A stretch of 64,000 nt of DNA from Halobacteriales archaeon QS_4_62_28 (GTDB lineage: Archaea > Halobacteriota > Halobacteria > Halobacteriales > Haloarculaceae), in assembly GCA_003021685.1 (NCBI GenBank), contig PXRO01000005.1, positions 1 through 64,000 on the forward strand. Reading direction: 5' to 3'. The notes below the pieces were generated by a model that had not been told where the DNA came from, searched no databases, and saw only the letters and a list, made by a program, of their open reading frames with translations. Position 1 is the first letter of the stretch, and each line of letters opens with the position of its first letter. This document shows, piece by piece, positions 1-64,000 of this stretch. The position numbers and the translations under genes were made by a program.

Positions 1-499
1 CACACCGAACGGCGATATCCGGATGTACAAGGCTGATCAGGGAGAGGTCGTTCAGGTTGCCACCACAGTACAAGTGAACGAACTCACGCGTGGCGACGAT
101 AATTCGGTTACGATGGACGAAGTCAACAGTGTGTATCAAGAGAATAAAAAGAACGGGAAATACGAGGATGAAGGGGGGAAGAAAGATCCAGATGAGAAGA
201 AGAATACAGATCCCCCGGATTACGTCCCATGTAACCACCCTGAAAAAACGTGTGATGATTCCAGCGGGGGAAGCGGTGGTGGCGGCACCGATGCACCGAA
301 CGGTGGCAACACGTCACCCGGTGGGGGAGGCGGTGGAGGCGACACTGATGCACCGAACGGCGGCAATACGTCGCCAAGCGGGGGAGGCGGTGATTCGAGT
401 AGCACCCACTCCTGCAAAAGAAACCCCAATGTGGTCTGTAGTGACGTCCCAGGGGGGCCCGATGATGAACCGAAAGGATACAATCCGGGTCGATATTAG
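1..499 (+). CDS. Partial gly/asp-rich hypothetical protein (5' end outside window)
   Basis: The reading frame is open to the window edge (TPNGDIR precedes the first ATG at 23), so the true start probably lies upstream. The protein is acidic and low complexity. It has two near-identical copies of a block containing TDAPNGGNTSP, separated by poly-glycine runs. One Cys pair lies on each side of the glycine region (CNHPEKTC near residues 70-77, and a CKRNPNVVC-type pair near residue 131). The paired cysteines flanking flexible glycine repeats suggest an exported or surface protein with disulfides or a metal site, but that is inference. I do not recognise a family. The frame ends at TAG 497-499. 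Confidence 0.45.
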   Translation, partial: TPNGDIRMYKADQGEVVQVATTVQVNELTRGDDNSVTMDEVNSVYQENKKNGKYEDEGGKKDPDEKKNTDPPDYVPCNHPEKTCDDSSGGSGGGGTDAPNGGNTSPGGGGGGGDTDAPNGGNTSPSGGGGDSSSTHSCKRNPNVVCSDVPGGPDDEPKGYNPGRY

Positions 500-634
500 C
501 TGATTGCAGGTAAATACCGCGTTAAGTACGCCAGTAGCCGCTTAGAGGGGTACGAAGCGGGTCTTTAGCCCATCGGGTTCTCTTAGGACGACTTCTGATA
601 CTTTTTAACCAATGGCGAATAGAGTAAAAGTAAT

Positions 635-1582
635 ATGGTGAATCAAAAACGCGAAATCTGGAAGACAGCAACCTCCCTGCTCGCACTGGCGACCGGATTG
701 CTGTTACTGCCGATTGCAGCGCCAGTTGTAATGTGGAAAAACGTGCGCGGCTACGCCGACAAGTACGCGAGTTTGCCTGGGATCCAGGCCGGCGGTGGTA
801 TCCTGAGCGGTGTGGCCGCGTTCTTTTATATAGCGGTCCTGATCAGTGTGGTCGGCGGGGTCGCTGTCGCCGCGAACGGGAATAGTATTGATCTCGGCGG
901 AACGACCGGCAGCCCCGTCACGACGACAGCCACCCCGACGCCGACGCTCCCGCCTGCGACAGACACAAAGAGCGAAACGACGACTGATACGGACACCCCT
1001 GTGCCCACGCCAACCGCTACGCCGACCCCAACACCAACCGCTACGCCGACTCCAACACCCACTCCAATACCAACCGCTACGCCAACTCCAGCGCCAACGG
1101 CGACCGAAACGTCCGGGCCGTCTGAAAGGGAATTGGAGTACAGGCGTCTGAATTATCCTGTATTTACTGATTTCTATGTTGATATATTTAATGACACAAC
1201 AAACGCAGAAAAAGTGAACTATACTCTCGACTTGAGAAACGAGTCTGCGACCCTTACGTGGACGACGAACCGCCACAACATGAGTCGGGTCAACAACGAG
1301 TGGCAGGATGCAATGGTACACTACGCGGGATCAGCCAATTGGTTCCGCGACGATGAGGATGTCAATGCGAAAATGATCCCGAAGCGGATTAACTTCGTCA
1401 CGATGACCCAGAAGGGAGAACTGTACCGGACGAGCCACATCAGCTACGATGAGGCATACAGGGCCGAGGAGGACGACTCATTGAGTGGTGGGGAGTACCT
1501 GCTGCTGTACTACTACTATGCGGAGAAAGGCCCCGGTCATCCCGACTACGAACCCAACGCGACCGAGACGCCGGCCGAGTAG
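635..1582 (+). CDS. Membrane-anchored hypothetical protein with Pro-Thr stalk
   Basis: This 315-residue protein has hydrophobic segments at about residues 10-33 and 55-82. A long Thr-Pro repeat stalk (TPTPTPT type, about residues 95-165) follows, then a globular acidic domain of about 150 residues rich in Asn, Tyr and Thr. The stalk resembles linkers that carry a domain away from the membrane in haloarchaeal surface proteins. The C-terminal domain has no motif I recognise and ends in an acidic tail. An AT-rich stretch with TTTTTAACC at about 601-610 could hold the TATA box. I infer a surface-exposed, membrane-tethered protein and give no function. Confidence 0.6.
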   Translation: MVNQKREIWKTATSLLALATGLLLLPIAAPVVMWKNVRGYADKYASLPGIQAGGGILSGVAAFFYIAVLISVVGGVAVAANGNSIDLGGTTGSPVTTTATPTPTLPPATDTKSETTTDTDTPVPTPTATPTPTPTATPTPTPTPIPTATPTPAPTATETSGPSERELEYRRLNYPVFTDFYVDIFNDTTNAEKVNYTLDLRNESATLTWTTNRHNMSRVNNEWQDAMVHYAGSANWFRDDEDVNAKMIPKRINFVTMTQKGELYRTSHISYDEAYRAEEDDSLSGGEYLLLYYYYAEKGPGHPDYEPNATETPAE

Positions 1583-1677
1583 CACTTTTCCGCGACGCAC
1601 TGGCCCTGCTGTCTGTCCTGGCGTGAAGTGTAAAGGCCTACGCAGGAGAACCGTTCGGCGGCGCCATTCCGACCGAA

Positions 1678-2544
1678 TCAGTGGCTATATCCACGGTCCG
1701 GTAGCGGTTCGCCGTCGAGCGTAACGCCGTCGTCGGTGACTGTCCCAATCGGTGTCAGCGGGCAGGGCGTCGCCGAGCGTGCCTGCCCGACAGCCGGCTC
1801 TGGAATCGTACAGACGAGTTCGAAGTCCTCGCCGAAGAACGCGCCGAGTTCCAGGCGTTCGCGCTCGCTGCTAGCGACATCGTTGACGCTTTCGTCGATT
1901 GGGAGCGGCGTCTGGATCGCCATTCCACAGTTCGAGGCTTCGGCGAGCTGGTGGAGTGACCGGGCCAGGCCGTCGCTGGAGTCCATCATCGCGGTGGCCG
2001 TTCCGGCGAGTTCCCGCCCGGCCGCGATGCGTGGTTCGAACCGGAACAGGTCGTTCGCTCGCTCGGTATCGCCGGCCGCGAACAGTTCGAGTGCAACCCC
2101 GCTCCGGCCCAGCGTCCCGGTAACACAGACGGTGTCACCCGCCTGTGCGCCGGACCGCAACACCGGTCTGTCCGTCCGTCCGAACGCCGTCGTCGCGACG
2201 GTGAACTCCTCGTGGCCATCGAGGTCACCACCGACGTACGCGGCCCCGACCTGTTTGCACACCTCGCTCGCGCCGTCGACAAAGGCCGTCAGCGCCTCTT
2301 TCTCGAACGCTGGCGCAGCGTACACTGCGACGGCAGCGGTCGCTTCGGCCCCCATCGCGGCCACGTCCGACAGCGAGGCACCGACGGCCCGCCAGCCGGC
2401 GGTGTAGCGGCTCGTTCCGTCCGGGAAATCCGTCGTCTCGTGGAGCATGTCGGTCGTCACGACCTGTCCGTCGACGACGGCACAGTCGTCGCCCGCTGAC
2501 GGCACTCGGTCGCCAAGCATCGCGAGGGCCGCTCGTTCGTCCAT
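1678..2544 (-). CDS. thiL: Thiamine-monophosphate kinase
   Basis: ThiL phosphorylates thiamine monophosphate to thiamine pyrophosphate, the last step of thiamine cofactor synthesis. The N-terminal AGDDCAVVDG and the later DSSDGLARSL are the conserved acidic metal/ATP-binding motifs of the PurM/ThiL fold. The length (288 aa) suits the family. I prefer the start at 2544 (MDERAAL), which matches the usual archaeal N-terminus. An in-frame ATG at 2568 would add eight residues. The gene is divergent from the flippase-like gene that starts 100 bp away. It lies far from the ThiR/TenA regulon at 50-54 kb, but the two together imply active thiamine metabolism. Confidence 0.92.
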   Translation of the reverse strand: MDERAALAMLGDRVPSAGDDCAVVDGQVVTTDMLHETTDFPDGTSRYTAGWRAVGASLSDVAAMGAEATAAVAVYAAPAFEKEALTAFVDGASEVCKQVGAAYVGGDLDGHEEFTVATTAFGRTDRPVLRSGAQAGDTVCVTGTLGRSGVALELFAAGDTERANDLFRFEPRIAAGRELAGTATAMMDSSDGLARSLHQLAEASNCGMAIQTPLPIDESVNDVASSERERLELGAFFGEDFELVCTIPEPAVGQARSATPCPLTPIGTVTDDGVTLDGEPLPDRGYSH

Positions 2545-2644
2545 GTCTATCGCTTGCTGGCCAGCCACAAAAACGGTCCCAGTCGTCTTTCACTGGCCGG
2601 GCATCATCGATGATTTAACCCACGCGCCGGTTCTTGTGACCTGT

Positions 2645-3673
2645 ATGGCTGATCGTCTGCCGACGATTGTCGGGTTCGCCGGTGCTCTCACTGTGTTGGC
2701 GGGACTGGTATGGTTCGTCGGCGTCGACGACTTCTTGGATTCAATCGCGAAGGCGGATCTCTCGATTCTCGCTATCGTCGTCTGTATCGCACTCCTGTGG
2801 CTGATGCTCTGGGGGATGGCGCTCAAGACGGTGCTGGATTCGCTGGGTGCGCCGGTTCCGGCCCACGTCGCGATCCTCGTCTTTGCCGCCGCCGTGTTCT
2901 CGAACAACATCACGCCTTTCGGGCAGGCCGGGGGTGAACCGGTCAGTGCACTCCTTATCTCCGAGGCCGCAGATACGGAGTACGAAACCGGCCTCGCGGC
3001 CATCGCCAGCGTCGACACGCTCCATTTCGTCCCGTCGATCGGCTTTGCCATCGTCGGATTCACGTTCGTCGCAGCGGGGGCGGTCCAACTCGGCCGCAAT
3101 CTGCTGTTTGCCGCCGCCGCGATTGCGACGCTGGCGGTCGCCCTGCCGGTCGGTGCCTATCTCGGCTGGCGCTACCGCTACGAACTCGAAGCCGCCGTCG
3201 TCCGGGCGCTGACGCCGGTCGTCCAGACGGTCGGTCGGATCATTCCTCGATGGACGCCGCCGTCGGCATCGGCGATTGAAAACGGCATCGAGGGCTTTTT
3301 CACGTCGATCGACCGCATCGCGGCAGACCGGCGCTCCCTGTTGACTGCGACTGCCTTCTCGGCGCTGGGGTGGCTCATGCTCGGGACGGCGCTGTGGCTC
3401 TCGCTGTACGCACTGGGCCATGCGGTCCCTTTCTCGGCAGTGATGCTTGCCATCCCGGTCAGCATGGTCGCGGGGGTCATGCCCCTGCCCGGTGGCTCCG
3501 GTGCGATCGAGACAGTCCTGATAACCCTGCTCGTTCCGACCACCGGCATCCCCAGTGCGGTCGTCCTCTCGGCCGTGTTGCTCTACCGGGGCGCGACCTA
3601 CTGGCTCCCGGTCCTGATCGGTGGCGGCGTCGCGTCTGCGCTCGGGACCGACCGGGCACGAAACGGGCGATAG
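2645..3673 (+). CDS. Flippase-like membrane protein (LPG synthase TM / UPF0104 family)
   Basis: The 342-residue protein is almost entirely hydrophobic, with about eight predicted membrane segments. It contains the NNITPFGQAGGEP motif and a C-terminal VSMVAGVMPLPGGSGAIE motif, both typical of the lysylphosphatidylglycerol-synthase TM region/UPF0104 family that includes archaeal AglD-like proteins. Members are thought to move or modify lipid-linked substrates, but the substrate here is unknown. I chose ATG 2645. The frame is open further upstream, but that part overlaps the antisense thiL gene and reads as a shadow. The stop is followed by the rps19e promoter region. Confidence 0.8.
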   Translation: MADRLPTIVGFAGALTVLAGLVWFVGVDDFLDSIAKADLSILAIVVCIALLWLMLWGMALKTVLDSLGAPVPAHVAILVFAAAVFSNNITPFGQAGGEPVSALLISEAADTEYETGLAAIASVDTLHFVPSIGFAIVGFTFVAAGAVQLGRNLLFAAAAIATLAVALPVGAYLGWRYRYELEAAVVRALTPVVQTVGRIIPRWTPPSASAIENGIEGFFTSIDRIAADRRSLLTATAFSALGWLMLGTALWLSLYALGHAVPFSAVMLAIPVSMVAGVMPLPGGSGAIETVLITLLVPTTGIPSAVVLSAVLLYRGATYWLPVLIGGGVASALGTDRARNGR

Positions 3674-3744
3674 CGGCCGTTACCGAGTGACGCACTCGCT
3701 CGCTAACGATGCTCTTAAATGACGCCGACGGAAAGCAGTGAGCA

Positions 3745-4206
3745 ATGACGACGCTCTACGATGCGCCCGCAGACGAGCTTATCGAGGCCGCCGCCGAGGA
3801 TCTCGCCGAGGAGGACGCCATTGAGGCTCCCGACTGGGCCGAGTTCACCAAGACTGGCATCGACCGAGAACTCCCACCTGAACAGGAAGACTTCTGGCAG
3901 CGCCGTGCCGCCAGTGTCCTCCGCAAGGTCGCGACGAACGGCCCCGTCGGTGTCGGCGCGCTCCGCACCGCCTACGGCAGTTCCAAGAAGGGCACCAACC
4001 GATACCAGGTTCGGCCGCCACACAAGACCCAGGCCTCCGGAAACATTATCCGAACCATCCTCCAGCAACTCGAAGACGTCGGCTACATCGAAGCCGCAGG
4101 TGGCGAAGGCCGCCGCGTCTCTGCCGAGGGTCGCGCATTCCTTGATGACCTCGCCGGTGACGTCCTTCAGGATCTCGACCGTCCCGAGCTGGAGCGGTAC
4201 GCCTAA
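3745..4206 (+). CDS. rps19e: Small ribosomal subunit protein eS19
   Basis: The 153-aa protein matches archaeal/eukaryotic S19e, which sits in the head of the small subunit and is needed for its maturation. Features seen include MTTLYDAPADELI at the N-terminus, the central DFWQRRAASVLRK segment and the basic YGSSKKGTNRYQVRPPHK loop that contacts rRNA, all at the expected positions. It heads a run of same-strand genes with PDCD5, a PP-loop protein and hisS. A TATA-like CTTAAA lies near 3714. Confidence 0.96.
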   Translation: MTTLYDAPADELIEAAAEDLAEEDAIEAPDWAEFTKTGIDRELPPEQEDFWQRRAASVLRKVATNGPVGVGALRTAYGSSKKGTNRYQVRPPHKTQASGNIIRTILQQLEDVGYIEAAGGEGRRVSAEGRAFLDDLAGDVLQDLDRPELERYA

Positions 4207-4470
4207 CCACCTTTTTGCTGCGGGGGGTCGCCGAGGCGACGCTCGCGTTTCATCGCGAGCGGACGGGGAGGAGTGGCGGCCTGCGGCGCGCACACTCGCG
4301 CGCCGCTACGGAAAAGCGCTGGTGTTGCTTGAAGCGCCGCCGAGCAACCGCGAGGTGTGCGTAAGGCTGGCCTGGTGGATAACTAAGGGCGAGCGGCGCA
4401 CGCCAGTGCGCTCGCACAGCGAGCAAGCCCGCCCGCAGGGCGGGTGACGCCGCGAGGGCTTAGTGGGAAA
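4207..4470. repeat. Hairpin-rich intergenic element between rps19e and PDCD5
   Basis: No gene is seen in these 264 bases, but the stretch contains several perfect stem-loops in a row. Examples are GTCGC/GCGAC at 4227-4240, GCTCGCG/CGCGAGC at 4241-4260, GCGGCGCGC/GCGCGCCGC at 4283-4306 with a 6-nt loop, GTTGCT/AGCAAC at about 4324-4347, and CCCGCCC/GGGCGGG at 4428-4444 with a 3-nt loop. It ends in GCGAGGGCTT, the same end seen in the elements at 59 and 60.5 kb. It would be transcribed within the rps19e operon. Its role is unknown: RNA structure, a processing signal or a repeat element. Confidence 0.6.
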
Positions 4471-4511
4471 GTGTTTTTGGCTCGAAGCGGGAAGTATGCT
4501 ACAAGGATATT

Positions 4512-4862
4512 ATGAGTGACAATCCAGACGACGAGCGGATCGAGGAACTGCGAGAAAAGAAAATGGAGCAGCTCAAAGAGCAACAGCAGGGCCAGGGGGA
4601 CGAGGAGGCTCGTGAAGCGGCCAAACAGAAGCAGGAGGCCCAGAAGAAGGCGGTCTTGCGCCAGAATCTTACCGATGAGGCCCGCAAACGCCTGAACACG
4701 CTGAAGATGTCCAAGCCCCAGCGCGGCGAACAGATCGAGCAACAGATCGTCTCGCTGGCCCAGAGCGGGCGTATCCAGGAGAAAATCGACGACGAGAAGA
4801 TGAAACAGTTGCTCAAGGAGCTAACGCCGGACTCGCAGAGCTTCGACATCCGGCGTCGCTAG
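4512..4862 (+). CDS. DNA-binding protein of the PDCD5/TFAR19 family
   Basis: The 116-aa, charged, helical protein begins with an acidic segment, [13 protein letters not shown]. It has the Gln/Glu/Lys-rich helix and the core [17 protein letters not shown] typical of archaeal PDCD5 homologues, and ends SQSFDIRRR as in the family. These proteins bind DNA non-specifically, and their cellular role in archaea is unsettled. The stop codon is directly abutted by the ATG of the following PP-loop gene, which indicates co-transcription with rps19e upstream and the PP-loop gene downstream. Confidence 0.92.
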
Positions 4863-5459
4863 ATGGACTGCGGTGTGCTGTACAGTGGCGGGAGAGACTC
4901 GACGCTGGCCGCGCTGGTCCTCGAACCGTTGTACGACGTGACGCTCGTGACAGGCACGTTCGGTATCACCGGCGTCGCCGATGCCGGGCGAGCGGCCGCC
5001 GAGGCAGTCGGCTTGCCCTTCGAGACTGTCGCTCTCGACCGGAACGTCGCCGGCGCGGCCGTCGAGAAGATGGTCGAGGATGGGTATCCACGCAACGGCA
5101 TCCAGTCGGTCCACGAACACGCCGTCGAACGGCTGGCGGCCGGCGAGTTCGCTGCCATCGCAGACGGAACCCGGCGTGACGACCGGGTGCCGACGATTGA
5201 TCGGCCGCTGGCCCAGAGCGTCGAAGACCGCTTCGAAGTCGATTATCTCGCGCCCCTGACTGGATTCGGCCGGGGCGCAATCGACGCCCTCGCTACCCGG
5301 GCACTTCGTGTCGAGACCGGACCGAGCGAGCACATTCCGACGGCCGACTACGAGACGGAGCTGCGCGCGCTCATGCGTGAGGAGTACGGCGAGGCGACCG
5401 TGTCGGACGTGTTTCCTGTACACACCCAGTCCCGCGTCGTGGGGCGACAGCACGATTGA
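4863..5459 (+). CDS. PP-loop (adenine nucleotide alpha hydrolase) superfamily protein
   Basis: The 198-aa protein has the ATP-pyrophosphatase P-loop near its N-terminus (LYSGGRDSTLAAL), as in asparagine synthase, NAD synthetase and tRNA thiolation enzymes. Haloarchaeal relatives are usually annotated as alpha hydrolases without known substrate. Its position between PDCD5 and hisS suggests a tRNA or translation-linked role, but no CxxC motif or RNA-binding domain of a thiolase is visible. The start is fixed by direct abutment with the preceding stop (TAGATG). Confidence 0.82.
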   Translation: MDCGVLYSGGRDSTLAALVLEPLYDVTLVTGTFGITGVADAGRAAAEAVGLPFETVALDRNVAGAAVEKMVEDGYPRNGIQSVHEHAVERLAAGEFAAIADGTRRDDRVPTIDRPLAQSVEDRFEVDYLAPLTGFGRGAIDALATRALRVETGPSEHIPTADYETELRALMREEYGEATVSDVFPVHTQSRVVGRQHD

Positions 5460-5544
5460 TTCAGCGGGAAACCGGGCGGGGCGCTTCGCATCTGGCTCAC
5501 TGCTAAAGGACAGTTTCAAGCGGCCCCTCGCTGTAGCCGCGGGC

Positions 5545-6855
5545 ATGTACGACTCGCTCAAGGGGTTTCGAGACGTCTACCCCGCCGAGATGGCCGCCTA
5601 CAGGGAGGTCATCGACACCGTCGAGGCGACTGCTCGCCGGTACGGGTTTCGGGATATCACGACGCCGGCGCTCGAAGCGACGGCGATGTACGTTGACAAG
5701 AGCGGCGAGGAAATCGTCGAGGAACTGTACAGTTTCGAGGACAAGGGCGGCCGCAACGTCGCGCTCACGCCGGAGTTGACGCCGACGGTCGCACGGATGG
5801 TCGTCGCCAAGCAACAGGAACTGTCGAAGCCGATCAAGTGGATCTCGACACGGCCGTTCTGGCGCTACGAGCAGGTCCAGCAGGGCCGGTTCAGGGAGTT
5901 TTACCAGACGAACATCGACATCTTCGGATCGAGCGATCCGTCTGCTGACGCGGAAGTGCTGGCGGTGGCGGCCGACATGCTCACTGAACTCGGGTTGACG
6001 GCCGATGACTTCGATTTCAGAGTGTCACACCGCGACATTCTCTCGGGACTGCTGGCGTCTTTCGACGCTGATGTCGACATGCAAGAAGCGATCCGCACCG
6101 TCGACAAGCGCGAAAAGATCGACCGCGAGGAATACGTTTCACAGCTAACGAGTGCGGGGCTGTCGGTATCCCAGGCCGAGGAATTCGACGCCCTCCTCCA
6201 GACCGGCAGCGACGCTCTCGATGAACTGGTCGAGCAAAGCGGCTCCGAGCAGGTCGCCGGCGCGGTCGCAAACCTCCAGGCGGTGCTCGCGGCCGCCGAG
6301 GACTTCGGCGTGCGCGAGTACTGTACACTCTCGCTAACGACGGCGCGAGGGCTTGACTACTACACTGGTGTCGTCTTCGAGTGTTTCGATTCGACCGGTG
6401 ACGTGTCCCGTGCCGTCTTTGGCGGCGGTCGATACGACGACCTGATCGAAGGCTTTGGCGGCGAGCCGACACCTGCCGTCGGGTTCGCCCCGGGCGTGAT
6501 GAACTCGACGCTGCCACTCCTCCTCCAGCGCGCGGGCGTCTGGCCCGACGAGGAACTCTCGACGGACTACTACGTGCTACAGGTCGGCGGCACACGCCCG
6601 GTCGCGGCCCGGATCGCACGGGACCTGCGCGGGCGGGGCAACGTCGTCGAGACCGACGTGTCCGACCGGAGTTTCGGTGCACAGATGGGCTATGCCGACT
6701 CGATCAACGCCGAGACGGTCGTCATCGTCGGCGAGCAGGACCTCGAAAACGACGAAATCACAGTCAAGGACATGGTGAGCGGCGACCAGACCACCGCGCC
6801 GGTCGATTCGTTCCCCGGCGAGCACGACCGACCGACGTACGACGATTTCGCCTGA
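5545..6855 (+). CDS. hisS: Histidyl-tRNA synthetase
   Basis: The 436-aa class II aminoacyl-tRNA synthetase charges tRNA-His. Motif 2 (FWRYEQVQQGRFREFYQ), the histidine-specific RGLDYYTGVVFE region and motif 3 (FGGGRYDDL) are all present, followed by an anticodon-binding domain from about residue 330. I chose ATG 5545 (MYDSLKGFRDVYP). The same frame is open upstream, but that part only overlaps the preceding gene. The gene converges, with no spacing, on the GNAT gene of the opposite strand. Confidence 0.96.
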   Translation: MYDSLKGFRDVYPAEMAAYREVIDTVEATARRYGFRDITTPALEATAMYVDKSGEEIVEELYSFEDKGGRNVALTPELTPTVARMVVAKQQELSKPIKWISTRPFWRYEQVQQGRFREFYQTNIDIFGSSDPSADAEVLAVAADMLTELGLTADDFDFRVSHRDILSGLLASFDADVDMQEAIRTVDKREKIDREEYVSQLTSAGLSVSQAEEFDALLQTGSDALDELVEQSGSEQVAGAVANLQAVLAAAEDFGVREYCTLSLTTARGLDYYTGVVFECFDSTGDVSRAVFGGGRYDDLIEGFGGEPTPAVGFAPGVMNSTLPLLLQRAGVWPDEELSTDYYVLQVGGTRPVAARIARDLRGRGNVVETDVSDRSFGAQMGYADSINAETVVIVGEQDLENDEITVKDMVSGDQTTAPVDSFPGEHDRPTYDDFA

Positions 6856-7362
6856 TCACAGCGGCAGTTCCATCTCGTGCTCGCTTCGGTCACGGTTGGT
6901 CGTTTCGAAGCCGACCGAGCGATAGAGGTTCATCGCGACGTGGTTGTCCCGCTGGACGGAGAGCCAGACGTGCGCGATCCCTGCTTGCTGGCCCGCGCCG
7001 AGCAACGCGCGGATCAGCCGCGACCCGATGCCAGCGTGATGGTACTCCGGGTGAACGAAGATGACCAGTTCGGCGGTGTTTTCGTAGGCCAGGAGTGCGG
7101 CGTGGCCAACAGCGTCTTTCCCGTGGATGGCGACGAGATTCAGGCCGTCGTCGAGCAGGATGTCGATCCAGTTCTCGATGTCGCGACGCTCGCGCGGCGG
7201 GATCCCCTGCGCACGGTCGGCGTCGGTGTAGGCGACGTACATCTCGACCAGTACGTCGCGGTCGTCGCCGTCGGCCCGTCTGATCCGGATCTCGCGGTCG
7301 CACTTGTCCGTGAACGAGCGCGGTGGGCGAGGAAACTGGGGAGCCGGTGTGGCGTCTGCCAT
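6856..7362 (-). CDS. GNAT family N-acetyltransferase
   Basis: The 168-aa protein has the GNAT acetyl-CoA-binding core. Motif A is [19 protein letters not shown] (Q/RxxGxG/A variant) and motif B is [22 protein letters not shown], with the typical N-x-x-A-x-x-x-Y-x-x-x-G-F signature. The substrate cannot be predicted. The first 25 residues are Pro-rich and may not all be translated. A later start is possible, but no better ATG is near. The stop is immediately adjacent to the hisS stop on the other strand. Confidence 0.85.
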
Positions 7363-7540
7363 CAGTCTCGCTTGGCACGCCGACTACCTAAACCCGGGCC
7401 GTGTTCTCCAGTTGTGGGTGGGAGGAACACGGGCAGTCACACTCGATGACCAACTTACTGGGAAAATCGAGGAACGCGAGAATCTCGTGTCCAATGACTT
7501 ACCCGTTTGGCGAACGAACACCGATATACATCGAATACTG

Positions 7541-7960
7541 ATGCCCTCAGCAGATACCTCCGAACAACAGCGCGAGGACTTCCAGAGTCGTCCACCCATC
7601 CAGTGCAACGCGTGTGAGTCTGCGCTCCACGCTGATGGAAGTCACACAGCCTCGTTTCTCCTCCTAGATCACCTCACAGTCCCAGTGATCGCCTGTGACC
7701 GCCATCTCGAACAGTTTACCAGCGTCTGTGGACTCACGACTGGCAACAGAGCGTCGCTCCTGCATCACCGACCAGCCGGGGGTATCAGTTGTCCCAGCTG
7801 TCATCTCGCGCCCCACAACCCGAGCCAACTCGTCATTCCTGTCCAGGACGGAGCGGCAGCCGTTCTTGCCTGTCCCGAGCATTCGGCAGAAATCGCAGAT
7901 CGGTTCCACACGGGACTGGACACACGACAACAGCTGACGGGTTCACTCGATATGTTATAG
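7541..7960 (+). CDS. Cys-rich hypothetical haloarchaeal protein
   Basis: The 139-aa protein has three Cys/His clusters: CNACESALH near residue 22, a VPVIACDRH segment near 55 and CPSCHLAPH near 90, with a further CPEH near 116. The CxxC-CxxH-like spacing indicates zinc binding. No known domain is recognised. The start ATG 7541 avoids overlap with the divergent GNAT gene. The frame is open further upstream, but that region is the likely promoter. It lies 7 bp before the first possible truA start, so the two may be co-transcribed. Confidence 0.6.
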
Positions 7961-8003
7961 CGAGGCGATGGTGCAGAAGTCCTCGAACACCCTGAGCCGA
8001 CGT

Positions 8004-8801
8004 ATGCGTGCCTATCGGATCGCGTACGACGGCCAGCCGTACTACGGGTTCCAGCGCCAGCCCGACGTGGCGACCGTCGAAGGCGAACTCGTCGGGGCGC
8101 TCGACCGCCTCGGCGTGACAGACGGTGAGGTGCCGGCGGGATACGCCGGTGCGGGTCGCACCGACGCCGGCGTCTCTGCGCTCGCCCAGACGGTCGCCTT
8201 CGAGGCACCTGACTGGCTCTCGCCGGCGGCGTTCAACAGCGAACTCCCGGCCGAGATTCGGGCCTGGGCCAGCACCGACGTTCCGTCTGATTTTCACGCG
8301 ACCCACGACGCCCACCAGCGCACGTACTGCTATCACCTGTACGCGCCCGCGGCCGACGACGACCTGGCCCGCGAGGCCGCACGTGCACTCTCCGGTGACC
8401 ACGACTTCCACAATCTCACGCCAGACGAGCGAGGGACCGTTCGAGACCTCTCGGTCGAAGTGTGTCGCGACGATGCGTTTCTCGTCTGTGTACTCCGGGC
8501 GGATGGCTTCTGCCGGCAACTCGTCCGTCGCGTCGTCGGTCTCGTCGGCGAGATTGCTGGCGGTGACCGGCCACTGGCCAAGATCGACCGTGTCTTCGAC
8601 GACGCACCACTCGACGGTCCCGAGGGCGTCGCTCCGGCCCCGCCAGCACCGCTGGTCCTGACGGCCGTCGACTACGACGTGTCCTTCACGATCGATGCGG
8701 ACGCCCGGGCGAGCGCCAGGGCCGTCTTCGCAAAGCGTTACGCCAAGCGACTGGCAAGCGCGCGTGTCGCCCGGACAGTGCGGGACGGTTTCGAGCAGTA
8801 G
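8004..8801 (+). CDS. truA: tRNA pseudouridine synthase A
   Basis: TruA converts U38-U40 of the tRNA anticodon stem to pseudouridine. The 265-aa product begins MRAYRIAYDGQPYYGFQRQ. It has the catalytic aspartate in GAGRTDAGVSALAQ and the conserved FHATHDAHQRTYCYHL segment. The RRVVGLVGEIAGG region is at the expected place near the C-terminus. A start at 7968 would add 12 residues without similarity, so I prefer 8004. Confidence 0.93.
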   Translation: MRAYRIAYDGQPYYGFQRQPDVATVEGELVGALDRLGVTDGEVPAGYAGAGRTDAGVSALAQTVAFEAPDWLSPAAFNSELPAEIRAWASTDVPSDFHATHDAHQRTYCYHLYAPAADDDLAREAARALSGDHDFHNLTPDERGTVRDLSVEVCRDDAFLVCVLRADGFCRQLVRRVVGLVGEIAGGDRPLAKIDRVFDDAPLDGPEGVAPAPPAPLVLTAVDYDVSFTIDADARASARAVFAKRYAKRLASARVARTVRDGFEQ

Positions 8802-8808
8802 CGCCGCC

Positions 8809-9807
8809 TTACCACTCGATCTGGACGCCCATCGCCCGTGTCCGGTCGTCGAGCAGGTCCCGGTACAGGCCGGGTGCGTCCTCGTAGTTCCGGACGTGAG
8901 TAAACAGGTCTGCGACGGAGAGTCGGCCCTGCTGGAGAGACGAGAAGTACAGTTCGGTGTGGCGCTCGACAGTCCAGGGATGCTGTGGCGTCGCCACGTC
9001 GGGATGGCTCGTCATGTGCGCGCCGATGATCTCGTGGCTCGGCGCGTTGACGTGGTCGTGGTAGTCGAGCGTCGTTTTCCCGCGGGGACTGGACAGTAAG
9101 ACGAGTCGGCCCTGCTCGCCCAGCACGTCGAACTCGCCGGGGATGGCATCGGGGTCGCCGGTCACCTCGAACGTCACGTCGGCCATCCGGCCGTCGGTGT
9201 GTTCCCTGACGACCTCAGTTGGGTCCTCGTCGCTGGCGTTGACGGGGACGATCCCGCTCTCGTCGGGCAAGTGGGCCAGTCGATTGTCGGCCAGGTCGAC
9301 GCCGACGACGGTTTCTGCGCCGGCCAGTCGGCACAGTCTGACGGCAAACTGGCCCAGGATGCCACAGCCATAGACGACGACGGTCTCACCCCAGTCGACA
9401 CGCCCGCGACGGATGCCGTTCATCACGATTCGGGCGATGGCGAAGGCCGACGCCTCCCGGTCGCTGACGCCGTCTGGCACCGCGACACAGTTCTTGGCTC
9501 GTGCGGTGACGTAGGCCGCGTGTGGGGTCAGCGTCACGACGCGTTTGCCGATTTCGATATCTGCCTCGGCACCGGCCTCGATGACGGTGCCGACGTTGGA
9601 GTAGCCCGTGACGAATGGATACTCGCCGTACTCGTCCCACGCGGAGTTGTCGGGGTACTCCCCCGAGAGGACCGTTATTTCGGTCCCGGTGCTGACTGTC
9701 GATGTCCGGCTCTCGATGACGACCTCGCCCTCGCCGGGCGTTGGCCGCTCCCTGTCCCGGAGTTCGACTTCGCGCGGCGCGGGAAAGACGACTGTCGGAT
9801 TCGACAT
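8809..9807 (-). CDS. Zinc-type alcohol dehydrogenase-like (MDR superfamily) oxidoreductase
   Basis: The 332-aa protein has a GroES-like N-terminal domain (STGTEITVLSG, FVTGYSNVGTVIEAG) and a Rossmann NAD(P)-binding domain with VVYGCGILGQFAVRL. It lacks the four-cysteine structural zinc cluster, and no clear catalytic Cys-His-Glu set is visible. It therefore belongs to the branch of MDR proteins related to BchC-like or uncharacterised sugar/threonine dehydrogenases. The substrate is unknown. The gene converges on truA and is divergent from pepF. Confidence 0.8.
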   Translation of the reverse strand: MSNPTVVFPAPREVELRDRERPTPGEGEVVIESRTSTVSTGTEITVLSGEYPDNSAWDEYGEYPFVTGYSNVGTVIEAGAEADIEIGKRVVTLTPHAAYVTARAKNCVAVPDGVSDREASAFAIARIVMNGIRRGRVDWGETVVVYGCGILGQFAVRLCRLAGAETVVGVDLADNRLAHLPDESGIVPVNASDEDPTEVVREHTDGRMADVTFEVTGDPDAIPGEFDVLGEQGRLVLLSSPRGKTTLDYHDHVNAPSHEIIGAHMTSHPDVATPQHPWTVERHTELYFSSLQQGRLSVADLFTHVRNYEDAPGLYRDLLDDRTRAMGVQIEW

Positions 9808-9984
9808 GTTCGTTTAGTCGACACGGCGGCGGAAATTGTTTTCGAGGCCTGACTCTGGCCGCTGGTGAGCAAGCCTTTCCTGCCGGTTGTAACGTCGTGA
9901 AGATATTCGTTAAACCAGGGTAGGGAAATCATGCACAGATTTACAGCCGGTAGTATTACACACCCGTCGCCCTAACGGCGGGGT

Positions 9985-11823
9985 ATGAGTTCGGTGCCCG
10001 AACGTTCGGAGATCAACGAGCAGCACAAGTGGGACCTGGAATCGCTGTATGCGACCGACGAGGAGTGGGAGGCAGCCTTCAGCCGAGCCGAGGAACTCGT
10101 CGAGGATCTGGCGGCCTACGAGGGCCGTGCCACGGACGACGCCGGGACACTCCTGGAAACGCTAGAGAGCTACGAGGAGTTGATGCGGACGGTCGCCAAC
10201 GTCGCATCATACGCCCGGATGCGCAAGGACGAGGACACGACGCGGGACCAGTATCAGGCACTGACCGCACGGTCACAGTCGCTGTCGGCCGACGCCTCCA
10301 GCGCCTCGAGTTTCCTCGAACCGGCACTGCAGGCCCTCGCGTGGGACGACATCGAGGCGATGATCGAAGCGGAACCGGACCTGGCCGACTACGAGCACTA
10401 CTTCGACGACGTATTGCGAATGAAAGAACACACCCGCTCGCCGGAGGTCGAGAACCTGCTGGCGGAGTTGAGCGAGGTGACCGGCGCATCCGGCGAGGTG
10501 TACAACATGCTGGCCAATGCCGACATGGAGTTCCCGAGCGTCGAGACGCCCGACGGTGACCCTCAGCCGATCACACTCAACAACTTCACGACCCTTCAAA
10601 AGAAGCCGGATCGGGACTTCCGCCGGCGTGTTTACGAGACGTTCTACGACGAGTGGGAGACCGTCCGCAACGCCGTCGGTGCGGCCTACAAGAACAGCGT
10701 CAAGACCGACGTGAAGATGGCACGGGCACGCAACTACGACACCGCGCGCGAGGCGGCACTGGATGGCCCAAACATTCCCGTTTCGGTGTACGATACGCTC
10801 GTCGACACCGTGCGTGACAATCTCGACGCCCTGCATCGCCACGCCGACCTGAAACGCGAGGCCATCGGCGTCCGAGAGTCCGACGACTCTCGGGGCAGTC
10901 AGACTCCGTCTGACTCATCTGGAGAGTTGCAGATGTGGGACCTCTACGTCCCACTCGTCCAGGAGGAATCGCCCGAAATCGAGTACGAGCAAGCCTGCGA
11001 GTACGTCGTCGACGCCGTTGCCCCACTGGGCGAAAACTACCAGTCACGCGTCGACGAGGGCCTGGAATCACGCTGGGTGGATGTCTACGAGACCGCAAAC
11101 AAGCAATCGGGCGCGTACTCCGGTGGGACCTACGACTCCCAGCCGTTCATCCTGATGAACTACCAGGACGACGTGGAGTCGATGTACACGCTGGCCCACG
11201 AACTGGGCCACTCGCTGCACTCCGAGTACACCAGCGAGTCTCAGCCCTACGTTTACTCTGGCTACGAAATCTTCGTCGCGGAAGTGGCCTCGACGGTCAA
11301 CGAGACGCTGTTGACCCACTACCTGCTCGATACGGTCGAGGACGACCGACTGCGCCGTCACGTCCTCAACGAGTACCTCGAACGCTTCCGGTCGACGCTG
11401 TTCCGCCAGACGATGTTCGCCGAGTTCGAACACCGCGCCCACGAGATGAGCGAGGCCGGTGAGCCACTGACCCCCGACCGCCTCGACGACCTGTATCACG
11501 GCCTCAAGAGCGACTACTACGAACCCGCCGCCGTCGACGACCGCATCGCCCGAGAGTGGATGCGCATCCCCCACTTCTACCGGTCGTTCTACGTCTACCA
11601 GTACGCGACTGGCATCTCCGCTGCGGTTGCACTCGTCGACGGCATCTTGGAGGAGGGCGAACCCGCCGCGAACCGCTACGTCGAGTTCCTCCGGAGCGGT
11701 TCCCGGGAGTACCCGCTGGAACTGCTCCAGGGAGCGGGCGTCGACATGTCCACGCCGGCACCCGTCGAGTCGGCCATCGACACCTACAGCGAGTATCTCG
11801 ACGAGTTCGATCAGTTGACCTGA
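9985..11823 (+). CDS. pepF: Oligoendopeptidase F (M3B metallopeptidase)
   Basis: The 612-aa cytosolic zinc peptidase cleaves short peptides. It has an N-terminal helical PepF domain and the M3 active site TLAHELGHSLHSEY (HExxH) near residue 405, followed by the EVASTVNE glutamate ligand. The gene carries what looks like an extra Ser/Asp-rich segment at about residues 295-312 (coding bases about 10871-10935). At the DNA level this segment is two perfect hairpins and one weaker one, in frame (see findings). Otherwise the length is normal for the family. Confidence 0.93.
   Translation: MSSVPERSEINEQHKWDLESLYATDEEWEAAFSRAEELVEDLAAYEGRATDDAGTLLETLESYEELMRTVANVASYARMRKDEDTTRDQYQALTARSQSLSADASSASSFLEPALQALAWDDIEAMIEAEPDLADYEHYFDDVLRMKEHTRSPEVENLLAELSEVTGASGEVYNMLANADMEFPSVETPDGDPQPITLNNFTTLQKKPDRDFRRRVYETFYDEWETVRNAVGAAYKNSVKTDVKMARARNYDTAREAALDGPNIPVSVYDTLVDTVRDNLDALHRHADLKREAIGVRESDDSRGSQTPSDSSGELQMWDLYVPLVQEESPEIEYEQACEYVVDAVAPLGENYQSRVDEGLESRWVDVYETANKQSGAYSGGTYDSQPFILMNYQDDVESMYTLAHELGHSLHSEYTSESQPYVYSGYEIFVAEVASTVNETLLTHYLLDTVEDDRLRRHVLNEYLERFRSTLFRQTMFAEFEHRAHEMSEAGEPLTPDRLDDLYHGLKSDYYEPAAVDDRIAREWMRIPHFYRSFYVYQYATGISAAVALVDGILEEGEPAANRYVEFLRSGSREYPLELLQGAGVDMSTPAPVESAIDTYSEYLDEFDQLT
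10872..10935. repeat. In-frame hairpin cluster inside pepF
   Basis: Two perfect stem-loops stand close together inside the coding sequence. CCGAGAGTC/GACTCTCGG lies at 10872-10893 with loop CGAC. AGTCAGAC/GTCTGACT lies at 10897-10915 with loop TCC. A weaker CATCT/AGATG follows at 10916-10935. They encode the SDDSRGSQTPSDSSGE-type segment between KREAIGV and QMWDLYVPL, which are probably contiguous or nearly so in homologues. The centre GACTCCGTC also occurs in a hairpin of the 59-kb element. I infer insertion of a palindromic element that kept the frame. Confidence 0.6.
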
Positions 11824-11945
11824 CTCGTCGACTGTACTGACAGCGCTCCGTCGGGGCGCCGGTAATCGGCGACAATAATCACTGTCAGTGACCCTCCGTG
11901 ACCCAAAGGCCCTTAATACTCCAGTTACCTACTCTCTATAACTCG

Positions 11946-13080
11946 ATGTCGCGCAGTCCCTCGCTTCCCGACCGGCCACGGTTGGATCTGGACCCCGACA
12001 TGACGCCCGACGAGCGCCTCGAAGCGCTCCGAGAGCACTTCGAAGAGATCGTCCAGGTCAACCAGGAACTGGAAACACAACTCGATGCGGCCCGCGACCG
12101 GCAACAGTCACTGACTGCCGATGTCGACCGTATCGAGCGAGAAAACGAGATGCTCAAAACGTCGTCGCTGTACATCGCGACGGCCGAAGAGATCACCGAC
12201 GACGGTATCATCGTCAAACAGCACGGCAACAACCAGGAAGTGCTGACGGACGTGTCGCCCTCGATGCGCGAGCGTCTCGACGCGGGCGACCGCGTCGCGA
12301 TCAACGACTCGTTCAGCGTCAAGAACATCCTCGAATCCGAGACCGACGCGCGCGCACAGGCGATGCAGATCGACGGTTCGCCGGACGTGACCTACGACGA
12401 CATCGGTGGCCTCGAAGACCAGATTCGAGAAGTCCGCGAAGCCGTCGAGGAACCACTCGTCAACGCCGAGCAGTTCCACGAAGTCGGGATCGAACCGCCC
12501 TCGGGCGTCCTCTTGCACGGCCCGCCCGGTACCGGCAAGACGATGCTGGCCAAGGCCGTCGCCAACGAAACCGACGCGACCTTCATCAAGATGGCTGGCT
12601 CCGAACTGGTCCGGAAGTTCATCGGCGAGGGTGCGCGACTCGTCCGTGACCTGTTCGAACTCGCCGCCGAGCGAGAACCCGCCGTCATCTTCATCGACGA
12701 AATCGACGCCATCGCCGCCAAGCGAACGGAGTCGAAGACCTCCGGCGACGCCGAGGTCCAGCGCACGATGATGCAACTGCTCTCGGCCCGGCCGCTTCGA
12801 CCGCCTCATCGAAGTGCCAAACCCCGACTACGACGGTCGAAAGCGGATCCTCGAAATCCACACCCTGGAGATGGAACTGGCCGACACGGTCGATCTGGAC
12901 ACGATTGCCGGCAAAACCGACGGCCTCTCCGGGGCCGAACTGGCGTCGCTGGCGACCGAAGCTGGGATGTTCGCCATCCGCGACGAACGCGCGACAGTCA
13001 CCGAAGCCGACTTCGACGACGCCATCGAGAAGATCGAAAACGGTGCCGAGGACGGCAGCGTCCCGGTTGCCTTCGCCTGA
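11946..13080 (-). other. Placeholder: no minus-strand gene here; see panB pseudogene on the plus strand
   Basis: The only supported gene in this interval is the interrupted panB on the plus strand. The long antisense frames here are composition shadows of it and contain no recognisable protein. Confidence 0.1.
11946..13080 (+). pseudogene. panB: Proteasome-activating nucleotidase, PanB-like, with internal deletion and frameshift
   Basis: PAN is the hexameric AAA ATPase that unfolds substrates for the 20S proteasome. The N-terminus ([17 protein letters not shown]), coiled coil, OB region, Walker A (GPPGTGKT) and Walker B ([10 protein letters not shown]) are intact to QRTMMQLLS. At about 12784-12791 the reading jumps directly to [13 protein letters not shown] in the next frame, which continues normally to 13080. 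About 28 residues expected from the family (through sensor 1, AATNR, and the start of the second region of homology) are missing. The missing length is near 86 bp, which is not a multiple of three. As written, translation continues out of frame to 13136. A real pseudogene or an assembly error are both possible. Confidence 0.88.
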
Positions 13081-13138
13081 CACTACCACCCTCATCCAAA
13101 GCGAAACCCCTTACAGCGAGCGCCGTCCAGAGGTAGGT

Positions 13139-13609
13139 ATGAGCGTCATCAGAGTCGTGTGGGGGACCGCGAGCGGCCCGACAGCACTCTCGTCGTTCGA
13201 CGCAGCACTCGCCACAGCGGGAATCCACAATTACAATCTGGTGACGCTCTCGTCGGTCATTCCGGCCGAACCGGCACTCGAAGTCGTCGGCACTGCGCCA
13301 GACCTCGGGCCGGTCGGCGACGAATTACACGTCGTCGAGTCCTCTGCGACGGCCCCGCCGGGCGAGACTGCGGCGGCGGGGATCGGCTGGGCACGCAGTG
13401 CATCGGGCCGGGGCATCTTCTATGAAGTTTCGGGTGAGGATCCCGAACAGGTCCGGGCGGAAATCGAGTCGGGACTGGCCGCCGGTCGCGACCGACGGGG
13501 CTGGGCGTTCGTCGAGCAAGACATCGTCGTCCGGTCGGTCGAGGCCGACGACGAACACGCCAGCGCCGTCGTGTGTGCGACCTACGGCGAAAGCCGGCCA
13601 GCACTGTAG
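13139..13609 (+). CDS. pdaD: Pyruvoyl-dependent arginine decarboxylase
   Basis: The 156-aa proenzyme cleaves itself at a Ser-Ser bond to form a pyruvoyl cofactor and decarboxylates arginine to agmatine, the first step in archaeal polyamine synthesis. The cleavage site is in NLVTLSSVIP (Ser38-Ser39). The downstream GIGWARSASGRGIFYEV with its Glu fits the active site of the family. Agmatine feeds polyamine synthesis and, through deoxyhypusine synthase at 26.9 kb, hypusination-type chemistry. ATG 13139 lies shortly after panB. Confidence 0.88.
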   Translation: MSVIRVVWGTASGPTALSSFDAALATAGIHNYNLVTLSSVIPAEPALEVVGTAPDLGPVGDELHVVESSATAPPGETAAAGIGWARSASGRGIFYEVSGEDPEQVRAEIESGLAAGRDRRGWAFVEQDIVVRSVEADDEHASAVVCATYGESRPAL

Positions 13610-13659
13610 CCACCGCCGCGTTTTTAAGCCCCGTTTGCATATGTAGAGAGGATTACCGA

Positions 13660-14010
13660 ATGTACGGGAATACACAGTTCGGGGCCGATGTCGAGGAAGT
13701 GTCGTTGACGGCCGACCAGCGACAGACGTTGCGAAGTGATCTCACGCACGTCGCCACCGGCCTCCGCGAGGTACTGCCCGACGATTTCGCAGTGGGCTCG
13801 GAGATCACCAGTGGTACGAACGGGCCGCGAGCGACAATTGCCGTCCAGCCACCGCTCGGATCGGTCGTCAGTGCCGGGTACAGTCCGACACCAGAGAAAA
13901 TCTCGATTACCGACGCCGAACGTGACGACCTCGTCCACGGACTCGCGGCATCGGCCGCGCTCCAGGTCAAGCAGGCGATGACAGACGACGCTGCTCCGAC
14001 AGCCCAGTAA
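13660..14010 (+). CDS. Conserved haloarchaeal protein (DUF5811-like)
   Basis: The 116-aa soluble acidic protein begins MYGNTQFGADVEEVSLT and contains GSEITSGTNGPRATIAVQPP. From memory this matches a family of unknown function restricted to haloarchaea (DUF5811). No catalytic motif or metal site is visible. The ATG at 13660 gives the characteristic MYGNT start. The gene ends directly against a small convergent membrane-protein gene. Confidence 0.7.
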   Translation: MYGNTQFGADVEEVSLTADQRQTLRSDLTHVATGLREVLPDDFAVGSEITSGTNGPRATIAVQPPLGSVVSAGYSPTPEKISITDAERDDLVHGLAASAALQVKQAMTDDAAPTAQ

Positions 14011-14226
14011 CTACGAGGACTGTTCTGCGTTCGCTTGCGGTGTCGCCGGCGGATCGTAAAAGAGCGCGTACCCGAGGGTCCCGGTTGCGGGAACGCTGCC
14101 AGCACCGAGTGCAACCGCGAACTGGATCGAAGAGACGAGGCCGGCCAGCGAGGCCAGGACCATCGGAACGGCCATCACGATCAGGACGAGATCGGCCGTC
14201 GCGAGTGAGACCTCTCCAAGGGACAT
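14011..14226 (-). CDS. Small hypothetical membrane protein
   Basis: The 71-aa protein has two hydrophobic stretches (about residues 10-32 and 38-55) with few charges, and a polar tail PPATPQANAEQSS. It is read on the minus strand downstream of the IF-2 gene start region and abuts the preceding convergent gene with no spacing. I see no family match. Conserved neighbours suggest it is a genuine small integral membrane protein. Confidence 0.6.
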   Translation of the reverse strand: MSLGEVSLATADLVLIVMAVPMVLASLAGLVSSIQFAVALGAGSVPATGTLGYALFYDPPATPQANAEQSS

Positions 14227-14264
14227 CGTACATCAACTGACACGCGCCAGCTAATTAAATATTA

Positions 14265-16079
14265 TTACTTGCCCCAGAACGGATCGCGGTTGCGTCGCTT
14301 CTCGAGATACTGGTTGAGCGCCTCGCGCTCGTCACCTCTAATATCCTCCAGCAGTTCCTGTTCGAGGATTTTGGCGTGTTTCTCGGGAATCTCGGTCCAC
14401 AGTTCGTCGCCCTCTTGGATCTGGCGGCCGACTGTTGGGCCGTCGATAGAGATGGCGACACGGTCGCCCATCCGGGCCTCGTCGACATCTTCGCCTTCGT
14501 TCTGGATGGATTTGAGCAGTCCCTTCCGTTCCGGTTCGGCACCGTCGAATGTCACGACGTGAGAGTTGCGCTTGATCGTCCCCGAGAGGACTTCGACGCC
14601 GACCACGGCAGGGTCCGACTGGCGGAAGGTGTGGTCGTCGAGGATCTGGAACCGTGCCGGGCGGGTGATGTTTTCGAGGATCTGGTCTTGCTGGGCCGTC
14701 TCGATTGCCTCGACGTGCTCTTCGTAGTCCTCGATAAGCCGGTAGATCACGTCGTTCTCGAAGACTGACACGTCCTCCTGGTCGGCCAGCCTGACGGCGT
14801 CGTCGAGCACGTCGACGCCGAAGGCGAGTACCGCCCGATGGATCGGTTCGTTCGCCGTCTCCGCGACCCGGATGTCTCGCGGTGCCACGTCGCCGACTTC
14901 CGCGCGCATCACCGGGATCTCGTGTTCTTCGAGCGTCCCCGATAGTGCCTCCAGCGATCCCAGCGTGTCGGCCTTGATGACGATTCCCTCTTCCTCGGTC
15001 GAGACCTCGAAGCCGGCCAGTTCCGCTTCGACTTCGGCGATGACCTCGGCAACGTCCCGGTCACGGACGACACGGACCGGCGCGCCCGCCATCGCGTCGT
15101 CGAGGTCCGGCGCGGCGATTTTGATCCCGTCGGCGGCGGCGACCGATGACACTCGCTCGAACTGCTTTTCGGTGCGAATCTCGGCCAACGGCTGGGGTTT
15201 CAAGAGTGCCCGGACCTCGGTGACGAGTGGCCCGTCGAGACCGCCGACGGCGATCTCGTCGTCCTCGCTGATCGTTCCGTCGTAGACGACGGCGTCGATT
15301 GTCGTCCCGAAGCCGCGTGCTTCGGTCACTTCGAGCACTGTGCCGACGCCGGGCCCGCCCACGTCGACGGACATCTCCGCTTTGAGATACCGCTGGGACA
15401 GCCCCATCAGCACGGTCAGCAGGTCGGGTAAGCCTTCGCCAGTCTCGGCCGACACCGGCACGACGCCGATGTTGTTCTGGAAGTCCTGGACTCGCCAGTA
15501 CATATCGGCCGAAAAGCCGTTGTCCGAGAGCTGGCCGATGATCTCGTACAGTTGCTCGTCGAGGTCGCCCTGGACACGCTCGGACTGCTTTTCTTTCGTC
15601 ATCCGGACTGGCTCGTCTTCGTTTGGGTTCCAGCCCGGGACCGTATCGATCTTGTTCGCAGCGACGATAAACGGCGTCTGCGTGCGTTTGAGAATGTCGA
15701 TGGCCTCCATGGTCTGGGGCTGGAAGCCGTCGTTGACGTCGACGACGAGAATCGCGATGTCGGCCAGCGCTCCGCCACGCGAGCGAAGCGTCGAGAACGA
15801 GTGGTGCCCCGGCGTGTCGATAAACAGCAGCCCCGGCAGATCGAAGTCGCTCGGGTCGATCAGGTCACCCGCGACCGTCGAGATGACATCGAGCGGAACG
15901 GCAGTCGACCCGATGTGCTGGGTGATTGCGCCGGCTTCCCCCGCCGTCACCGCAGAGCCACGGACCGTGTCGAGTAAACTCGTCTTCCCGTGGTCGACGT
16001 GGCCAAGCACTGCAACGATCGGCGTACGAAGACCGCCAGGGTCGGCGTCGTCGTCGGCGTTAGCATCGGATTCGGACAT
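14265..16079 (-). CDS. infB: Translation initiation factor aIF5B / IF-2
   Basis: The 604-aa GTPase promotes ribosomal subunit joining and initiator tRNA placement. All G-motifs are visible: G1 [15 protein letters not shown]3 DTPGHHSF, G4 AANKID and the SAETGEG G5. These are followed by beta-barrel domains and the C-terminal domain ending [10 protein letters not shown], characteristic of the archaeal factor. The start ATG at 16079 ([11 protein letters not shown]) gives a short acidic leader. The length is normal for archaea, which lack the long bacterial N-terminus. Confidence 0.97.
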
Positions 16080-16173
16080 GAAGGATCACCGTCCAGAAGT
16101 TATCTGAAGGCAGTTGGCCGGACCTGATAAGTGCATCGCAATCTCGGTCACCGTGCTACCGTGTGTCCCGCGT

Positions 16174-16327
16174 CCCGAGGGCCGCTCCTCGCTGCTCACG
16201 GGTCGTTTCACCCCCTGTTCACTTTTCGAGGTTCTGAGCAAAGCGACGAACCTCGCTACTCACGGGTCGTTTCACTCCCCGCTCGCTTTTCGAGGGCCGC
16301 TCCTCACTGCGCTCGTCGCGCCCCTCG
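16174..16327. repeat. Two-copy 64-bp-period repeat between infB and halocyanin genes
   Basis: CTCACGGGTCGTTTCAC occurs at 16195-16211 and again at 16259-16275. CTTTTCGAGG occurs at 16222-16231 and 16286-16295. The spacing is 64 bp in both cases, so the unit has been duplicated. Short palindromes such as CGAGGTT/AACCTCG (about 16227-16255) lie between the copies. No protein is supported. It sits upstream of infB and directly downstream of the halocyanin stop, so it may contain a terminator or a promoter. Confidence 0.55.
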
Positions 16328-16882
16328 CTACTCGATAACCTCGAACGACCCGACCATCCCGAAGTCCTCGTGGGGCGCACAGTAGTACTCGTAGGTTCCG
16401 GGCACGTCGAAAGTGTACGTGTGGGTGTGGCCCTCGTCGTAGGTCGTTCCGGCCCCGCCCTCGGTACCGCTCCACTCGCTGTCAGACGGTTTCGCATCGA
16501 CGACGATATTGTGGCCGCCGCCGTTCCAGACCCACTCGACGGTTCCCCCAACCGGGAGTTCGAACGAATCCGGGGCAAAGGCAAAGCGTCCCGGTGCGAC
16601 ATCGACGACCTGTCTGGACGTGTCCGTCGCTGTCGCCGTTCGTGTTGGCGTCGGCGTCGCAGTCTCCGTGGCGGTTGTCATCGGCGTTTCGGTCGCCGTC
16701 GTGGTGGTCGTTCCCGTCTCCATCGGAGTCGGCGTCGCAGTGGCCGTCTCCGTTGCAGTGGCCGTTTCCGTCGCTGTCGCCGTGTCCGTGTCGGTCGGTG
16801 TCCCGCCACCGTCGCCAGTACATCCGGCAAGGCCAGCGGTCGGGAGGGCAACGACTGTCGCGAGGAAGTGACGGCGGTCCAT
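16328..16882 (-). CDS. Halocyanin-type blue copper protein, Tat lipoprotein
   Basis: The precursor starts MDRRHFLATVVALPTAGLAGC. This has a twin-arginine motif, a hydrophobic region and a lipobox Cys, so it is exported folded and lipid-anchored outside the membrane. A Thr-rich repeated linker (TATE-type) of about 60 residues follows. The C-terminal plastocyanin domain has the copper ligands: His in GGGHNIVVDA, then Cys and His in YEYYCAPHEDFGM and the final Met. It carries electrons in the respiratory chain. I chose ATG 16882; an upstream ATG at 16906 would add eight residues before the RR motif. Confidence 0.92.
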   Translation of the reverse strand: MDRRHFLATVVALPTAGLAGCTGDGGGTPTDTDTATATETATATETATATPTPMETGTTTTTATETPMTTATETATPTPTRTATATDTSRQVVDVAPGRFAFAPDSFELPVGGTVEWVWNGGGHNIVVDAKPSDSEWSGTEGGAGTTYDEGHTHTYTFDVPGTYEYYCAPHEDFGMVGSFEVIE

Positions 16883-16992
16883 GCGTCGCTGTTCACTTGC
16901 AGACACTAAAACCGTGGGCTCTCACACTGTGACCGTCGCACGAGCGTCCGACAGCCCGTGGCGTTTATGGTACAGCACTCGGAAAGACCTGT

Positions 16993-17232
16993 ATGGCAGA
17001 GATACTGGCCGAGAACCTCTCGGGTAAAGACGTCATGGGAACGGATGGCGCAGAACTCGGGAGCCTGTACAACATCACGATGGACCTGAAGTCCGGGGCG
17101 CTCCACGATCTCGTCATCGATCCACACGAGACGCTCGGAGAGACTCGCTTCGAGCGTGATGCTACGGGACGCCTGCTCGTCCCGGTCGAGCGTGTCAAGG
17201 CCGTCAAAGACCACATGATCGTCAAGCGCTAG
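16993..17232 (+). CDS. PRC-barrel domain protein
   Basis: The 79-aa protein is a single PRC barrel. It starts MAEILAENLSGKDVMGTDG and has the LGSLYNITMDLKSGALHDLV strand pair. It ends in a basic strand VKRVKAVKDHMIVKR-like. Archaeal stand-alone PRC-barrel proteins are linked to RNA metabolism and, in some haloarchaea, to cell division (CdpB-type proteins). Here the stop directly abuts nob1, so a ribosome maturation link is plausible but inferred. Confidence 0.88.
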   Translation: MAEILAENLSGKDVMGTDGAELGSLYNITMDLKSGALHDLVIDPHETLGETRFERDATGRLLVPVERVKAVKDHMIVKR

Positions 17233-17691
17233 ATGTATATTCTCGATTCGTCCGCGTTCATCAACGAGTACCACACCGACGAGCCAGTGGCGTCGATCCC
17301 ACTCGTCCGCGAAGAACTCGAAGACGAGAGCGCCTACCGGTTCGACGCGCTCGAAGGGTCGGGGATGCACATGCACATTCCGGAACCCGAAACCGTCGAG
17401 CGCGTCGAACGGGCTGCCCGCGAAACCGGGGATCTGGCCGAACTCTCACGGACTGACGTTCGCCTCGTCGCCGCTGCGTTCGAACTGGACGGCCATCTCG
17501 TCACCGACGACTACGCGATGCAAAACGTCGCTGAGAAACTCACCGTCGACGTCGAAGTCATCGCCCAGGAAGGCATCGCCGAGCAGCGCGACTGGCTGTT
17601 CCAGTGCCAGGGCTGTGGTCGTGAGTTCGACGAGAACCACGACCGCTGTCCGATCTGTGGCAGTGATCTCACTCGCAAGAACCCCGCGTAG
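17233..17691 (+). CDS. nob1: rRNA maturation endonuclease Nob1
   Basis: The 152-aa protein has an N-terminal PIN nuclease domain (MYILDSSAFINEY with the first catalytic Asp, LVTDDYAMQNVA with the acidic pair). A C-terminal zinc ribbon follows (CQGCGREF...CPICGSD). Nob1 cleaves the 3' end of 16S rRNA in pre-40S-like particles. The start is fixed by abutment with the preceding stop (TAGATG). A small antisense gene follows convergently. Confidence 0.94.
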   Translation: MYILDSSAFINEYHTDEPVASIPLVREELEDESAYRFDALEGSGMHMHIPEPETVERVERAARETGDLAELSRTDVRLVAAAFELDGHLVTDDYAMQNVAEKLTVDVEVIAQEGIAEQRDWLFQCQGCGREFDENHDRCPICGSDLTRKNPA

Positions 17692-17710
17692 CTGTCCGTC
17701 CCGAACTGGA

Positions 17711-17854
17711 CTAGACGGTCTCTTCGTTGGCTTCGAGACCGAGATCGATCAACTGCGTGAGGACCTCCTCCTCGGTGATCCCGTATCGATGTGCCAACCG
17801 ACTCACCGCCCGGGCCTGGTCGTCGTTGCACACAACCGTATACCGGGTACCCAT
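17711..17854 (-). CDS. Small 47-aa RHH-like protein
   Basis: The frame from ATG 17854 reads MGTRYTVVCNDDQARAVSRL and continues through RYGITEEEVLTQLIDLGL to a stop at 17711. A predicted strand is followed by two helices separated by a turn (GITEEEV), the layout of a ribbon-helix-helix DNA-binding unit. It is too short to score by length, but the codon use matches the neighbours and it fits exactly between nob1 and the CPBP gene. The function is unknown and a transcription regulator is an inference. Confidence 0.5.
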   Translation of the reverse strand: MGTRYTVVCNDDQARAVSRLAHRYGITEEEVLTQLIDLGLEANEETV

Positions 17855-17909
17855 GTGCGCTGGTATGTAACTGCATCACATAAGTACTCGTCAGACAGCC
17901 GTCACACGA

Positions 17910-18671
17910 CTAGATCGGGAGTTCGATGCCGTGGACGACGGCGAGCCACTCGCTGAGATACAGCATGCAGTTCCAGGCGGCGTGGATCGCGATGGTGACG
18001 ACGACGTTGTCCGTCCGTTCGTACACCACTCCGAGGACCAGACCGAGGATGGACGCCACCGCGAGATAGGTAATCTGGCCCGAGCCGGACAGGGCCCCGG
18101 AGTGAGAGATGCCAAAGAGCAGACTCGCGATCACGACCGCCGGCAGCGGGCCGTAGGCCCGTCGGAACTCGCCCTGGACGATACCACGGAAGAGCAGTTC
18201 CTCGGCCGGTGCAACGGCGAAGACGGTGATCGGGACTAGAAGCAAAAAGAGCACTGGGTTCGCTCTCCCTCTCTCGATGATCTGGTTCTGTGCGCTCTCG
18301 ATGCCAAAGACACCCAGGAGCTGGCCGATGACTGTCGCCGCGACGATGAGTGCGACAAAGCCGCCGACGATCCAGCCCAGATCCGAGCGCGTCGGCCGGC
18401 GGTAGTTGATGAGGTCCGTCTTCCCCTGGCTGTAGACGTAGCCCACGGCCACAAGCAGGAATCCAATAAACGAGAAGAGGGTCGACAGAGCGTCGTAGGC
18501 GACCGGTGTCGCGTCTTCGGTGATTGTGATCCCGAGGCTGTTGCCGATTGCGAGGGCGGTTGACGCGACCACCCCGCCGAGTACGAAGGCCAGCGCGATG
18601 ACGCCGAGCGACGCGACGACGGCCTCTAGCCGCACCGAGCGATCGGCGGTGTGATACAGGTCCGGACCCAT
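17910..18671 (-). CDS. CPBP family intramembrane metalloprotease
   Basis: The 253-aa protein has about seven to eight membrane segments and the CPBP/CAAX signature: EELLFRG with the paired Glu and Arg, then FGISH and HAAWN histidines. These form the intramembrane metal site. Substrates in archaea are unknown; bacterial relatives process prenylated proteins or provide self-immunity to peptides. A second CPBP gene is at 43.75 kb. The gene is followed by the small RHH-like gene on the same strand. Confidence 0.9.
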   Translation of the reverse strand: MGPDLYHTADRSVRLEAVVASLGVIALAFVLGGVVASTALAIGNSLGITITEDATPVAYDALSTLFSFIGFLLVAVGYVYSQGKTDLINYRRPTRSDLGWIVGGFVALIVAATVIGQLLGVFGIESAQNQIIERGRANPVLFLLLVPITVFAVAPAEELLFRGIVQGEFRRAYGPLPAVVIASLLFGISHSGALSGSGQITYLAVASILGLVLGVVYERTDNVVVTIAIHAAWNCMLYLSEWLAVVHGIELPI

Positions 18672-18720
18672 CTATCCGCTCTTCGAGATACGACCGTATA
18701 TACTGTCTGCTGTCGTCTGG

Positions 18721-20028
18721 CTACTGCTCGCTACCGACGACGAGTTCCGTCTTGTCCTCGATTGCGGCGGTCTTCTCGGTTTTCTCGTCCCGGAGCACGT
18801 CGCGGGCGGCCTGCTTGCCCCACTCGACGGCTGGCTGGGTGAACGTCTCGATGGCTGCGAGTTCGCCCGCGAGGATGCAGGCGGCTTCCATCTCGTATAG
18901 CAGTTCGCCGATGCTGTGGGCGTCCATGCGCTCGATTTCGATGCGAACGTTAGGCTGGCCGGCCGCCGCGAGGCTGGCCTCGGTCGCCTGTAGTTCCGTG
19001 TCCAGTAACTCGCCGAGGTCTGCGTCCGCGAGATAGGCGAGCGCGTCGGCGTCGGCCGTCGGCACGTCCACTGTCGGCCGTTCCTGTGGTCGGACGAGCG
19101 TGACGAGTTTGTCGTGGCGACCGGCCCGGTACAGTTGCAACTGGGAGTGCTGGTCGGTCGCACCCAGTGCGCGGGCCGGCGTCTGGCCGCGGCCGTCCTT
19201 GCCGAGGCTCTCGGCCCAGAGCTGAGCGAACCACTCGGCGAACGGTTCGAGGCGCTCGGCGTAGGGCATGAAGACGTTGATCGACGCGCCCCGCTCTTCG
19301 AGTTCGTAGGCGACCGCGCCGTAGGCGTAGGCCGGACAGTCGAACAGCGACGGCGAGAGGGAGGCCGCGGCCGCCTCGCCGCCGTCGAGGACCGCCTCGA
19401 TGTCACAGTCAAGTATCGCCGGCGGCACCAATCCGATGGGGGACAGCGCCGAGAAACGACCGGGGACGCCCTCGGGGGCCGGGAGCGTCGGCAGGTCGTG
19501 TTCGGCCGCGAGGTCAGCCAGCGGCCCCGATCCACCCGTCGTGAACACTGTGCGCTCGGTCCAGTCGACACCGGCCGCTGTCATCGCCTCACGAACTACC
19601 AGGAAGTTCGACAGCGTTTCGGCCGTCGTCCCCGATTTCGATACGACGTTGACCGCCGTCGTCGAGAGGTCGAGGTCGCCGAGGACGCCGTCGACGTGGT
19701 CCGGATCGACGTTGTCGAGCAGGACGTGGCTCGCGCCGTGGTCGCCTGTCAGGGCGGTCGTGAGCGTTCGCGCGCCCAGCGCACTCCCGCCGATACCGAC
19801 CGTCAGGACCGTCTCGCTGTCGGCGACTGGTTCGACGGCCGCTCTGATCGCGGCGGGGTCGGTCTGGCCCGGGAGCGCGAGTGCCGCGTAGCCAAACTCC
19901 TCGTCGTCGATGCCGCGTGCGATCCGCTCGTGGGCGCTCTCGACGCGTTCGTCGAGATCGTCTAGATCGTCCTGCGTGAGGCCAGGGTCTGCAACTGCTG
20001 CCAGCGCGTTGCCGAGGTCGACATTCAT
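18721..20028 (-). CDS. pgi: Glucose-6-phosphate isomerase
   Basis: The 435-aa enzyme interconverts glucose-6-phosphate and fructose-6-phosphate. It has two SIS sugar-isomerase domains (VGIGGSALGART near residue 80 and VVSKSGTTAETL near 135) and the C-terminal signature QPAVEWGKQAA with the catalytic lysine. I chose MNVDLGNALAAV (20028). An upstream in-frame ATG at 20115 adds 29 residues without similarity that overlap the divergent promoter. Confidence 0.95.
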   Translation of the reverse strand: MNVDLGNALAAVADPGLTQDDLDDLDERVESAHERIARGIDDEEFGYAALALPGQTDPAAIRAAVEPVADSETVLTVGIGGSALGARTLTTALTGDHGASHVLLDNVDPDHVDGVLGDLDLSTTAVNVVSKSGTTAETLSNFLVVREAMTAAGVDWTERTVFTTGGSGPLADLAAEHDLPTLPAPEGVPGRFSALSPIGLVPPAILDCDIEAVLDGGEAAAASLSPSLFDCPAYAYGAVAYELEERGASINVFMPYAERLEPFAEWFAQLWAESLGKDGRGQTPARALGATDQHSQLQLYRAGRHDKLVTLVRPQERPTVDVPTADADALAYLADADLGELLDTELQATEASLAAAGQPNVRIEIERMDAHSIGELLYEMEAACILAGELAAIETFTQPAVEWGKQAARDVLRDEKTEKTAAIEDKTELVVGSEQ

Positions 20029-20136
20029 ACTCGGTGACTCGATGAGGGGGGATAAAAAGACGCCGCACGGTTCCGGGATCGACTGTCCGATACCGCAAAC
20101 GCGGTGCTTAACCACGGTCGATCCCTAGGAGCGCCA

Positions 20137-20748
20137 ATGGCTGAGGACGCTGTCGGATCGGAGACCGGCGGGGCAACGGCGAGCGACGACGGACGTTCGA
20201 CGGGGCAGCCCGACGACGAGTCGACCGGCGACACGTCGTCCGAAGACGCCTACGGTGGCATCTTCGGGGCCGTTCCCTACGCCATCCGGTCGAGTGACTC
20301 GTGGTTCTTCCGGAGCTACGTCCTCGTCGGCGGACTGGCGGCGCTGGCACTCTCGATACTGTTCGCGCTCGCACTCGTCGTCCTGCTCGGGAACACGGTC
20401 GGTGCCGGTGGGGGTCGGTTCTCCTTTTCTCGAGCCTTCTTCATCTTCGTCGGCCTGGTCGTCGTCGCGCCGCTGCTCGCGCCCGTCCTGTTCGTCGCGC
20501 GCCACAACCGCCGCGGGAATCGGGACAGCCGCTACGACGCCACGCTCGCCGGGCTTGGCTACCTGTTCCTGATCACGCTCTATATCGGCGGCATCATCTC
20601 GACGCCGGCCGCCCAGCAGGACCGTCCGAGCGGCGCAGTCGGACAGTCTCTCGTCGATGGCCTGTACTCGCTCCCGCGCCTGGCCGGTCTCGTCCCACCG
20701 CTGCTCGTCGCGCTGACGATACTCCTCGTTGCCCGCCGCTGGCGGTGA
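20137..20748 (+). CDS. Hypothetical four-helix membrane protein
   Basis: The 203-aa protein has an acidic Ser/Thr/Gly-rich cytosolic head of about 45 residues. Four hydrophobic segments follow, at about residues 65-90, 100-125, 140-158 and 183-200, each bounded by Arg-rich turns. No domain is recognised. It is divergent from pgi and followed after 39 bp by the DUF5812-like gene, so the two may form a transcription unit leading towards secFD. Confidence 0.6.
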   Translation: MAEDAVGSETGGATASDDGRSTGQPDDESTGDTSSEDAYGGIFGAVPYAIRSSDSWFFRSYVLVGGLAALALSILFALALVVLLGNTVGAGGGRFSFSRAFFIFVGLVVVAPLLAPVLFVARHNRRGNRDSRYDATLAGLGYLFLITLYIGGIISTPAAQQDRPSGAVGQSLVDGLYSLPRLAGLVPPLLVALTILLVARRWR

Positions 20749-20787
20749 ACCGCTACGGGGAAAAGCCCGGAGACGCTACTGGCGGCT

Positions 20788-21243
20788 ATGAAAACGAGCA
20801 CGTTTCTCGTCACGGATGCCGACGAGGAGACCGCGACGCTGCGCGACGTGAACGACCAGCAGGTGGTGACGCTGTCGGAGAACCCCGGACTGGCTGCCGA
20901 GGCGGTGATCGAGGCGACTGTCGAGGCAGAGCCACCGCTGGAGGTCACCTACCGGGCCGTCGAGATCGGGCACCAGCGGACGATTCCCGTCGAGCGTAGT
21001 CCGGAATCACCGACGGCGCTCTCCCGGGATATCGCGGCCGATCAGGCGGTGGGTGAGATCACGAAACGGGAGCGCGCCGGCGAGGGCGAGTTCCACGTCC
21101 TGACCGTCCCCGACGCCGAGGCGGCTGCCGCCAGCGTGGTCGAGGACGTTGCGACGCTAGAACGTGCGGCCCGTCTGGGTGTCGACCGTGTCGAGGTACG
21201 CACCGCCGACGGTGTCGTGACCGTTCGCTACCTGCCAGAGTAA
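20788..21243 (+). CDS. Conserved haloarchaeal protein (DUF5812-like)
   Basis: The 151-aa acidic protein begins MKTSTFLVTDADEETATLRD, followed by alternating strands, then a C-terminal alpha/beta stretch ending VVTVRYLPE. I believe this is the haloarchaeal family DUF5812, whose function is unknown. The N-terminal half looks like a small beta-barrel. It lies upstream of secF by about 115 bp. Confidence 0.65.
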   Translation: MKTSTFLVTDADEETATLRDVNDQQVVTLSENPGLAAEAVIEATVEAEPPLEVTYRAVEIGHQRTIPVERSPESPTALSRDIAADQAVGEITKRERAGEGEFHVLTVPDAEAAAASVVEDVATLERAARLGVDRVEVRTADGVVTVRYLPE

Positions 21244-21360
21244 CGGAGTCGTAGCCTGGCGACGACACTACGAGTCGACCACGGGTCGGTCGCGCTCAGA
21301 TCGCTACTCCACGAGAGAGATAAGAAGGCTTATTCACAGCGCTTGCACACCCAATTCCAT

Positions 21361-22221
21361 ATGAACGCGTTCGAGGTACCGGAGGTCGACTACGAGCAGT
21401 ACACGAACCGCCAGTTGGCGACAGTGCCACTGGCAGTGCTCGGCCTCGCGATACTCGTTTTGATCGGGTGGTGGGCGTTTACAGGCGCGCCCGTCACCCC
21501 TGGGATCGATTTCACCGGTGGGACGGAGTTGACCGTCCAGACGTCGATGTCACAATCCGACATCAGAGCGTCGTTCGACACCGCTCCGATTTCGGTCCAG
21601 GGTGTCGCCGGTGAATCGAATCAGTACGTGCTCCGCTTCCAGTCCTCGGACAGCCAGGCCATTCGCCAGCAGGCACAGGATGCCGAGATGAACGTACTGT
21701 CGAGTGCGTCGACGGCCCCATCCTTCGGTGCCGGTGCCCAGCAGACAGCGGTACTGGGTGTCGGGATTGCCTTTCTCGGCATGAGCCTGCTCGTCTTTGG
21801 CCTGTTCCGGACGTTCGTGCCATCGATTGCGGTCGTCATCTCTGCGTTCTCTGATATCGTCATCCCGCTGGCGGCGATGAACGTCCTCGGAATCAAACTC
21901 TCGCTGGGGACCGTCGCTGCATTGCTGATGTTGATCGGGTATAGCGTCGACTCGGACATCCTGTTGAACAACCACATCCTCCGGCGCTCCGGGTCGTTCT
22001 ACGACAGCGTCGACCGCGCGATGCAGACCGGCGTGACGATGACAGTGACCTCGCTGGCGGCGATGGCTGTCATGGCCCTCGTGGCGACGTTCTACAGCAT
22101 CGACCTGATGGCCTCTATCGGTATCGTGCTGGTGATCGGCCTCGCTGCAGACCTGATGAACACGTACCTGTTGAACCTCTCACTGCTTCGCTGGTACAAG
22201 TTCGAGGGGATCAACAGATGA
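21361..22221 (+). CDS. secF: Protein translocase subunit SecF
   Basis: The 286-aa protein has six membrane segments with a large extracytoplasmic loop after the first. The signature GIDFTGGTEL and the later MLIGYSVDSDILLNNHILR (D-x-x-V/I-L-N helix) are diagnostic of SecF. With SecD it supports Sec-dependent export and late steps of translocation. The ATG 21361 gives the usual MNAFEVP start; an in-frame ATG at 21343 is less likely. The stop overlaps the secD start by 4 bp (ATGA), so translation is coupled. Confidence 0.96.
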   Translation: MNAFEVPEVDYEQYTNRQLATVPLAVLGLAILVLIGWWAFTGAPVTPGIDFTGGTELTVQTSMSQSDIRASFDTAPISVQGVAGESNQYVLRFQSSDSQAIRQQAQDAEMNVLSSASTAPSFGAGAQQTAVLGVGIAFLGMSLLVFGLFRTFVPSIAVVISAFSDIVIPLAAMNVLGIKLSLGTVAALLMLIGYSVDSDILLNNHILRRSGSFYDSVDRAMQTGVTMTVTSLAAMAVMALVATFYSIDLMASIGIVLVIGLAADLMNTYLLNLSLLRWYKFEGINR

Positions 22222-23795
22222 GTTCGCTCCGTGACAACTGGCGGATCGTCCTGCTGATCGTCCTCGTGCTCGGGAGCATGGTCACACTCCTCGTCCCCGG
22301 TGCGACCGTGGCGACCGGTGACAACGCCACCGAGGCAAACGGATCGGAGGCCGAACGCGGGCTGACGAACCTCCAGTACGGGATTCAACTCGACGGCGGC
22401 TCACGGATCCGCGCACCAATCGTCGGGAGCACGGCCGAGAACGTCGACATCGCCGACAGGAACGAATCTCGCACGATAGAGGATTCCCTCCAGCAGCGAT
22501 TCGGACTCGATTCGATTGACGTGCGTGCCTCGGCCCGGACGAACACGGTCGAAGTGTTCACCGACAACGTCACCCGCGCAGAACTCGCGACCGCGCTCCG
22601 GGAACAGGGGAACGACGTGAGCGAAGACGACGTGCGCGACGGCGTCACGCAGGCGACCCGAAACGAGATGGTCCGGGTCATCGACCGGAAACTCTCTCTG
22701 TCGGCACTCAGCGGCGCGAACGTCCGGGAAGCCCAGTCACCCACCGGCCAGAACTTCATCGTCATCGAGGCGACGGGTCGGGATATCGAGGATCTACGCT
22801 CGATCATCGACGAGCGAGGTGTGGTGCGTGTCTACACGTTCACGCCAAACGCGAGCGGCGGGTACACTCGCAATCAGGCACTCACTCAGGCAGACTTCGA
22901 TAGCATCGGGAACGTCCAGCAGCAAAGTGAAAACGAGTACAGCGTCAGTGTCACAGTGAGTGACGAGGCAGCGCCACGATTCACCGAGTCGATGCAGGAA
23001 GCGGGTTTCACACAGGCGACACGGTGCCAGTACAACCGGGAGAACCCACAGCAGTCCTCCGGTCGGTGTCTGCTGGCGACACTCAACAGCGAGGTCGTCT
23101 TCGACGGTGGCGTCAGGAGCGGTCTCGCCCAGCAGTTCCGGACCGGCGAGTTCGCGAACGACCCGACGTTCCGGATGACGACGCCGACCCGCGAACAGGC
23201 CCGTGATATCGAACTCAGCCTGAAGGCCGGTGCGCCACTGCCCGCGCCACTCGATTTCGAGAACGCACAGACGACATCGCTGCAGCCGGCACTGGCCGAC
23301 CAGTTCAAGACCAACTCCATGATTACCGGGCTCATCGCCGTGCTGGCGGTCAGTGTCGTCGTTTACCTCCGCTACGGTGACGTCCGCGTCGCAGTGCCGA
23401 TGATCGTCACAGCGCTGTCGGAGGTGGTGCTGTTGCTCGGGTTCGTCTCGGTGATCCAGTTCCCAATCGACCTGTCACACATCGCCGGCTTCATCGCCGT
23501 CATCGGGACGGGGGCCGACGACCTGATCATCATCGCCGACGAGATTCTCCAGCGGGAGGGGGTCGCGACCGGACGCGTGTTCCAGAGTCGCTTCCGCAAG
23601 GCCTTCTGGGTGATCGGTGCGGCCGCCGCGACGACGATCATCGCGATGAGTCCGCTGACGGTCCTCTCGCTCGGTGACCTCTCTGGGTTCGCGATTATCA
23701 CGATCATCGGCGTCCTGCTCGGTGTGCTGATCACCCGACCGGCCTACGGTGACATCCTCCGGAAACTCGTCCTGAAAGACGGTAACGAAGACTGA
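22218..23795 (+). CDS. secD: Protein translocase subunit SecD
   Basis: The 525-aa protein has an N-terminal anchor, the LQYGIQLDGGSRI motif, and a large P1-like extracytoplasmic domain. A C-terminal five-helix bundle contains FIAVIGTGADDLIIIADEIL and the conserved acidic residues of RND-type transporters. Archaeal SecD is gene-ordered after SecF, as here, and the two overlap by 4 bp. SecDF in haloarchaea is needed for export of some Tat/Sec proteins. Confidence 0.96.
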   Translation: MSSLRDNWRIVLLIVLVLGSMVTLLVPGATVATGDNATEANGSEAERGLTNLQYGIQLDGGSRIRAPIVGSTAENVDIADRNESRTIEDSLQQRFGLDSIDVRASARTNTVEVFTDNVTRAELATALREQGNDVSEDDVRDGVTQATRNEMVRVIDRKLSLSALSGANVREAQSPTGQNFIVIEATGRDIEDLRSIIDERGVVRVYTFTPNASGGYTRNQALTQADFDSIGNVQQQSENEYSVSVTVSDEAAPRFTESMQEAGFTQATRCQYNRENPQQSSGRCLLATLNSEVVFDGGVRSGLAQQFRTGEFANDPTFRMTTPTREQARDIELSLKAGAPLPAPLDFENAQTTSLQPALADQFKTNSMITGLIAVLAVSVVVYLRYGDVRVAVPMIVTALSEVVLLLGFVSVIQFPIDLSHIAGFIAVIGTGADDLIIIADEILQREGVATGRVFQSRFRKAFWVIGAAAATTIIAMSPLTVLSLGDLSGFAIITIIGVLLGVLITRPAYGDILRKLVLKDGNED

Positions 23796-23840
23796 GACGG
23801 CCGTCTTTTCGCCCTTCGGGAGAGCGTCACTCTACCGGTA

Positions 23841-24473
23841 TCAAAACGAGTCCAGCGAGGACTGCTGGGACGCGGCCAGTACGTCCTCGCAGGTCGCCCA
23901 CGTTCGGCGCGCACAGTCGGGCAGATCGCCGTGGTCTGTCACGTACCCCTCCAGGAACTCGCGGGTCGTCGGATCGCTCGGGTAGCCACTCCCGATTGGA
24001 CCGTACTTGGCTGCCAGTGCGTCGACGTGTGCCTCGCGGGCGGTCTTGGCGACGATGCTCGCGGCTCCGACCAGCGGCTCGTCCTCGTCGGCCTGGTGTT
24101 TCGCAGTCAGATCGATGTCGGCGTCGATCCGATCACGCACTCGTTGTTCGAAGCGCACGGCGTTGGTATCGCCGGCGTCGGCCACGCCAGCGAGGCCGTC
24201 GGTGGCGACCGCTTCGAGCGCCTCGGCGTGGGCAATCACGGTCAGCGTGTTCATGTCCGTCTCGGGGTCGTCAATCCGGGCGGGCGGAATCTCGGCGACG
24301 CCGACCGTCGCGACCGACCAGATCTGCTCGGCCAGTCGCTCCCGGCGCTCCTCGGGAATCCCCTTCGAGTCGCCGACAGCCGCTGGGAGGACGGCCGGAT
24401 CACAGCGGACGGCCGCCGCGAACATCGAACCCAGCACCGGCCCCTTGCCCGCCTCGTCGATACCGAATCGCAT
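23841..24473 (-). CDS. rnhB: Ribonuclease HII
   Basis: The 210-aa protein starts MRFGIDEAGKGPVLGSMF, with the catalytic Asp-Glu pair. It also contains the DEDEPLVGAASIVAKTAR segment that carries the remaining site. RNase HII removes ribonucleotides from RNA-DNA hybrids. The sequence is of normal length. The gene converges on secD with about 45 bp between stops, which include CCCTTCGGG, a possible terminator hairpin. Confidence 0.94.
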   Translation of the reverse strand: MRFGIDEAGKGPVLGSMFAAAVRCDPAVLPAAVGDSKGIPEERRERLAEQIWSVATVGVAEIPPARIDDPETDMNTLTVIAHAEALEAVATDGLAGVADAGDTNAVRFEQRVRDRIDADIDLTAKHQADEDEPLVGAASIVAKTAREAHVDALAAKYGPIGSGYPSDPTTREFLEGYVTDHGDLPDCARRTWATCEDVLAASQQSSLDSF

Positions 24474-24561
24474 CGCTCGTCACTTGACGAGCGAGAGCAA
24501 AATGGTTGTGGTGTGCTAGATCGGTACTGTTTAGAGACGCAGCCGTGCTGAACACGTCCCG

Positions 24562-24578
24562 GACACCGAAAGCCCTCG
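24562..24578. repeat. Solo copy of the CACCGAAAGCCCTCG repeat end
   Basis: GACACCGAAAGCCCTCG lies upstream of rnhB. It is identical to the left end of the structured element at 60380-60396 and overlaps the core of the 59-kb element end. No matching inverted end is found within the following 300 bases, so this is a solo or decayed copy. Confidence 0.6.
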
Positions 24579-24629
24579 TGCAGAGACTGCCTCTCGTGTG
24601 TGAGAATCTCGAAGAAGCTCGCCGTTCGT

Positions 24630-25241
24630 CTAGGCCAGTCGTGCGAACGCGAGCGTGCCGCTGATGTTCTCGATGTAGATGGTCACCACGTCGCCCTCCT
24701 GTGCGCCGGGGACGAAGATGGTGTACTTGCCCTTCTCGGCGACGCCGTCGCCTTCACGACCTGTGCCGGTGATTTCGACCTCGTAGGTCTTGCCCTCTTC
24801 GACCGTCGGACGGTCGGTCTGGGTGTTCTTGGTCGAACGTTTCGTCACCGGACGGAAGGCACCACAGGCCTCACAGCGGAGCATGTCGACTCCGTCCTCG
24901 GTGGTGAGTTTGGTGTCGGGGAGCCCACATTCCGAGCAGGTGACGTACTCGGCGACGTAGGCGTCGATGGCCGCTTCGAAGTCGCTGATCGAAAAGGACC
25001 CGTTGTATCGGGCTTCGCCCCCGTCGAACTGGCCGTTCGTCCCGAACTCGCGCTGGATCGTTCGGTGAACGTGCTTTGACTCCCGTGAGAGTGCAGAGGC
25101 GATGTCGTCGAGGTTCGTCAGGCGCGTGAACGCCCCGTCGGTCTGTCCCACCGGGTCCGGAACCGACAGACGGTCCCCGCCTTCCCGTGGCTGGTCCGGG
25201 AGTTCGTCGAGTGCCCGGTCGAGTGCTGCATCGTAGTTCAT
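24630..25241 (-). CDS. eif2b: Translation initiation factor aIF2 subunit beta with C-terminal TRAM domain
   Basis: The 203-aa protein has the aIF2-beta helix and core (FGTNGQFDGGEARYNGSFS) and a zinc ribbon (CSECGLPDT...RCEACGAF). It is one of the three subunits that deliver initiator tRNA. From about residue 145 a TRAM domain is fused (EEGKTYEVEITGTGREGDG...GTLAFARL), an RNA-binding beta-barrel. I recall such fusions in haloarchaea. The start is ATG 25241 (MNYDAALDRALDELP). The same frame is open far upstream but only as a shadow of the capA-like gene. Confidence 0.94.
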   Translation of the reverse strand: MNYDAALDRALDELPDQPREGGDRLSVPDPVGQTDGAFTRLTNLDDIASALSRESKHVHRTIQREFGTNGQFDGGEARYNGSFSISDFEAAIDAYVAEYVTCSECGLPDTKLTTEDGVDMLRCEACGAFRPVTKRSTKNTQTDRPTVEEGKTYEVEITGTGREGDGVAEKGKYTIFVPGAQEGDVVTIYIENISGTLAFARLA

Positions 25242-25423
25242 ACTTGGCACTGGCGACTGGGACGTATATGCGTTCCGTCGTATCGTGTAGATGACTCGCA
25301 CTCTCCCCGGACGGGTGGAACGGCCACACTCCATACACGAAAGATCGCTGAAGTGATACTTTCGATTGCCCTCGTCGGGAGCGTTATATCGGTCGGTGCG
25401 CAGACAGCGGTGAAGACGACACC

Positions 25424-26527
25424 CTACTCGGCACAGGCAAGCGGGACGGTCAGGCCGCGTCCATCCCGTTTGATTGTCGTTTCGAACGCGCTCGAAAGCG
25501 AGCGCATTCGCCCACGTAACCATTTTGCTGCCCGTTCGCTCGCAGTCCGAACCCGTTCGTCGACGATCTCGACCGGCGTGAGTCTGAGTCGGTCGACCCG
25601 TCCGTCTTCGATCACCAGTTCGAACAGGAAACTTCGGTCGTTGTGCAGACCATCCTTGACGACGTAGTCGTCGACGAAATCGCCAGCATCGTAGATGATC
25701 GGCCGGCCGTGGTGCGTCTCGACGCCCTGGAGCACGTGGGCGCTGTGACCGTGGACCACGTCGACGCCGTGGTCGACCAGCCAGCGGGCGGTCTGTTGCT
25801 GCTCCTCGCTTGGTGTCGCCTCCCAGTTCGGTCCCCAGTGCAGCGTCGCGACCACGAGGTCGGGGTCGACCTCGCTCGCAGCAGCCAGCACGCGACGCAG
25901 GCGCTGCCGGGTCCGTGCCGACTCGACCGACAGCGAGGTGTACGCTGTTCCGGGTCCAGACCGGGTCGCAGCGTAGGACGGCGACTGGTCGGTGCATGCA
26001 ACGACGGCCACGTCGACCCCGCCGATGTCGGTCACTGCCGGTTCGAACGCTGTCGACCGGTCGGGACCGGCACCGGGATGTGCGATCCCCGCCTGTTCGA
26101 GGTGTCGTCGCGTCTCGGCCAGTGCGGCGGGCCCGAAATCGAGCACGTGATTGTTCGCCAGACTCGCAACGCTGATCCCGGCCGCCGCCAGTGCCGGGAT
26201 CGCCCAGTCGGGATCGGCACGGAAGTAGTATGTCCGGAACGGACGGCGCGTCCCGCCGTCGGCGACACAGCACTCCAGATTGCCGACCGTCCCGTCGAGG
26301 GACTGCAGTCGGTCGAGCGTGTTCCCCCAGACGCCCGTCGGCGGCCCGTCGGCCCACCGGTCGTTTACGTTTCGACCCAGCATCACGTCCCCGGTGAATC
26401 CGATTCTGGCTGTCGCCGTATCGACGGTGACCGGACAGGACCGTGCCGGTGGCTCCTCTACGGTGCCCAGACAGCCAGTAGTCGCCCCGAGTGCACTGGC
26501 GAGCACTGCTCGTCGTGTCGCTCTCAT
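25424..26527 (-). CDS. CapA-family metallophosphoesterase-like Tat lipoprotein
   Basis: The 367-aa protein starts MRATRRAVLASALGATTGC, a twin-arginine signal with lipobox. The CapA/PgsA metallophosphatase-like motifs follow: IGFTGDVMLGRNVND, GTVGNLECCV, LANNHVLDFG, ATLHWGPNWE and HGHSAHVLQG. CapA proteins take part in poly-gamma-glutamate capsule synthesis or related surface polymer metabolism. No capBC genes are nearby, so the partner pathway is unknown. The gene follows a possible promoter near 26540. Confidence 0.88.
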   Translation of the reverse strand: MRATRRAVLASALGATTGCLGTVEEPPARSCPVTVDTATARIGFTGDVMLGRNVNDRWADGPPTGVWGNTLDRLQSLDGTVGNLECCVADGGTRRPFRTYYFRADPDWAIPALAAAGISVASLANNHVLDFGPAALAETRRHLEQAGIAHPGAGPDRSTAFEPAVTDIGGVDVAVVACTDQSPSYAATRSGPGTAYTSLSVESARTRQRLRRVLAAASEVDPDLVVATLHWGPNWEATPSEEQQQTARWLVDHGVDVVHGHSAHVLQGVETHHGRPIIYDAGDFVDDYVVKDGLHNDRSFLFELVIEDGRVDRLRLTPVEIVDERVRTASERAAKWLRGRMRSLSSAFETTIKRDGRGLTVPLACAE

Positions 26528-26650
26528 CAGCTACCCTCTCGGTCCGGATGGACAAAAACAGGGACGCTCACCGTCTCCCAGTGGCGTCGCTGTCGGGGTG
26601 GCGTATGGAAAAGTGACGTCCGTCACGCCGCGTCAGCGGCGGTTCGAAAC

Positions 26651-26838
26651 TCAGTTACGAACGACGTTGGTCGCGCGTGGACCTTTGTCCGCCTGTTCGA
26701 TGTCGAAATCGACGTCAGTACCTTCTTCGAGGTCCGGGCCGCCCACGTCTTCCATGTGGAAGAAAACGTCGTCGTCCGCATCCTCAGTCTCGATGAATCC
26801 GTAACCGCCTGTGTCGTTGAAGAAATCACAGTTCCGAA
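26651..26838 (-). pseudogene. CspA-like cold-shock protein with lost start and frameshift
   Basis: Read on the minus strand, the bases from 26827 to 26651 encode a near-complete cold-shock domain: DFFNDTGGYGFIETEDADDD, then VFFHMEDVGGPDLEEG and a final KGPRATNVVRN. The RNA-binding motif GYGFI and VFFH are intact. The frame has no ATG, GTG or TTG start: it reads a stop 24 bases upstream. The remains of a GTVDFF start are visible only if one G is restored after GTG (at 26827). So either the gene is broken by a one-base deletion or the sequence has an error. Confidence 0.6.
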
Positions 26839-26925
26839 TCTGCGCGTCGTGCTATCGGTTCTCAGTATGCGCAATGGCGAGCGAGAAACCACGTCCTTCA
26901 AACCCATCTATGTGCGAGTAGACGT

Positions 26926-27939
26926 ATGACCGACCACGAGGACCGCGAGACGTTCCATCACGATCCGATCAGCCACGCGAACGTGCGGGCCGGTATGACC
27001 GTCGGTGCGTTAATCGAGGAGTACGGTGCGGCCGGGATCGGTGCGGCCCAGTTGCACGAGGCCGTCGACGTGTTCGGCGAGATGCTCGACGACGACGTGA
27101 CGACGTTCGTCGGCCTCGCCGGTGCGATGGTGCCCACGGGAATGCGCCGCATCGTCGCCGACCTGATCCGCGACGGCCACGTCGACGCGCTGGTGACGAC
27201 GGGCGCGAATCTCACCCACGACACCATCGAAGCAATCGGTGGCAAGCACCACCACGGCGAAATCACGCCCGAGGACCGCACCGAGCGCGAGCACGACGAG
27301 AACTTGCGGGAGGAGGGCGTCGACCGGATCTACAACGTCTATCTGCCTCAGGAGCACTTCGCGCTGTTCGAGTCACACCTGCGTGACGAGGTGTTTCCCA
27401 CCCTCGAAGCCGAATGTGCGGGCGGCGGCGTCTCGATCCAGCGCTTTACCGCCGAACTGGGTCGGGCAAACAGCGCGGTCAACGACCGCAAGGGCATCGA
27501 GGAGGGCGCTGGTATCGCCGCTGCCGCCTCCGAGCACGACGTGCCGATCCACTGTCCCGCTGTCCAGGACTCGGTCCTCGGCCTGCAGGCCTGGATGTAC
27601 GCTCAGACCTCCCAGTTCACGCTCGACGCACTGGGCGATATGACCGCACTCACGGACATCGCCTACGAGGCCGACGAGGCCGGTTGCCTGCTCGTTGGCG
27701 GCGGTGTCCCGAAGAACTACGTCCTCCAGACGATGCTGGTTTCGCCGGACGCCTACGACTACGCGGTCCAGTTGACGATGGATCCGCCAACGACCGGCGG
27801 TCTCTCGGGTGCGACACTGGACGAGGCTCGCTCCTGGGGAAAACTCGAAAAAGCGGCGCGAAACGTCTCGGTCTACGCTGACGCGACCATCACGCTGCCG
27901 CTCCTCGTCGCTGGAGCGAGAGAACAGCGAGCGAAGTAG
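26926..27939 (+). CDS. dys: Deoxyhypusine synthase
   Basis: The 337-aa enzyme transfers the butylamine of spermidine (or a related step with agmatine in archaea) to a lysine of aIF5A. NAD-binding segments (VTTGANLTHDTIEAIGGKHH) and the catalytic lysine in LLVGGGVPKNYVLQTM are present. The polyamine route connects with the arginine decarboxylase at 13.1 kb. The start ATG 26926 lies just downstream of the divergent cold-shock remnant. The stop is 2 bp from the following convergent gene. Confidence 0.93.
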   Translation: MTDHEDRETFHHDPISHANVRAGMTVGALIEEYGAAGIGAAQLHEAVDVFGEMLDDDVTTFVGLAGAMVPTGMRRIVADLIRDGHVDALVTTGANLTHDTIEAIGGKHHHGEITPEDRTEREHDENLREEGVDRIYNVYLPQEHFALFESHLRDEVFPTLEAECAGGGVSIQRFTAELGRANSAVNDRKGIEEGAGIAAAASEHDVPIHCPAVQDSVLGLQAWMYAQTSQFTLDALGDMTALTDIAYEADEAGCLLVGGGVPKNYVLQTMLVSPDAYDYAVQLTMDPPTTGGLSGATLDEARSWGKLEKAARNVSVYADATITLPLLVAGAREQRAK

Positions 27940-27941
27940 CG

Positions 27942-29540
27942 TTACTCGTCGTCTGCGCCCTCGCTGGCGTCTGCGAGTGGGTCCTCGGTCTCCCCGTCTG
28001 CTGGGTCGTCGACGGTGCCCACGTCGTCGGCTGTCGCCGTCACCGTGACCGCGTCGTCGCTCTCGCGTTTCTCGACGGGCGCTTCGGCCTCTCTGGCCGC
28101 TTCGGTCGCCGCTTCTCTGGCAGTTCGGCTGTCCTCGCTGTCCTCAGCGCCGATTGCGCCGGCTCTGAGTGCGAGCCACGCGCCAAGCATCAGGACACCC
28201 GCCGCGACGAACGCCAGCGAGACAGCGCCGATCCGTCCGAACAGTTGTCCCAGCAGCCCTAGCAGGAGATCAGCGGCCGTCCGGAGCATCTCGGTGTCGC
28301 CCTCCATCGTCGCAAACCGCTCGTTGACCGTCTGCTCTGCGAACGACCGGAGGAATCCAAGCGCCAGATAGATCGGGAAACCAGCAGACAGCAGGCCGAA
28401 GCCGAGCGAACTGGCGACGGTCTGGACTGACCGGGTCGCGAAGTATACCAGTCCGATCAGTAGCAGTGCAAGTACTGGGAGAATGATCGCCATTCGGTCG
28501 AGCCAGGTGACGCCAGTTCGGACCGGTTCGAGTCCCTGCGTTGCCTCTGGGCCCATCGCCTCGGTCAGGTCGAGCTGGTTCGACAGCTGGTTGTCGAGCG
28601 TCGCCCGCGTCTGGTTGCCGGCCGCTTTGGCCGCCTGCGCTTTGGACGCGTTGAGGTCGGACTGGAACTCGTCGTATGACATGTTGGTGTTCGTCAGTCC
28701 CTCGACGAACGTCGACTGGATCGACAGCGCAGCGGCCTCGACCCCGTCGCTGCCCGTCGTGTTCGCCGTTGCCGTCTCGTTGACCTGCGCGAGTGTGATG
28801 TCGACTTGTTCGCCGATCTCGTCACCACGCTCCTCCTCGATTCGATCCCGGAGCGCCGTCCTGATTTCGGTCTCGTTGTTGGCGACCATCTGTGCTTTCT
28901 CTTCCTCGGTGTACTCCCTCGGATCGTAATCCGGGATCACGAGATACAGTTTCTCGTCGTTGGACGTTTCGTTGTACGCCTTCGCGACCGCCTCGTCGAG
29001 CACACGCTCGCGAACTCGCTGACGGAATTCGCTTCTGACCCCTTCGTAACTGCTCTCGTTCGCGGTCAGTCGCTCGACGGTCGACTGGTTGACCGGACCG
29101 GGCAGTTCCGTACCAGTCTGTTCGAGCAGTTCAGCGATGGTCGCGTTGCGAACCTGCGCCTCGACGGCCTCGGAGGCGTTTTCCTTGAGCGGTCGCGTAT
29201 CGACACTGAGGTTCAGCGTGTCGGTGTCACTGTGGAGATACGCGTACAACCGTTCGATGTTTCGTTCTGTCTGGCGCTGGAGATACGCCTGGTTCACGGA
29301 ATCTCGAACCAGTTTCTCCGTGTCGACCGTCTCGTTGATCTCGGGCGGGACCTCACTTGTGGCGGCCTGGACTGCCACGTCTTCGACGATCTCGTACCCA
29401 CCTTCCTCCTCGACTGCCTCGTTGACAAAGCTCGGGTCGAGAACAGTCAGGTGTGCCGCCACGAGGAGGTTGCCCGTCACGAGTGTCGACGTGAGCACCA
29501 CGGTCAGGACGAAGACAGTGAACTTCCGTGCGAGACTCAT
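27942..29540 (-). CDS. Large hypothetical membrane protein with extracytoplasmic coiled-coil region
   Basis: The 532-aa protein has an N-terminal membrane anchor (KFTVFVLTVVLTSTLVTGNL), a long charged helical region of about 320 residues rich in Glu/Arg and Asn-x-Ser/Thr sites, and three further membrane segments in the last third. It ends in a very acidic Ala/Glu/Asp tail. The topology suggests the charged region lies outside the cell, with N-glycosylation sites. I know of no functional assignment. I chose ATG 29540 (MSLARKF) over the earlier 29558. Confidence 0.65.
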   Translation of the reverse strand: MSLARKFTVFVLTVVLTSTLVTGNLLVAAHLTVLDPSFVNEAVEEEGGYEIVEDVAVQAATSEVPPEINETVDTEKLVRDSVNQAYLQRQTERNIERLYAYLHSDTDTLNLSVDTRPLKENASEAVEAQVRNATIAELLEQTGTELPGPVNQSTVERLTANESSYEGVRSEFRQRVRERVLDEAVAKAYNETSNDEKLYLVIPDYDPREYTEEEKAQMVANNETEIRTALRDRIEEERGDEIGEQVDITLAQVNETATANTTGSDGVEAAALSIQSTFVEGLTNTNMSYDEFQSDLNASKAQAAKAAGNQTRATLDNQLSNQLDLTEAMGPEATQGLEPVRTGVTWLDRMAIILPVLALLLIGLVYFATRSVQTVASSLGFGLLSAGFPIYLALGFLRSFAEQTVNERFATMEGDTEMLRTAADLLLGLLGQLFGRIGAVSLAFVAAGVLMLGAWLALRAGAIGAEDSEDSRTAREAATEAAREAEAPVEKRESDDAVTVTATADDVGTVDDPADGETEDPLADASEGADDE

Positions 29541-29747
29541 CTTCCCATCACCTTGCAAAATAACACCATCGAATAATCTACTGTTAACCGTTGTTTACCA
29601 CGAATCATTACATCAATTACATACCACTATACCGTACGCTCTCTTATCTTTGTCGGAGAGATTATCAATCGATGAGAACCGTCACGCGTTCCGCCTGCCA
29701 CCGGCGTCGGGGATATGCCTATTAGTCACCCCTTCGTAGCTGCTGAC

Positions 29748-30245
29748 ATGTCCAGTACCGTCTCCGTTCGACCAGCAACGACGGACGATATCATCGCGAT
29801 CCAGGAAGTCGCTGGCGCGGCGTGGCAAGCGACGTACGACGACGTGTTCGACGACGAACTGATCGCTACGATGGTCGCCGAAGGGTACGACGACGACGTG
29901 CTCGAACACATGGTCGACCTCGACGACGTTGGGCTGTTCGTCGCGACCGACGGCGACGAAATCGTCGGCTACGCTAGCTGTGGCATGACTGACCCGGCCG
30001 GCATCGGTGATCTCGACATCTACGTCCACCCCGACTACTGGGGCGAGGGCGTCGGCCGAGAACTGCTCGCACGGGGACGAGAACATCTCGACGACCTCGG
30101 AACGACCACCATCCGTGACGAAGTACTGGCAGCCAACGACGTTGGCAACGCGTTCTACGAGAAACACTTCGACCGCGTTGGCCAGCGAACCGTCGAGTTC
30201 GGCGGCGAGGACCAGACGGTCAACGTCTACGAGGCGAGCGTCTAG
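29748..30245 (+). CDS. GNAT family N-acetyltransferase
   Basis: The 165-aa protein contains IGDLDIYVHPDYWGEGVGRELL, with the Q/RxxGxG/A-like WGEGVGREL acetyl-CoA loop, and AANDVGNAFYEKHFDRVGQR with the NAxxFYxKxGF variant. Its acceptor is unknown; many such haloarchaeal enzymes are annotated as protein N-acetyltransferases without evidence. ATG 29748 was chosen: an upstream ATG at 29715 adds residues with no similarity. It is of typical length. Confidence 0.85.
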   Translation: MSSTVSVRPATTDDIIAIQEVAGAAWQATYDDVFDDELIATMVAEGYDDDVLEHMVDLDDVGLFVATDGDEIVGYASCGMTDPAGIGDLDIYVHPDYWGEGVGRELLARGREHLDDLGTTTIRDEVLAANDVGNAFYEKHFDRVGQRTVEFGGEDQTVNVYEASV

Positions 30246-30321
30246 TTCCCGCCGGCGTCACTTCCGTTTGCGGCGCTATCGGCTATCGAATGACGTTTCG
30301 GACGTCCCGGGAGAATGCGTG

Positions 30322-30570
30322 TTAGTTTTCTTCGAGCGTGACTGTCTCGTCTTCGACGGTGACGGTGTACCCCTCGTAATCGAACGTTAATTTCACCGTC
30401 GTGTCAGTGTGTGTCACAATCGAATCGAGTCCTTCCGGATCGAGAACATAATAGAGCGGCATCAGGTCGGTCTCGTTCACCCCTTTCTTTTCTGCAACGG
30501 CCTGTACAATATCCTCTGTCGTCGCCGGTGGACTCTGCGCTGTGCTACCGTCTGGAACCTCTGATGTCAT
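30322..30570 (-). CDS. HalOD1 output-domain protein
   Basis: The 82-aa protein comprises a single HalOD1 domain, with ATTEDIVQAVAEKKGVNETD and the strand pair KLTFDYEGYTVTVEDETVTL that closes it. HalOD1 is a haloarchaeal signalling output domain of unknown mechanism. Start 30570 (MTSEVPDG) is preferred over 30612. It lies downstream of and on the same strand as the Bat-type HTH regulator at 30.7-31.4 kb. Confidence 0.8.
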   Translation of the reverse strand: MTSEVPDGSTAQSPPATTEDIVQAVAEKKGVNETDLMPLYYVLDPEGLDSIVTHTDTTVKLTFDYEGYTVTVEDETVTLEEN

Positions 30571-30675
30571 GCTTAGCATGTCTAGTCGGTGTCGTGCCCT
30601 TCCCATTGGCACACTTGTTCTGCCACCTATGTGGATGGTATTCTCATTTGTGAAACCACTGCCTATGACGAAAGG

Positions 30676-31392
30676 TTAGGGGGCCATTGACACACCATCG
30701 TATTCTTCCTCGGACATGTCGAAGAGCCCTATCAACAGGACTTCCAGTCCCCGATAGAGGTGTTGACTGAATGTCGGCTGTGAGACACCTAGTGCATCCG
30801 CACATTCGCTCGCAGAACTCTGCCTTGGCCAGGCGAGGTAGCCGCCCTGGACGGCTGCTCGGACTGCGTCGCGCTGTTTGGTGGTCAGCGCCGAGAGATA
30901 CCGCTCGGTCCCAACTGCACCAGTGACAGCAACGAGGTCCGAGTCCTCGCGGTGCCACTTCGAGAGTAATGTCGTCCCCTCGTGGTATTCGAGCATGACA
31001 TCGATGACAGCGCCTGGATCGGCGTGTTCGGGTACTTCGACGATGACTGTGCCGACCCCGTCGTCGGCAAAGACCCGTTTGGTGACCGCACGGGCCATCG
31101 CCAGCGTACCCGTCATATAGCCTTGTCGGTCCACAACTGTCTCCAGGAGGCAGGTACCGCCGCCATCGCGAACGACCCGTGCGGACTGGACAGTATTGCA
31201 ATCTCGCGCGAACTGCAATGCCGACGTTGCCCGTGCAGTGACGGTGAAGTACTTCAGGACTTTCCCGTCAGTCCGGTAAATCGTGTCTTCGACGACGACA
31301 CGACAGTCCAGTGTTTCGGACGCCGCGACGAAGAAATCCTTTGTGTCCCGCACTTCGAACTTCAATTCGACTGTCGACCGCTCCTCGTCCAT
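30676..31392 (-). CDS. Bat-type helix-turn-helix transcriptional regulator
   Basis: The 238-aa protein has an N-terminal sensory region and a C-terminal HTH_10 (bacterio-opsin activator-type) domain. The HTH signature is LTTKQRDAVRAAVQGGYLAW with SASECADALGVSQPTFSQHL. Such regulators respond to light, oxygen or metabolic state in haloarchaea; the ligand here is unknown. The ATG 31392 (MDEERSTVEL) is chosen; 31410 is another in-frame option. It is divergent from the SelA-like gene, with 249 bp between them containing AT-rich promoter candidates. Confidence 0.87.
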   Translation of the reverse strand: MDEERSTVELKFEVRDTKDFFVAASETLDCRVVVEDTIYRTDGKVLKYFTVTARATSALQFARDCNTVQSARVVRDGGGTCLLETVVDRQGYMTGTLAMARAVTKRVFADDGVGTVIVEVPEHADPGAVIDVMLEYHEGTTLLSKWHREDSDLVAVTGAVGTERYLSALTTKQRDAVRAAVQGGYLAWPRQSSASECADALGVSQPTFSQHLYRGLEVLLIGLFDMSEEEYDGVSMAP

Positions 31393-31641
31393 ACCCCGTA
31401 ATATGAGCATTCGGCTACTAATCCATATTTGCAGTACCTAGGCATTAATACCCAGTAAGGTGTTCTTAACAGGCGGTTTCATAGGGATCGGTGTAACTAC
31501 GTACCGATCGACATCGACCCTGGGTCGGTGCCATCCGGTACTGGCTTACGGCGGTCCCTATCAGGGGTCTGGACGCCCGTCGTGCCGCTCCAATACCGCT
31601 CGACACAAAATTTTAACACTGTTCCTGGGATCTGCTCTTTC
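31393..31641. promoter_or_regulatory. Divergent promoter region
   Basis: This 249-bp region holds no gene. It separates the Bat-type regulator from the SelA-like enzyme. AAAATTTTAA at about 31609-31618 is a good TATA candidate for the plus-strand gene. The imperfect repeats GGGATCGGTG and GGGTCGGTG occur near 31490 and 31525. No clear operator is seen. Confidence 0.35.
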
Positions 31642-32844
31642 ATGACGGAGACGATCTACGACGAAATCGACGTACCGACGGTCGTCAACGCCGCCGGGAC
31701 CAAGACCCGGATCGGCGGGAGTCTCATCAGATCCGAGGCCGCCGACGCGATGCGTTCGGCGGCCCGGTCGTTCGCGCGTATCTCAGACCTGCAGTCCCGT
31801 GCCAGCGAGTTAATCGCCGACGTGACCGGTGCCGAGGCGGGCTACGTCGCCAGCGGTGCCAGTGCGACGATGACGCTTGCGGCCGCTGCCGCCATTGCCG
31901 GTGACGACCTCGGTGCGATGGACCGACTCCCCGACACGACTGGTCTCGCCGACGAAATCGTGATGGCCCGCACTCACCGCACTAGTTACGATCACGCACT
32001 CCGGGCCGCGGGCGCGACAATCGTCGATGTCGGCACTAACGACCACCATCTCGGCACGGGCGCGACGAACGTCGAACCCTGGGAAATCGCCGACGCAATC
32101 GGCGAGGATACGGCCGCAGTCGGCTACGTCCAGAAAGAATACACCGAACCGCCGCTTTCGACGGTCGCCGACATCGCTCATGACCACGACGTGCCCGTGA
32201 TCGTCGACGCCGCCGCCGAACTGCCGCCGGTCGAAAACTTGGAACGATTCGTCGACGCGGGTGCGGACATGGTCTGTTTCAGCGGCGGCAAGGCGATCCG
32301 CGGCCCGCAATCGACCGGCATCCTCGCCGGCCGTCAAAAGTACGTCCGGTCGGCCGCCGCCCAGCACCTGGACATGCACGCCGCCAGCGACGCCTACCAC
32401 CCGCCCGAGGGTCTGGTCGACATCGATGCGCTCGGTGGCGTCCCACGCCAGGGGATCGGACGTGGACTCAAGGTCGGTAAGGAGGAACTCGTCGGCCTCG
32501 TCCGTGCACTCGAACTGTTCGTCGAGGAAGACCAGGCGAACAAACAGACCGAGTGGGTCGCCCGCATCGAGCGGACCGCCGAGCAACTCGCCGACGCGCC
32601 CGTGACGACCACCATCACTGGCGGCGATGGCGTCTCCGTCGCCCCGGAACTCGCCGTCGGAATCGATCCAGACGAGACAGGCATGACGGCAACAGAACTG
32701 ACGGGCGCGCTTCGGCGGGAAGATCCCCGTGTCTTCGTCGGTGCAGACGAGATCGACGCCGGTCTCGTCACGATCAACCCGATGTGTCTCACCGACGAGG
32801 AGGCCGATTACGTCGCCGAACGAATCGAGTCACTGCTTACATAG
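31642..32844 (+). CDS. SelA/DgaE-like PLP-dependent aminotransferase-fold enzyme
   Basis: The 400-aa protein resembles L-seryl-tRNA(Sec) selenium transferase and D-glucosaminate-6-phosphate ammonia lyase. NAAGTKTRIGGSL and the GAEAGYVASGASATMTL region are visible, and the PLP lysine sits in CFSGGKAIRGPQSTG. Because haloarchaea do not generally use selenocysteine, a metabolic role is more likely. The substrate is unknown. Start ATG 31642 follows a short leader. It is upstream of a small RHH-like gene. Confidence 0.82.
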   Translation: MTETIYDEIDVPTVVNAAGTKTRIGGSLIRSEAADAMRSAARSFARISDLQSRASELIADVTGAEAGYVASGASATMTLAAAAAIAGDDLGAMDRLPDTTGLADEIVMARTHRTSYDHALRAAGATIVDVGTNDHHLGTGATNVEPWEIADAIGEDTAAVGYVQKEYTEPPLSTVADIAHDHDVPVIVDAAAELPPVENLERFVDAGADMVCFSGGKAIRGPQSTGILAGRQKYVRSAAAQHLDMHAASDAYHPPEGLVDIDALGGVPRQGIGRGLKVGKEELVGLVRALELFVEEDQANKQTEWVARIERTAEQLADAPVTTTITGGDGVSVAPELAVGIDPDETGMTATELTGALRREDPRVFVGADEIDAGLVTINPMCLTDEEADYVAERIESLLT

Positions 32845-33043
32845 CTGAGACAAAAGCAGTTACGCGACAGCGTCTTCGATAGCCCCGACCGTGAACTCGT
32901 CGGATCGGCGGAATGCCGAAATGACCGACAACAATCACTCCACCCGAAACCCCCTAAACGGCTTTCTTGGGATCGCTCTGCAGAGTTTAACTCGATTCCG
33001 AGTCCGCGGAAGTTTATGTATCACGGTTCCCAATACATGGATG

Positions 33044-33172
33044 ATGCCCCAGATCTCAGTGTCAGATACCCTGTACCGCCAACTCGAAGAAGCGACTGAC
33101 GACTGCGATACAGAGGACGCGATGTGGGAGATGGTCTACCTATACAACCGCGGAAACAACCCTTCTGAGTGA
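33044..33172 (+). CDS. Small RHH-like protein, 42 aa
   Basis: The ATG at 33044 gives MPQISVSDTLYRQLEEATDD followed by the helix CDTEDAMWEMVYLYNR. This is a strand followed by two helices, the shape of a ribbon-helix-helix or DUF7557-like small haloarchaeal protein. A longer frame from 32891 has no supporting features. It ends just before the convergent SRAP gene. The function is not known. Confidence 0.5.
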   Translation: MPQISVSDTLYRQLEEATDDCDTEDAMWEMVYLYNRGNNPSE

Positions 33173-33175
33173 CGA

Positions 33176-33880
33176 CTATACGTCCGGCGATTCGAGGACG
33201 GCCGGCGAGTCGTTACTGGGATCGTTGACCGCCGTCGAGACGGGTCGGGCCGCTAACTCGCCGTCGTAGGGGTCCAGCAGCGCCGCTCGCTCGCTCTCGT
33301 CACCGTGGAGCCACGTCGCCTCCTCGTCGGGCGCGAGGATGACCGACATCCGGTGGTGAAGGTCCGCCATGAACTCGCTGGGTTCGGTCGTCAGGATGGT
33401 GAACGTCTCGACGACGTCATCTTCGTCTGCTGGCTCCGTCCCGCTCGCGCCGAACTCCCCAAGCCCTGCCTGGCGCTGTGGTGGCTCCCAGCGCTCGTAC
33501 AACCCGGCCATCGCGAACGGCCGCTGGTCGGCCAGCGTCACCCGGTAGGGCTGTTTGTCGCCGTCCTTCTCGACCCACTCGTAGAACCCGTCGGCCGGCA
33601 CTAGACAGCGCCGTTGCTCGTAGGCCTCGGCGAAACTCCGCTTTTCGGTGACCGTCTCTGACCGGGCGTTGATGAACTCGAAGTCGTTCCGGTCGTCGGC
33701 CCACGACGGGATCAGTCCCCACTCCATGCGCTGGATGGTCCCGGGTGTCTCGTCGGTGATGACCGGCAGCGACTGGCGCGGCGCGGCGTTGTACCGCGGT
33801 TCGTACGACCCGGCGAACGTCGCACTGAACCGCTCCTCGACGTCTGCTCGTGGCACGAACAGGCTGTAGCGACCGCACAT
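33176..33880 (-). CDS. SOS response-associated peptidase / HMCES-like (SRAP)
   Basis: The 234-aa protein starts MCGRYSLF, with the catalytic Cys2 that forms a thiazolidine crosslink to abasic DNA. PRYNAAPRQSLPVI, EWGLIPSWADD, CLVPADGFYEW and LHHRMSVIL carry the other active-site residues (Asn, Glu, His). SRAP proteins shield abasic sites in single-stranded DNA during replication. The length is normal. The gene is convergent with the small gene at 33.0 kb and divergent from a hypothetical gene. Confidence 0.94.
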   Translation of the reverse strand: MCGRYSLFVPRADVEERFSATFAGSYEPRYNAAPRQSLPVITDETPGTIQRMEWGLIPSWADDRNDFEFINARSETVTEKRSFAEAYEQRRCLVPADGFYEWVEKDGDKQPYRVTLADQRPFAMAGLYERWEPPQRQAGLGEFGASGTEPADEDDVVETFTILTTEPSEFMADLHHRMSVILAPDEEATWLHGDESERAALLDPYDGELAARPVSTAVNDPSNDSPAVLESPDV

Positions 33881-33968
33881 GCACGCTGCTTGGTCTCGGC
33901 GATAAATATACTCCCTGCTCCTCCCGAGCCGCGAATTTAAACCCGATCACGCCGTAGACACCGGTGAG

Positions 33969-34352
33969 ATGACGACCGATCCCTCGTTTTCGATCCCGGC
34001 ACGGCCCCGGCGTCGGTATCCGAGAAGCGGCGGGGTCGAGTACGAGGGCCAGACGTTCTTCCGCCTCGAACCGGACGCTGACTGTGCGAACGGCGAGTTA
34101 CAGGCACTCGTCGAGCGCGTCATCGAGGACAGTCCGTACCGCTCCGGGACCTTCATCGATCTTCCGATGGCGCTGTGGCTGGTCCGGGACGACGAGACGG
34201 CCGACGTGTTCCGCGTGTCAGTCAGGGACGGATGCATTCGCCTGCACGTCCTTCCAGAGACGGAATCGGCCGGGTTACAGCGGTTCTACGAGCGACTCAG
34301 CGCCCGTAGCGACTGTGAGTGGCGCGTCGAGTGCCGGTCGGATATCGCATAG
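33969..34352 (+). CDS. Hypothetical haloarchaeal protein
   Basis: The 127-aa soluble protein has a mixed alpha/beta pattern with a conserved-looking VEYEGQTFFRLEPD N-terminal segment and a C-terminal half ending RVECRSDIA. I do not recognise a family. The start ATG 33969 follows the divergent SRAP promoter closely. Its stop is 37 bp upstream of the cyclodeaminase-like gene, so the two may be co-transcribed. Confidence 0.6.
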   Translation: MTTDPSFSIPARPRRRYPRSGGVEYEGQTFFRLEPDADCANGELQALVERVIEDSPYRSGTFIDLPMALWLVRDDETADVFRVSVRDGCIRLHVLPETESAGLQRFYERLSARSDCEWRVECRSDIA

Positions 34353-34389
34353 CAAAACCGTCTTATCGCCCCCTCTCCTTGCCTCGGGC

Positions 34390-35676
34390 ATGGCTGTCTC
34401 CCGTGAAGTTGAGCTAGAGGGTCACATCATCGACTCCGGCATGATGCAGACCTGTTTCGGCATCATCATGGACATGGGTGGCTCGTTCTCCGTCGAGACG
34501 TTCGACATCGGCCGCCACCAGACCGAAGAGTCCTACGCCCGACTGCTGGTCGAGGCCGAAGACGAGGCGACACTGCAGTCCATCGTCCACGAACTCCACC
34601 AGAACGGGGCCAACCCGGCCGACCCCAAGGACGCGACCCTGGAACCCGCTCCGGCAGACCAGGTCGTCCCTCACGACTTCTACTCGACGACGAACCACCC
34701 GACGTACATCCGCTACGACGGTGACTGGATCCCGGTCGAGAACGTCGAGATGGACTGTGCCGTCGTCGTTGAGGACGGCACGGCCCACCGCGCCTCGGAC
34801 GGGGCGAGCGGTGACGGTGAGGAACCGAGAGACGACGATGACCCGGTCGCCTACACCGAGGTCCTCAACGCCGTCGACGAGGGCGACCTGATCGTCACCG
34901 GCGAGACCGGGATCAAGGTCGAACCGCCCGAACGCCCGCGCGGCCAGCAGGGTGCCTTCGGGTTCATGCAGGGCGGCGTCTCCTCTGAACGCCCCTCCGA
35001 ATCGACCATCCGACAGATCGCAGAGGCCATCGCGGAGACGAAGGCCGACGGCGGGAAGATCCTCGCCGTCTGTGGTCCCGCGCTGATCCACTCGGGCGCT
35101 CGCGAGGACCTCGCACGCCTGTTCCGGGAGGGGTACATCGACATGCTTTCTGCGGGCAACGGCTTTGCCGTCCACGACATCGAGCGAGACCTCTATGGCA
35201 CCTCGCTTGGGATGGACACCGAGAGTCTCGATCACCCGCGCAAGGGCCACAAACACCACATATACACCATTTCGGAAATCATCCGCGAGGGCGGCATCGA
35301 GGACGCCGCCGAATCCGGCACGCTCGACTCCGGTGTGATGTACGAGTGTGTCACCAATGACCGTCCCTACGTCCTCGCGGGGTCGATCCGCGACGATGGC
35401 CCCCTGCCGGAGACGATCACCGACGCCGTCGAGGCCCAGAACGCCATTCGCGCGCAGGCCCACGAGGCTGACATGGTGTTGATGCTCTCGACGCTCCTGC
35501 ACTCCGTGGCTGTGGGCAATTGCCTCCCCTCGACGACCCGCGTCGTCTGTGTCGACATCAACCCCGCGACCGTAACCCAGCTACTCGACCGCGGGAGCGC
35601 ACAGGCAGTCGGAATGGTCACCGACATCGGCACCTTTGTGCCGATGCTGGCCAAACAGTTGGTGGGTGAGGAGTAA
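34390..35676 (+). CDS. Archaeal ornithine cyclodeaminase-like protein (LOR/SDH, TIGR00300-like)
   Basis: The 428-aa protein has the N-terminal LOR/SDH-type segment MAVSREVELEGHIIDSGMMQ and a C-terminal deoxyhypusine-synthase-like Rossmann domain (ILAVCGPALIHSGAREDL). VLMLSTLLHSVAVGNCLPS is also present. In methanogens the family converts ornithine to proline. Here the exact reaction is not certain. An acidic Gly/Asp-rich insertion lies near residues 138-155 and looks like a flexible loop. Confidence 0.82.
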   Translation: MAVSREVELEGHIIDSGMMQTCFGIIMDMGGSFSVETFDIGRHQTEESYARLLVEAEDEATLQSIVHELHQNGANPADPKDATLEPAPADQVVPHDFYSTTNHPTYIRYDGDWIPVENVEMDCAVVVEDGTAHRASDGASGDGEEPRDDDDPVAYTEVLNAVDEGDLIVTGETGIKVEPPERPRGQQGAFGFMQGGVSSERPSESTIRQIAEAIAETKADGGKILAVCGPALIHSGAREDLARLFREGYIDMLSAGNGFAVHDIERDLYGTSLGMDTESLDHPRKGHKHHIYTISEIIREGGIEDAAESGTLDSGVMYECVTNDRPYVLAGSIRDDGPLPETITDAVEAQNAIRAQAHEADMVLMLSTLLHSVAVGNCLPSTTRVVCVDINPATVTQLLDRGSAQAVGMVTDIGTFVPMLAKQLVGEE

Positions 35677-35698
35677 TGCTATGGGCTGTCCGTCTGTA

Positions 35699-35971
35699 TC
35701 AGACTCCGGAAACATCCGAGCGATACTCCTTGACGTGTTCGTGTGCGTCCTCGATGACGATGGCTGTTTCCTCGCCCGTACTCTCTTCGAGCTCGCGCAG
35801 CGCGTTCTCGATGCGGGCGAGTCGGCCGTGGTCGGGGCCTTCGTCGGCCTCCGAAAGGCGGTCAAGCTGGTCTACTAGATCCGACAGTCGTTCGCTGTCG
35901 TCGCCGTCTGTTGTCGATTCTGCTGCCGATACGAGTAGCTGACTTGCTCGTGCGAGTTCCTCACGCGTCAT
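35699..35971 (-). CDS. Haloarchaeal DUF7553-like helical protein
   Basis: The 90-aa acidic protein starts MTREELARASQLLVSAAEST and is nearly all helical, with a GPDHGRLARIENALRELEE segment and a final KEYRSDVSGV. It resembles DUF7553, a haloarchaea-specific family of unknown function; I recall this from memory and could not search. The gene is convergent with the cyclodeaminase-like gene, with 22 bp between stops. Confidence 0.65.
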   Translation of the reverse strand: MTREELARASQLLVSAAESTTDGDDSERLSDLVDQLDRLSEADEGPDHGRLARIENALRELEESTGEETAIVIEDAHEHVKEYRSDVSGV

Positions 35972-36136
35972 ATACGTATCTACGTGAATGGCTGAAATAA
36001 TCCTTCGGACCCGTTTTCGAGGGGAGCCAATCGATTCTGTGCGGTGGAGTCGGTGGTGTGGAACTGTCTTGGCCCGGCTGATGGGAGGTACAAAACCACC
36101 GCGTGGCTCCGAGACCTTCTATATAGATAAACGTTC

Positions 36137-36151
36137 GTGACTATTGGTCAC
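36137..36151. promoter_or_regulatory. Palindrome upstream of ArsC-like gene
   Basis: GTGACTATTGGTCAC is a perfect 5-bp inverted repeat with a 5-nt centre. It lies about 39 bp upstream of the ATG at 36190, just downstream of a TATATAGATAA box (36120-36130). The placement over the likely transcription start suggests an operator, but it could be chance. Confidence 0.3.
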
Positions 36152-36189
36152 ATATACAAGGTTTTGACAGCAGAACGAATAGCCGTGAT

Positions 36190-36693
36190 ATGGCACAGAC
36201 TAGCACGATTCGACTAGACTTCCTGTGTGTCCAGAATGCCGGGCGGAGCCAGATGGCCGCTGCCTTCGCAGAACGTGAGCGCGACGAACGAGGACTCGAT
36301 GATCTGGTCGAAATTCATTCAGGCGGGACAGATCCTGCAGACCAGATACACGAGGAAGTCGCTGCTGCCATGTCCGAGATCGGTATCGACCTGTCCGACC
36401 GCAAACCACGGTACGTTGTGCTGGAGAATCTCAAGGACAGTCACTTCCTGATCACGATGGGCTGTTCGATCAGCCAGTTTAATCCTGCACGGTATGGTGT
36501 AGAACATCAGGCGTGGGATCTGACGAACCCCGATGGCAAAGAGATGGAGACGGTTCGGGAAGTGCGAGACGAGATCGAACAGAGAGTACAGAGACTCTTC
36601 GACGAAATCGAGCAGACGGCGAACGAACGCACTGTCCAGAAATCCCTCTCACAGAGAGTGACAAGTGCGATCAGAGATACGATATCCTTCTGA
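36190..36693 (+). CDS. Arsenate reductase / LMW protein tyrosine phosphatase
   Basis: The 167-aa protein has the active-site loop CVQNAGRSQ (Cx5R) near the N-terminus and a later WDLTNPDGKEM aspartate, as in low-molecular-weight phosphatases and thioredoxin-linked arsenate reductases. IHSGGTDPADQIHEEVAAAM resembles ArsC. No arsenic regulator or pump is adjacent, so either activity is possible. A strong AT-rich promoter precedes the gene. The structured repeat at 36710 follows directly after. Confidence 0.86.
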   Translation: MAQTSTIRLDFLCVQNAGRSQMAAAFAERERDERGLDDLVEIHSGGTDPADQIHEEVAAAMSEIGIDLSDRKPRYVVLENLKDSHFLITMGCSISQFNPARYGVEHQAWDLTNPDGKEMETVREVRDEIEQRVQRLFDEIEQTANERTVQKSLSQRVTSAIRDTISF

Positions 36694-36709
36694 TACGAAC
36701 GGTCGGTCG

Positions 36710-36793
36710 TATACCGGTGGACGGAACGTTTGATACTTCTCAGCCGTCACGGTCCCCGGGCTGAATGTATCATTGCTTACGTCCACCGGTATA
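36710..36793. repeat. 84-bp palindromic element, copy A
   Basis: The element is bounded by perfect 14-bp inverted ends (TATACCGGTGGACG at 36710-36723, its complement at 36780-36793). Inside lies a 42-nt hairpin region from TGATAC (36731) to GTATCA (36772). A nearly identical inverted copy lies at 44583-44643. It sits directly against the stop of the small membrane-protein gene. It is best described as a MITE-like element or a structured 3' signal. Confidence 0.7.
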
Positions 36794-37171
36794 TCAGGAC
36801 CGGACACCACGGCGGAGTCTGAGCCACCCGCCGAGGGCGGTGACGAGAGCCCCGAGCGACGCGAGATACACCCCGACACCGGCCGTCGAGAGACCAGACA
36901 GCGTCGTGAGCCAGTGGCCCGCGATCAGTCCGACGAGGAGGCCGCCTCCGAGAGCGGCCCGGCCGCTGGTTCGGTTGCCCTGCATCACGGCCACCGTCGC
37001 GAGAACGGCAAAGCCGACCAGAATCGCGAAGAAGCCGTTCGCCTCGAGTCCGACTGTCGTCCCCTCGGCACTCACGCGCCACGGCAGGACGGTGGCGACG
37101 ACGACGAGGAGTGCCCCGGCGAGTGACGCGTATTCGGGCGGTTCGAGCGCCCCAGTCACGACGCCAGCCAC
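36794..37171 (-). CDS. Hypothetical small membrane protein of carotenoid operon
   Basis: The 125-aa protein has four membrane segments with few charges, ending LRLRRGVRS. It is the last gene of the carotenoid operon: its start overlaps the cruF stop by 16 bp. The stop abuts the inverted-repeat element. No catalytic motif is seen. A role in carotenoid placement or a linked membrane function would be inference. Confidence 0.6.
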   Translation of the reverse strand: MAGVVTGALEPPEYASLAGALLVVVATVLPWRVSAEGTTVGLEANGFFAILVGFAVLATVAVMQGNRTSGRAALGGGLLVGLIAGHWLTTLSGLSTAGVGVYLASLGALVTALGGWLRLRRGVRS

Positions 37172-38007
37172 CTCGGTTGGGTCGGCACGTCGAAGCGGTC
37201 GGTGACGACCAGTCCGACCCCGAAGCAGGCCGAGACGGCGACCGGCACCCAGTTGCCGAAGTAGGCGTTGATCGCCCCCCAGAGAATCACGAAACTCACG
37301 AGGTCATCGAGCATGAATACACAGGAGCGGAGTCGCTCGACGAGGGCCGTCCAGTCGAAGGCCACGTCGAGCAGCGCCACAGCAACGGTCGCCGAGAGGA
37401 CCCATCCCTCGTAGTTCGAGCGCGGGACGCCGTAGTAGACACCGCCGCCGTAGTCCCAGAAGCCAAGTGCCACGGCCCCCGGGTCGAGGACCAGATCGAC
37501 GGCTAGCACGGTCAGGATCACCGCAGGCAGTCGAATCCAGGCCGTCGTGGCCCGGCCGCCGAGCAACAGCGTGCACAGCAGGTAGCTGTTGACCACCAGC
37601 GGAACGAAAAAGACCGGCAGGCCAAGTGGCACCTCGCCGGCGAGCATCGGCCCAAGCGAGATGCCGTACGTAAATTCGCCGTAGGGCCACCCCGTCGTGA
37701 TGCCGACGAACTCGATACCGTAGGCGTAGGCCGTCAGGAGACCAAATCCGGCGACCGCTTTACGGTCGACCAGTGGTGCGAGGCCAGCGACCAGGGGCAG
37801 GCGCATCACGACCGTTCCCAGGAGAATCAAGAGTGGGTGAAAGACGAGTGGGTCGGGAAGCCACGCCGCCTGCTCGGCGCTCGCCGTCAGCAGGATGGCT
37901 CCCGTCACCGGGAAGACGACGGCGATAGTAAACCGGTTTGCCAGCACCAGGTCGTCCAGTCCGCCGACGACGCGCTCGCGGGCCGTAGCCGTCGTGACAT
38001 CATCCAC
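37156..38007 (-). CDS. cruF: Bisanhydrobacterioruberin hydratase (CruF family)
   Basis: The 283-aa membrane protein has about eight hydrophobic segments and belongs to the carotenoid-hydratase family (CruF/DUF422-like). FGLLTAYAYGIEFVGITTGW, YGEFTYGISLGP and VLAVDLVLDPGAVALGFWDY are characteristic. It adds water to the ends of bisanhydrobacterioruberin to form bacterioruberin, the red C50 carotenoid of haloarchaeal membranes. The gene order crtD-lyeJ-cruF is as in Haloarcula. Confidence 0.9.
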   Translation of the reverse strand: MDDVTTATARERVVGGLDDLVLANRFTIAVVFPVTGAILLTASAEQAAWLPDPLVFHPLLILLGTVVMRLPLVAGLAPLVDRKAVAGFGLLTAYAYGIEFVGITTGWPYGEFTYGISLGPMLAGEVPLGLPVFFVPLVVNSYLLCTLLLGGRATTAWIRLPAVILTVLAVDLVLDPGAVALGFWDYGGGVYYGVPRSNYEGWVLSATVAVALLDVAFDWTALVERLRSCVFMLDDLVSFVILWGAINAYFGNWVPVAVSACFGVGLVVTDRFDVPTQPRWLAS

Positions 38008-38027
38008 GACGAATCATCCCCGGACCA

Positions 38028-38918
38028 CTATCCATACAGCATCACCCACAGACCGAGGAGGGTAACGGCCGTCCCGACGGCGGTGTTGATCGCGGGATAC
38101 CACCAGTAGGCCTCGTGAACGTCGACACCGGCCCACATGATGCCGAAGACGAGGACGGGATACAGGCCGAGTACGGCTCCGAACACCCAGTGGACGGTTC
38201 CGAACGTGACGGCGGCGGCCAGCCAGCAGGCCCCACAGTAGTAGTAGGTCCGGCGCTCCCCGAGTACCGTCGCGGTGGTCCGGATGCCCGCTTCCCGGTC
38301 GGGTTCGATGTCGGGAATCGCCGAGAACGTGTGCATCCCCATCGTCCAGAGCCACGCGCCGACGATGGCGAGTGTCGGCGGGAGCCGTCCGTCGATAGCG
38401 GCGTAGGCGACCACCGCCGGCAGGATGTACAGGCCGTTCGACAGCGAGTCGAGTAGCGGTGTCGTCTTGAAGCGGGCCGGGGGCGCGCTGTACTCGACAG
38501 CGAGCACTGTCCACGCGCCGAAGGCGAGCAAGGCGACCGTCGGCAGAACGGGGACGAAGGCAACGGCGAGCACCCCCGAGAGGGCGATGACCGACAGGAC
38601 GACCGGATCACGCTGGAAGCGGACTTCCTTCCCGCTTTCGTCGTCTTTCTTGGGGTTGTGCTCGTCCACGTCGGCGTCGAAGGCATCGTTGACGCCGTAG
38701 AGGAAAACGTTCGCCGGGACGAGGAAATACGCAAAGAGCCCAATGGCGACCGGCGCGAACAGTTCGGCCGACGAGTCGGCGGCGTAGGTGACGCCGATGA
38801 TGACCGGGCCGGCGAGATACAGCCAGAAACGGGGACGCGAGAGGGCGAGCAGGTAGCCCACCCGGTTCTCGCCGGATGGGAGGGCGGTCGCCAGTCGATC
38901 CGTCAGCGCCCCGGTCAT
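38028..38918 (-). CDS. lyeJ: Lycopene elongase/1,2-hydratase (UbiA prenyltransferase)
   Basis: The 296-aa integral membrane protein has the UbiA prenyl-diphosphate motif NDAFDADVDEHNPKK (first Asp-rich motif) and IPDIEPDREAGIRTTATVLG (second). In haloarchaea this enzyme adds C5 units to lycopene to start bacterioruberin synthesis. It lies one base after the crtD stop and 20 bp before cruF on the same strand, so the three are clearly an operon. Confidence 0.93.
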   Translation of the reverse strand: MTGALTDRLATALPSGENRVGYLLALSRPRFWLYLAGPVIIGVTYAADSSAELFAPVAIGLFAYFLVPANVFLYGVNDAFDADVDEHNPKKDDESGKEVRFQRDPVVLSVIALSGVLAVAFVPVLPTVALLAFGAWTVLAVEYSAPPARFKTTPLLDSLSNGLYILPAVVAYAAIDGRLPPTLAIVGAWLWTMGMHTFSAIPDIEPDREAGIRTTATVLGERRTYYYCGACWLAAAVTFGTVHWVFGAVLGLYPVLVFGIMWAGVDVHEAYWWYPAINTAVGTAVTLLGLWVMLYG

Positions 38919-38919
38919 A

Positions 38920-40422
38920 TTATTGGTAGTCCTCGATCAGTTCGTTTGCCGTGTGTTCGCCGCTGATGAGACACATCGGGACGCCGACGCCGGGTCGCGT
39001 GAACGAGCCAGTGAAGTAGAGGCCGTCGACGGCCGACGAGCGGTTGGGCGGTCGAAGCAGCGCGGTCTGGCGTAGCGTGTGGGCCAGTCCGAGTGCCGTC
39101 CCCTCGGTCGCGTTGTACCGGTCGGCGAAGTCGGAGACGGCGAACTGTTCTTCGAAGACGATGCGGTCGCGCAGGTCGACGCCCGTGTTGTCGGCGACGT
39201 CGGCCAGAATCTTCTCGCGGTACTCCGCTCGGATTTCCTCGCCGTCGTGGAGATCCGGCGCGATGGGAACGAGGACGAAGAGGTTCGTGTGCCCGTCGGG
39301 TGCGACTGTGTCGTCGGTCTCGGAGGGGACACAGAGGTAGTACGCTGGCTCGTCGGGCCAGCGCGGGCGCTCGAAGATGGCGTCGAAGTGGGTCTCCCAG
39401 TCTCTCGGCAGCACGAGCGTGTGATGGGCAAGCGGGTCCACGTCGCCCTCGACGCCCAGGTACAGCAGGAAGGCAGAGGGCGCGAGCGTCCGATCCGCCC
39501 AGTAATCGTCGTCGTACTGGCGCTCGTGGTCCGGCAGGAGTTCGCGCCCGGCGTGACCGTAATCGGCATTGACGACGGTCCGGTCGGGGCGGTACACGTC
39601 GCCGTCGACCGTCTCGACGTGGAACCCTTCCCGGCGTTTCGTGATTTCGTCGACCTCGCTGGCGGTGACGTAGTCGACGTCCAGTTCCTCGCCCAGCTCG
39701 ACGAAGGCATCGATGACGACGCCGATGCCGCCCTCGCCCTCGTCGTTGACCGGGTAGTAGACGCCGAGGTTGAAATCGACGTGGCTCATGATGTTGTACA
39801 GCGCTGGCGTGTTCTTGGGCGACCCGCCGAGAAAGACCAGCGTGTACTGCATGATCTGCTGGAGTTTCGGGTGCTGGAAGTAGTCCTCGACGTGGCCCTG
39901 CATCGACCCGATCAGCGAGAGGCCGATGGGCGCGGCCCGCATGACATCGAGATCGACCCAGTCGCGCAGTCGGGCACGGTCCTCGTAGACGAACTGCTCC
40001 ATGGCCGTCTCGTAATGCTCCTGGCTGGTCGCCAGGTACTCCTCGAAGGCGTCGCTCGCACCGGGTTCGTACTCCTCGAACTTCGATTTCATCGCCTCGA
40101 TGTCGCCGTTCACGTCCAGTTGATCCCCGTCTTTGAAGAAAATACGGTAGTGGGGGTCGAGTCGTTCGAGGTCGTAGTACTCGCCCGGTTCGCGGTCGAA
40201 GTGGGCGAAGAAACGCTCGAACACGTCTGGCATCAGGTACCACGACGGCCCCATGTCGAACCGGAATCCGTCTTCAGTCAGCCGACTCGCGCGGCCGCCG
40301 AGTTGCTCGTTCTTTTCCAGCAGGGTCACGTCGGCACCGGCGTCGGCCAGGAAGCAAGCCGAGGAGAGACCACCGACGCCACCGCCGACCACGACAATCT
40401 CCGCACCGGACAATCGACTCAT
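38920..40422 (-). CDS. crtD: Carotenoid 3,4-desaturase (phytoene desaturase family)
   Basis: The 500-aa FAD-dependent enzyme has the N-terminal dinucleotide site VVVGGGVGGLSSACFLAD and NEQLGGRASRLTEDGFRFD. The C-terminal carotenoid-desaturase signature is LYFTGSFTRPGVGVPMCLIS. In the Haloarcula pathway the gene adjacent to lyeJ is CrtD, which desaturates bacterioruberin precursors; a phytoene desaturase (CrtI) role cannot be excluded by sequence alone. I chose ATG 40422 (MSRLSGAE); upstream reading is only an open-frame extension. Confidence 0.92.
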   Translation of the reverse strand: MSRLSGAEIVVVGGGVGGLSSACFLADAGADVTLLEKNEQLGGRASRLTEDGFRFDMGPSWYLMPDVFERFFAHFDREPGEYYDLERLDPHYRIFFKDGDQLDVNGDIEAMKSKFEEYEPGASDAFEEYLATSQEHYETAMEQFVYEDRARLRDWVDLDVMRAAPIGLSLIGSMQGHVEDYFQHPKLQQIMQYTLVFLGGSPKNTPALYNIMSHVDFNLGVYYPVNDEGEGGIGVVIDAFVELGEELDVDYVTASEVDEITKRREGFHVETVDGDVYRPDRTVVNADYGHAGRELLPDHERQYDDDYWADRTLAPSAFLLYLGVEGDVDPLAHHTLVLPRDWETHFDAIFERPRWPDEPAYYLCVPSETDDTVAPDGHTNLFVLVPIAPDLHDGEEIRAEYREKILADVADNTGVDLRDRIVFEEQFAVSDFADRYNATEGTALGLAHTLRQTALLRPPNRSSAVDGLYFTGSFTRPGVGVPMCLISGEHTANELIEDYQ

Positions 40423-40474
40423 TATCGAAGGAAGGGGCTGCTGTGGTGTTAAATCCGTTCCCAAACAGGTGTGG

Positions 40475-41638
40475 CTACGTCGCCGGGGCGCTCGTCGGAC
40501 CCATACGGAGGCGAAGCATGATGACGATGGTCGCGAACACGACTGCGAGGCCGGGCAACAGCGAGAGGGCGGTGCCGATGTCTGTCCACGTCGCGACGAC
40601 CCCGACGAGTGCCGGGACGACGGAGAGGCCGAAGTAGCCCGCACCGGTCGCTATCGCGTTGATCGGACCGCTGTAGGTCGGGTGTGCGTCGACCCCGAAG
40701 GCCGATAGTGTCGGGAACAGGCCAGAAACGGTCGCACCCGACACCAGGACGGCACCGACCATCACCATCGTCGATGTCGTGGTGAACGCGACGTACATCG
40801 CCGGCGCCGTCACGAGCGAGAGGCCGGCAACGAACCACAGCGAATCGACCCGGCCGACGACGACGCTGTAGAACGCCCGGCCGGGGATGTACGTCGCGAG
40901 AAAGCCAGAGAGGAGCAGGTTCGCCTGTGGCTCGGTGACGAACTGTGTGGCGTAGAAGGGGAGCCACGTGAAGAAACTCCCCTCGATGCCGCCACTCAGT
41001 ACCAGTGCGAGGGTCATTCCGGTGATCGGCGGGTCCCGGAGGAACGACGTGAACTGCTCGCGCGTAATCTCCCGCTCGTTGCCCTCGATGGTCGGCCGGT
41101 CTGCACCGGCGATCAGAACGGCAGCGGGGACGAACACGAGCGCCAGCGTGTAGAACACCCAACGCCACTCCCCGACTGCGAGGACGGCGTTGACAAAAAG
41201 CGGTGCGGCGGCCGCTCCGGTCGCCCACACCAGTGCGTAGACGTTGAACACTCGACCCCGCTGGTTCGGATAGAGGTGGCTGAGAATCGGACGGTCGAGG
41301 CCGCGAACGACGCCGTCTGCGCTCCCCTGGACGAACAGGAAGCCCAGAAAGATCGGGTAGATCGGTGCGGCCCCCATCACGAGGAAGGCAACGGTTGCGA
41401 CTGCGAGTGCGCCGAGAACAGACCGGCGCACGTTTGCTCGCCCGGCAGCGGTCCCGACGAGCAACACTGCGAAGATAAGCCCGAGCGTCCCGGCCGGTGC
41501 GACCAGTCCGAGCAACGCTTCGCTCACCGCGAACTCGGCACGGAGGCTGGGTAGCAACGCACCCCGGACCTGCAACGCCAGCGCGTCGCCGAGCGTAAAG
41601 AGGAAGATGGCGGCTGTCCAGCGACGACGCTCGTCCAT
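40475..41638 (-). CDS. MFS transporter
   Basis: The 387-aa protein has twelve hydrophobic segments and the MFS layout, with a loop between segments 2 and 3 containing GTAAGRANVRRS and a central cytosolic loop around residue 190. It has no clear substrate motif. It precedes crtD by 52 bp on the same strand. Co-transcription with the carotenoid genes is possible but I have no functional link. The upstream region is shared with a divergent ZIP-like gene. Confidence 0.85.
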   Translation of the reverse strand: MDERRRWTAAIFLFTLGDALALQVRGALLPSLRAEFAVSEALLGLVAPAGTLGLIFAVLLVGTAAGRANVRRSVLGALAVATVAFLVMGAAPIYPIFLGFLFVQGSADGVVRGLDRPILSHLYPNQRGRVFNVYALVWATGAAAAPLFVNAVLAVGEWRWVFYTLALVFVPAAVLIAGADRPTIEGNEREITREQFTSFLRDPPITGMTLALVLSGGIEGSFFTWLPFYATQFVTEPQANLLLSGFLATYIPGRAFYSVVVGRVDSLWFVAGLSLVTAPAMYVAFTTTSTMVMVGAVLVSGATVSGLFPTLSAFGVDAHPTYSGPINAIATGAGYFGLSVVPALVGVVATWTDIGTALSLLPGLAVVFATIVIMLRLRMGPTSAPAT

Positions 41639-41843
41639 ACGCCTCCCAGCAGAGTGCCCGAGTAAAAGACACCGGTTCTGAAAACAGACTCTTCGAATGA
41701 CTCACGAAAACCTCCACCGTCGGGGGGGAAACGGGCTCTTTTCGGTGGTCGTAACGCGTGGTACGAACGATATCACGACTGTCCGGGAGGCGGTGCCACG
41801 CCCTATCGATAGTGCTATTAACTTCAACTCCGTGTTTAATAAC

Positions 41844-42713
41844 ATGAGCGTGAATCAGGCTGCTGGTGTCACTGGGCTTCGCCAGCGCCTCTCTCTCCTC
41901 GGTATCGCGGGAGTCGTCGCCCTCCTCGGACTGTCGGTCGCGGGTATTACGATGGGTGCTGAGAAGGTCTTCGTCATCTCGTGGGTCGCCTTCGCTGCGA
42001 TGGCCGTCGGCGCGTGGCTAGGCGGGCGCACGGCGGAGACGAACCCCTCTCGACTCGTCTGGGGATACGGCCTCGCGAGTGGTGCGATGATCACCAGCGC
42101 GGCGATGTTCCTGCTCCCGCAGGCGATGGGACTGGGCCAGACAGCCGGGTCGCCGCGACTGGGTGGCATCGGCGTCGCCGCCGGCATCGCTATCGGGTAC
42201 AGCGCCCACACCATCAGCCATCGGCTGACCCACGTCGACGTGTCCTTCGACGTGACGACCCTGGAGATAACGGCCCACGCGCTCTCTGCGGGGCTAATCA
42301 TCGGCCTGGTCTACGCCTCGATGCCGGGACTGGGCCTGCTGCTCGGCCTCGCCATCGTCTCGCACAAGGGACCGGCCGGCTACGCCGCAGCGCGGCGACT
42401 CTCCCGGGCCGACAAGTCGGCGACGGCACTGCTACTCCCGGCCGCCGGTGTCGGCATCACCGCGATTCCGATGGCCCTCCTGCCGGTCCCTCAGGTGCCA
42501 GCGATCAACGCCGTCGTCTTCGGTTTCGCGGCGGGCATCTTCCTCCACGTCGCGATGGACTTCCTGCCCAAATGCGAGGCCGGCAGTGAAATCGACGAAG
42601 TGGTCCAGTTACAGGAAGGCGCACACCACCTGCTAGACGAACTCCGGACCCACGCCGTCGCCTCGACTATCGTCGGCGTGCTGGCTGTGGTCGCGGCCTG
42701 GGGACTGCTGTGA
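41844..42713 (+). CDS. ZIP-family-like metal transporter
   Basis: The 289-aa membrane protein has about eight segments. LEITAHALSAGLIIGL and LAIVSHKGPAGYAAAR align with the H-x(3-4)-G and HKxPxG helices IV and V of ZIP transporters, which carry Zn, Fe or Mn. Helix IV lacks the usual Glu or Asp, so metal specificity or activity may differ. The ATG 41844 lies in AT-rich sequence with GTGTTTAATAACATG; a longer upstream frame is likely noncoding. The gene is divergent from the MFS gene. Confidence 0.72.
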   Translation: MSVNQAAGVTGLRQRLSLLGIAGVVALLGLSVAGITMGAEKVFVISWVAFAAMAVGAWLGGRTAETNPSRLVWGYGLASGAMITSAAMFLLPQAMGLGQTAGSPRLGGIGVAAGIAIGYSAHTISHRLTHVDVSFDVTTLEITAHALSAGLIIGLVYASMPGLGLLLGLAIVSHKGPAGYAAARRLSRADKSATALLLPAAGVGITAIPMALLPVPQVPAINAVVFGFAAGIFLHVAMDFLPKCEAGSEIDEVVQLQEGAHHLLDELRTHAVASTIVGVLAVVAAWGLL

Positions 42714-43013
42714 TCAGGCGCTGACCTGCAACGCGTAGTGGTCCTTCGCACACCCAACGGGCGAAGAACAGGTCGGTGCCGTCCTCCGGTGTCGTGCGGT
42801 GGGATCCCGGTGGACTGAACGGGCGAGGCGGGGTCGGCGGTTCTGCGTGGGCACTATTCGAACGAGCAAAGTGAGTGAGGATATCCGGCACAGAATCGCC
42901 GAGCACGTCCGAGGGCGTTCAATTCATTCGCTGTCTCGCGGTCGCCGTGTCGAGAGGAGTCCACAGCAGACCACTCTCACGTGATCGAGCAGCGAGCACA
43001 CGCACGGAGCAAA
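42714..43013. other. Intergenic region without recognisable gene
   Basis: These 300 bases separate two convergent genes. Short frames exist (for example on the minus strand from 42906) but encode Arg/Pro-rich sequence typical of shadow frames in high-GC DNA. No strong hairpin or repeat from the families in this window was found. It might hold decayed coding sequence, since one plus-strand frame ends in SAWALFERAK before a stop near 42870, but I cannot name a source. Confidence 0.4.
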
Positions 43014-43310
43014 TCAGGCCGGGTTCATCCAGAGGCCATAGAGGATGCTACACATCCCGGCAATCTCGCTGATCTGGGTGAGAATCCCGACCGTCAGTTC
43101 TCCCACCGGGAGCACAAAGAAGACAATTGCGAGCACCCCAGGACCACCGGCCACGAGGACGAACCCGATGGCGACGAACAGCATCGGCTTGCTGCGGTGG
43201 TCACGGTAGCCCCGGTAAGCGATGTAGCTGATGACGAGTCCGATGGCGACAGTGACGTAGTCACTCAGAAAGAGGGCGAGTTCGATCGTCGAGAGCGACG
43301 AGATTTGCAT
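43014..43310 (-). CDS. DUF7521-like membrane protein
   Basis: The 98-aa protein has three hydrophobic segments and the internal YIAYRGYRDHRSKPMLF loop characteristic of small haloarchaeal membrane proteins coupled to wHTH regulators (DUF7521, from memory). Its start overlaps the regulator stop by one base (TAATG), so translation is coupled. These pairs are thought to form membrane-linked sensors, but no ligand is known. Confidence 0.72.
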   Translation of the reverse strand: MQISSLSTIELALFLSDYVTVAIGLVISYIAYRGYRDHRSKPMLFVAIGFVLVAGGPGVLAIVFFVLPVGELTVGILTQISEIAGMCSILYGLWMNPA

Positions 43311-43651
43311 TACATCTCCTCCACTAGCCGAGCAAAGCGCCCGGCCATGCTCTCCTGACGGGTCACCTCGACCTCGAACCCGTCGTCGGTCGCTTCGATC
43401 ACGATCCGGTCCAACGTTGCGGTGTACACCTTGTAGTGGTGGCCGTCCTCGTCCGGCCGGGTCTGCTCGTCGAGGAGGTCGTGTTCGCGCAGGTCCTCGA
43501 TGCGCCGGTAGATCGTGCTCGGCGAGACGCCACAGCGGTCGCTGAGTGTGTCTGCTGACATGGGTTGCTCGCGTGTTTCGAGCAGGATCTGGCGCGCCGT
43601 CTCGTCGTCCAGCACGGCGGCGACGGCACCGACCGAGGGTGTCCTACTCAC
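43310..43651 (-). CDS. Winged-helix transcriptional regulator
   Basis: The 113-aa protein has an N-terminal ArsR/GntR-like winged helix: ETREQPMSADTLSDRCGVSP, then STIYRRIEDLREHDLLDEQT. The C-terminal half has a strand-rich segment for dimerisation or sensing. It is translated directly into the small membrane protein. In haloarchaea, such regulator/membrane-protein pairs recur, which suggests a two-part sensing unit. Confidence 0.86.
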   Translation of the reverse strand: MSRTPSVGAVAAVLDDETARQILLETREQPMSADTLSDRCGVSPSTIYRRIEDLREHDLLDEQTRPDEDGHHYKVYTATLDRIVIEATDDGFEVEVTRQESMAGRFARLVEEM

Positions 43652-43751
43652 TACCTGTCTGTGTTGACCGCTCGTAATAAGGGTGTACCGCAGTCGCAGT
43701 GTCTGGGACTGTGCTCACATATATACGCCCAACCGGTTCGACAGTCCAGAT

Positions 43752-44627
43752 ATGACGGAGGCACCACCCCTCGACCGCCGTCGCATCGGATCCTTCCTCG
43801 CCATTGCGCTGGGGATTGCCGCCCTGACTGGCGGGGTGCTGTACGCGACTGGCGGTCTCGAATCGAGTCCCGAACTCCTGCCCGGGATCACGCTCGCGAC
43901 CGTCCTGCTGCCGACGGTGTACATGTTCTCGCCGGCCGTCGCCAACGTCGCCACCCGCTCGTTGACCGACGAGGGCTGGACCGACCTCTCTTTGCGCCCG
44001 AACCTCCCGGACCGCTGGCGGGCCTACGTCGCCGCGTGGCTCGGGACGAGCGCCCTGATCGGTGCCGGCTTCGCCCTGTCTCTCGCCCTCCAGCAGGCGG
44101 GCGTGGTGCCGCCCGCGAGCGACGGCCGGACGCTGCCAATGATCGCGATCCTTGCCTCGCTGACGCTCGGGCCAGTGATTAATACGTTCGTCGCCTTCGG
44201 CGAGGAGTTCGGCTGGCGTGCCTACCTCCTGCAGAAACTCATGCCACTGGGCGTCCGTCGTGCGCTTTTCGTCCACGGCGTGATCTGGGGCGTCTGGCAC
44301 TGGCCCGTCATCGCGATGGGGTACAATTACGGTCTGGACTACCCCGGTGCCCCCTGGACTGGACTGGCGATGATGACAGTGGCGACGGTCGCCATCGGGA
44401 CGGTTCTGGGGACACTCGCACTGTGGGCCGACAGCGTCTGGCCGCCGGCACTGGCCCACGGCACACTCAACGCCGTCGGTAGCGTCGCGGCCGTCGTCGG
44501 CGGTGGCGCGTCACTCGTCAGCGCGGCTCCCGTTGCACTCGTCGGCGTCGTCCCGTGGGCCGTCGTCGCCGTCGTGATCCGCTACCGGTGGACGGAAGCA
44601 ATGATACATTCAGCCCGGGGAGCGTGA
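43752..44627 (+). CDS. CPBP family intramembrane metalloprotease
   Basis: The 291-aa protein has about eight membrane segments. The active-site motifs are FGEEFGWRAYLLQKL, HGVIWGVWHWP and AHGTLNAVG (Glu-Glu-Arg, then the histidines). The ATG 43752 gives an N-terminus MTEAPPLDRRRIG. Its last 12 codons (YRWTEAMIHSARGA region) lie within the structured repeat copy B, so the C-terminal tail is probably encoded by the repeat rather than by the ancestral gene. Confidence 0.88.
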   Translation: MTEAPPLDRRRIGSFLAIALGIAALTGGVLYATGGLESSPELLPGITLATVLLPTVYMFSPAVANVATRSLTDEGWTDLSLRPNLPDRWRAYVAAWLGTSALIGAGFALSLALQQAGVVPPASDGRTLPMIAILASLTLGPVINTFVAFGEEFGWRAYLLQKLMPLGVRRALFVHGVIWGVWHWPVIAMGYNYGLDYPGAPWTGLAMMTVATVAIGTVLGTLALWADSVWPPALAHGTLNAVGSVAAVVGGGASLVSAAPVALVGVVPWAVVAVVIRYRWTEAMIHSARGA

Positions 44628-44643
44628 CGGCTGAGACGTATCA
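44583..44643. repeat. Structured repeat, copy B (truncated inverted copy of 36710 element)
   Basis: The 61 bases from TACCGGTGGACG to GTATCA match the reverse complement of copy A at all but three or so positions. The core 44602-44643 forms a hairpin: TGATAC pairs with GTATCA, and TCAGCC with GGCTGA. The second terminal repeat is absent. It overlaps the end of the CPBP gene and stops 17 bases before the mscS remnant. Confidence 0.7.
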
Positions 44644-44659
44644 TAAGGACCGTTGTTAA

Positions 44660-45051
44660 CTGTTTACGCGGGTGCGAACGTTCGACAACGAACTGCTCAC
44701 TGTGCCAAACTCCGAGTTGACCGACGGTGTCGTGAAAAATCCCGTCGCCAAGGAGCAACTCCGACCGAAATCATCATCGAAGAGGTCGAGAACCACCCGG
44801 AGATTCTCGACGACCCCGGGCCGTCGGTTCGTCTCATCGAACTCGGCGACTCGTCGGTCGGCCTCCAGTCACGGATCTGGATCGACGATCCGGGTCGGGC
44901 AGACTCCGTCGAGACGCGCAGTGAGTACGTCACGAGCGTCAAGGAACGCTTCGACGCGGCGGACATCAACATCCCCTACCCGAACCGGACCATCGGTGGC
45001 GACCTGGCACTGTCGAACGTCCAGCAGATGGTCGAACCGGCCGACGACTAG
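44660..45051 (+). pseudogene. MscS mechanosensitive channel remnant
   Basis: The frame reads TRVRTFDNELLTVPNSELTD and VVKNPVAKEQLR, the MscS beta domain. It then jumps frame to TEIIIEEVENHPEILDDPG and continues through SVGLQSRIW and GGDLALSNVQQM to a stop at 45051. All membrane helices are gone: the homology begins at 44660, right next to repeat copy B. About 16 residues are missing at the frame jump (about 44764-44767), so the copy has both a 5' truncation and an internal out-of-frame deletion. Confidence 0.82.
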
Positions 45052-45060
45052 CCGGTCACG

Positions 45061-45621
45061 TCACAGTTTCCGGTATGTTTCCGGATCGTCCAGCTCCCAG
45101 AGGAGTTCCGGCAGGAAGGCATCGAGGTGGTCGATAACACGGCGTTCGGAGACGTTCAGGCCCTCGCAGTGTTCGTGGGCCGTATCCCGAATCGAGACGT
45201 GGAGGTCGCCGCCTCCGTGGTCGGTTGCTGTCCCCGCCTCGACGGTGACGTGGAGCGGGAACACCGAACAGCGGGCGGGCTTCCAGTCGTGTTCGGCATG
45301 GAGCGCACAGAGGCCGTCCTCGCGCAGGAAAAAGCAGGCCTTGCCCTCTTCGTCGACGTGGTTCTCGCGGTCTTTCTGTTCTTGCCGAACGAAGTCCTGC
45401 CCCCGAAACTGTGTCGTCGACTCGTTGATACTCTCGCGGGCGGCCAGTTCCAGCAGGTCCGTCTCGTACAGCAAGACGCCGTGGTGGCAGCACCAGGTAC
45501 AGTCGTCGACGCACTCGAAGGTGAGCGCGGGATCGAAGTCGACGACAGCCTCCTTGCCGGGATAGACCTCGACGGTACGGTGCTGTGATGACACTGCCCG
45601 GGTTTCGCTCTGAGCGGGCAA
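45061..45621 (-). CDS. YkgJ family cysteine cluster protein
   Basis: The 186-aa protein has the cysteine-cluster domain of YkgJ/UPF0153 proteins: CVDDCTWCCHHGVLLYETD, then a spaced CFFLREDGLCALHAEH and KPARCSVFPLH. The cysteines probably bind a zinc or iron-sulfur centre. The role is unknown. It is convergent with the mscS remnant and downstream of the histidine kinase on the same strand (59 bp gap). Confidence 0.85.
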   Translation of the reverse strand: MPAQSETRAVSSQHRTVEVYPGKEAVVDFDPALTFECVDDCTWCCHHGVLLYETDLLELAARESINESTTQFRGQDFVRQEQKDRENHVDEEGKACFFLREDGLCALHAEHDWKPARCSVFPLHVTVEAGTATDHGGGDLHVSIRDTAHEHCEGLNVSERRVIDHLDAFLPELLWELDDPETYRKL

Positions 45622-45680
45622 AAGGTCGCCGGATCGGGGCGACCCGCCAGACTGTCACCGATACGTGTTTTCAGAACGCT

Positions 45681-47372
45681 TCAGCCGGGATGCGAGTGAT
45701 CGGCAGTCGTCGTCTCTTCGGCGTTGGCCGCGCTCGCTTCGCCAGTCTCGTGGACGACGGCGTCCGCGACCACGAGTCGCGCTGCGCTCTCGGTGTGGTT
45801 TAGATCGACCGTCCAGCCCTGGACGCCTGCGAGCGTCCGCACTTTCGGCAGAACGAGGCCGGTATTCGTGTCCGGCAGCGCACCCTCGTACTCGAATAGC
45901 TCTGACTCGGCCTCCATCGATGGCGTCCAGTCGGTCACGACACAGAACCCGTCGGACCGACGCTCGACCCGGACCTCCGTCGCGTCGTTGTGAGCGAGAA
46001 AGTCAAGCAGTCCGACGAACAGTTCGTGCAGGCGTATTCTGTCGGCCTCGACGACCGTGTCGGTCTCCGCGTGCACGACCAACCGGCTCGATTCGACTTC
46101 GTTCCAGGCGTGCTCGACCACCTCGTCGAGTGCGACCGGTTCGAGTCCGTCGACGCTCTGTCCGTACTGGGTCAGCGTGGTGAGGCCGTCGACGATAGTC
46201 ACCATTTCGCCGGTCTGTCGCGACACCGTCTGGAGCGTCTGGCGTGCTTGGGCCACGTCACCGGCGTCCAGTGCCGACCCTGCGGCCGACACCTGGCCGT
46301 CGACGACCTGCAGTGAGTTGAGGAGTTCGTGTCTGATTCCCGCCGAGAGGTCCTCGAGGTGATCGTTGTGTCGTTCGAGTTCGCGACGGCGGCGCTCCAG
46401 TTCGGTCACGTCGACGAACACGAGCATCCGACTGATCGCTGACTGGGCCGTCGAGAACGAACTCTCGTTGACGAGATAGTAGCGCGCCCCCTCGCGGTCG
46501 AGTTCGAGTATCTCCTGGCCTGCTGGAACACTGTCGAGTGGCAACGCCGCCGTGACGTGACCGCCAGTCGACCCGAGTCCAGTAAAGAGGTCGCCAGCGG
46601 CGTGATTGTACTCCTTGATCCGGTCGTCGTCGTCCAGGAACAGCACTGGTTCGGGGATGCTGCCTGTCATCTGGACCGCCAGAAAGCGATCCCTGGTGAC
46701 AAAGAGGACCCCGACCGCGAAGACAGCGACACCGAGTGGCGCGTAGATGATGTCGATGAGCGCCGTCGATTCGTAGGCCAGCAGATCCAGTGCGACCGGC
46801 AAGCCAGTCAACCCGACGAGGGCGGCCAGCGAGCGCGTCTCGTATCCCGACTCGACGAACGCCTCGTACAACATGAATATCCCGATGGCTGCCAGCATGT
46901 AGGCCAGTCCCGTCGCAATCCAGTGAATCGGCCCGTGCTGGATCGCCAGATGTGGGAACGGCGACGCGACCATCTCGGCGGTGAAATACTGGCCGTGCAG
47001 CGGATTCGTCAACTTGATCGCCACGATGCCGGTGTACAACCCAAGCCCCGCGTACCGATAGGGGCGCTCGCGGTGGTACGTCCGGTCCGTGTACGCCGAA
47101 CAGAAGTACAGCCAGGCGAAAACGGTTCCGAGACCGACGACGAGGCCAGCGGTGTACCACGCTGTTTTCAGCGACTGCGTCGGGGCATACAGCACACCGA
47201 GGTGTGTCACCGCCCACAGGCCAGCGGTGACCAGCACTGCGACGAGTCCGTACCGGGTCGCCCGGTCCTCGACGGTCAGGCCACGAGTGACACTTCCCAG
47301 ACAGGCGAGTGCAGCCACCGCGAAGACGGCACCGTAGCCGACCCGGAGCGATAGTTGCAAAACGACACTCAT
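45681..47372 (-). CDS. Membrane histidine kinase-like protein with degenerate ATPase domain
   Basis: The 563-aa protein has an N-terminal sensor of seven hydrophobic segments (7TM type, residues 1-220). A PAS domain follows (EPVLFLDDDDRIKEYNHAAG), then a HisKA region with the phospho-acceptor His in SAGIRHELLNSLQVV. The ATPase domain is degenerate: the N-box position reads LFVGLLDFLAHND, without the usual Asn, and the G1 position reads TDWTPSMEAES, without DxGxG. It may lack kinase activity or act as a phosphatase. ATG 47372 is chosen; 47426 is possible. A TATA-like ATAATATATG lies upstream. Confidence 0.85.
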   Translation of the reverse strand: MSVVLQLSLRVGYGAVFAVAALACLGSVTRGLTVEDRATRYGLVAVLVTAGLWAVTHLGVLYAPTQSLKTAWYTAGLVVGLGTVFAWLYFCSAYTDRTYHRERPYRYAGLGLYTGIVAIKLTNPLHGQYFTAEMVASPFPHLAIQHGPIHWIATGLAYMLAAIGIFMLYEAFVESGYETRSLAALVGLTGLPVALDLLAYESTALIDIIYAPLGVAVFAVGVLFVTRDRFLAVQMTGSIPEPVLFLDDDDRIKEYNHAAGDLFTGLGSTGGHVTAALPLDSVPAGQEILELDREGARYYLVNESSFSTAQSAISRMLVFVDVTELERRRRELERHNDHLEDLSAGIRHELLNSLQVVDGQVSAAGSALDAGDVAQARQTLQTVSRQTGEMVTIVDGLTTLTQYGQSVDGLEPVALDEVVEHAWNEVESSRLVVHAETDTVVEADRIRLHELFVGLLDFLAHNDATEVRVERRSDGFCVVTDWTPSMEAESELFEYEGALPDTNTGLVLPKVRTLAGVQGWTVDLNHTESAARLVVADAVVHETGEASAANAEETTTADHSHPG

Positions 47373-47521
47373 ATGACTACCATCTAGTTGGGCTGCTGTC
47401 ACATATATTATTGGGTCGATTTTCACGAACTGTTATGCATTCTGACAGGTTTGCCCGTGTTCCGATGAACGATGTCGTTATCCAAGGAAGAAATGTCACT
47501 ACATTGGGGCTGCCGGCAGCA

Positions 47522-47845
47522 TTAATTGTACCCGCGCCAGCGGTGCCCACACTCCTGGCACTTGAAGAATCGCGTCGGCGGCTCGTCGGCCGACCCGGTC
47601 TGCTTGATCGTGTACCAGGCCTTGCCGTGGCCACACCCGTCGCAGGTCACGTCCTCGGCCGTGGGCTTGCCCTCGAAGTTCGCGCCCTCCTCGGTCTCGA
47701 TCACGTCGTCGTCGGTCTGTTCGGCGGTGCTCACGAAGTCGGCGGCCCGGTTGGCGTCCTTCGGGACTCGCGCCCCACAGGACTTGCAGACCATCTCGTC
47801 GCCGTCTGCGTGCATCATCGAACCGCAGTCGTCGCAAAACTGCAT
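47522..47845 (-). CDS. tfs: Transcription factor S (TFS)
   Basis: The 107-aa protein has an N-terminal zinc ribbon (CDDCGSMM...CKSCGARV) and a C-terminal TFIIS-type ribbon (CDGCGHGKAW...CQECGHRWRGYN). The RNA-cleavage hairpin GSADEPPTRF has the Asp-Glu pair intact. It reactivates backtracked RNA polymerase by stimulating transcript cleavage. The length and both ribbons are complete. Confidence 0.95.
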   Translation of the reverse strand: MQFCDDCGSMMHADGDEMVCKSCGARVPKDANRAADFVSTAEQTDDDVIETEEGANFEGKPTAEDVTCDGCGHGKAWYTIKQTGSADEPPTRFFKCQECGHRWRGYN

Positions 47846-48000
47846 ACTGACCCTGACGTACTCGCTGCGAACTCAAATATCCCCGTGGTTGCTGATACTG
47901 CCGGCTGTCCGTCCGTGAACGATGTCGCCGCCCCGGAGTGGCGGCTATCGCCGCGCTGTGACAGCCGACGGTATGAGATGATCGGACTTCCAGTTACTGA

Positions 48001-48546
48001 TTACCCCAGTTCGACGACCCGGTCGGCCCAGGCACGGAGTTCCGCCAGCGCGCTCCGCTCGTTTCGTGAGACCGGGTTTTCCGTCCCGAGTTCCTCGCTC
48101 TCGAAGGCGTTTGCTACCACGAACGTCGCACCCTCGCAGTAGGTCTGGAGTCGGTCCGTCTCGCCATCGCTCTGGAACGGGATGGTCGCATCGTTGACGA
48201 ACACGGCGGTCGGGTCGTCAGGTGCGCCGTCGAACAGGTCGCAGGCCCGCTCGGCGTTGTCCCGTGCGAGTGCCAGCGCGTCTGGGCCGCTCTCGCTGTC
48301 TGCCCGCGGTGCGTGTGCATCGAGAACGGCACGAAACACGTCGTCGGGGACGGTCGTGAACTGTTCGAGGCGGCCGCCGAGAATCCGGCCGTTACGTTCG
48401 ACGTTCGGTGCGAAATCGAAGACGACGACCCCCGCTTGGCTGTTGTCGGCCAGCCATCGGTCGAGTGCGTCGGCAGTCGTTTTCGTCTTACCGACGTTCG
48501 AGGGACCGACGACGAGGGTCACGCCGGTCCGGTGGAGCGTCGTCAC
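48001..48546 (-). CDS. Uncharacterised P-loop NTPase coupled to Nramp-like gene
   Basis: The 181-aa protein starts MTTLHRTGVTLVVGPSNVGKTK, a Walker A motif, and has a possible Walker B (PTAVFVNDATIPF). The rest shows no GTPase specificity motif NKxD; it does not look like FeoB or an ABC ATPase. It overlaps the Nramp-like stop by 4 bp (ATGA), so translation is coupled. A role in regulating or energising the transporter is inference. I do not recognise a named family. Confidence 0.72.
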   Translation of the reverse strand: MTTLHRTGVTLVVGPSNVGKTKTTADALDRWLADNSQAGVVVFDFAPNVERNGRILGGRLEQFTTVPDDVFRAVLDAHAPRADSESGPDALALARDNAERACDLFDGAPDDPTAVFVNDATIPFQSDGETDRLQTYCEGATFVVANAFESEELGTENPVSRNERSALAELRAWADRVVELG

Positions 48547-49871
48547 GCGGGCAGGACCTCCTCGCGTGCGTACTTGCCCGCGAGGACGACCATGGCGACC
48601 CCGATTGCGACACCGAACGCTAACACGAATCCGGAGAGTGGAGCGATGCCGCCAGCGACCTGTTCGCGAACGAAATTGGCCGCCAGCACACCGGTCACGA
48701 CGAGGAGCGCGAGGCCACCGAGGTTCGCCAGCAGGGAGTTCGGCCGCGGGACTGCATCGGTGTTGAGCAGGTAGAGGACAATCGCGATTGCGAACGGCGT
48801 TCCGACGGTGCCGACCGCGAGGATGAGCAACAGTTGGGGAATGACACTGCCCGGAATGAACGCGCCGGGAACGGACAGCAACGCAACGGCGATCAGCAGC
48901 CAGCGGTAGCGCGAGTCGCTTACGTCGGTGTCCCAGCCGAGTTTATCGGCCAGCAGGAAGGGTGGGACGATGGTGTTGCCGCCCAGTGTCGAGACGGCCG
49001 CACCGGCCAGTCCGACGAGGAAGAGCCACTGTGCGCTGTCGCCGGCGATCGGTCCCAGTGCCTGTGCAGCGGCGATAGTCGTTGCCACGTCACCGCCCGA
49101 GAGGACACTGGCGGCGACGAGGAAAATCGCCAGACTGTAGACGCCGAAGACGACCAGCATCGACGCGCCGATGTCGAACGTCGCCAGGTCGTAGTCCGCC
49201 TCGGTCCAGCCACGGGCCCGCATCGTGTAGGAGTGCATCGTGATCAGCGTGATGTGGACGGCACCGCCGATGATGCCGGCCGCGGCGATTGCACTCCCGC
49301 TCGGCAGCGACGGCACGAGACCGGCGGCCGCCATACCGGGATCAATCGGGACCACGAACAGCGACACGACGAACGCGAGCACGACGAGCGAGACGATCGC
49401 TTTCGCGGCGATTTCGAGGAAGTAGTAGCCCCGGCCAGCCAGTCCCACCGCCAGGACGAGGCCCCAGACGCCGCCCCAGATCCGGGCGTCGACACCCGTC
49501 ATCGTCGCCGAGACGCCGGCGACAGTCTTCATGATCACCAGTTGTGCGACGCCGGAAGCCAGCACCGCGTCGGCGACCAGGAGCCAGGCCCACGTCTCGC
49601 CGAGGGAGTCCTCGACGACGCTGATGATCCCGCGCTCGGTCAGCAGCCCGAGACGCATCGCGAGATACTGTGAGAGCGCCCCGGCACCAGCCGAGATGAC
49701 GACGACCCACAGCAACGTGTAGCCGAGGCCAGCACCGGCGGCCAGCAGACTCCCCATGGTCGCCGGCCCGGCGGCGATTGCACCGGCGACCCACGCCGGC
49801 CCCATTTCGCTCAGGTACGAGCGGACTGTCCCCCGGCCGAGTGCCGGCAGTTCGGGCGTTTCGTTACTCAT
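48543..49871 (-). CDS. Nramp-related membrane transporter with altered metal motifs
   Basis: The 442-aa protein has eleven membrane segments and aligns with Nramp transporters (GPAWVAGAIAAGPATMG; GYTLLWVVVISAGAGALSQY). The helix-1 motif DPGN is replaced by GPAT (residues 35-38). The helix-6 motif MPH is replaced by HIT, in GIIGGAVHITLITMHSY. These residues bind Mn/Fe in true Nramps, so the substrate may not be a transition metal. The gene is followed by the P-loop NTPase. Annotation pipelines call such haloarchaeal proteins divalent metal transporters. Confidence 0.82.
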   Translation of the reverse strand: MSNETPELPALGRGTVRSYLSEMGPAWVAGAIAAGPATMGSLLAAGAGLGYTLLWVVVISAGAGALSQYLAMRLGLLTERGIISVVEDSLGETWAWLLVADAVLASGVAQLVIMKTVAGVSATMTGVDARIWGGVWGLVLAVGLAGRGYYFLEIAAKAIVSLVVLAFVVSLFVVPIDPGMAAAGLVPSLPSGSAIAAAGIIGGAVHITLITMHSYTMRARGWTEADYDLATFDIGASMLVVFGVYSLAIFLVAASVLSGGDVATTIAAAQALGPIAGDSAQWLFLVGLAGAAVSTLGGNTIVPPFLLADKLGWDTDVSDSRYRWLLIAVALLSVPGAFIPGSVIPQLLLILAVGTVGTPFAIAIVLYLLNTDAVPRPNSLLANLGGLALLVVTGVLAANFVREQVAGGIAPLSGFVLAFGVAIGVAMVVLAGKYAREEVLPA

Positions 49872-50035
49872 TACCTCTATCTACGCACAGCAACATAAAA
49901 ACGTATTGAACAGGGTTGTACCACCGACTAATTATTCGAGGTTGAGCGGAGTGAGTCATCTGTGCTGACCGATACGAGAGTAGCGACGAACAGGTATGTG
50001 GACCGTTGCCTGATACCCTCGGTCAACAGTCACTA

Positions 50036-50161
50036 TCAGATGTTGTCGATCCAACCCGCTTCGATGGCGATGGCGTACAGTTCGTAGGCGAACACGAGGC
50101 CGACGCCGAGCATCGCCCCCCACAGCAACACGGCAAACAGCGTCACACCGATTACCGCCAT
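50036..50161 (-). CDS. 41-aa symporter accessory membrane protein
   Basis: The frame from ATG 50161 reads MAVIGVTLFAVLLWGAMLGV and ends AIEAGWIDNI. It has one membrane helix and a short C-terminal polar tail. The start overlaps the symporter stop (TGATG), so the two are translated together. Short hydrophobic partners of SSS symporters are known in archaea and bacteria (for example YhdT-like proteins with PanF). It is probably a subunit or stabiliser of the thiamine-regulon symporter. Confidence 0.7.
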   Translation of the reverse strand: MAVIGVTLFAVLLWGAMLGVGLVFAYELYAIAIEAGWIDNI

Positions 50162-51693
50162 CAGTCGCGCACCTCCCCGCCGTCGGTCGCCGTCTCGTCG
50201 AGGCGGCGGATCTCGGTCGCGAGGTCGCCGTGGTCGTACTTGCCGGCACCCAGTCGGGCGGCGACCAGCGTTCCGGCCGTCGAGACGAGGAACGCGCCGG
50301 CGAAGGCAGTCAGATAGAGCGGATCCGGGGCCGGCAGGAAGCCACCGAGGACGGGAATCGAGCGCAGGAGACCGCTGAAATCGGGGAAGTACGCGAGGCC
50401 GACGGCCAGTCCCAGCACACTGCTCGTGAGTGCGCCCGTGCCGGTGAGTCGTTTCGAGTAGAGACCGGCCACGAGCGGGACTGCGACCGCCGCTCCCAGC
50501 AGGTCAGCGAGGAAAAAGAGCCGGAGGACGCTCCGCGCTCGCAGGCTCACGTAGATCGCGCCAACGGCGACGACGACGGTGAGTGCTCGCGCCCCGAGTT
50601 TGAGCGTCCGGTCGTCCGGATCGGTGAGCAACCGGGGGAGGTCGGCGGTAACGACACTCGCCAGCGCGTTGAACAGCGTGTCGACGGAACTCATCACGAG
50701 CAACAGTGCCAGCAGCACCACCGCGAGGACGATCCACTCGGGGAAGGCTGTCTGCAAGAGGATGAAAAAGGAGATATCGGCGTTGTAGGCCGAACTCGTC
50801 ACGTCAGTCACGATGTCGGCGTTGCCGGCCGCGACGAGGCCAAAGAGTGCCGCGAGGAAGACGATCAGACTGTTGGCGACGGTAGCGTTGCGAAAGCCCC
50901 GCTCGATGGTCTGGCCGTCCTCGGCGGCGTAGATCCGCTGCCACCACGTCTGGTTGATCAGTTCGGCTCCGGTGATGGCGAAGGCGAGGGCGAGTCCGAA
51001 CTGCAGACCGGGGACCAAGCCCGGATCGAGCAGTGACGGGGTGGCGGCGACGATGCCCTCGTGGATCGCGCCGGCACCACCCAGTGAGAAGACCGCGCCG
51101 GCAAACGCCACGACCAGCAGCGGCAAGACCAGCAGCGCCTGAACCGAGTCGGTGACAATCGACGCCCGAAGGCCGCCGTAACTCGTGTACAGCAGGACGA
51201 ACCCGCCGACGAGGACAGCGGTCTGCCACTGTGGGACGCCGGCGACCAGCGAGAGTGCGCCCGCGATGCCGGTCAACTCGGCGGCCAGGAAGACGAACAT
51301 GTACAGGCAACTCACCACGAGAACGAAGGCATACATCGCCGCGCCGTAGCGGGCGTGGGCGTACTCCGTCAGCGAGTGGCCCTCGGGAATCACCGCACGG
51401 ATGCGCGGGCCGAGTCTCGAGTAGACCAGCATCGGCAGTGCCTCGCCGATAGCGTAACCGACGACGGCGGCGATACCGAAACTCGCGCCGGCCTCCGGGG
51501 CCGACAGCAGGATCCAGACGCCCATGACCGAGGCGACGAGCGTCGCCGTCGTCCGGCCGTTACCCGCGGAGTTGCGGGCGGTGATGAGGTCCTCGGCGGT
51601 GCCGACCGTTTTTCGGGAACACCAGAGACCGATGACAGTGAACCCGACCAGCGTCGCGACGGTCAGGCCAAGCGCGACTGCCGTGCTCACCAT
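50161..51693 (-). CDS. Sodium:solute symporter (SSS family) of the thiamine operon
   Basis: The 510-aa protein has about thirteen hydrophobic segments with the SSS layout: VLLYTSYGGLRASIVTDSVQ after helix 5, and a C-terminal cytosolic tail. It starts at 51693, overlapping the upstream tenA by 7 bp. Its operon with two TenA proteins and a divergent ThiR suggests uptake of a thiamine precursor such as hydroxymethylpyrimidine or an amino-HMP, but that is inferred from context. No substrate motif is known. Confidence 0.85.
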   Translation of the reverse strand: MVSTAVALGLTVATLVGFTVIGLWCSRKTVGTAEDLITARNSAGNGRTTATLVASVMGVWILLSAPEAGASFGIAAVVGYAIGEALPMLVYSRLGPRIRAVIPEGHSLTEYAHARYGAAMYAFVLVVSCLYMFVFLAAELTGIAGALSLVAGVPQWQTAVLVGGFVLLYTSYGGLRASIVTDSVQALLVLPLLVVAFAGAVFSLGGAGAIHEGIVAATPSLLDPGLVPGLQFGLALAFAITGAELINQTWWQRIYAAEDGQTIERGFRNATVANSLIVFLAALFGLVAAGNADIVTDVTSSAYNADISFFILLQTAFPEWIVLAVVLLALLLVMSSVDTLFNALASVVTADLPRLLTDPDDRTLKLGARALTVVVAVGAIYVSLRARSVLRLFFLADLLGAAVAVPLVAGLYSKRLTGTGALTSSVLGLAVGLAYFPDFSGLLRSIPVLGGFLPAPDPLYLTAFAGAFLVSTAGTLVAARLGAGKYDHGDLATEIRRLDETATDGGEVRD

Positions 51694-52463
51694 CGGCGCT
51701 CACCACCCGCTAGCGGGACCGGGGTCCCCTCGTCCTGCCGACTGTACGCGGCGTCGAAGAACGCGACTTCCAGTTCGACTGTCCGACGGAACAGGCGTGC
51801 CAGTCGTTGCTGGCGACGCGGCGCGGCGGCCGCTCCTTCCCGGTCCAGTTCCGCCCGAAGCCACGAGACGAACTCGTCGAAGGCCGGGTTGTCGTGGAGG
51901 GCGATCCACTCGTCGAGATAGAACTGCGCGGGCGAGTCGTCTGTAGCTGTCGCCCACGAGCGGTAGATCCACTCTGCGGGCACTAGCACCGCCAGCGTCT
52001 CGGCGTATCCGCCCTCTCGCGCGGCTCGGCCGAGCAGGTCCTCGAAGGCACGGGTCACCGGCGTCAGTTCGGGGTCGGTCCGGTCAGCCTCGGGCACGTC
52101 GAGTGCGTCGAAGGCCCGCTCGAAGTAGTCGTTCTCCTCGTCGGTGAGCGTCTCCAGGAAATCGGCTAGCCGGGACTTGGCGGCCATCGAGGGCGCGTCA
52201 CCGAGCGCGTGGCCGAACGTCCCCACGAGCGGTCCGAGGAAGGCGTAGTCCTGGATCAAGTAGCGTCGGAAGACAGCATCGGAGAGGGTCCCCGTCCGGA
52301 GTTCTTCGGTGAACTGGTGGTCGACCGCCGCGATCCAGTCGGCTTCGGCACGTGCCCGGCACCACTCCGTGAACCGGGGGTTCACGCTCGCCGTGGCGTC
52401 GTCCTCTTCGACACGGTCGGCGTACGCCGCGAACGTCTCGGTAACGGTATCGTGGCTGCTCAT
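51687..52463 (-). CDS. tenA: TenA-family thiaminase II-like protein
   Basis: The 258-aa helical protein belongs to the TenA/PQQC fold: RRYLIQDYAFLGPLVGTFGHAL, and VLVPAEWIYRSWA in the position of the catalytic region. In this copy the usual catalytic Cys is Val/Pro-flanked Ala-Glu, so it may be a TenA_E-type enzyme, which uses Glu. TenA proteins salvage thiamine degradation products to HMP. It overlaps the second TenA by 4 bp (52460-52463) and the symporter by 7 bp. Confidence 0.86.
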   Translation of the reverse strand: MSSHDTVTETFAAYADRVEEDDATASVNPRFTEWCRARAEADWIAAVDHQFTEELRTGTLSDAVFRRYLIQDYAFLGPLVGTFGHALGDAPSMAAKSRLADFLETLTDEENDYFERAFDALDVPEADRTDPELTPVTRAFEDLLGRAAREGGYAETLAVLVPAEWIYRSWATATDDSPAQFYLDEWIALHDNPAFDEFVSWLRAELDREGAAAAPRRQQRLARLFRRTVELEVAFFDAAYSRQDEGTPVPLAGGERRW

Positions 52464-53125
52464 ACTGACCACCCCTCCTGTCGCCAGGCGGCGTCCCAGA
52501 ACCGGTACTCGTAGCGAGCCGAGGTCTCGAACAGGTCCCGGTAGCGGTCGCGCTGGTCGGCCGTCGAATCGGCCCACACGTCGTCCATCAGGTCCTTGCA
52601 CCACTCGGTGAGTGCCGTGAACTCCTCGCCTGCGTAGGTGTCGATCCACTCGGCGTAGCCCTCGTGGTCGGGCCGTCCCCGTTCGGCCAGCCGTTTCCCG
52701 GTGGTGTTGAATCCCCACATACAGGGAAGCAGTGCGGCCACGAGGTCGCCGAAGGTCCCCGTCGCTGCGGTCCGGACGAGGAAATCCGTGTATCCCTGCG
52801 TCGTCGGCGATGGCTCGGTCGCTTCCAGTTCAGTCTCGCTGATCCCAAAGTCCGCGGCGTAGGCACGGTGCAGGTCCATTTCCGTGTTGATCGTCGAGTC
52901 CAGCAACTCGGCGAAGGTGCCCATCCGGTCGAGGTCGGGAGCCATGGCCGCGCCGTGGGCGAACACGCGGGCGTAGTCGATCAGATACACGTAGTCCTGG
53001 CGTACCCAGTAGCGGAACGGCTCCTCGTCGAGAGTCCCTGCCCCGAGTTCGGTGATCATCGGGTGGTTCGAGATTGCGTCCCAGATCGGGTCCCCGATCG
53101 TCGCGAGGTCGTCAGTGGCGCTCAT
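52460..53125 (-). CDS. tenA: Thiaminase II (TenA)
   Basis: The 221-aa protein has the TenA signature with the catalytic Cys in ALLPCMWGFNTTGK. The aromatic pocket FRYWVRQDYVYLIDYARV and the final EYRFWDAAWRQEGW are also present. TenA hydrolyses aminopyrimidine to HMP for thiamine salvage. It is the first gene of the minus-strand operon and lies downstream of the ThiR palindrome. ATG 53125 starts MSATDDLATIG. The open frame upstream is not coding. Confidence 0.92.
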   Translation of the reverse strand: MSATDDLATIGDPIWDAISNHPMITELGAGTLDEEPFRYWVRQDYVYLIDYARVFAHGAAMAPDLDRMGTFAELLDSTINTEMDLHRAYAADFGISETELEATEPSPTTQGYTDFLVRTAATGTFGDLVAALLPCMWGFNTTGKRLAERGRPDHEGYAEWIDTYAGEEFTALTEWCKDLMDDVWADSTADQRDRYRDLFETSARYEYRFWDAAWRQEGWSV

Positions 53126-53152
53126 ACTCGCTGGTGGTCGCTCTGGCGACTT

Positions 53153-53178
53153 ATAATCTACTGATATTACTGGATTAT
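53153..53178. promoter_or_regulatory. Candidate ThiR operator between thiR and tenA
   Basis: ATAATC at 53153-53158 and GATTAT at 53173-53178 form a 6-bp inverted repeat with 14 bases between them, in the centre of the 109-bp divergent intergenic region. The repeat includes the likely TATA box for the operon (TTATAATC). I infer that ThiR binds here with thiamine pyrophosphate or a related ligand. I have no alignment to a published site. Confidence 0.45.
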
Positions 53179-53234
53179 CGCCGTTCGTCGTCGCCCCCGG
53201 ACGACTTTTACCTGCTCTGGCCGAACCCGCCATC

Positions 53235-54158
53235 ATGTCGCTGGTGTTACCGGGCGAGATAGTCGTCGAGGAGGTTCTACCGATCATTAGAGCGATGCTC
53301 GCCCGCGAACTCGCAGACCGTGGACTCACTCAGCAGGCCATCGCCGACCACCTCGGCGTGACCCAGGCGGCCGTGAGTTCGTATCTCACTGCCGATCCCG
53401 ACCGAACTGGACCAATCGCCGGTAATCCGCGAACCCAGGCGACCGTCGAGCGAATCGCCGACGGCCTGACCGAGGAGACGATGGACGGCTACGACGCGCT
53501 AGCGGAACTGCTCGATCTGATCGAGGCCTTCGAGGACCGCGGGCCGATCTGCGAACTCCACGAAGACGCGATGCCTGCGCTCCAGGGGTTGAGTTGTGAT
53601 CTCTGTGTCCGCGGCCCGGATGCAGACCTCACGGTCGAACGCGAGACGCTTTCGAACGTCCGCCGTGGCGCACGCCTGCTGTCGACTGCCGACGGGATGG
53701 TGGCGGCGATTCCCAACGTCGGGACGAACGTCGGGATGGCACTACCGGACGCGACGACGGCGACCGACGTGGCCGCGATTCCGGGCCGCATCCACGCGAT
53801 GCGTGGCAGGGTCGAAATCCCGGCGGAACCGGCCTTCGGCGCGTCTGAGCACGTCTCGACGGTGATCCTCGCAGCCAGGGCTGTCGATCCGGCCGTCAGT
53901 GGGGCGCTCAACCTCGCTACCGACGAGGCGATGCTCTCGGCTGCCCGGGACCGCGGCATCGATCCGCTCCGGTTCGACGCCGACTACGAGGACCGGAACG
54001 AGCGCCTCCGCGAACGATTCGAGGAACGGGGCGCGGTGCCACACGTCGCTTATCACGAGGGCGCGTTCGGTATCGAACCGATTACCTACGTCCTCGGCGA
54101 GACCGCAGAGGAAACCGCGGAACTGGCGGCCGAACTCGTCGCTAGCGCGGTGTCGTGA
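53235..54158 (+). CDS. thiR: ThiR-type thiamine regulator (HTH plus ThiN domain)
   Basis: The 307-aa protein has an N-terminal HTH (LADRGLTQQAIADHLGVTQA, then AVSSYLTAD). It then has a small cysteine segment (ICELHEDAMPALQGLSCDLC) and a C-terminal ThiN-like domain (SNVRRGARLL...GMALPDAT...PITYVLGETAEE). In archaea the HTH-ThiN fusion is the thiamine-responsive repressor ThiR; it may have lost or retained thiamine phosphate synthase activity. It is divergent from the tenA-tenA-symporter operon, which it probably controls. Confidence 0.9.
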   Translation: MSLVLPGEIVVEEVLPIIRAMLARELADRGLTQQAIADHLGVTQAAVSSYLTADPDRTGPIAGNPRTQATVERIADGLTEETMDGYDALAELLDLIEAFEDRGPICELHEDAMPALQGLSCDLCVRGPDADLTVERETLSNVRRGARLLSTADGMVAAIPNVGTNVGMALPDATTATDVAAIPGRIHAMRGRVEIPAEPAFGASEHVSTVILAARAVDPAVSGALNLATDEAMLSAARDRGIDPLRFDADYEDRNERLRERFEERGAVPHVAYHEGAFGIEPITYVLGETAEETAELAAELVASAVS

Positions 54159-54245
54159 ATCACAATCGAGGTTCAGGACCTGGAGGACGATCCGAATCGC
54201 GAGTGAGGTCTGCTGTTGGGTGGCGTCGAATGTGCCGACCGGTCG

Positions 54246-54875
54246 CTACTCGATGTCTTCGCGGTCGGTGACGACTGGACAGTCCAGCAGTCGAACCGTC
54301 TCCATATCGAGGAACTCGATGATCTCGGCGCTCTCGTGGGAGCAGTGGACATTCGGCGGTTCGGAGAAATGTTCGCACTGCTCACAGAAGGCGTGTTTCG
54401 ATACTTCGACGTAGCGTGACCCCTCAGGCACGACGGGGCCGTCGTCGTCCTCACCGTCCTCGGTGATCGATGCCCACACTTCGCTGGCGTCGACACTGCC
54501 GACATCGACCTCTTCGAAAACGCTCTGTTCGGTGCTGAAGGGGTCGTCGGTCGGCGCGTCCAGGTCGGCGAATAGGTCATCAATCGGCGACTGTCTGCCC
54601 GTCTCACCCTGTGTCCGAGTGTCGCCGGTCGGTGCACCATCGTGGTCCGGACCGCCGCTTGCTGGTTCGCGGTCGAAGTCGGTGAAGGGGTCGTTCGGGG
54701 CCTCCCACTCCTCGCCATCCCGGGACGAGTGCTCGTCGCCCGTCTCGTCCCCTTCTCTCCCGGCAGTGTCGTCGAGACGCTGGAAGGGGTCACCCCCCCG
54801 CTCGGGGTTCCCGAGGCGCTCGAAGGGGTCGTCCGTGTCGCCGTCGTCCATCTCGTCGCCAGTGTCGTCGGTCAT
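54246..54875 (-). CDS. Acidic multi-domain hypothetical protein
   Basis: The 209-aa protein has a long, very acidic disordered N-terminal part with a repeated DDPFERL/DPFQRL/DDPFSTEQ motif. A compact C-terminal segment follows with a cysteine set (HAFCEQCEHFSEPPNVHCSH) that probably binds zinc. The start overlaps the coiled-coil gene by 4 bp. It is the third gene of a minus-strand module with the RecA-like ATPase. The repeated PF motif may be a docking element for partners. I know of no assigned function. Confidence 0.7.
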   Translation of the reverse strand: MTDDTGDEMDDGDTDDPFERLGNPERGGDPFQRLDDTAGREGDETGDEHSSRDGEEWEAPNDPFTDFDREPASGGPDHDGAPTGDTRTQGETGRQSPIDDLFADLDAPTDDPFSTEQSVFEEVDVGSVDASEVWASITEDGEDDDGPVVPEGSRYVEVSKHAFCEQCEHFSEPPNVHCSHESAEIIEFLDMETVRLLDCPVVTDREDIE

Positions 54876-55903
54876 TCGTGTTCGGGCGCTCCAGATTCGA
54901 GTTCTGCGGCGGTCACGAGTCGCGCCGTCGAGCGGAATAGGCCACCTTCCGGACGCACGTCGGCCACTGCCGCGTTACAGTGAGGACATTCCGGATCGGT
55001 CAGGAGTGCGATAGCGACCGATTCACTACAGTTCTCACAACTGGCCGACGTAATACCTTCCTGGGCGGCGGCACGCTTGATTCGCTCGACTGCCTGCTGG
55101 TGGCTGTCCCGACCGCTGATCTCGTCGCGCAGATCGCTGACGACCCACGCGACGCGCTTGAGTTTGTCCTCGGCGTCTTCGACTCGCCTGACCACGTCTG
55201 CCACCGTCTCGTCGGTTTCGGCGACGCGTTCGTCCAGTGCATCGAGGTCGTCCCGGGCCGCGAGGAGGTCGGCGTTACTTTCTTCGATTGCGTCGTCGAG
55301 ACGCTCGATGACCTCGTGTGTGTGGTCGGCCGGCGCTTTCCCGTCAGTCTCCTTTTTGACCTGGATCACTCGCTCGCGCACGTCCTCGATCTGCTGGTCG
55401 GTCTTCTCGTCGAGTTGTTCGACCTGGGCCTCGACCGCCGCCGTGGCCCCGGACAACTGTTCGTCGAGTTGACCCTCGACCGCATCGGCGATGTTCGGGA
55501 GCTTGTCGGCGATGGCCGTCTCGACGGCGTCGGCAAGCCGATTCTCGACGACCTGTTCGACGCGGTCTTCGACGGCCGTCTCGACCTGGGTCGTGACGAC
55601 ATCGGTGACACGATCCTCTATCTCGCCGTCCAGACGCTCGGGGAGTTCGGCTTTCAGGTGGTCCGAGACGGCCGCCCGTGTCGCTTTCGTCGCCTCAGTT
55701 TCGATTGCCGTCCGGACTGTCTCCTCGATTTCACCGACCGCCGCCTCGTCGAGTGACTCGGTCGCGTGATAGGTCCTGAGTAACTGTCGGACGATATCGT
55801 CGCGACTCACGTTCGCCTGTTTGGCCTGCTGGTCCAGCCATTCGTCGAGTTCAGCAGCGAGATCCAGCGAGACAGACTGCTCTTCGCGCGACTCACTCGC
55901 CAT
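54872..55903 (-). CDS. RHH/coiled-coil/zinc-ribbon protein
   Basis: The 343-aa protein starts with a ribbon-helix-helix-like segment (VSLDLAAELDEWLDQQAKQA...SRDDIVRQLLRTYHA). A long predicted coiled coil of about 220 residues follows, rich in Glu, Asp and Ala. A C-terminal zinc ribbon (CENCSESVAIALLTDPECPHC) completes it. The layout could link DNA to a partner over distance. It lies between the RecA-like ATPase and the acidic protein and overlaps the latter by 4 bp. Confidence 0.78.
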   Translation of the reverse strand: MASESREEQSVSLDLAAELDEWLDQQAKQANVSRDDIVRQLLRTYHATESLDEAAVGEIEETVRTAIETEATKATRAAVSDHLKAELPERLDGEIEDRVTDVVTTQVETAVEDRVEQVVENRLADAVETAIADKLPNIADAVEGQLDEQLSGATAAVEAQVEQLDEKTDQQIEDVRERVIQVKKETDGKAPADHTHEVIERLDDAIEESNADLLAARDDLDALDERVAETDETVADVVRRVEDAEDKLKRVAWVVSDLRDEISGRDSHQQAVERIKRAAAQEGITSASCENCSESVAIALLTDPECPHCNAAVADVRPEGGLFRSTARLVTAAELESGAPEHE

Positions 55904-55983
55904 TGTGAACCCTTATCGTAACCAGACAGTTAAGGGTTTGCCGTCGATTTCAGGCGATGATAGTTCAGCTCTGTATCCGGCGA

Positions 55984-56823
55984 TCACCTGATCTTTCGCA
56001 CGTCGCTGATGTCGAATCCACCGTCGCCGATTTCGGTTTCGAACCTGACGATGTTCTCGTCCTCGATCTGTGAGAGGACGCCACGGAACTGGGAGACGAC
56101 GAGCGTCCGGGCACGCGTGGACCCACCCGACTCCCACTCGAAGCGCATCGCGCCGGTCGTCGCGTCGGTCAACTGTGCGTACCGCTTGGACGTGACCGTT
56201 TCGTGGTTCAGGTGGACGAGAATGAGTCCGTTCCATTCGTGGGCGGCCTTGGTCAGCCCTTGGACGAGATAGCTGATGTCCGACCAGTCGATATCGTCGC
56301 CCATCGCACCCACCAGGTCACTCAGCGAATCGATGACGACGAGGTTCGCCGGCGCAATCTCGCTCAGTTTGCTCCCGAGTGCCTCCATGAGCCCCTGGCG
56401 CTCGTGGCGCTTGCGCAGGTCGGTGATGTTGTGCGTTGCGCCGGCATACCAGTCCCGGGGCACCGGGCTGACGTGGAAGTACCGCTCTGCCATCTCGTGG
56501 AACACGACGTTCTCGAACCCGCTGTCGACGATCTCCTCGTCCATCGCCAGACGCATCTCCTGGCTCAATTTCTCTTTCGAGGCGGTGAACGAGATGTAGT
56601 GGACCTCCTCGGGATCGATTGCGTCGGTCGCGCGCGACCCGTAATAGAGGTCGTGCAATGTCTCGTTGTCGCCAGTCGCGAGGCCGTTGATCAGCGCGCT
56701 CGTGTACATGAACTCCCGCGATCCAGCCCCCGATTCTCCGGACACCAGTACGACACTCCCCGTCGGTGCGCCACCCTTGATCGTGGTGTCCAGTTGCCGA
56801 ATGCCAAACGGGATGCGATCCAT
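55984..56823 (-). CDS. RecA/RAD55-like (HTR-like) ATPase-fold protein
   Basis: The 279-aa protein has the KaiC/RAD55 fold. It begins MDRIPFGIRQLDTTIKGGAP. The Walker A position reads GESGAGSR (residues 29-36), lacking the Lys-Ser/Thr pair. The Walker B region is LVVIDSLSDLVG. The C-terminal VVSQFRGVLSQIEDEN segment is like other haloarchaeal HTR-like proteins, in which I recall the same altered loop. Nucleotide binding may be weak or lost. It is the first gene of the three-gene module. ATG 56823 is chosen; 56829 is possible. Confidence 0.85.
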   Translation of the reverse strand: MDRIPFGIRQLDTTIKGGAPTGSVVLVSGESGAGSREFMYTSALINGLATGDNETLHDLYYGSRATDAIDPEEVHYISFTASKEKLSQEMRLAMDEEIVDSGFENVVFHEMAERYFHVSPVPRDWYAGATHNITDLRKRHERQGLMEALGSKLSEIAPANLVVIDSLSDLVGAMGDDIDWSDISYLVQGLTKAAHEWNGLILVHLNHETVTSKRYAQLTDATTGAMRFEWESGGSTRARTLVVSQFRGVLSQIEDENIVRFETEIGDGGFDISDVRKIR

Positions 56824-56829
56824 ATCCAC

Positions 56830-57335
56830 ACACTTCCGTGACGGTGCTTAATCCTTGTCCCGACTACCTAGCCGTGTTCAGATAGGAGACCGAGATAGGG
56901 TGTCATAGAACGACTCCCAATGTGGTTGATTTCAGTCACATTGGGGCGAATCACCTGCTCAGCAAGCATGCGAACCTACCACTGTGAGTTCTACCAGATA
57001 TGGCAAATGTTCTCGGAGTTGTACAAGATGGAGGGCAGAAGTCTTGTACTCTACACTCGGCTGGCAGAAATATGAAATATTGAAATTACCAGATTATTAA
57101 TTTCATATATATCAGATATTATGGTATATCTGACTCTAGTTCATCACTGCTGAGCCAGATTCAGGCCCGGCTGTGCAATCTGGTATATTAATTTGGAACG
57201 TGTATAAGGGTAAGAAAGTTCGATCCAAAATATTGGGAGTGATAATTGGGAGCTGATACTTATATAAATGTGCACATAAACCAATTTTATAGATTGAAAT
57301 TGTGTCCAGTATCGACATAGTTGGAGGGAGCTTAA
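56830..57335. other. AT-rich intergenic region with inverted repeat and hairpin
   Basis: The left part holds GGTGTCATAGAACG at 56899-56912, the left copy of the 14-bp inverted repeat that flanks the kinase island. CCCAATGTG/CACATTGGG at about 56917-56945 forms a 9-bp hairpin. A short frame from 56969 (35 codons) shows no family. From about 57060 to 57330 the DNA is very AT-rich, unlike the rest of the window, and probably holds the promoter of the kinase gene. No complete gene is seen. Confidence 0.55.
56899..56912. repeat. Left 14-bp inverted repeat of kinase island
   Basis: GGTGTCATAGAACG here is matched exactly by its reverse complement at 58919-58932. The pair encloses about 2.0 kb holding the AT-rich kinase gene. 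It may be the terminal repeat of a decayed mobile element. Confidence 0.5.
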
Positions 57336-58847
57336 ATGTCACAAATACACGATAAGTATCAAAGAACGGACTATTATGTAGTCCCAGTGCTCATAGCCGG
57401 GTTTGCAGTCCTCAGTGCTATTGTTCAACTGATTATTTTTCCTCCTATCCAGCCCTCATGGGTACAATTCGTTTTCGAGGGGATGTTCCCACTAATGGCA
57501 GTAGTGGGGTTGTTTCTTGTTCAGCGGATGGCACTCGATACCGAAGTCAAGCGTCCCCTCGTGCTCTCGCTGTTTTTCGTTGTGATGTATGGCGTTACGG
57601 AGACAGTTGACGAACTGGTGTTGCCACCACTGTGGGTTAGCGTTGTCTTCGAACACCTGTTTCTACTCGTTGGTACCGGATTCTCACTGATAGCCCTCCG
57701 TCGGTGGGCTGCCAATCGCCGCGATAGAGAGCAAGGGCTACGGCGGTATCAGACAGCTATCGAGACGTCGCCAGGGCCTATTTACGCTATCGATATGAAT
57801 CATCGGTTCACATTGGTCAACGGGGCCTTTGTCTCACTTGTCGGGAAACCCCGTGAGCAGTTGCTCGGAGAGCCACTCTCTCTCCTTTTAGACGAGGAAA
57901 TAATGAACGAACAGGAATTCAAACAGACACAGGAGGCCTTCGAATCCTTACGGACAGGCCGGGAACAGACAGTTCGCCTAGAAACGACAGTGTCGACCCG
58001 TGAAGCTCGGCGAACGTTCGAACATTCGTTATCGTATTTTACACACGAGTCACACAACGCGTTTGTTAGCGTCGGCCACGATATCACGTCACGTGAGGAG
58101 CGACGAGAACAACTCAAAATGCTCAACCGATTGCTGCGACATAATCTCCGTAATGCTTTCACCGTAATCAACGGATGTGCTGACCATATATACAAATCAG
58201 TCTCCGGAAACGAGCCGGTAGAGACTAACTCAGACCAACAGGGTCAGAGTCAGATATCATACTCCGAATCTCAATCGCGGACGGCAGAGTTAGCCACCAA
58301 AATAATAGACAGATCGGCGAAGTTACTCGCCCAGACGGAGAAAGTGAAACGGCTCGAAAAGGTCTATTCTTCTGATAACTCACCCACGAATATCCAACTC
58401 AATGATTTTCTCAACGAGATCAGGCGGATCTCACAAAAGCGATATCCTAATTCACAGTTTGGGGTTACAGCTCCAAGTGAACAAATTACGGTTCCGGATG
58501 TTGCCCTCGGTGAGGTTATCGATGAACTCATCGAAAATGCCAATGAACATGTAGAAAGCCCGTCGATTGAGCTCCGTGGAATTGTGGAATCTGACAGGTT
58601 GAAAATAGAGATAATCGACGATGGGCCTGGACTGCCTGAAACAGAACGTGAGATAGTTGAGAACCGCTCCCAAGTACCTCTAAATCACAGCACTGGTATT
58701 GGGCTGTGGGTTGCTCGCTGGATCATTGAGCAGTCTGGCGGTTCAATATCTTTCGGCGAGGCTGACTCGGATGGAACAGTCGCGATCATTACCTGCCCTA
58801 TTGATCGAACACCTAAGGAACCGTCCGCCGAGGACACCAAAGTCTAA
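57336..58847 (+). CDS. Membrane histidine kinase with PAS domain
   Basis: The 503-aa protein has three hydrophobic segments (residues 14-105), then a PAS domain (AIETSPGPIYAIDMNHRFTL). A HisKA region follows with the phospho-acceptor His in NRLLRHNLRNAFTVING. The HATPase domain has intact N-box (DELIENANEHV), G1 (IDDGPGLPETE) and G2 (GIGLWVARWII). Codon use and base composition are AT-richer than the neighbours, and the flanking inverted repeat supports transfer. The stimulus and partner regulator are unknown. Confidence 0.9.
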   Translation: MSQIHDKYQRTDYYVVPVLIAGFAVLSAIVQLIIFPPIQPSWVQFVFEGMFPLMAVVGLFLVQRMALDTEVKRPLVLSLFFVVMYGVTETVDELVLPPLWVSVVFEHLFLLVGTGFSLIALRRWAANRRDREQGLRRYQTAIETSPGPIYAIDMNHRFTLVNGAFVSLVGKPREQLLGEPLSLLLDEEIMNEQEFKQTQEAFESLRTGREQTVRLETTVSTREARRTFEHSLSYFTHESHNAFVSVGHDITSREERREQLKMLNRLLRHNLRNAFTVINGCADHIYKSVSGNEPVETNSDQQGQSQISYSESQSRTAELATKIIDRSAKLLAQTEKVKRLEKVYSSDNSPTNIQLNDFLNEIRRISQKRYPNSQFGVTAPSEQITVPDVALGEVIDELIENANEHVESPSIELRGIVESDRLKIEIIDDGPGLPETEREIVENRSQVPLNHSTGIGLWVARWIIEQSGGSISFGEADSDGTVAIITCPIDRTPKEPSAEDTKV

Positions 58848-58950
58848 CAGCTGTATACCAGTTCTTGGTTAGTTTGTACTGACCAGTGCGACGGAGCTGA
58901 TAGGCTATGTGTGAGAACCGTTCTATGACACCTTGGACCAAAAAAAGCCT
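58848..58950. other. Spacer with right 14-bp inverted repeat
   Basis: CGTTCTATGACACC at 58919-58932 is the right partner of the repeat at 56899-56912. It is followed by a short A-rich run and then the structured element at 58951. No gene is seen. Confidence 0.45.
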
Positions 58951-59281
58951 CAAAGCACCGAAAGCCCTCGCCTTACGCGGCGGCAGTTGCCGCCGCGGAG
59001 AAGGCGGTCGGTGAAGCCGACCGCCCGTTGCGGGAACCCGGACCCCGCAAGCCACGAGGGACTCCGTCCCTCGGCCCGTGCGAACGGCTCCGCCGCGAGC
59101 AGACACCTGTCGGAGCGTGGTTCGAAAGACCTCCGGTCTTTCGTCATCACGAAAGGCGCGAATGCGCCTTTCGGTCGACAGCGTGGGTCCCGGGATGCTC
59201 GTGAGCGGAGCGAACGAGCGCTCAAAGACGAGCGAAGCGAGTCTTTGGTGCCGCAACTGTACGAGGGCTTTCGGTGCTTTG
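58951..59281. repeat. 331-nt hairpin-array element with perfect 20-bp inverted ends
   Basis: CAAAGCACCGAAAGCCCTCG at 58951-58970 is exactly complementary to 59262-59281. Between the ends at least seven perfect stems follow one another: 58977-58996 (8 bp, loop AGTT), 59003-59025 (9 bp), 59028-59050 (7 bp), 59055-59073 (8 bp, loop TCC), 59123-59143 (9 bp, loop TCC), 59150-59173 (10 bp, loop GAAT) and 59223-59247 (7 bp). Short frames here are shadows. It may act as a structured RNA or a DNA element. No protein is supported. Confidence 0.8.
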
Positions 59282-59312
59282 CAGACGTTCCTCTCGATTC
59301 TGAGCACTGCCA

Positions 59313-60302
59313 CTACCCGAGCGTCGGTCCGTCGGTAACGGTCACGCCCTCGTTGCGGGGGCAAGCGACACGCACATCGGCCTCAATCGAGAGGTCACTG
59401 AGTGCCATTTCGACGCCAGTCATCGCGGTATCGACATTACCGCGGGTCGTCAGGCCCCACACCGCGGGTCCCCACGAGGACTGGCCGGCACCCGCGACCG
59501 CTGGCTGCTGGGTGAGCCGTTCGACGATTCGGCCGGCCGGCGGGCGATAGACACCTCCCTGTTCGTCGGCGTACCAGGCACCGTTGAGTCGGCCCAGGCG
59601 GGCCCCACCGGTGCCAAAGCGTCGGTGGTCGCCCTCGGCGGCGGCCGGGAGCAGGAGTCGGGTCAGCGTGGCAGCCACGTCGTCGGCGATGCCCGCATCG
59701 GCCCGTTCGACGGCCTGGCGCATGTGGCGGTCCTCCTCGGCACCGCTCGCGCCCGGTTCCACGTCGGGGACCACGAGCAGAAACCGCCAGTTGTCGGGCA
59801 GTTCGTGGCGGGCGATCACCGGCGGGACGGTCCAGTCGCCGTTGGCCGGTGGCTCGGAGGTGAACCGCTCGGTCGGATGGCCCCCATCGACGACGAACCC
59901 GCCGGACTCGAAGGTGGCGACGCCGACGCCGCTTCGCCCGCCACGGCCGAGGTCCGGGGCACGTTCGCGGGGTTCGACCTCGCGGTCGTGCGCCCGAGCG
60001 ACAGCGACGAGAATCGCCATCGCGAGCTGGGTGCCACTGCCAAGGCCCATGTGCCGGGGCATCCGCTCTCTGACCGAGAGGCGAGCGCCCTCGACGCCGA
60101 GTGTCGCGACCACTCGACGGAGATACGACTCGGCTTCGCCGTCGTCACAAACAATCTCGTCGGCCCGCTGTGCGTCGACGACGAGTTGTGGCTCGTCGAG
60201 GGCCACTCCCACGCCGCCGTACAGTCGCTCGTTGGCCAGCGCGAGGTTCTGGAAACCGAAGTGAAGTCGCGCCGCCGTCGTGACCGTCACCATATCACCC
60301 AT
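59313..60302 (-). CDS. mptG: Beta-ribofuranosylaminobenzene 5'-phosphate synthase
   Basis: The 329-aa enzyme belongs to the GHMP-like beta-RFAP synthase family, which joins PRPP and p-aminobenzoate or 4-hydroxybenzoate in the first step of methanopterin-type cofactor synthesis. TAARLHFGFQN at the N-terminus, MPRHMGLGSGTQLAMAI (GHMP ATP-like loop) and GRGGRSGVGVATFESGG are diagnostic. Start 60302 (MGDMVTV) or 60293 are possible. The gene is enclosed by two structured elements of the same family, which is unusual. Confidence 0.9.
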   Translation of the reverse strand: MGDMVTVTTAARLHFGFQNLALANERLYGGVGVALDEPQLVVDAQRADEIVCDDGEAESYLRRVVATLGVEGARLSVRERMPRHMGLGSGTQLAMAILVAVARAHDREVEPRERAPDLGRGGRSGVGVATFESGGFVVDGGHPTERFTSEPPANGDWTVPPVIARHELPDNWRFLLVVPDVEPGASGAEEDRHMRQAVERADAGIADDVAATLTRLLLPAAAEGDHRRFGTGGARLGRLNGAWYADEQGGVYRPPAGRIVERLTQQPAVAGAGQSSWGPAVWGLTTRGNVDTAMTGVEMALSDLSIEADVRVACPRNEGVTVTDGPTLG

Positions 60303-60380
60303 TTGCACTGGCGCGAAATGAAGGGTCGGGCTTCCGTACTGACGAGGGAAGCCACGAACGAGTGTTCGTCCTGATCCACG
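60303..60380. other. Short spacer upstream of mptG
   Basis: These 78 bases carry the mptG promoter side and lead into the structured element. No distinct TATA box is obvious on the minus strand. Confidence 0.3.
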
Positions 60381-60650
60381 ACACCGAAAGCCCTCGGTGC
60401 TCTCGCGACCGCTGAGCGACATATCCGCAATCGCTTCGCTCTTTCGGATAGTGGTCGCTCAGACGGTCACGTACACGCGAGAGCACCTCGCCCTTTCATC
60501 CACCAGGGAACGATTGGTTGGCCGATTAGCCGAATCCTGGCGGATGAAAGGGCGAGCGGGGTTCCGGGAACCCTGACGACGCAAGCACGCGAACGGGGTG
60601 AGCGCGCGCAGCGAGTCACGGGACCGGAACCCCGCGAGGGCTTTCGGTGT
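60381..60650. repeat. 270-nt four-way-junction-like structured element
   Basis: ACACCGAAAGCCCTCG at 60381-60396 pairs perfectly with 60635-60650. Three arms fill the interior with no unpaired base between them. Arm 1, 60397-60486, pairs GTGCTCTCGCG with CGCGAGAGCAC, plus CTGAGCGAC/GTCGCTCAG and TATCCG/CGGATA inside. Arm 2, 60487-60556, pairs CTCGCCCTTTCATCC with GGATGAAAGGGCGAG, plus CCAGG/CCTGG inside. Arm 3, 60557-60634, pairs CGGGGTTCCG with CGGAACCCCG. Bases around GGGAACCC-GAC-CGCAAGC resemble the 59-kb element. It lies between mptG and ilvD. Confidence 0.8.
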
Positions 60651-60766
60651 GTCTGGATTATTGTCCTGCTCCGTATGTCGCCTCTCGATCACTCGCTCCA
60701 TTCCCGTCCGAACCGGTGAACACGACAGTCCGTGTCCTTAAGGTTCCCCATCGCCCACTCCGCAGT

Positions 60767-62491
60767 ATGAGCAAGCAGGACGGACGCAAGCAGGGGAAAG
60801 ACCCCGACCTCCCCAGCAGCGAGGTCACGGAGGGGACAGAGCGCGCTCCACACCGCGCGATGTTCCGGGCGATGGGATACGACGACGAGGACCTCTCTTC
60901 GCCGATGATCGGCGTTGCCAACCCGGCGGCCGACATCACGCCGTGTAACGTCCACCTCGACGACGTGGCAGACTCTGCCTACGAGGGTATCGACGACGCC
61001 GGCGGGATGCCAATCGAGTTCGGGACGATCACCATCTCCGACGCCGTCTCGATGGGCACCGAGGGAATGAAGGCGTCGCTGATCTCCCGTGAGATCATCG
61101 CCGACTCCGTCGAACTCGTCAGTTTCGGCGAGCGTATGGACGGTCTCGTGACGATCGGTGGCTGTGACAAAAACATGCCCGGCATGATGATGGCCTCCAT
61201 CCGGACTGATCTGCCGAGTGTCTTCCTCTACGGTGGATCGATCATGCCCGGCGAGCACGATGGCCGCGAAATCACGATCCAGAACGTCTTCGAGGGCGTC
61301 GGGGCCGTCTCCGACGGCGAGATGAGCGAGGACGAACTCGACGAGATGGAACGCCATGCCTGTCCCGGTGCTGGCTCCTGTGGCGGGATGTTCACCGCCA
61401 ACACGATGGCCTCCATCTCGGAGGCGCTCGGGTTCGCACCGCTTGGCTCTGCCTCGCCACCCGCCGAACACGAGTCCCGGTACGAGGTGGCCCGTCGAGC
61501 GGGCAAAGTCGCCGTCGATGTCGTGGGCGAGCGCCGACGCCCCTCCGATTTCCTCTCGCGTGACTCGTTCGAGAACGCCATTGCCCTGCAGGTGGCTGTC
61601 GGTGGTTCGACCAACGCCGTGCTCCACCTGCTGGCTTTGGCCGCCGAGGCCGGCGTCGATCTCGACATCGAGACGTTCAACGAGATCAGCGCACGCACGC
61701 CCAAGATTGCCGATCTTCAACCCGGCGGCGAGCGCGTGATGAACGATCTCCACGAGGTCGGTGGCGTCCCCGTTGTCCTCGCGGCCCTGCACGACGCGGG
61801 CCTGCTCCACGGCGACGCACTGACCGTCACGGGCGACACGATCAGCGAGGAACTCGACCGGATCGACCCGCCGGCAATCGGGGAGCTGGACGCCGACTAC
61901 CTCTACCCGGTCGAGGATCCGGTCCACGAACGCGGTGCGATTCGGATCCTCACGGGCAACCTCGCGCCCGACGGCGCAGTCATCAAGATTACTGGCGAGG
62001 ACCACCTGCACCACGAGGGACCGGTCCGCGTGTTCGAACAGGAGGAAAACGCGATGGAGTATGTCCAGGACGGCCACGTCGAATCGGGCGACGTGATCTG
62101 TATCCGCAACGAGGGACCACGCGGCGGGCCGGGAATGCGGGAGATGCTCGGTGTGACCTCCGCAGTCGCCGGCCAGGGCCACGCCGACGACGTGGCGCTG
62201 TTCACCGACGGCCGGTTCTCCGGTGCGACCCGTGGCTTCTCCATCGGCCACGTCGCCCCGGAAGCCTTCGTTGGCGGTCCAATCGCCGCGCTCGAAGACG
62301 GCGACGTAGTTACCATCGACATCGACAGCACTGAACTCTCTGTGGACCTCTCCGACGAGGAAATCGAACAGCGCGTCGCGGACTACGATCCCGAACTGAC
62401 TTACACGAGCGGCGTATTGGCGAAGTACCACCGTGACTTCGGTTCCGCGGCAAACGGTGCAGTGACCAACCCCGGCGTCACGTGGGACTGA
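60767..62491 (+). CDS. ilvD: Dihydroxy-acid dehydratase
   Basis: The 574-aa enzyme performs the third step of branched-chain amino acid synthesis, removing water from dihydroxy acids. The Fe-S ligand regions are seen in [12 protein letters not shown] and [18 protein letters not shown] (the two IlvD signatures), and [18 protein letters not shown] lies near the C-terminus. ATG 60767 ([11 protein letters not shown]) gives the normal length. The upstream extension lies in the intergenic region after the structured element and is not coding. Confidence 0.96.
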
Positions 62492-62741
62492 TGCGACCGA
62501 CTGTCCGTCTGTGACCGGTTTCGACATCTGGGGGTCGGATCGCACTATGTTGTGACAGTCGGCAGTACGAATCGACGTTTCCGGTTTCTTGCGCTCGACC
62601 AACGCATCGGACAGCGCTCGCTCCGATTCCTAAAAATTTAAATCACATCAAGAGATCAGACACGGTAGATATGTTTACGTACCAATCCCAATCTAGTACG
62701 TACAGGTATCGGAACAGGCCAAGTCTGGGGCGTGTCGACAC
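62492..62741. promoter_or_regulatory. Intergenic region with AT-rich promoter
   Basis: This 250-bp gap has no gene. An AT-rich stretch (CCTAAAAATTTAAATCAC, about 62631-62647) is a probable TATA region for the GTG-start gene downstream. No repeat family member was found. Confidence 0.4.
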
Positions 62742-63428
62742 GTGAGTGTCCTGCTCCAGCAGTCGTCCGGGATACTCCCCGACCTGAGCCAGACCATCAA
62801 CGACATCATCGGTCTCGTCGAGTGGCCGGCGACGATTCTGCTGGCCGTTGCGCTCCCGATCATCGCCCTCCTCGCTGTTGGGCCGTGGGTCGGGAGCAAG
62901 TTCGCGATGGTTGCCGATCGTGTTGATTTCGACGAGGCGATCATGGAGACGCCGTTTGGTGGCTTTTTCGCCGGGGAAGACGAGGTCGACGGCACTATCG
63001 TGACACTGATCACGTACCTGATCGTGTTGATCGCACTCGTGATTTCGCTGACGCTGGTCAACGCGAACCAGATGGCCAACTGGGTCGCGTCCGGTGCCGG
63101 CTACTTTCCGTCGCTGATCGGTGGTGTCCTGATCCTGCTCGTTGGCTTCACTGTCGCTGGTTACGTCTCTCGTAGCGTCAAGGACAACGAGGTTCTCGGT
63201 GGTAACTCCGTCACGCCGCTTGCCGCACTGACCGGTCGGGGTGTCGTCTACTTCGTCTCCGTAACTCTCGCACTGGATGCCTTTGGCTACAGCACTGCGA
63301 TTCTCAACACGATGGCACAGGCCGTCGCCGTCGGCCTCGGTCTCGGCGTCGCTCTCGCTATCGGTATCAGCGTCGGTCTCGGCTCGCAGGACTACGTTGC
63401 CGAGCATATCGAGGAGTGGACTAACTGA
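62742..63428 (+). CDS. MscS-like conserved TM-helix protein
   Basis: The 228-aa membrane protein starts with GTG at 62742. It has about five hydrophobic segments and two similar repeats with LIGGVLILLVGFTVAGYVSR and AVGLGLGVALAIGISVGLGSQ, like the conserved TM-helix repeats of MscS-related proteins. It lacks the MscS beta domain. It may form a small channel or structural membrane protein. It is followed by the 81-bp palindrome. Confidence 0.75.
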   Translation: MSVLLQQSSGILPDLSQTINDIIGLVEWPATILLAVALPIIALLAVGPWVGSKFAMVADRVDFDEAIMETPFGGFFAGEDEVDGTIVTLITYLIVLIALVISLTLVNANQMANWVASGAGYFPSLIGGVLILLVGFTVAGYVSRSVKDNEVLGGNSVTPLAALTGRGVVYFVSVTLALDAFGYSTAILNTMAQAVAVGLGLGVALAIGISVGLGSQDYVAEHIEEWTN

Positions 63429-63436
63429 CTCTTCTC

Positions 63437-63517
63437 ATACGGGTTATTGTAGCGATTTACCGGTGATCGTCGCCACGGGGTAGACGATCACCGGTAAGCA
63501 ACTACAATAAACCGTAT
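63437..63517. repeat. 81-bp near-perfect palindrome between convergent genes
   Basis: Positions 63437-63471 and 63483-63517 are inverted copies matching at about 30 of 35 positions, with an 11-nt centre. The ends read ATACGGGTTATTGTAG and, on the other strand, ATACGGTTTATTGTAG. The element sits between two convergent stops, so it may work as a bidirectional terminator, but the length and end similarity resemble MITE or IS-end elements of haloarchaea. Confidence 0.75.
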
Positions 63518-63527
63518 CAGTCGTTTT

Positions 63528-63941
63528 TCACGCCGGCTCGATCACTTCGATCAGGTTGCCCTCCGGATCTTTCACGAAGAGAATCTTCGATCCGGTCTCG
63601 CTGGTCTGGGGGGCAGAAAGCGTCTCGATGTCCTCGCCGAGGTCGGCGTAGAACGCCTCGATGTCTTCGACTTCGATCCCCAGATGCTTCGCGCCGGTGT
63701 CGTTAACGCTCCCTGCAGCGTCCTCGCCGCCGGGGTCGTAGCTGACGAGTTCGACGCGAACGCCATCGCCGTCGAGATGGGCGAACTGTGCCGCCGCGCC
63801 CGGGACACCAACGCCCGTCGCGAAGGCCTCCCCGGCGACATCGAAGCGAGCCAGCTCCTCGAACCCGAACGTCTCGCTATAGAACTCAACGGCACGGTCC
63901 AGATCCTCGACAGTCGTTCCGACGTGGTGTGTTGTTGGCAT
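63528..63941 (-). CDS. Glyoxalase/VOC-family protein
   Basis: The 137-aa protein has the two beta-alpha-beta-beta-beta repeats of the VOC fold: THHVGTTVEDLDRAVEFYSE, then KHLGIEVEDIEAFYADL and VKDPEGNLIEVIEPA with the closing Glu. It may be a lactoylglutathione lyase-like or dioxygenase-like enzyme; the substrate is unknown. ATG 63941 (MPTTHHVG) is preferred over 63995. Confidence 0.86.
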   Translation of the reverse strand: MPTTHHVGTTVEDLDRAVEFYSETFGFEELARFDVAGEAFATGVGVPGAAAQFAHLDGDGVRVELVSYDPGGEDAAGSVNDTGAKHLGIEVEDIEAFYADLGEDIETLSAPQTSETGSKILFVKDPEGNLIEVIEPA

Positions 63942-64000
63942 ACCTGTTCGTGGCTCGGAGCACGGACAAAACCGCTTCGGAGTTGGCCCGGTCACCAGCT

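Follow-up and report, generated by a model that had tools for sequence, protein, structure and literature searches.

The pepF gene in the 64,000-nt stretch of haloarchaeal DNA analysed here (the window, which lies in a genome of 2.64 Mb) carries two perfect hairpins back to back within its coding sequence, as the initial annotation had recorded. This raises the question of where such a structure comes from and how an enzyme gene came to hold it. Related in-frame hairpin inserts were found scattered through many conserved genes, so that a tiny mobile element seemingly adds loops to proteins. The features of the locus are collected in Table 1.

Table 1. Features of the pepF locus, with positions in the window.
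Feature	Position	Strand	Description and basis
pepF, oligoendopeptidase F, 612 aa	9985..11823	+	TIGR00181 610.9 bits; Peptidase_M3 243 bits
In-frame insertion, 48 nt, codons 296-311, VRESDDSRGSQTPSDS	10870..10917	+	Protein alignments; 16-residue gap in PDB 2qr4; AlphaFold
Hit of covariance model R1 (derived from 19 further copies)	10866..10916	+	33.6 bits, E 1.8e-7
Hairpin 1 (hp1), sequence-variable partner hairpin, CCGAGAGTC-cgac-GACTCTCGG	10872..10893	+	Perfect, 9 bp, 4-nt loop; arms co-vary between copies, including against the G095 pepF copy
Linker GGCA, most frequent form among coding copies	10894..10897	+	Comparison of copies
Hairpin 2 (hp2), conserved stem GTCAGAC-NNN-GTCTGAC	10897..10915 (core 10898-10914)	+	Perfect, 8 bp, 3-nt loop TCC; read SQTPSD
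GAGAGT	10874..10879, again 48 nt downstream at 10922-10927	+	Sequence; possible target-copy trace, not significant in pepF

The 48-nt insertion in pepF

Protein alignment gave a length of exactly 16 residues for the segment which, rather than belonging to most PepF homologues, was missing from each of the 55 further archaeal loci in the alignment (a few of these loci represent one genome counted twice) and from 19 of the 20 other PepF proteins in a second comparison, the exception being that of G095, a member of a different genus. None of the six congeners of the host carries the insert, and at the same spot the congener G005 has four extra, different residues. The solved PepF chains 2qr4 and 3ce2 are also without it. 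The earlier proposal of a lineage-specific insertion in frame, built of hairpins and about 16 residues long, was borne out. In the AlphaFold model of PepF (mean pLDDT 88.7), values below 50 were confined to residues 299-312, between two helices, so that the insert is the sole unstructured loop of the protein, in agreement with the suggestion that the hairpin segment has been retained as a protein loop.

A second site in PepF, following the conserved NADMEFP motif, also bears other inserts in some relatives, with EAR(S/R)(A/T)SD encoded over GAGGCGCGAAGCGCCTC. These constitute another in-frame palindrome, seen in several genera (L116/G017, L117/G039, L118/G038, L131/G141 and L132/G068).

The 75-nt hairpin stretch folded better than all of 200 shuffled sequences as DNA (z -3.8) and better than 198 of 200 as RNA. 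Among 809,545 bases of the genome that were scanned, the pepF double hairpin was the strongest in coding sequence with a score of 17, the next coding ones scoring 16 and 15, and its hp2 stem was the sole copy in 1.21 Mb taken from the host genome (G000) and G002. A third, weak hairpin (10916-10935), which had been counted as a member of the cluster, was rejected as part of the shared element because half of it is host sequence, with CAGATG lying in the conserved flank.

Hairpins were also observed between genes. Two intergenic hairpin-rich elements at 58956-59280 and 60383-60645 of the window are bounded by CCGAAAGCCCTCG..CGAGGGCTTTCGG, and the former, the 59-kb element, holds hp-TCATCA-hp units with the linker TCGTGATGACGA, for which 23 exact matches were detected in the genome, 18 of them read as being inside the element. 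A different intergenic two-hairpin unit, GGCGTT-hp-C(G/A)C(A/C)CA-type linker-hp(TCAGAA..TTCTGA)-GGACG, was seen at L142:14424-14472, L149:7157-7205 and L160:28-76, with conserved linkers and compensated stems. An inverted repeat of 38 nt, 84% complementary and with an 11-nt spacer, is located at 63434-63520 of the window.

Distribution and anatomy of the two-hairpin family

When the insert was compared by blastn with 142 genomes of the same taxonomic family (family genomes), short matches alone were returned, several of which share GTCAGAC-NNN-GTCTGAC and a nearby second hairpin. This hp2 pattern was searched for with the reversed pattern, itself a perfect hairpin, as control. It was present in 51 of the 142 family genomes and in 132 of 391 genomes of the haloarchaeal class, occurring in unrelated genes across 51 of the 86 genera of the class. 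A phylum-wide search detected it in 32 of 392 genomes, all 32 being among the 81 haloarchaea, and in none of the 311 non-haloarchaeal genomes of the phylum, with the reversed control giving no match in the family, class and phylum searches. Copy number is low, ranging from 0 to 5 exact hp2 copies per family genome. Seven weak matches, none of them usable, were obtained by blastn against plasmids, and none of 20 loci matched Rfam at the gathering score. A viral origin was rejected, the longer pattern AGTCAGACNNNGTCTGACT being found in 13 IMG/VR stretches; in 12 of them the flanks are alike and do not resemble the element, and the thirteenth is AT-rich. It was also observed that the IMG/VR contigs L242-L246 and L248-L253 have a conserved AGTCAGACC(C/G)GGTCTGACT palindrome in common, in one phage context and with unrelated flanks.

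The anatomy of the unit was examined in 70 copies from family genomes and 20 from other families, 89 of which are distinct. Within 8 nt of hp2, 69 of the 89 copies have a partner hairpin with a stem of 8 bp or more, compared with 36 of 3247 control points taken from the same DNA (1.1%); with a stem of at least 6 bp the figures were 72 of 89 and 148 of 3247. The commonest layout is hp1 with a 3-nt loop followed by a 4-nt linker. Alignment of 19 copies showed that all eight base pairs of hp1 change on both sides somewhere, and the double-changed cells numbered 48 as against 13 in shuffles. Within this alignment hp2 is invariant because it served as the search key, and in loci found by the covariance model it varies with compensation (GCCAGAC..GTCTGGC and GTCGGAC..GTCCGAC). 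The stems of hp1 and hp2 are unrelated, the unit being two separate hairpins without terminal inverted repeats of the MITE type. The covariance model (R1), built from the 19 aligned copies with pepF excluded, ranked pepF first in the 809,545 bases of its own genome. At E 0.01 it gave at least one match in 56 of 57 family genomes and 322 matches when summed, although this sum counts some sites on both strands and may be inflated by GC-rich genomes, the E-values of R1 being rough.

Besides pepF, the hosts named using NCBIfam are trpA (L275), rps4e (L238), nrdJ, ileS, birA, pheA, sdhA, folD and mre11. A further 14 kinds of domain were recognised using Pfam, namely beta-lactamase-fold, lumazine-binding, CbiX, ABC transporter, thioredoxin, epimerase, DUF1028, S9 peptidase, FAD and NAD oxidoreductases, beta-CASP, 2-oxoacid dehydrogenase E2, tRNA synthetase and histidine kinases. 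Of the 70 copies from family genomes, 16 are flanked left and right by sequence of coding character, while at least 40 of the 70 lie outside clear host coding sequence, many in tnpB and part of them without a clear host ORF. Among fetched copies, a coding location was assigned to 13 of 20 from other families and to 21 of 30 and 10 of 15 in further sets.

The QTxSD frame was used by all 16 codon-scored coding copies from family genomes and by all 13 from other families, and outside tnpB every clearly coding copy is in this one frame, read as (S/R)QTxSD or a compensated form. The order hp1 to hp2 runs along the coding strand in 27 of the 28 coding copies with a partner hairpin; L397 lies on the opposite strand, and L390, a coding copy from another family, has no partner hairpin. 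Since one of the other two hp2 frames holds a stop and the remaining one is basic (VRxxLT), the acidic frame is presumably the benign one for a halophile. Insertions were again visible against empty relatives in birA, where 16 residues (48 nt) are inserted in one of eight members of the genus and in none of its seven congeners, and the majority of the pheA homologues shown are without an insert. Occupied sites in pheA, trpA, folD and sdhA recur at like positions across genera or families. Tandem repeats of the unit with a 45-nt period, as if amplified, were seen in histidine kinases and a tRNA synthetase (L422, L429, L435 and L458).

Target copies and the origin of the insert

Copies of the host target are clear in birA. 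The empty sites of the seven congeners read KWPNDVLV and the occupied gene has NDVLVP-TGTGASQTESD-DVLVP. Here host sequence forms the left arm of hp1 and an inverted copy of that arm forms the right one, and host sequence resumes 3' of hp2. Target copies like those of birA occur in trpA (DIVAEG..DVAEG) and in histidine kinases (AVEHG..AVEHG). In pepF itself no direct copy is visible, the score being low with only the GAGAGT repeat at 48 nt. An ungapped test for target copies, run on 25 units, missed significance: the observed value was reached in 32 of 200 swaps. A gapped test with 30 copies, ten same-gene copies having been dropped before counting, was significant with 0 of 5000. With 23 copies, after removal of tandem-repeat loci, same-gene copies and five loci without a standard hp1/hp2 pair, the gapped test was again significant, at 3 of 5000 when other windows from the same genes served as the control and at 16 of 5000 when flanks were swapped.

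The insert of G095 lies at the same pepF codon as that of the host and is 77% identical to it over 48 nt, and the hp1 stems of the two differ by one compensated pair (CCGAGAGTC versus CCGCGAGTC, with the partner arms matching). The flanks in G095 have an identity of 0.88-0.94 to those of the seven other members of its genus, all of them free of the insert, and of 0.74 to those of the host. Transfer of pepF between the two organisms is therefore not supported, because the flanks follow the respective genus. The recurrence at one codon could be an old insertion with loss.

Insertion relative to close relatives, dispersal, paired arms, a single frame, an orientation bias and exclusion from the other classes of the phylum were all demonstrated directly, and the pepF insert is probably one copy of a dispersed and very short two-hairpin family of haloarchaea which resembles the Rickettsia palindromic elements (RPE), its mobility and target copying being suspected from the comparisons above. 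Each copy would consist of hp1 (a stem of 8-10 bp that differs per gene), a linker of 3-5 nt and hp2 (GTCAGAC-NNN-GTCTGAC or a compensated variant), and would add about 45-51 nt, read as the hydrophilic loop (G/A)(S/R)QTxSD; as the addition is in multiples of three, the host gene stays open. It is suspected that the unit moves as an element and that insertion copies the host target twice, once in inverted form, giving rise to hp1, and once directly behind hp2, perhaps via snap-back synthesis at a staggered cut. Imperfect arms may be corrected by fold-back template switching, which would keep the palindromes perfect despite drift, and copies would persist at exposed positions on the protein surface where the loop does no harm. 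The fuller picture of an ultrashort mobile element with a conserved part of only one 17-nt hairpin and a linker, inserting in one frame and one orientation, drawing its partner hairpin from a backward copy of the target, hitting identical codons again in distant lineages and equipping core enzymes across the class with disordered loops, is put forward as a tentative possibility. We know of no transposition chemistry from which one would expect an insert to be bordered by its target in inverted as well as direct copy.

The main rival, judged rather unlikely, is that the unit derives from IS200/IS605, as a hairpin pair from the termini or the omega-RNA region of IS1341-type (tnpB) transposons that spread in the manner of the 52-bp PATEs. 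Eight ORFs with the unit inside or beside them were tested and all proved to be TnpB (OrfB_IS605 / Cas12f1-like_TNB), the tnpB-associated copies make up a large share of the 70 from family genomes, and PATEs, according to the available part of their description, have near-terminal palindromes in common with IS605-type elements, with the 52-bp terminal-only forms thought to be mobile (PMC3119063). However, the unit sits inside the tnpB ORF as it would in one more host gene, either at the DRDANAV site (the RuvC-end motif), antisense and in another frame, or, using the QTxSD frame, within the C-terminal tail; hp1 is different in every gene; and direct target copies are enriched in the gapped tests, whereas PATEs lack target duplication. 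The tnpB genes may be the donor or simply a frequent host. That old insertions were inherited vertically and often lost, or moved with the host gene, with no mobile element involved, is improbable. The same site is indeed occupied in distant lineages in pepF (two genera), pheA (three genera and another family), trpA, folD, sdhA and ileS, but the pepF insert is absent from six of six and seven of seven congeners, the G095 flanks are those of its own genus and birA is occupied in one of eight; moreover, hp2 is common to many different genes, so that spread between genes is required in any case.

A local event, in which fold-back template switching during replication made both pepF hairpins without any donor, is highly improbable. 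The perfect arms, the in-frame position and the single copy of each stem in this genome are what it would lead one to expect, and palindromes made and perfected by template switching are described in the portion of the literature available (PMC6649704), but the recurrence of hp2 in unrelated genes of 51 of the 86 class genera calls for a common source; local template switching may explain hp1 alone. Scarcely credible is the source favoured in the initial annotation, the intergenic hairpin family of the 59-kb element. Both are made of back-to-back short-loop hairpins and have GACTCCGTC in common, but linker, ends and stems are all unshared, which refutes direct descent. The window holds five occurrences of the supposed link GACTCCGTC, where 2.8 would be expected; five are reached by 14 of 100 shuffles, and a motif within chance gives no evidence for kinship. 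When the insert was used as a blastn query against its own genome it found itself alone, with no second copy, and units of the 59-kb type in the scanned stretches were all intergenic, with none in coding sequence. They form a separate family with its own linker, and the real relatives of the pepF insert are the two-hairpin units with GTCAGAC-NNN-GTCTGAC.

Relation to known palindromic elements

The preferred reading of the insert as a copy of a dispersed two-hairpin family invites comparison with known systems. RPEs are dispersed palindromic DNA lying in frame in unrelated metabolic genes, with a recurrent peptide and copies that are also extragenic, and the host protein apparently still works, as stated in the accessible part of one account (PMC10969869). 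The haloarchaeal unit is like them in being in frame in unrelated genes, in its recurrent peptide and in having copies outside genes too, and the likeness to RPE drawn in the initial annotation holds for an in-frame hairpin insertion with relatives in many unrelated genes. In contrast to RPEs of about 150 bp in Rickettsia, it adds 45-51 nt (48 nt in pepF and birA) and is composed of one conserved and one gene-specific hairpin. Its arms also stay perfect, whereas the identity of RPE repeats decays over time in the portion of the source available (PMC6649704). The unit would best be said to work like an RPE and not to be one, a functional parallel, because its length differs and the search for the hp2 pattern covered the phylum of the host.

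The PATE or terminal-only IS605-type elements of Haloquadratum, palindromic, transposase-free, as short as 52 bp and tied to tnpB in the part of the report available (PMC3119063), resemble the unit in being haloarchaeal, palindrome-bearing and associated with tnpB. They differ in that the same part of the report describes no in-frame insertions in genes, and may also differ in target duplication, which PATEs lack (PMC3119063). In the mitochondria of Nematomorpha, perfect inverted repeats lie in protein-coding genes and template switching has been proposed for their upkeep; as far as the available text goes, these palindromes differ from the unit in having arms of up to 142 bp, in being mitochondrial and in having no sequence common between genes (PMC6649704). 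REP/REPIN and MITE are short, palindromic, non-autonomous and multi-locus, like the haloarchaeal unit. REPs are described as extragenic and as bearing a GTAG or CGTC tag in the accessible part of one source (PMC3733652), whereas the unit is frequently in coding sequence; MITEs have terminal inverted repeats, which the unit lacks.

The coding-palindrome family of haloarchaea is apparently undescribed; among the papers searched, chiefly those accessible without subscription, none dealt with palindromic elements inserted in frame in haloarchaeal genes. In-frame coding palindromes have so far been viewed as a peculiarity of Rickettsia. A family found throughout an archaeal class, in trpA, pheA, folD, ileS, birA, mre11 and a ribosomal protein, is a second and independent case, and one in organisms that are genetically tractable (Haloferax and Haloarcula). 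With empty sites available in close relatives, the absorption of loops by proteins, the repeated targeting of the same codons and the upkeep of perfect palindromes become testable.

What the first reader, a model, noticed from the sequence alone, without database searches (positions are those of the whole stretch)
60381..60650. A 270-nt intergenic element that folds on paper into a perfect four-way junction
The 16-bp closing stem (60381-60396/60635-60650) is followed by three long arms (60397-60486, 60487-60556, 60557-60634) that abut one another with no unpaired base between them. Arm 1 contains three stacked stems, arm 2 a 15-bp stem and arm 3 a 10-bp stem. The probability of such contiguous pairing by chance is low. 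There is no credible protein. The element lies between mptG and ilvD. It could be a structured RNA, a regulatory leader or a DNA element shaped by replication or recombination. I know of no described haloarchaeal family that matches.
Basis: partly seen in the sequence, partly recalled or inferred. Interest (0 to 1): 0.8.

Follow-up and report, generated by a model that had tools for sequence, protein, structure and literature searches.

The report
Mobile hairpin-dimer repeat of haloarchaea
The perfect four-way fold is real, but it is one of many copies of a jumping DNA repeat made of two mirror-image hairpins; the hairpin is found in most salt-loving archaea, including a conserved spot on their conjugative plasmids, and looks undescribed.

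Summary
It is not a unique structured RNA or an ilvD leader. It is the core of a dispersed mobile repeat in a Halomicrobium-like genome. The genome holds about 90 copies of the 15-nt end motif. Sister copies are 220-430 bp units with IS6-family terminal inverted repeats and 8-bp target duplications (23 of 47 perfect). The mptG-ilvD site is empty in four congeners. The core is an inverted dimer of a hairpin unit, GAAAGCCCTCG-[arm]-CTCGCCCTTTC, so a four-way junction with no unpaired base follows automatically. Arms covary strongly. Wobble pairs do not exceed A-C mismatches and both strands fold, so maintenance looks DNA-level. The unit occurs in 248 of 292 haloarchaeal genomes and 0 of 164 other genomes of the phylum. 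It has no Rfam match. In this copy the terminal repeats are unrecognisable although the core is intact. The unit also begins a ~560-nt conserved non-coding region on haloarchaeal plasmids. In three plasmids examined in detail this region lies after conjugation genes and just before an SSB-like gene, a position suggesting a transfer or leading-region element; that is unproven. Best call: an IS6-type MITE with an unusual structured core.

The parts
60381..60650 (.). Core of the repeat: inverted dimer of two hairpin units, drawn as a four-way junction
60381..60396 (+). Terminal motif S (ACACCGAAAGCCCTCG), 5' half of the closing stem
   Evidence: inverted repeat I7; same 15-mer at about 90 places in the genome, counting both strands and up to 2 mismatches
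60635..60650 (-). Terminal motif S', 3' half of the closing stem
60386..60497 (+). Left half-unit S-[arm]-C, type II arm (..CATATCC..GGATAGTGGTC..)
60546..60645 (-). Right half-unit S-[arm]-C on the opposite strand, type I arm (..CTCGCTGCGC..GTGCTTGCGTCG..); top hit of model R1 (111.8 bits; it was among the model's training sequences)
60487..60556 (.). Central arm, C motif and its inverted copy C' (CTCGCCCTTTCATCC[A/G]CCAGG) around a 28-nt loop
60293..60766 (.). mptG-ilvD intergenic region; about 375-380 nt longer than in four congeners (90-105 nt), so the insertion is the 270-nt core plus about 105 nt of decayed flank
58956..59276 (.). Second family member, other side of mptG; recognisable MITE flank A on its right side only
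   Evidence: absent next to mptG in congeners

Best explanation
It is an old copy of a non-autonomous DNA transposon (MITE) with an unusual interior. Shown: sister copies in the same genome and genus end in about 17-bp inverted repeats like those of IS6-family elements, are flanked by 8-bp target duplications, and occupy sites that are empty in relatives. Shown: the interior is two inverted copies of one hairpin unit (S-arm-C). S pairs with S', C with C', and each arm folds on itself, so the junction-perfect four-way shape is the geometric result of inverted dimerisation. Shown: halves occur in many combinations, so arms are exchanged among copies. Inferred: an IS6-family transposase acting in trans moved the unit here; the ends of this copy have since decayed. 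Inferred: the hairpin unit is kept folded at the DNA level, because it stays paired in copies whose ends have decayed and lacks RNA-like wobble preference. It is probably recognised as a folded single strand or cruciform, since the same unit heads a conserved non-coding region of haloarchaeal conjugative plasmids.
For: Multi-copy: 65 blast matches and 90 end-motif matches against 9 for the reversed control pattern. TSD: 47 elements, 23 with 8/8 and 34 with at least 6/8, against 0.5% for mismatched pairs. IS6 parents: 697-bp PF13610 elements with the same terminal repeats and perfect 8-bp TSDs in G004. Empty sites at the finding's own locus: G001-G004, G011 and G031. Insertion size about 375 nt matches sister units. 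Inverted-dimer anatomy and single-unit elements of 217-228 bp (L074, L235) with perfect TSDs. Arm covariation: 95.3% of cells paired against 66.7% shuffled, 18 of 19 pairs with double changes. C:C' pairing is not maintained as a pair: partner mismatches 41 against 33.5 for random partners. Units stay about 95% Watson-Crick paired where the terminal repeat is gone. Class-wide: 248 of 292 genomes, 0 of 164 outside the class.
Against: This copy has no recognisable IS6 terminal repeats or target duplication, so its own transposition is inferred from sisters, the empty site and insertion size. Empty sites were checked only at this locus, not for the sister copies. Most class-wide copies outside a few genera also lack clear IS6 ends, so another mode of spread is possible. 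A plain MITE does not explain why the interior is conserved across 66 genera.
Confidence: 0.8

Rival explanations
1. It is a structured RNA (small RNA or leader) selected for its RNA fold, spread by chance with a transposon.
For: Very strong fold and strong covariation of arms with conserved internal-loop motifs.
Against: Absent from the mptG-ilvD intergenic region in four congeners. G-U 32 against A-C 44 of 2265 cells, cluster-level 20 against 37, while tRNAs of the same genus give 18 G-U of 362 pairs (ARAGORN may list only canonical pairs). Both strands fold equally. The two arms are on opposite strands. No Rfam match at any useful score.
Confidence: 0.1
2. It is a host-retained cruciform or hairpin DNA element (insulator, nucleoid or recombination site) that began as a transposon.
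For: Core stays paired when ends decay. Orthologous site next to another gene carries copies with different arms in G000 (L019) and G003 (L061), suggesting retention with exchange.
Against: No fixed orientation or position relative to neighbouring genes in the copies read by eye. Presence varies between congeners. Template switching within palindromes could keep arms paired without selection.
Confidence: 0.2
3. The hairpin unit is a cis site of conjugative plasmids (origin of transfer, single-strand promoter or priming site), and the chromosomal repeats are satellites carrying it. This is compatible with the best explanation rather than an alternative to it.
For: Usually one unit per plasmid, 62 places in 56 plasmids. 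In three plasmids examined in detail it follows VirB6/VirB4-HerA-primase genes and precedes an OB-fold SSB-like gene. It heads a region conserved over about 560 nt in 168 plasmids and 146 of 292 genomes. 32 of 60 listed region plasmids are among the 60 listed VirB6 plasmids, expected about 9, p 3e-15. Chromosomal copies match only its first ~150 nt.
Against: No relaxase, nick site or transfer experiment. Some region plasmids lack a listed VirB6. Plasmid and chromosomal units are only distantly similar. The genes beside it vary. The overlap test uses only the top 60 rows of each list and is not corrected for plasmid relatedness.
Confidence: 0.25
4. Chance fold or assembly artefact.
For: Several small contigs of this draft genome break at such repeats.
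Against: z -14.6; many independent copies in other, near-complete genomes with target duplications.
Confidence: 0.01

Closest known systems
IS6-family MITEs of ISfinder (MITEHarch3 of halophilic archaeon DL31, MITEBth2; PMC6807381, PMC7986276: two IS6 MITEs of 227 and 336 bp)
   Same: IS6-type terminal repeats, no transposase, 8-bp target duplication, haloarchaeal host, similar size (our single and double units are 217-228 and about 220-430 bp).
   Different: The papers read describe no structured interior, dimer architecture or class-wide unit. DL31 plasmid phalar01 does carry the plasmid-type unit.
Haloquadratum SMR-A, PATE and MITE categories (PMC3119063)
   Same: Short transposase-free mobile repeats rich in palindromes; nested insertions into palindromes.
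   Different: SMRs make no target duplication and their ends are unrelated to transposons; PATEs are IS605-derived and lack terminal repeats. Here there are IS6-type ends and 8-bp duplications.
Bacterial REP/BIME elements (from general knowledge)
   Same: Inverted pairs of a hairpin unit with conserved bulges, dispersed between genes.
   Different: Unit is about 100 nt and sits in IS6-type ends; no RAYT partner was sought.
Frpo/ssi single-strand elements of F-like plasmid leading regions (from general knowledge)
   Same: Hairpin-rich non-coding region just before an SSB-like gene on conjugative plasmids; separate modules on the same strand.
   Different: Archaeal; no promoter or priming activity known; resemblance only, not tested.

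Membership tests
IS6-family MITE | Terminal inverted repeats matching an IS6-family element | tested here: met
   Met for sister copies (GG..GTGTTCAGATAAG in MITEs and in 697-bp PF13610 elements); not recognisable in the window copy itself
IS6-family MITE | 8-bp target-site duplication | tested here: met
   23 of 47 elements 8/8, 34 of 47 at least 6/8, null 0.5%; none found for the window copy
IS6-family MITE | No transposase, multi-copy, empty site in relatives | tested here: met
IS6-family MITE | Mobilised in trans by an IS6 transposase | not testable with these tools
   Only a degenerate IS6 remnant was found in the draft genome itself (G000:C1); intact-looking elements in G004
Haloquadratum SMR | No target duplication; ends unrelated to transposons | tested here: not met
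   8-bp duplications and IS6-like ends
Haloquadratum PATE | No terminal repeats, IS605-type near-terminal palindromes | tested here: not met
   Terminal repeats present in sister copies; IS605 relation not tested
Known structured RNA (Rfam 15) | Match at gathering score | tested here: not met
   none in the window; only chance-level miRNA matches
Frpo/oriT-like conjugation element | Acts on transferred single strand (nick, promoter or priming) | not testable with these tools
   Only position and conservation on conjugative plasmids
REP/BIME | Partner RAYT (TnpA-REP) tyrosine transposase | not tested
   -

The most novel reading that the evidence does not exclude
The hairpin unit is a single-strand-acting transfer or leading-region element of haloarchaeal conjugative plasmids, matching no known family tested here, and chromosomal IS6-type MITEs across the class are satellites that carry it, so that chromosomes are seeded with plasmid-recognised sites.
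Probability: 0.2. Interest if true: 0.88.

Novelty: new variant of a known kind. Interest (0 to 1): 0.62.

Why it matters
A covarying, junction-perfect fold would usually be filed as a new RNA. Here it is explained by inverted dimerisation of a mobile hairpin, a warning for covariation-based RNA discovery in palindrome-rich genomes. The hairpin unit occurs in 85% of sampled haloarchaeal genomes, is missing from Rfam, and marks a strongly conserved non-coding region of conjugative plasmids. That gives a concrete candidate for a cis-acting transfer or establishment site in archaea, which can be deleted and tested.

Tried and rejected
Rfam at gathering and relaxed thresholds: nothing credible. 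tRNA/tmRNA: none. ilvD leader: rejected by empty sites. In one search the loci with ilvD on the minus strand were read on the wrong side; one search repeated them correctly. Terminal-repeat remnants beside the window copy: not significant. Selection on C:C' pairing between halves: not supported. Wobble test for an RNA strand: no G-U excess; a mild A-C excess on the S-to-C strand (cluster-level p 0.03), inconclusive. A first tRNA control was misregistered and was redone with ARAGORN. RNAalifold of the 564-nt plasmid region gave no decisive strand preference (-82 against -97). Phages: no match. All ten paper searches used; no description of this repeat found, but only open-licence papers are held.

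Full report
OBSERVATION. It has 106 base pairs with 4 G-U, and the opposite strand folds equally well, -183.4. No protein or known RNA is there.

IT IS A REPEAT. The own genome (G000, a 2.64-Mb draft) gives 65 blast matches to the element. The end motif CGAGGGCTTTCGGTG occurs at 90 places with up to 2 mismatches, against 9 for the reversed control. The window holds a second full copy at 58956-59276 and degenerate remnants near 24564 and 42817-42920. The genus is Halomicrobium: relative G001 has the contig length of H. katesii DSM 19301.

IT IS MOBILE. Outside the core most copies in this genome carry conserved flanks (A or B) ending in TGAACA-type terminal repeats. Across loci from G000-G003 and some other genera, 47 such elements were paired: 23 have a perfect 8-bp target duplication and 34 match at 6 or more of 8 positions, against 0.5% for mismatched pairs. 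Full IS6-family elements of 697 bp with the same terminal repeats and perfect 8-bp duplications exist in congener G004. The size matches ISH14/ISH29-type elements listed in PMC6807381 (696-697 bp, TSD 8). At the finding's own locus, mptG and ilvD are adjacent with 90-105 nt between them in G001-G004, while the window has 474 nt, so about 375-380 nt were inserted; G011 and G031 are also empty. The 270-nt core explains only part; the remaining ~105 nt have no significant similarity to the known flanks. I infer an old element whose ends have decayed.

ANATOMY. Each half reads GAAAGCCCTCG - arm - CTCGCCCTTTC (S-arm-C) on its own strand, and the two halves are inverted. S pairs with S', C with C', and each arm pairs with itself, so a four-way junction without unpaired bases is automatic. 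Elements with a single half exist (L074, 217 bp, and L235, 228 bp, both with perfect duplications). Composites with a 190-400 nt spacer between halves occur in other genera. Two arm types share the plan: type I (CTCGCTGCGC..GTGCTTGCGTCG) and type II (CATATCC..GGATAGTGG). In the own genome these and other arms appear in many combinations and with further hairpins inserted. At one locus that looks orthologous by its flanking gene, G000 (L019) and G003 (L061) carry different arms, which points to exchange between copies.

CONSTRAINT. Type I arms covary strongly: in 125 distinct sequences 95.3% of cells pair against 66.7% shuffled, 18 of 19 pairs show double changes, covariation score 0.586 against 0.130 (the alignment was fitted to the model, so it leans towards it; the independent MAFFT alignment gives 16 of 19 pairs with double changes). 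Type II arms show 23 of 33. Between halves, C:C' is not kept as a pair: partner mismatches 41 against 33.5 for random partners. So the constraint is inside each half, and the four-way junction itself need not be selected. In copies with no recognisable terminal repeat, about 95% of arm pairs are still Watson-Crick. Wobble pairs are rare and do not exceed A-C mismatches (32 against 44; cluster-level 20 against 37), unlike tRNA stems of the same genus (18 G-U of 362). I read this as DNA-level maintenance, by selection or by template switching within palindromes; these are not separated here.

DISTRIBUTION. A covariance model of the type I half (R1) finds the unit in 248 of 292 sampled haloarchaeal genomes and 66 of 77 genera (at most 13 candidates per genome were scored and E-values are rough). 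In a phylum-wide sample it is in 30 of 33 haloarchaeal genomes and 0 of 164 others.

PLASMID HOME. A type I consensus hits 56 haloarchaeal plasmids at 62 places, so usually once per plasmid. Of 12 non-MITE plasmid copies examined, 10 are on plasmids typed MPF_T. In pJ7-1 (unit at 11266-11378) the order is: VirB6/TrbL-like protein, a protein with weak HerA similarity, primase, primase-associated protein, HTH-DUF7437 protein, the unit, then an OB-fold SSB-like gene. Annotated order is similar in phalar01 and a Halobaculum plasmid, the latter with an annotated VirB4. The unit is the start of a non-coding region conserved over about 560 nt, found in 168 plasmids (80 over most of its length) and 146 of 292 genomes, but not in G000-G003. 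Region plasmids and VirB6 plasmids overlap far beyond chance (32 of 60 listed, about 9 expected, background 410 plasmids with an Orc1-like gene). Chromosomal copies match only about the first 150 nt of this region. In one search, where parts of the region recur on one replicon, the parts I compared lie on the same strand. All this suggests a transfer or leading-region element, by position only; no function is shown.

VERDICT. An old copy of an IS6-type MITE whose interior is an inverted dimer of a class-wide haloarchaeal hairpin unit. Shown: repeat family, terminal repeats and duplications in sisters, empty site, dimer anatomy, covariation, distribution. Inferred: transposition of this copy by an IS6 transposase, DNA-level maintenance, and the link to conjugation. 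Whether MITEHarch3 is the same family could not be tested.

Noticed in passing
L325:11257-11815 (NC_018225.1, pJ7-1); also L312-L324, L330-L359: A non-coding region of about 560 nt is conserved at roughly 75-97% identity across haloarchaeal plasmids and half of sampled genomes, just before an SSB-like, TFIIB or other gene and downstream of conjugation genes. Rfam has no family for it.
   Followed up: partly
one search hits, e.g. G177:C3, G037:C2, G076:C2, G132:C57, G248:C67, G258:C5: The 5' part (about 1-301) and 3' part (about 150-541) of that plasmid region occur separately a few kb apart, on the same strand in each case compared, as expected of leading-region elements or of tandem duplication.
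   Followed up: partly
window 58956-59276: A second member of the family flanks mptG on its other side, with extra nested hairpins and only one recognisable MITE flank; no unit motif lies within 1.5 kb of mptG in eight relatives checked.
   Followed up: yes
window 24564-24578 and 42817-42920: Degenerate remnants of the same family.
   Followed up: no
L200 (G000:C14:10416-10486): A core-less MITE: flanks B and A joined directly with no hairpin core and no clear target duplication.
   Followed up: partly
G000 contigs C7, C24, C28, C30, C32, C33, C45, C46, C48: Many contigs of this draft genome end inside or beside these repeats; C30 has perfectly inverted flanks around one copy, a possible fold-back assembly artefact.
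   Followed up: no
L156 (G008), upstream of ilvD: Another genus has an independent, different member of the family upstream of ilvD.
   Followed up: no
L019 and L061: An apparently orthologous intergenic site in G000 and G003 carries copies with completely different arms, suggesting arm exchange or re-insertion.
   Followed up: partly
C motif position 16 in 43 dimers: One half usually has A and the other G, never A in both; the central arm has a polarity that is unexplained.
   Followed up: no
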